From a bacterium (lineage in GTDB: Bacteria; JAJVIF01; JAGGVT01), in contig JAGGVT010000214.1 of the NCBI GenBank assembly GCA_021157815.1, positions 1 to 10,050 of the forward strand: a DNA stretch of 10,050 bases, written 5' to 3'. The notes under the pieces are model-generated. The model saw only the letters and a program-made list of their open reading frames with translations, searched no databases and was not told the DNA's origin. Shown here piece after piece: positions 1 through 10,050 of this stretch. The translations under genes and the position numbers were made by a program. The stretch's first letter is position 1. Each line of letters opens with the position of its first letter.

Positions 1-2
1 CA

Positions 3-323
3 AAAGAAGCTTATGATTTATTATTGACAAAATACCAAACTAATAGGCCTATTCTTGTGAAAGAGATTATTAAAACTCTCGCTATGGAGAATATTGATAT
101 ATATGGAAATGGTGTGAAACTAACTATTTTTGAAGGACAAGGATTTACTCTATCAGATATTCCAAATGATCGAATGAATCAAATATTTATTGTGGCTTTT
201 ACAAGCGGTAAGGCTAATAATTTCGGTGGTGGAACTGCTTGGTACACAAATGATCCAGAAAAGGTCTCCTCTCCTTTTTATGAATATTGGGGAAAAGAAG
301 ACAGCGCTCTTTTTCGTAACTGA
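3..323 (+). CDS. 3' end of an unrecognised gene (partial, open at left edge)
   Basis: The frame is open from base 3 to a TGA at 321-323, so this is the C-terminal ~106 residues of a gene that starts outside the window. The TTG at base 24 is not a convincing start, because the frame continues upstream through Lys-Glu-Ala-Tyr-Asp codons. The fragment has a mixed alpha/beta look, with a central FTSGKANNFGGGTAWY segment rich in Gly and aromatics, and ends in Phe-Arg-Asn. There is no signal peptide, membrane segment or catalytic motif that I can name. The base composition is clearly richer in A+T than the protease and feo genes downstream, which hints at recent acquisition, but this is only an impression from a short piece. 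It is followed after 38 bases by the REP unit of the transposase locus. I do not recognise the family. Confidence 0.6.
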   Translation, partial: KEAYDLLLTKYQTNRPILVKEIIKTLAMENIDIYGNGVKLTIFEGQGFTLSDIPNDRMNQIFIVAFTSGKANNFGGGTAWYTNDPEKVSSPFYEYWGKEDSALFRN

Positions 324-361
324 TTATATATACCATCTTAGATACTCTCCTTGATAATCCA

Positions 362-394
362 GTAACCCGGGGACGCTTCCCCGGGCTTTAGTCG
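362..394 (+). repeat. REP unit (GTAA foot), 3' side of RAYT
   Basis: On the plus strand this reads GTAA, then an 8-bp stem (366-373 CCCGGGGA pairing with 378-385 TCCCCGGG) around a CGCT loop, then CTTTAGTCG. It is the reverse complement of the unit repeated at 985-1017 and 1037-1068, so it faces the opposite way from the array upstream of the RAYT gene. It lies 8 bases past the RAYT stop and could also act as the transcript's 3' hairpin. Confidence 0.8.
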
Positions 395-402
395 TCTTTC
401 CA

Positions 403-921
403 TCAATCATATTCAGCGCCATCAACCATCAAGCCTTTATCATACCGTTTATCAGTACCATATAAGCCTTTGCGGACATAATTTTGATAGCTCGAATGTT
501 CCCATTCATTCGGCGTTGTAACGTACCCATGCTTTACGGGATTAAAATTTACATAATCAACACATCGGCTGTAATCATCTTCATCCCTGACAGTGTGTTC
601 CCAGAATCGCGGATGCCAGTTCTTTTCACGCAGCTTTTGATAACCTCCTCGCTTATATTCCAGATTAAAGCCTCGTTTAAACGATGAAACCACTTTCGAG
701 TAATCCGCTTTATTGGGTTTGATTACCCAGTGGATGTGGTCCGGGAGTATAACCCATGCCTTGAATACGATCACATGATTTTCCTGGACTCGTTTCATCT
801 CAGATAATGCGATATCTCGGATATTCTTCGATGCGAACATCTTGTGCCTTCGATATGTAACCATCGTTAGAAAGAATATGGTATCTGTTGTGGCTGGTTT
901 GTTTCGGCGGTATTCGACCAT
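403..921 (-). CDS. REP-associated tyrosine transposase (RAYT, Y1_Tnp/IS200-like)
   Basis: A 172-residue protein of the single-domain HUH Y1 transposase fold. The N-terminus carries the usual hydrophobic strand and T-x-x-T-Y-R-R segment (FFLTMVTYRR, residues 16-25). The metal-binding HUH pair is seen as D61-H62-I63-H64-W65, and the RAYT signature WHPRFWEHTVRDEDD lies at about 102-116. The probable nucleophile is Y123 in the segment DYVNFNPVKHGYV (122-134), matching the Y-x-x-x-N-P pattern of RAYTs. Length is within the usual 150-220 range, and no frameshift or missing motif is seen, so the protein may be functional. The ATG at 919-921 is preceded by AGGAA at about 16 bases, a rather distant ribosome site. 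The gene is flanked by REPs on both sides. RAYTs are known to cut and rejoin single-stranded REP DNA; action on the repeats here is inferred from their position. Confidence 0.9.
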   Translation of the reverse strand: MVEYRRNKPATTDTIFFLTMVTYRRHKMFASKNIRDIALSEMKRVQENHVIVFKAWVILPDHIHWVIKPNKADYSKVVSSFKRGFNLEYKRGGYQKLREKNWHPRFWEHTVRDEDDYSRCVDYVNFNPVKHGYVTTPNEWEHSSYQNYVRKGLYGTDKRYDKGLMVDGAEYD

Positions 922-940
922 TTTTTTGTAGCCTTTCCTG

Positions 941-1106
941 GACTAAAGCCCGGCAAAGCGTTGCCGGGTTACAATTACAATCTTCGACTAAAGCCCGGGG
1001 AAGCGTCCCCGGGTTGCAATTTTGCAGCCTATCTTGGACTAAAGCCCGGGGAAGCGTCCCCGGGTTACAATTTCGACTAAAGCCCGGCAAGGCGTTGCCG
1101 GGTTAC
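941..1106 (-). repeat. Array of four REP units upstream of RAYT
   Basis: Four units lie at 941-972, 985-1017, 1037-1068 and 1074-1106. On the plus strand each reads (C)GACTAAAGCCCGG, a hairpin, then CCGGGTTAC (GTTGC in the second). Each has an 8-bp perfect stem and 4-nt loop. Units 1 and 4 use the arm CCCGGCAA (949-956 with 961-968 in unit 1), while units 2 and 3 use CCCGGGGA (994-1001 with 1006-1013 in unit 2). Both arms therefore change together. Spacers are short and unequal (about 12, 19 and 5 bases). On the minus strand the foot is GTAA. The array lies between the FKBP gene's stop and the RAYT start, both on the minus strand. Confidence 0.85.
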
Positions 1107-1121
1107 ATATTTGTTCCAAAC

Positions 1122-1547
1122 CTAAACTATCTCCACCAGATGCACTTCAAACGTTAAATCCTGGCCGGCGAGGGGGTGGTTGGCATCGACTGTCAGGCTT
1201 ATTTCAGAGACTTCAACCACGGTGCCGGTGACTTTTTTGTCGTCGGTGTCGCGTACCTCTACCTGTTCGCCGACTTTTGGGAAATATCCGGGGAAATCCT
1301 CGAAGTTTAGGACGTGGACTTTTTCCTCGTCGTGAAAGCCGTACGCCTCCTCGGTGGGAATAGTGAACTTTTTCGATTCGTCGGGTTTCATACCCCGAAT
1401 CGCTTTGTCGAAACCCTCTATGACCATGCCGGAGCCTATCTCGAATTCCAGCGGGTCGCGGCCTTCTGAATTGTCGAATTCAGTGCCGTCATCGAGAGTG
1501 CCTTTGTAATGGAGTCGTACCGTGTCACCTTTTTTTGCTTTAGCCAT
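1122..1547 (-). CDS. FKBP-type peptidyl-prolyl cis-trans isomerase, SlyD-like
   Basis: A 141-residue cytoplasmic protein with no signal peptide. It begins with the FKBP core GDTVRLHYKGTLDDGTEFD (7-25) and continues with the binding-pocket segment VIEGFDKAIRGM (42-53) and EEAYG (66-70). The insert-in-flap domain follows (about 71-120), then the closing strand with LTVDANHPLAGQDLTFEV (about 118-135). Pocket residues expected from FKBP12 are visible as Y14, F24, D25, V42, I43 and Y69. The insert makes it SlyD-like: a prolyl isomerase with chaperone activity. The His/Cys-rich metal-binding tail of E. coli SlyD is absent, so nickel delivery should not be assumed. The start is supported by AGGTGAG a few bases upstream of the ATG at 1545-1547. 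It stands alone, with the REP array 15 bases past its TAG stop. Confidence 0.92.
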   Translation of the reverse strand: MAKAKKGDTVRLHYKGTLDDGTEFDNSEGRDPLEFEIGSGMVIEGFDKAIRGMKPDESKKFTIPTEEAYGFHDEEKVHVLNFEDFPGYFPKVGEQVEVRDTDDKKVTGTVVEVSEISLTVDANHPLAGQDLTFEVHLVEIV

Positions 1548-1635
1548 CGTTATCTCACCTGGTTTTTTCTATTTAAGTTTTGGTAAAATTTTCCCCGGCA
1601 TGCCTGATTTACATTGTTAGAAGATTGTCAATTAT

Positions 1636-1660
1636 GTCCGGGACGGCATGACCGGGTTAC
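1636..1660 (-). repeat. Decayed REP remnant
   Basis: The segment ends in CCGGGTTAC like the intact REPs, and CCGG-containing arms (1637-1641 with 1652-1656, one wobble pair) can form a weak 5-bp stem with a 10-nt loop. The outer CTAAAG flank is missing. It looks like an old, degenerate member of the RAYT-linked family, but the match is short. Confidence 0.45.
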
Positions 1661-1679
1661 GATTTCAATCTACTAACTC

Positions 1680-1705
1680 GGGTAGGCACAGAGACCTACC
1701 CCTAC
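1680..1705 (-). repeat. GTAG-footed hairpin repeat
   Basis: GGGTAGG (1680-1686) pairs perfectly with CCTACCC (1695-1701) around an 8-nt loop, and is followed by CTAC. On the minus strand it reads GTAG directly 5' of a hairpin, the arrangement known for enterobacterial REPs and IS200-type ends. A similar GTAG-hairpin occurs at 6461-6485. It has no poly-T tract, so it is not a standard terminator. Confidence 0.5.
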
Positions 1706-1714
1706 ATTACAATC

Positions 1715-1794
1715 CTGCTAACCTGCTAACTTGCTAACCTGCTAACTTGCTAACCTGCTAACTTGCTAACCTGCTAACTTGCTAACTTCCCAAC
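1715..1794. repeat. 8-bp tandem repeat, nine units of YTGCTAAC
   Basis: Nine consecutive copies of YTGCTAAC span 1715-1786. The first base runs C, C, T, C, T, C, T, C, T, so most of the array is a 16-bp higher-order unit. A tenth degraded unit (TTCCCAAC) follows at 1787-1794. There is no start codon or open frame exploiting it. It lies 40 bases ahead of the protease gene's candidate -35 box. Such short perfect repeats can change copy number by slippage. Confidence 0.9.
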
Positions 1795-1833
1795 GGTTTC
1801 CATTATCGCAGACTTCGACATGCATCTTCAACC

Positions 1834-1862
1834 TTTACTATTTCAAAAAAACAAAGTAAAAT
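1834..1862 (+). promoter_or_regulatory. Candidate sigma70-type promoter of the S8 protease gene
   Basis: TTTACT at 1834-1839 and TAAAAT at 1857-1862 are separated by exactly 17 bases. They match the housekeeping consensus at 4 of 6 and 5 of 6 positions. A transcript would start near 1869, leaving a leader of about 45 bases. The ribosome site TTGAGGT (1902-1908) sits 6 bases before the ATG at 1915 and fixes the start. Confidence 0.5.
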
Positions 1863-1914
1863 GATTGAACTATTATGGTTATCTCATTTTCTTAAATCAC
1901 CTTGAGGTAAAAAA

Positions 1915-3654
1915 ATGAACTCACGAATAATCTATTTATTATTCCTTATGGGAATCATGCTTTTCGCATTTTCAGCCTGTTCAGGCAATGCGGAAATCGA
2001 TCCGGTTCGCCCGATTGCATCCATGAATGCACCCGCTGGAGAGGACTGTATTATCTTGAGCAGCTCAACGTCAGATGTTGATATTCTGATTGGCGAGCTT
2101 TCTCATCCGCTGGAATTCAGATGGTCGGATGCCGGCCTCGCCGTAACCAACAACGGTGAGGCAGTCTATGACCTGATTTTGAAAAATGAAACAGAATCTT
2201 TCTCATTCGGAATAGTTGAAAACCACATGACCACCGCGCCGTTGGATATCGCATGGCAGGACGGTTCAATCAGATTCGAGATTGAATACAAAACCGCACC
2301 GTATATCGCGATTAACGGACACATAACCCATTCGGACGGTTTTGATTTTGACCATGCTGTTATTCTCGATGAGTATGACGGCTATGTTGACAATGAAATA
2401 CTGTTCGGATTCGTGGATGGCACATCGGATTCGGAACGCTATCGAGTGATTCGGGAACATAACATTTTCCTTACGGGCATAAATACGACAATCGGAATGC
2501 ATGTCGGTAGAATTGACGATGGCAGAACGCCATTCGAGGTAATTGACGAGTTTTCGAACGAACCATCCGTGAAATGGCCGTCTGTCAATGGACTGATGAA
2601 TGTGGCATCCTGGCCAAACGATTATGTCTGGCATGACGATTGGCCTGATGATTACCGTTGGGCGATGCAGCGAATTCAGGCTCGCGAGGCATGGGATGTT
2701 TATAAGGATGATGTTCTCGACAACGCTGGCGATGCGCGTGTTAAAAATATCGTAATGTGCATTGCGGACACGGGAGTGCATCCGCATGAAGATTTTGCAC
2801 TTGAGGGTTTTCGTTTATGGGCTGCAAAAGATTACAGCAAGAATTTCGACAGCCCGTATGTTGTTCCTTTGGACCACTACGGTCACGGTACATCTGTCGC
2901 TGGAATTGCGGGAGCTACGGGAGACAATGGAATCGGTCTGGCTGGAGTATGCTGGAGTCCGGTTATCCTCTCGTTAAAATGCATGAGCGACTACGGCTAT
3001 GGTTCATACGAAGCAATTGGCAATTCAATCGCCTATATTGGTGACCTTGCGGGACTCGCCCCATGGATGAAATTCATCGGCAACTATTCACTCGGCGGAT
3101 GGGGTGACGATAATTGGATACGGCAGGCGGCTATAAGTACAGACGCTTATGAAAATACAATGCTCGTCGCGGCGGCAGGAAACAGCGGCGCTGAGTATGC
3201 AGATTTTATGTTTCCTTCGTCATTACCTCAATTCATGTCTATTGGGGCATCATCAATTAACACATTCGAGGGTAAATGCAAAGAGGTTTATAACGAATGT
3301 CCGCACGGATGGGGCACAAACTGGGGTTATGCCGTTGATGTCTGCGCTCCCGGTTCATGTTATGTAACTACAACAAACATCCCGTGGACAATAATGTATG
3401 ACGACCCTGATCCTGAATGTCCGCATGAATGCAATGGCTGGTACTGCCCTCATTTCGGCGGTACAAGCGCGGCGACACCGCACGTTGCGGGACTGGCAGC
3501 GCTCCTGTGGAGCAAGTACCCGGATTGGACCAAAGCCGAGGTAAAACAGCGAATCAAGGATACTGCCGACGAAATGTCAATTCCACCCGAAAAAGAAGGC
3601 AAACTGGGCACCGGACGAATCAACTGCTATCGAGCGTTGACTGATCCGTTTTAA
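1915..3654 (+). CDS. Secreted S8 family (subtilisin-like) serine protease, lipoprotein
   Basis: A 579-residue protease. The N-terminus is a lipoprotein signal (hydrophobic 5-19, then F-S-A-C with lipidation predicted at C22). A ~150-residue beta-rich region of unknown family follows. Residues ~174-222 resemble an inhibitory prodomain (GRTPFEVIDEF, then EPSVKWPS). The catalytic domain begins at the usual PND...W/AREAWD motifs (234-261). The triad is D285 (IADTGVH), H324 (GHGTSVAG) and S518 (GGTSAATPH), with oxyanion N423 (AAGNSG). All are present, so activity is likely. An unusual Cys-rich part at 455-513 precedes the serine, with three Cys-Pro-His triplets (462, 502, 511). It is monocistronic: it has its own promoter and ribosome site, with a terminator 29 bases after the stop. 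It probably acts outside the cytoplasmic membrane, maturing or degrading surface proteins; substrates cannot be read from the sequence. Confidence 0.93.
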   Translation: MNSRIIYLLFLMGIMLFAFSACSGNAEIDPVRPIASMNAPAGEDCIILSSSTSDVDILIGELSHPLEFRWSDAGLAVTNNGEAVYDLILKNETESFSFGIVENHMTTAPLDIAWQDGSIRFEIEYKTAPYIAINGHITHSDGFDFDHAVILDEYDGYVDNEILFGFVDGTSDSERYRVIREHNIFLTGINTTIGMHVGRIDDGRTPFEVIDEFSNEPSVKWPSVNGLMNVASWPNDYVWHDDWPDDYRWAMQRIQAREAWDVYKDDVLDNAGDARVKNIVMCIADTGVHPHEDFALEGFRLWAAKDYSKNFDSPYVVPLDHYGHGTSVAGIAGATGDNGIGLAGVCWSPVILSLKCMSDYGYGSYEAIGNSIAYIGDLAGLAPWMKFIGNYSLGGWGDDNWIRQAAISTDAYENTMLVAAAGNSGAEYADFMFPSSLPQFMSIGASSINTFEGKCKEVYNECPHGWGTNWGYAVDVCAPGSCYVTTTNIPWTIMYDDPDPECPHECNGWYCPHFGGTSAATPHVAGLAALLWSKYPDWTKAEVKQRIKDTADEMSIPPEKEGKLGTGRINCYRALTDPF

Positions 3655-3682
3655 ATAGTAAATCGGTAAATAACAACAACAT

Positions 3683-3708
3683 AGACAGGCCGTTATGGCC
3701 TGTCTTTT
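3683..3708 (+). terminator. Intrinsic terminator of the protease gene
   Basis: AGACAGGCC (3683-3691) pairs perfectly with GGCCTGTCT (3697-3705) around a GTTAT loop. A short T run follows (3705-3708), then CGCTTT. It lies 29 bases past the protease stop codon, in the correct strand orientation. The T tract is short but adequate. Confidence 0.85.
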
Positions 3709-3807
3709 CGCTTTAACCAGCTAATACTGAATTGCATTCAAAATGAGGAGATTATTAGTAGTGCCACAGTATTGAAAGTGTCTTTGAACTCAGGAAAACG
3801 GCTATAA

Positions 3808-3937
3808 TTGTCATTCTGAGCGCAGCGAAGAATCTATTCGCGATAACGTAAATAACTATCTTCAGATTTAATCATTAAAGCAAAATCATATAGATTCTTC
3901 GCTGCGCTCAGAATGACAAACCAAAATCAGAATGACA
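3808..3937. repeat. Inverted pair of 30-bp GTCATTC repeats plus a partial third copy
   Basis: Arm 3808-3837 is the exact reverse complement of 3890-3919 (30 of 30), separated by 52 A+T-rich bases with no gene. The outer ends read TTGTCATTCTGAG, and the inner ends GAATCTA. A direct 11-bp fragment of the arm (TCAGAATGACA) recurs at 3927-3937. Each arm also has weak self-complementarity (ATTCT with AGAAT). The structure could be a small non-autonomous insertion element or a paired REP. It lies 16 bases upstream of the feoA -35 box, so it may insulate or influence that promoter. The rest of the gap from 3709 to 3807 shows nothing I can identify. Confidence 0.85.
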
Positions 3938-3945
3938 GACCTAAA

Positions 3946-3961
3946 ATTAGTCTTGACTAAT
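3946..3961. promoter_or_regulatory. Candidate operator dyad over the feoAB -35 box
   Basis: ATTAGTC, TT, GACTAAT form a perfect 7-2-7 inverted repeat at 3946-3961, and the TTGACT -35 box (3953-3958) lies inside it. A wider, slightly off-centre pair CCTAA (3940-3944) and TTAGG (3966-3970) surrounds it. A protein bound here would block RNA polymerase. feo operons are known targets of Fur and of DtxR/MntR-family repressors; the half-sites do not match the classical Fur box closely, so the regulator is not identified. Confidence 0.45.
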
Positions 3962-3980
3962 AATCTTAGGCGTTTATAAT
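3953..3980 (+). promoter_or_regulatory. Promoter of feoAB
   Basis: TTGACT at 3953-3958 (5 of 6) and a perfect TATAAT at 3975-3980 are separated by 16 bases. This is the strongest sigma70-type promoter in the window. Transcription would begin near 3986-3988, only a few bases before the ATG at 3990, which implies a leaderless or nearly leaderless feoA message. Confidence 0.75.
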
Positions 3981-3989
3981 TTGTCGGCT

Positions 3990-4253
3990 ATGGATAAACA
4001 GGAATCGCATAACAACACAACGCTCAAACTGAGTGAATTGAAACCCGGTGATCGATGCAAGGTACTGAAGATATCCGGGAAAGGCTCCATTATACGAAGG
4101 ATTTTCGATATTGGAGTTCGATCCGGAGCTGAAATTCTCGTTGAGCGAGTCGCCCCCCTGGGTGATCCTGTGGAATTCAAACTTGAAGGATTCCACCTGT
4201 CACTGCGTAAAGAGGAAGCCGAAAATATCATTGTCGAGGTCATTTCCAGTTGA
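3990..4253 (+). CDS. feoA: FeoA family ferrous iron transport protein
   Basis: An 87-residue small cytoplasmic protein with the FeoA SH3-like fold. After a short polar N-terminus it reads LKLSELKPGDRCKVLKISGK, then IRRIFDIGVRSGAEILVERVAPLGDPVEFKLEG, and ends HLSLRKEEAENIIVEV. These are the hallmark segments of the family. FeoA is known to associate with FeoB and support Fe(II) uptake. I chose the ATG at 3990. A TTG at 3981 is in frame, but it abuts the TATAAT box and would lie upstream of the expected transcript start. No Shine-Dalgarno is suitably placed for the ATG, which fits leaderless translation. The stop overlaps the feoB start (TTGA, 4250-4253), so the two genes are translationally coupled. 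Confidence 0.9.
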   Translation: MDKQESHNNTTLKLSELKPGDRCKVLKISGKGSIIRRIFDIGVRSGAEILVERVAPLGDPVEFKLEGFHLSLRKEEAENIIVEVISS

Positions 4254-6409
4254 ACCTGAAAGCAAACAATAAATCAAATACGGACAAAAAAGACAGCGAA
4301 AGAAAGAAGATCGTTGTCGCTGTCGCGGGGAATCCCAATTCCGGCAAAACGACTCTTTTCAACGGCATCACCGGAAGTTCCCAACGAGTCGGCAATTATC
4401 CGGGCGTTACGGTCGAGAAAAAAACCGGACACCGTATCTATAAGAACTACAACATCACTTTCGTTGACCTTCCCGGAACCTATTCACTCAGCGCCTATTC
4501 ACTTGAGGAGATGGTGGCGAGGGATTATATCCTGTCAGAAAAACCTGATGTTGTCGTTGATGTAATCGACAGCTCCAATCTTGAAAGAAACCTCTATCTG
4601 GCATCCCAGATTCTTGAGCTGGATGTCCCAATGATAATGGCGTTGAACATGACCGATGAGGTTAGGAAACTTGGAATCAGAATAGATATCGAACTGCTGA
4701 CGCAGCTGCTGGCATCTCCCGCGGTTGAAACTGTCGCATCGCGCGAAATAGGTTTGACAGATCTTCTAGATACAATTATTGAGGTGGTTGAAAACTCCAC
4801 TGTTACCAATGTGAATATCAACTACGGCGAGGAGATGGAAAAAGCGATAACGGAACTGATTCCACTTATCGAAAAAAACGAGGTTCTCTCGAAAAAGTAT
4901 CCTTCCAGATGGACAGCGTTGAAACTGCTTGAGAATGATCCGGAAATAACCAGGATGGCTGAGGAAGACTCTCAGATTGTTGAACTTGCCGATAATCAGC
5001 GAAAGCGAATTGAGAAACGCCTTGGTGATGACACTGAACTTTACATCGCCGACCGCAGATACGGCTTTGTAAATGGCATATGCAAAGAGACTGTCCAGAC
5101 TGTCCATAAATCGCGAAAAGACGTTACGGAGAAAATTGATACAGTTTTAGCTAATCGAGTATTGGGCCTGCCGATTTTCCTTTTCATGATGTGGGCAACA
5201 TTCCAGCTGACTTTCACACTCGGCGTATACCCAATGGATTGGCTGGATGCCGGTTTTGGTTATCTTGGCGATTTCCTTTCCAGTGTAATGCCTGAGGGAC
5301 ATTTTCAATCGCTAATCGTGGATGGAATAATCGGTGGCGTTGGCGGTGTTTTGATTTTCCTTCCGAACATACTTCTGCTGTTTCTGGCAATCGCGTTTCT
5401 TGAGGATACCGGCTACATGGCGCGAGCAGCGTTTATCATGGATAAAGTCATGCACTCTATCGGACTGCATGGTAAATCGTTTATGCCGATGCTGATCGGG
5501 TTTGGATGCTCTGTTCCGGCTATCATGGCGACACGCGGACTTGAAAATGAAAAAGACCGACTGACCACGATGCTGATAATTCCACTGATGAGCTGCGGGG
5601 CGAAACTTCCGGTCTATGTTCTTCTCGCCGGAGCTTTTTTCCCTGAGCAGGCGGGAAATATTATTTTTCTGATTTATATTTTCGGGATTCTGCTGGCAAT
5701 CTTTGTCGCCATGCTGCTTAAGAAATTCTATTTTCATGGTCCCGGAACACCGTTTGTAATGGAACTTCCACCCTACCGCGTTCCCACATTAAAATCAGTG
5801 CTGCTTCACATGTGGCGTCGAGCAGTTATGTATCTGCAAAAAGCGGGAACAATCATTCTTGCCGCAAGTGTTGTTGTTTGGTTTATAACCACATTCCCAC
5901 CGCCGTGGGCATCATCGCAAAACGAGAATGCAATCCCGACACAGGGAAATATGATAAGTGAAAATGTTGAGCAGGCGGATATCGAATTGCAAACAGCCTC
6001 GGATAAAATCTCAAACTCAATGGCAGGACATCTGGGACGATTCATCGAACCTGTAATCAAGCCAATCGGATTCGACTGGAAAACGGGAATCGCGCTGATT
6101 ACCGGATTCGCCGCTAAAGAGGTTGTGGTATCGACGCTGGGTACGGTTTACGCGCTGGGTGAAACTGATGAGGAGTCGGTTGAACTAAAGGACGCATTGA
6201 AAAGAGATCCGCATTTCACTCCTCTTGTGGCGTTCTGCCTGATGATATTCACTCTTATTTATGTCCCCTGCATGGCAGCAATGGCTGTTTTATACAGGGA
6301 GTCAGGCTCCATGAAATGGACATGGTTCACAATCGGATATACGACACTCCTTGCATGGATTGTAACGTTTATCATCTACCAGGGCGGGATGCTGCTTAAT
6401 GTTAGCTGA
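4250..6409 (+). CDS. feoB: Ferrous iron transporter FeoB (GTPase-coupled)
   Basis: A 719-residue protein, full length for the family, that imports Fe(II) across the cytoplasmic membrane. The N-terminal G domain shows G1 GNPNSGKT (27-34), G2 around T54 (GVTVEKKTG), G3 DLPG (73-76), G4 NMTD (133-136) and G5 around ASRE (163-166). A helical spacer domain follows (~190-290). Hydrophobic segments start near residue 304. They include the two pore Gate motifs, GFGCSVPAI with C420 and SCGAKLPVY with C449. A later part reads GFAAKEVVVSTLGTVY, and the protein ends with an IYQGG-type terminus. A polar loop of ~35 residues (about 552-588) separates two late membrane segments. The start is TTG at 4250: no ATG or GTG occurs before the G1 motif, and GAGGT (4236-4240) lies 9 bases upstream. 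No FeoC gene follows; the next DNA is a large inverted-repeat element. Confidence 0.97.
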   Translation: MNLKANNKSNTDKKDSERKKIVVAVAGNPNSGKTTLFNGITGSSQRVGNYPGVTVEKKTGHRIYKNYNITFVDLPGTYSLSAYSLEEMVARDYILSEKPDVVVDVIDSSNLERNLYLASQILELDVPMIMALNMTDEVRKLGIRIDIELLTQLLASPAVETVASREIGLTDLLDTIIEVVENSTVTNVNINYGEEMEKAITELIPLIEKNEVLSKKYPSRWTALKLLENDPEITRMAEEDSQIVELADNQRKRIEKRLGDDTELYIADRRYGFVNGICKETVQTVHKSRKDVTEKIDTVLANRVLGLPIFLFMMWATFQLTFTLGVYPMDWLDAGFGYLGDFLSSVMPEGHFQSLIVDGIIGGVGGVLIFLPNILLLFLAIAFLEDTGYMARAAFIMDKVMHSIGLHGKSFMPMLIGFGCSVPAIMATRGLENEKDRLTTMLIIPLMSCGAKLPVYVLLAGAFFPEQAGNIIFLIYIFGILLAIFVAMLLKKFYFHGPGTPFVMELPPYRVPTLKSVLLHMWRRAVMYLQKAGTIILAASVVVWFITTFPPPWASSQNENAIPTQGNMISENVEQADIELQTASDKISNSMAGHLGRFIEPVIKPIGFDWKTGIALITGFAAKEVVVSTLGTVYALGETDEESVELKDALKRDPHFTPLVAFCLMIFTLIYVPCMAAMAVLYRESGSMKWTWFTIGYTTLLAWIVTFIIYQGGMLLNVS

Positions 6410-6429
6410 TGATTCATCATGGGAGCGCC

Positions 6430-6840
6430 GGAATCCTGTTGCTGTTGAAAAAGCGCTAATGTAGGAGCGAACCTTGTGTTCGCCCAGAAGGTTAGGCATA
6501 AATACAGGGCGACCCACTAGTGGGTGTATACAAGGAATCTGTCTCAGAACATCTTCATCATGGGTATTTTTCACTTATTGAGCAGATTCCGTCATTCCCG
6601 CGAAAGCGGGAATCCATTTTTTCTTTTAGCGGAATTAACAATCAATCAGTGAAACCCGTATTGTTAGTCTATTCACAGAACTCCTTATTTATTGTGATTA
6701 TTTCATCATCCAATACAATGGATTCCCGCTTTCGCGGGAATGACGGATGATGTTAGTTTGGATGATGTTCTGAGACAGTTTCCAAGGTTCGCCCCTACGG
6801 TTTGCGCCCGAAGAGGGTTTTTCAACAACCCCAGGATTCC
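6430..6840. repeat. 411-bp nested inverted-repeat (MITE-like) element downstream of feoB
   Basis: Four arm pairs are nested in order. The outermost is 6430-6452 with 6818-6840 (20 of 23 complementary). Next come 6461-6475 with 6784-6798 (14 of 15) and 6534-6556 with 6761-6783 (21 of 23, core CTGTCTCAGAACATC). The innermost is 6588-6618 with 6717-6747 (31 of 31). The left side has 58 unmatched bases (6476-6533) that include the palindrome ACCCACTAGTGGGT (6512-6525). The right-hand counterpart is continuous (6783/6784). No transposase or credible gene lies within it. It begins 20 bases after the feoB stop and may serve as its 3' end. A non-autonomous mobile element, or repeats stacked by successive insertions, would explain it. 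Confidence 0.8.
6461..6485 (+). repeat. GTAG-footed hairpin in the left arm of the nested element
   Basis: GTAG (6461-6464) is followed by GAGCGAAC (6465-6472), which pairs with GTTCGCCC (6478-6485) with one mismatch around a CTTGT loop. The right arm keeps only the matching half (6784-6798). The foot and layout resemble the hairpin at 1680-1705. Confidence 0.5.
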
Positions 6841-7087
6841 AGTACCCCCGGGAAAAAATCCATTTTTTTTTGCATTTACCCATTTACACCCTTTAACTAT
6901 GTGGTAAAATCAGATTGAAGTAATTGGCCTTCAGTAGTTAGATCCCTTCCCAGGCAAATCGCCATCTATCCCGGAGATTCACTTAACACCGAAAAGCAAT
7001 TTCAAAGTCTGGGTAATGTGAATAATTAAAGTAATGCAAAAACGGTTTGCTTTGTGTCGATAAAATATATGTATTGTTTAGTGATAA
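6841..7087 (+). other. Gene-free stretch with one promoter-like site
   Basis: I see no supported gene or structured RNA here. The only signals are a CCCGGG plus T-rich patch near 6845-6872 and a promoter-like pair, TTTACA (6883-6888) and TGG-TAAAAT (6902-6910), with 16 bases between the hexamers. That is more than 400 bases ahead of the first pseudopilin gene, so a long leader or a small RNA would have to be assumed. I treat it as unproven. Confidence 0.3.
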
Positions 7088-7170
7088 ATTTACGCATTAC
7101 CCCGGTGAGGGGACACCGGGTTACATGAACATTTACGCATTACCCCGGTGAGGGGACACCGGGTTACATG
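7088..7170 (-). repeat. Two identical 40-bp GTAA-footed REP units in direct repeat
   Basis: Bases 7088-7127 and 7131-7170 are identical over 40 positions, with AAC between them. Each holds a 7-bp perfect hairpin (CCCGGTG at 7101-7107 with CACCGGG at 7114-7120, loop AGGGGA), followed by TTACATG. On the minus strand this is GTAA and then CCCGG, the same foot and first stem bases as the REPs beside the RAYT gene, but with a different inner stem and loop. The perfect identity implies recent duplication. They lie ~150 bases upstream of the pseudopilin operon. Confidence 0.85.
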
Positions 7171-7241
7171 CAATTCCATCCTGAAAAAGATACCCAAAAC
7201 CTTAAGAATCTTTATAATTTTGGTTTTTTCAGGCGCTGGAT

Positions 7242-7270
7242 TTGATATACTGTTTTACTTATAATAAAAG
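7242..7270 (+). promoter_or_regulatory. Weak candidate promoter for the pseudopilin genes
   Basis: TTGATA (7242-7247) and TAAAAG (7265-7270) are 17 bases apart. A better -10 hexamer, TATAAT (7260-7265), overlaps it but has no good -35 partner. The region from 7240 to 7300 is A+T-rich, as expected of a promoter, so I place initiation here without fixing the exact boxes. Confidence 0.35.
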
Positions 7271-7318
7271 AATGAATTATACCTATCATACAATTCATAA
7301 CATAGGACGGTGTTTGAC

Positions 7319-8359
7319 ATGAAAAGATTCAGACTCCGTGGGTTCAGGCATGAAAGTGGCTTTACCATGGTTGAGGTACTTGTCGTTGTGGCGATTATAG
7401 GAATTCTCGTTGCAACCACAGTCCCGACATACCTTAAAAACAGGCCACAAAGAATGCTCACTGCGACCACTAATCTTCTTATGGCTAATTTCAACTCCGC
7501 GAGAGTTCTGGCAATCCAAAACAATCAGAATGTTTACATGGAGTTCATTCCTGAGGTTGACACATTCAGGATATGGGATTATGTCGGATGGCAGCGGTAT
7601 TATTCCGTATATTCGACATCGTCACCCTATTCAACCCCGGCAACACTCCTGCCGTACTCAATCTCCCCAGTGAGATCATACAGCCCGTTGATGCATGTCA
7701 ACATCTATTCCGGTGTACCGACAATCTGGCGTAATCTTGGTTCGGAACGAGCGATTGGGTCCGAAAAAACCATTCCGCTGGAGGTTGACATCAGGATGAA
7801 TCCGAACACGTGCGCGGATCAGGACATTAACGAATCAGCGCTGACAGCGCGCCCATACGGAAATGGCATTCCTGACAGGATGAGGCACTTAAGCCGCATA
7901 CCGCTTTTATACCTGACATTCCATCCTGACGGTTCAGTGTCCAACTCGTGGGCGTATCCCTGCAATTCGATTGCAACTGAAAAGTTCGCTCCTTCCGTGG
8001 GACGGCATCTCGGAGCTACTGAGATTTTCCTGCAGGTTCGCGGTGACATGAATCCGATGCTTGCGAACAACTACAAATCGGACTACGACCGGATACCAAT
8101 TAAAGGCATTTTCCCGAACCAGAGCCTTCCAACGATGTATTATGAAAACGGCTCGCCAAGGCAGCTGGGCGGCAACGAGTGGGAAATCAAGGATGGCGCA
8201 ATGTCTGATTCCAACGGCAGGCGAATCATTATCAACAACTCTACCGGACGAATAGTTGTTGAGAACTGGGCGCCGTACAACATCGATGTTCCCCTTGTCG
8301 AGGGTGATGAGGGATTCAGCCCGGATACCGGTAAAATAGGCCGTAAACACTGGTTATAA
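7319..8359 (+). CDS. GspH/FimT-like prepilin with N-terminal cleavage/methylation motif
   Basis: A 346-residue class III signal protein. The short basic leader (1-14, ending ESG) is followed by the prepilin peptidase site G14/F15 and the FTMVEVLVVVAIIGILVATTVP helix. The invariant glutamate is E19 (Glu5 of the mature form). The family is GspH/FimT-like: FHPDGSV (201-207) and the C-terminal RRIIINNSTGRIVVE (301-315) match that domain's closing strands. It is much longer than usual (GspH is ~150-200 residues), the extra length lying between the helix and residue ~200 and again at ~225-290. It probably packs as a minor pseudopilin at the tip of a type II secretion or type IV pilus machine. The ATG at 7319 was preferred to a GTG at 7310 because AGGA (7304-7307) would be only 2 bases from the GTG. 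A second prepilin gene follows after 56 bases. Confidence 0.85.
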   Translation: MKRFRLRGFRHESGFTMVEVLVVVAIIGILVATTVPTYLKNRPQRMLTATTNLLMANFNSARVLAIQNNQNVYMEFIPEVDTFRIWDYVGWQRYYSVYSTSSPYSTPATLLPYSISPVRSYSPLMHVNIYSGVPTIWRNLGSERAIGSEKTIPLEVDIRMNPNTCADQDINESALTARPYGNGIPDRMRHLSRIPLLYLTFHPDGSVSNSWAYPCNSIATEKFAPSVGRHLGATEIFLQVRGDMNPMLANNYKSDYDRIPIKGIFPNQSLPTMYYENGSPRQLGGNEWEIKDGAMSDSNGRRIIINNSTGRIVVENWAPYNIDVPLVEGDEGFSPDTGKIGRKHWL

Positions 8360-8415
8360 CCTGGATGGGATTTTCACTACTACCAATAACCAAGGAAAAT
8401 TCACTGGGATTGAAT

Positions 8416-9843
8416 ATGACAGATAAAACAAAAAGAAATCCGATAAATGACAGCAGCGGTTTCACGCTGGTCGAGGTGATGGTTGCCCTTACTATTCTGA
8501 TAATGGTAATCATCCCTCTCGCGAGTTTTTACGCGGTGAGTTTGAGCACGATTCAAAGGAGCCTGCTTTATTCTCAGGCGCTTCAACTTTGCCGTGAAAG
8601 AGTCGAATTCTGTGCGGGTATTGAATACGACGCCCTGTTTTACTGGAATCCGGCGTTGACACCGGGTTTTGAAATGGGACCACAGATAAACATGAATCGT
8701 GATCCTGACACGTCTGATGGCATAGATGTCTATTCGTATGACCCAACAGCAATCGCCGGCACTTATCCTATTCCGATATATCGCGATTACTACAACAACT
8801 CAACCGGAATGTTAATCGACCCGAATTACAACGGCCTGTGCGATGACGATCTGGACGGTGATGGCGAATACGGGGTTATCGACGGCGATTTGGATGATAT
8901 CGCGCTGGCTAATCCGAACGGGGCGATGTGGACGGATAACGGCGTTAATGTTACCGATCTTCCACAATTCATGCAGGATTTTGACTCCCAATACGGCGGG
9001 CTTCAACGCGCGGGTGACGGTTTATACGATACAGTAATCGAGGGAATCTATGCCAACGCGTTTGACCCGTGGTTGTTTGGAACAAGGTCTGTTTTAAGAG
9101 GCGATCCTGACCTGACTGAGGAAGTTTCGCCCATCATCGATTTCTCTCTGCAGTTCAATTCGGAGCAGGATATCCCCATAGCTGGCGCTGATTACAGGCA
9201 TCGCGAACAGACATTCAGAACTTTCGCTCGCATGACAACTGTAATAGACCCCACTCCGATTCTTGCTGACCCGAATATCGCGCACATTGACGCCTATGCT
9301 GACAGTATCTACCTGCAAAGGCGAATTCTTAACGACGGATGGCAAATCGGACAGCAGATAAAATTCGCTTTATGCACACAACGCGACCTGCCGCTAAATT
9401 ACAGCCTCGATAATCGTTCAGTGGGAATCGACAGGCAGGGTTTTGACGGGCCTTTTGTAAACGAGGATTACGCTAAAACAGTGGTTAATCCGTTTACTCA
9501 AAACTACACCTATCCGTTATATGGAAAACGAATTATCGTAACCGTGTTTTTCCTCTCCGGTGAAGGAGAGCAGGAAGATTTAAACGGTGACGGTTTCCCG
9601 GATGGTGAAACGTTTGCGACATCGAACAATGTCAGAATGGAACGGGTTTTTTATAACACAAACCTTCTCGGTGGAGCATCGGGAGGACTTCTGCCGCAGG
9701 TTTCGAGATATGACGATGTCATATATGAAAACACAGGGCGCCTTGTGCATCTTACATCCGGTGACGATGAAAGCACAGACCCGTGTTCATGGGAGAATTC
9801 CGGTCTGCCGTACCTTGATGATGACTGGCCCGGCAACCTGTAA
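8416..9843 (+). CDS. PilV/GspI-like prepilin, unusually long, with Ca-binding-like loops
   Basis: A 475-residue prepilin. The leader MTDKTKRNPINDSSG is cut before F16 (FTLVEVMVALTILIMVIIPL), with E20 as the invariant Glu5 of the mature protein. The helix continues into a hydrophilic stretch typical of PilV/GspI-type minor pilins (RSLLYSQALQLCRERVEFC). The remaining ~400 residues match no pilin domain I know. Two acidic EF-hand-like loops stand out: DLDGDG at 145-150 within an Asp-rich run, and DLNGDGFPD at 388-396. These suggest calcium binding. The ATG at 8416 gives a normal-length leader, with GGGA 6 bases upstream. An in-frame ATG at 8365 would add 17 residues and lacks a ribosome site. 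It is probably co-transcribed with the preceding prepilin gene, as no terminator lies between them. Confidence 0.85.
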   Translation: MTDKTKRNPINDSSGFTLVEVMVALTILIMVIIPLASFYAVSLSTIQRSLLYSQALQLCRERVEFCAGIEYDALFYWNPALTPGFEMGPQINMNRDPDTSDGIDVYSYDPTAIAGTYPIPIYRDYYNNSTGMLIDPNYNGLCDDDLDGDGEYGVIDGDLDDIALANPNGAMWTDNGVNVTDLPQFMQDFDSQYGGLQRAGDGLYDTVIEGIYANAFDPWLFGTRSVLRGDPDLTEEVSPIIDFSLQFNSEQDIPIAGADYRHREQTFRTFARMTTVIDPTPILADPNIAHIDAYADSIYLQRRILNDGWQIGQQIKFALCTQRDLPLNYSLDNRSVGIDRQGFDGPFVNEDYAKTVVNPFTQNYTYPLYGKRIIVTVFFLSGEGEQEDLNGDGFPDGETFATSNNVRMERVFYNTNLLGGASGGLLPQVSRYDDVIYENTGRLVHLTSGDDESTDPCSWENSGLPYLDDDWPGNL

Positions 9844-9917
9844 TATGAGTAAATTAATTTAAGAGACCTCTGAAAAAGGATGAAATGATGCTAGCTTTTA
9901 CAAGCGAAAAAGAATAG

Positions 9918-10036
9918 ATTCCGGGTCAAGCCCGGAATGACAATAGTTTGTCATTCCGGCGAAAGCCGGAATCCATTTTTTGATTTAGGTGGATGTCGGA
10001 CTAAAAGAAATGGGTCCCGGCTTTCGCCGGAATGAC
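9918..10036. repeat. Cluster of three GTCATTC-type hairpin repeats
   Basis: Copy 1 (9918-9941, minus sense) has stem ATTCCGGG with CCCGGAAT around TCAAG. Copy 2 (9950-9976, plus sense) has stem ATTCCGGC with GCCGGAAT around a GAAA loop. Copy 3 (10010-10036, minus sense) is the inverse of copy 2 with 25 of 27 positions matching. Copies 2 and 3 face each other across 33 bases. They follow the second pseudopilin gene, and no further gene is seen before the window ends. The bases 9844-9917 hold nothing recognisable. Confidence 0.8.
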
Positions 10037-10050
10037 GGGGTGACAATGGG

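Follow-up and report, generated by a model that had tools for sequence, protein, structure and literature searches.

Nested mobile repeats, probably inserted at hairpin tips, form a long palindrome downstream of feoB in a bacterial draft genome

The 411-bp palindrome between feoB (4250-6409) and a pilin-like gene (7310-8359) is very probably a stack of independent mobile repeats, nested at hairpin tips by transposases that would read a hairpin or palindrome. Separate repeat families, empty sites, target duplications, insertion on the loop, and disjoint target classes are all established by the sequence comparisons. The window, the whole stretch of DNA analyzed here (10,050 bp), is one entire contig (C85) of a 3.2-Mb draft genome (221 contigs, 91% complete), whose contig ends fall within repeats of the kinds described here.

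Results

Nested arms drawn from genome-wide repeat families

An earlier note on this DNA, made from the sequence alone, described four nested, non-coding pairs of arms, and the search for inverted pairs recovered all four (Table 1). No plausible gene was found inside the 411-bp stretch, and no Rfam family matched it. The palindrome is not a product of chance because its arms are members of genome-wide families and the strand folds 12.6 standard deviations below its shuffled versions. The genome holds 160 exact matches to GGCTGTTGAAAAA (A TIR), 50 to CTGTCTCAGAAC, and 56 copies of the 24-bp REP of the innermost layer (C) with no more than 2 mismatches; as controls, the three patterns in reverse gave 0 matches.

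Table 1. Features of the nested stretch, in window positions
Feature	Position	Strand	Identity or basis
Inverted pair 1, outermost	6421-6452/6818-6849		78%; 23-bp core of the earlier note starts at 6430
Inverted pair 2	6461-6476/6783-6798		94%
Inverted pair 3	6534-6556/6761-6783		91%
Inverted pair 4, innermost	6588-6618/6717-6747		31 nt, 100%
Left arm of outermost target hairpin (GGGAGCGCCGGAATCCT), flank of A	6421..6437	+	pairs with 6833-6840
Element A, MITE, TIRs GTTGCTGTTGAAAAAG / ..TTTTTCAACAACCCC, split by B	6438..6832	+	uninterrupted relatives, TIR family
Left GTAG-tagged REP hairpin of A, GTAGGAGCGAACCTTGTGTTCGCCC, intact	6461..6485	+	conserved in A alignment
Right GTAG-tagged REP of A (GGGTGTATACAAG...CAAGGTTCGCCCCTAC), loop split by B	6522..6798	-	
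CAAG target-site duplication of B, left copy	6531..6534	+	
Element B, 248-bp MITE, TIRs GAATCTGTCTCAGAAC / GTTCTGAGACAGTTTC	6535..6782	+	CAAG borders, related elements
C, inverted pair of CGTC-tagged REPs, REPIN-like, cargo of B	6588..6747	.	31 nt, 100%
Left REP of C: CGTC tag, stem ATTCCCGC / GCGGGAAT, loop GAAA	6590..6616	+	
Right REP of C, inverted copy	6719..6745	-	
CAAG target-site duplication of B, right copy	6783..6786	+	
Right arm of outermost target hairpin (AGGATTCC)	6833..6840	+	sequence, inverted pairing

A genome search with positions 6400-6870 returned one full-length place and 97 partial matches, a number that includes arms of the palindrome matching one another; the matches were broken at fixed points. 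At many places in the genome, positions 42-136 of the query were joined directly to positions 384-433, which is element A without an insert. The earlier note had offered the palindrome as one non-autonomous element, uncharacterised and about 400 bp long, which would move as a unit; the overall length of the palindrome, its TIR-like outer arms, and its strong fold would all suit such an element. We hold this to be highly improbable, since the copy search that the note proposed found each layer alone (A without B, and B outside A) and no second full-length copy in the genome, the best partial match being 197 bp, and since B has its own target-site duplication within A.

Element A and the outermost hairpin

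Element A is a MITE: short, non-coding, multicopy, and bounded by TIRs (GGGGCTGTTGAAAAAG), with about 160 exact TIR matches in the 3.2-Mb genome. Copies were sampled around matches rather than listed exhaustively; within this sample, A occurs in 131-, 142-, 190-, and 210-bp classes, 67 copies have both TIRs, and 40 of these show a target-site duplication of at least 4 bp. Its cargo is an inverted pair of GTAG-tagged REPs separated by a short spacer. The window copy measures about 147 bp when B is left out.

The outermost layer of the palindrome consists of half-arms of a GGAGCGCCGG-type target hairpin with A between them. The outer 23-bp arm reported earlier is real but composite, being made of the target-hairpin arms plus the TIR of A, and the 23-bp and 15-bp arms, which had been counted as separate layers, are both present but both involve element A. 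A GGAGCGCTGG-type flank, as on the left of the window copy, also lies beside A at two other loci (L028 and L128). The window copy has no direct target duplication, and its flanks are mirrored, a configuration that could also stem from a deletion between two A copies. Four further A copies have mirrored flanks and no direct duplication (L119 203-332, L126 204-334, L068 2673-2803, and L095 211-400), as if two A's in one REP pair had recombined and the middle had been deleted.

The two sides of A are unequal around B. The left side has, in order, the latter half of the left REP, the spacer, and the initial half of the right REP. The right side starts directly with CAAGGTTCGCCCCTAC. The 58 extra bases, read earlier as a later insertion or deletion, turn out to be internal sequence of A itself: with B in the loop of the right-hand REP, the spacer and half-REPs stand on the left only. 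Uninterrupted A copies have GGGCGAACACAAGGTTCGCCCCTAC at this REP.

Element B, its empty site, and the REP pair that it carries

Element B has TIRs (GAAACTGTCTCAGAAC) and target-site duplications, as expected of a MITE, and 17 of the 33 sampled copies show a duplication of at least 4 bp. The CAAG that is double around B in the window is single in uninterrupted A copies. The empty site is seen in the alignment of at least five such copies, which run ..CCACTAGTGGGCGAACACAAGGTTCGCCCCTAC.. through the place of the window's 248 extra bases. Two B relatives (L002, 84% over 197 bp; L013, 94% over 70 bp) hold the same kind of REP as the window copy.

That REP belongs to the CGTC-tagged type, reading CGTC-ATTCCCGC-GAAA-GCGGGAAT-CCA at 6590-6616, with the head, the AT-starting stem, the 4-5 bp loop, and the CCA tail. 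Two such REPs in inverted orientation, in many copies, give C a REPIN-like structure. At other loci, GAAA-type loops like that of its left REP hold insertions of A.

The order of events in the window would be outer palindrome, then A, then B. Element A lies between the arms of the GGAGCGCCGG-type palindrome, and the loop of its right-hand GTAG REP was then invaded by B, with duplication of CAAG. B probably already carried C on arrival, because both relatives hold B-type ends with the same REP.

Insertion at hairpin tips

Six loci, the window among them, have B in an A-type hairpin loop (the others are L005, L007, L017, L018, and L092), and nine loci have A inside B. The nesting is thus neither unique nor coincidental, as it would be if the layers occurred only independently of one another. 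The second reading of the earlier note, repeats that landed symmetrically inside one another, holds as to the landing and fails where it implies accident: the landing of B in the A-type loop is directed, because B sits in the same A-type hairpin loop in five other copies.

Sites of both elements were scored for stems in the flanks. Among A junctions, 47 of 67 had a flank stem score of at least 7, compared with 8.4% of positions picked at random within the same loci, which are rich in repeats, and 30 of 50 remained at this score after identical junctions were collapsed. The first loci had been fetched by similarity to a query holding both A and C; the tests were therefore repeated on loci chosen by the A or B TIR alone. 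Hairpin tips held 24 of 33 A copies in loci chosen only by the A TIR (p 3e-19), and in loci chosen only by the B TIR, 11 of 19 B copies had a stem score of at least 6 versus 16.7% of random positions (p 6e-5). Typical A sites, with slashes at the insert, are TTCCCGC-GAAA/A/GAAA-GCGGGAA, where the tetraloop itself is duplicated, and GCGGGC-ATCCT/A/ATCCT-GCCTGC. Typical B sites are GTAGGGGCGAAC-CTTG/B/CTTG-TGTTCGCCC and GTAGCCCGGTTT-CTCAT/B/CTCAT-TAACCGGG.

The two elements also differ in the class of hairpin that they enter. Under the same rules, CGTC and GTAG target stems were counted at 32:0 for A and 0:27 for B, and at 15:0 and 0:14 in the TIR-chosen loci (p 1e-8); the class rules for targets and cargo were set after the data had been seen, and p-values are for this reason descriptive. 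For about half of the A copies the target does not fall under the CGTC rule; many of these targets are hairpins of other kinds. Cargo pairs divided between GTAG and GTCAT at 47:7 for A and 5:27 for B, and of the B copies assigned GTAG cargo, at least four contain an A insert (L077, L091, L093, and L094). No pair of A-in-CGTC copies shared homologous outer flanks on both sides, so these are not copies of one composite.

Nesting might instead arise without any choice of target, from MITEs entering intergenic DNA that is crowded with repeats. The surroundings are indeed repeat rich, and the score of a hairpin tip is reached at 8-17% of random positions within them as well. The junctions, however, lie on the loop itself at frequencies several-fold above this repeat-rich control, and the hairpin classes used by A and B are disjoint, so that we consider undirected nesting very unlikely.

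A function selected by the host, namely a large bidirectional terminator or an mRNA-stabilising hairpin downstream of feoB, would fit the position right after that gene and the predicted RNA fold (-183 kcal/mol, z -12.6). As the main explanation it is very unlikely, because the same elements recur at tens of unrelated loci and because drift in one arm of A's right REP (GGGTGTATACAAG) shows that pairing is under no strict constraint. Any terminator or stabiliser function of the stack would be secondary.

Transposase partners

The earlier note suggested looking for a transposase gene bordered by the outer arm, and one was found in decayed form: at C90:4771-5765, a broken transposase is bounded by A TIRs. 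Its pieces match the NCBIfam IS1182 model NF033551 at 112 and 71 bits, below the cut-off of 270 bits for that family, and also match Pfam DDE_Tnp_1 and DDE_Tnp_1_6. A second relic, on contig C56, is 94% identical, and its homology begins within the A TIR; both copies are decayed. An intact A transposase with GGGGCTGTTGAAAAA ends was not found in this genome, nor a close one in other genomes. A transposase for B was not found either, B ends being at none of the four DDE_Tnp_1 loci detected in this 91% complete genome.

Two candidate partners were rejected on their ends. An IS1380-type fragment (L055) has ends that differ from the TIR of B, and an apparently intact IS5/IS1182-like insertion sequence (L052 1005-2276), at which contig C155 ends, has the TIR GGTACCGTTGCAAAA and is not a partner of A. 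A further repeat of ~200 bp (CGCTTCAATAAACTGTGTGGGTTATTTGCACCCC..) was observed in L053 from about 1811, in L040 at about 680-900, and in L022 at about 760-1000; it is located within REP pairs of the C type and cuts short an IS1182 relic.

The genome also encodes nine Y1_Tnp genes. The one in the window (403-921, minus strand) is a REP-associated tyrosine transposase (RAYT; NF047646, 133 bits against a cut-off of 80). On either side, at 361-390 and 943-1107, it has GTAA/GTAG-CCCGGGG hairpins of its own, which belong to a different REP family from those of A, B, and C. This gene, the number of its relatives, and the REP pairs carried by A and B would be compatible with RAYT-driven REPIN movement of all layers, with the TIR shells as long REPIN flanks. 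Such a course of events is very unlikely, given that the relic enclosed by A TIRs is of a DDE (IS1182-type) transposase, that target duplications of 4-5 bp are in keeping with DDE transposition, and that no RAYT locus has A, B, or C families adjoining the gene; the REP of C was absent beside all nine Y1_Tnp genes. Target duplications of this length are not known from IS200/IS605-type enzymes.

Other repeats were noted in passing. At about 7090-7170 of the window lie two near-identical tandem copies of CATTTACGCATTACCCCGGTGAGGGGACACCGGGTTACATG, a hairpin similar to those beside two RAYT loci elsewhere (L047 and L048). At 9950-10036, near the contig end, lies an uninterrupted inverted pair of GTCATTCCGGCGAAAGCCGGAATCC, a GTCATTCC-type REP pair. 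One Y1_Tnp gene (L049, about 1400-2050) lies between the arms of a perfect terminal inverted repeat of 37 bp (ACACATCACGTCTTTTTGTGATTTGTGGGTGAAATGC), an arrangement similar to that of TIR-flanked tyrosine transposases described previously (PMC3733652).

Occurrence in related genomes

The A end is repeated in two genomes of the same class, G001 (16) and G003 (10); the other relatives searched have it once or not at all. B and the REP of C are practically absent from the three same-class genomes. In G001 and G003 the A TIR shell surrounds different GTAG-tagged REP pairs and has short duplications (e.g., TGGAA and TTCCA), so that the genome studied here is not alone in having a GTAG REP pair inside an A shell. 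The preference for hairpin tips is weaker there, with clear hairpin flanks at about 5 of 15 A insertions. The A-in-C junction had no match in named genomes, and no orthologous feoB-downstream locus without the stack was found in the genomes searched, where FeoB was at most about 51% identical.

Discussion

The stack downstream of feoB points to DDE transposases that would act in trans on MITE ends and choose palindromic or cruciform targets. The hairpin might be read as a cruciform, as a single-stranded stem-loop, or simply as palindromic sequence, with cleavage at the tip. An element that enters a palindrome at its centre leaves a longer palindrome, and because the product stays palindromic, repeated insertions would produce nested symmetry. 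For this reason the nest resembles a single element made by design. Long nested palindromes could in this way be explained without a large new element, by hairpin-tip transposition that preserves symmetry at each step.

A and B, as two unrelated MITE families, may further constitute a reciprocal docking system, A entering CGTC-type REP loops with GTAG-type REPs as cargo and B entering GTAG-type REP loops with GTCAT/CGTC-type REPs as cargo. Each would spread the landing sites of the other, with self-reinforcing alternating nests and transposases that recognise hairpin tips rather than one sequence; we rate this proposal as equally likely to be right or wrong. Alternating nests are what would be expected, since A usually carries the target type of B and B usually that of A. 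The findings suggest that REPs inside MITEs serve as landing pads for other MITEs and that CGTC REPs, which are said to lack a dedicated transposase, may spread as passengers. From the split between target and cargo follows a clear prediction for other genomes that are rich in REPs. In the open-licence literature, we found no description of MITE families that carry each other's docking hairpins.

REPINs and RAYTs have been described, and insertion into REPINs has been mentioned as well (PMC3116915). C and the cargo of A resemble REPINs in being inverted REP doublets, and the window holds a RAYT with its own REPs; unlike in that system, the REPs of C and of the A cargo flank no RAYT gene at any of the nine loci, and TIR/TSD transposition appears to be how the nested copies move. 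REP superfamilies with GTAG and CGTC tags are also known, no dedicated transposase being reported for the latter (PMC3733652). The hairpins of A begin with GTAG as in the former, and C has the CGTC, the AT-starting stem, the 4-bp loop, and the CCA tail of the latter, but the hairpins here travel inside DDE-type MITE shells. The IS1182 family and its MITEs (NF033551) are matched by the transposase pieces between A TIRs and by the 4-5 bp duplications; the copies differ in being all decayed and below the curated cut-off, and the MITEs share TIRs only and no internal sequence.

The closest parallel in targeting is with insertion sequences specific to REPs, namely ISPsy8, ISPa11, ISPpu9, ISPpu10, ISRm22, ISRm19, IS1397, and IS621, with ISNm1106 partly specific, from the IS3, IS110, IS4, IS256, and IS5 families (Tobes and Pareja 2006, PMC1525189). 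Like these, A and B are DNA transposons that prefer REPs and have palindromic target sites. Unlike them, the inserts described here are non-coding MITEs that are themselves carriers of REPs, and A is IS1182-like, a family absent from that list, so that IS1182-type MITEs can be added to the REP-targeting elements.
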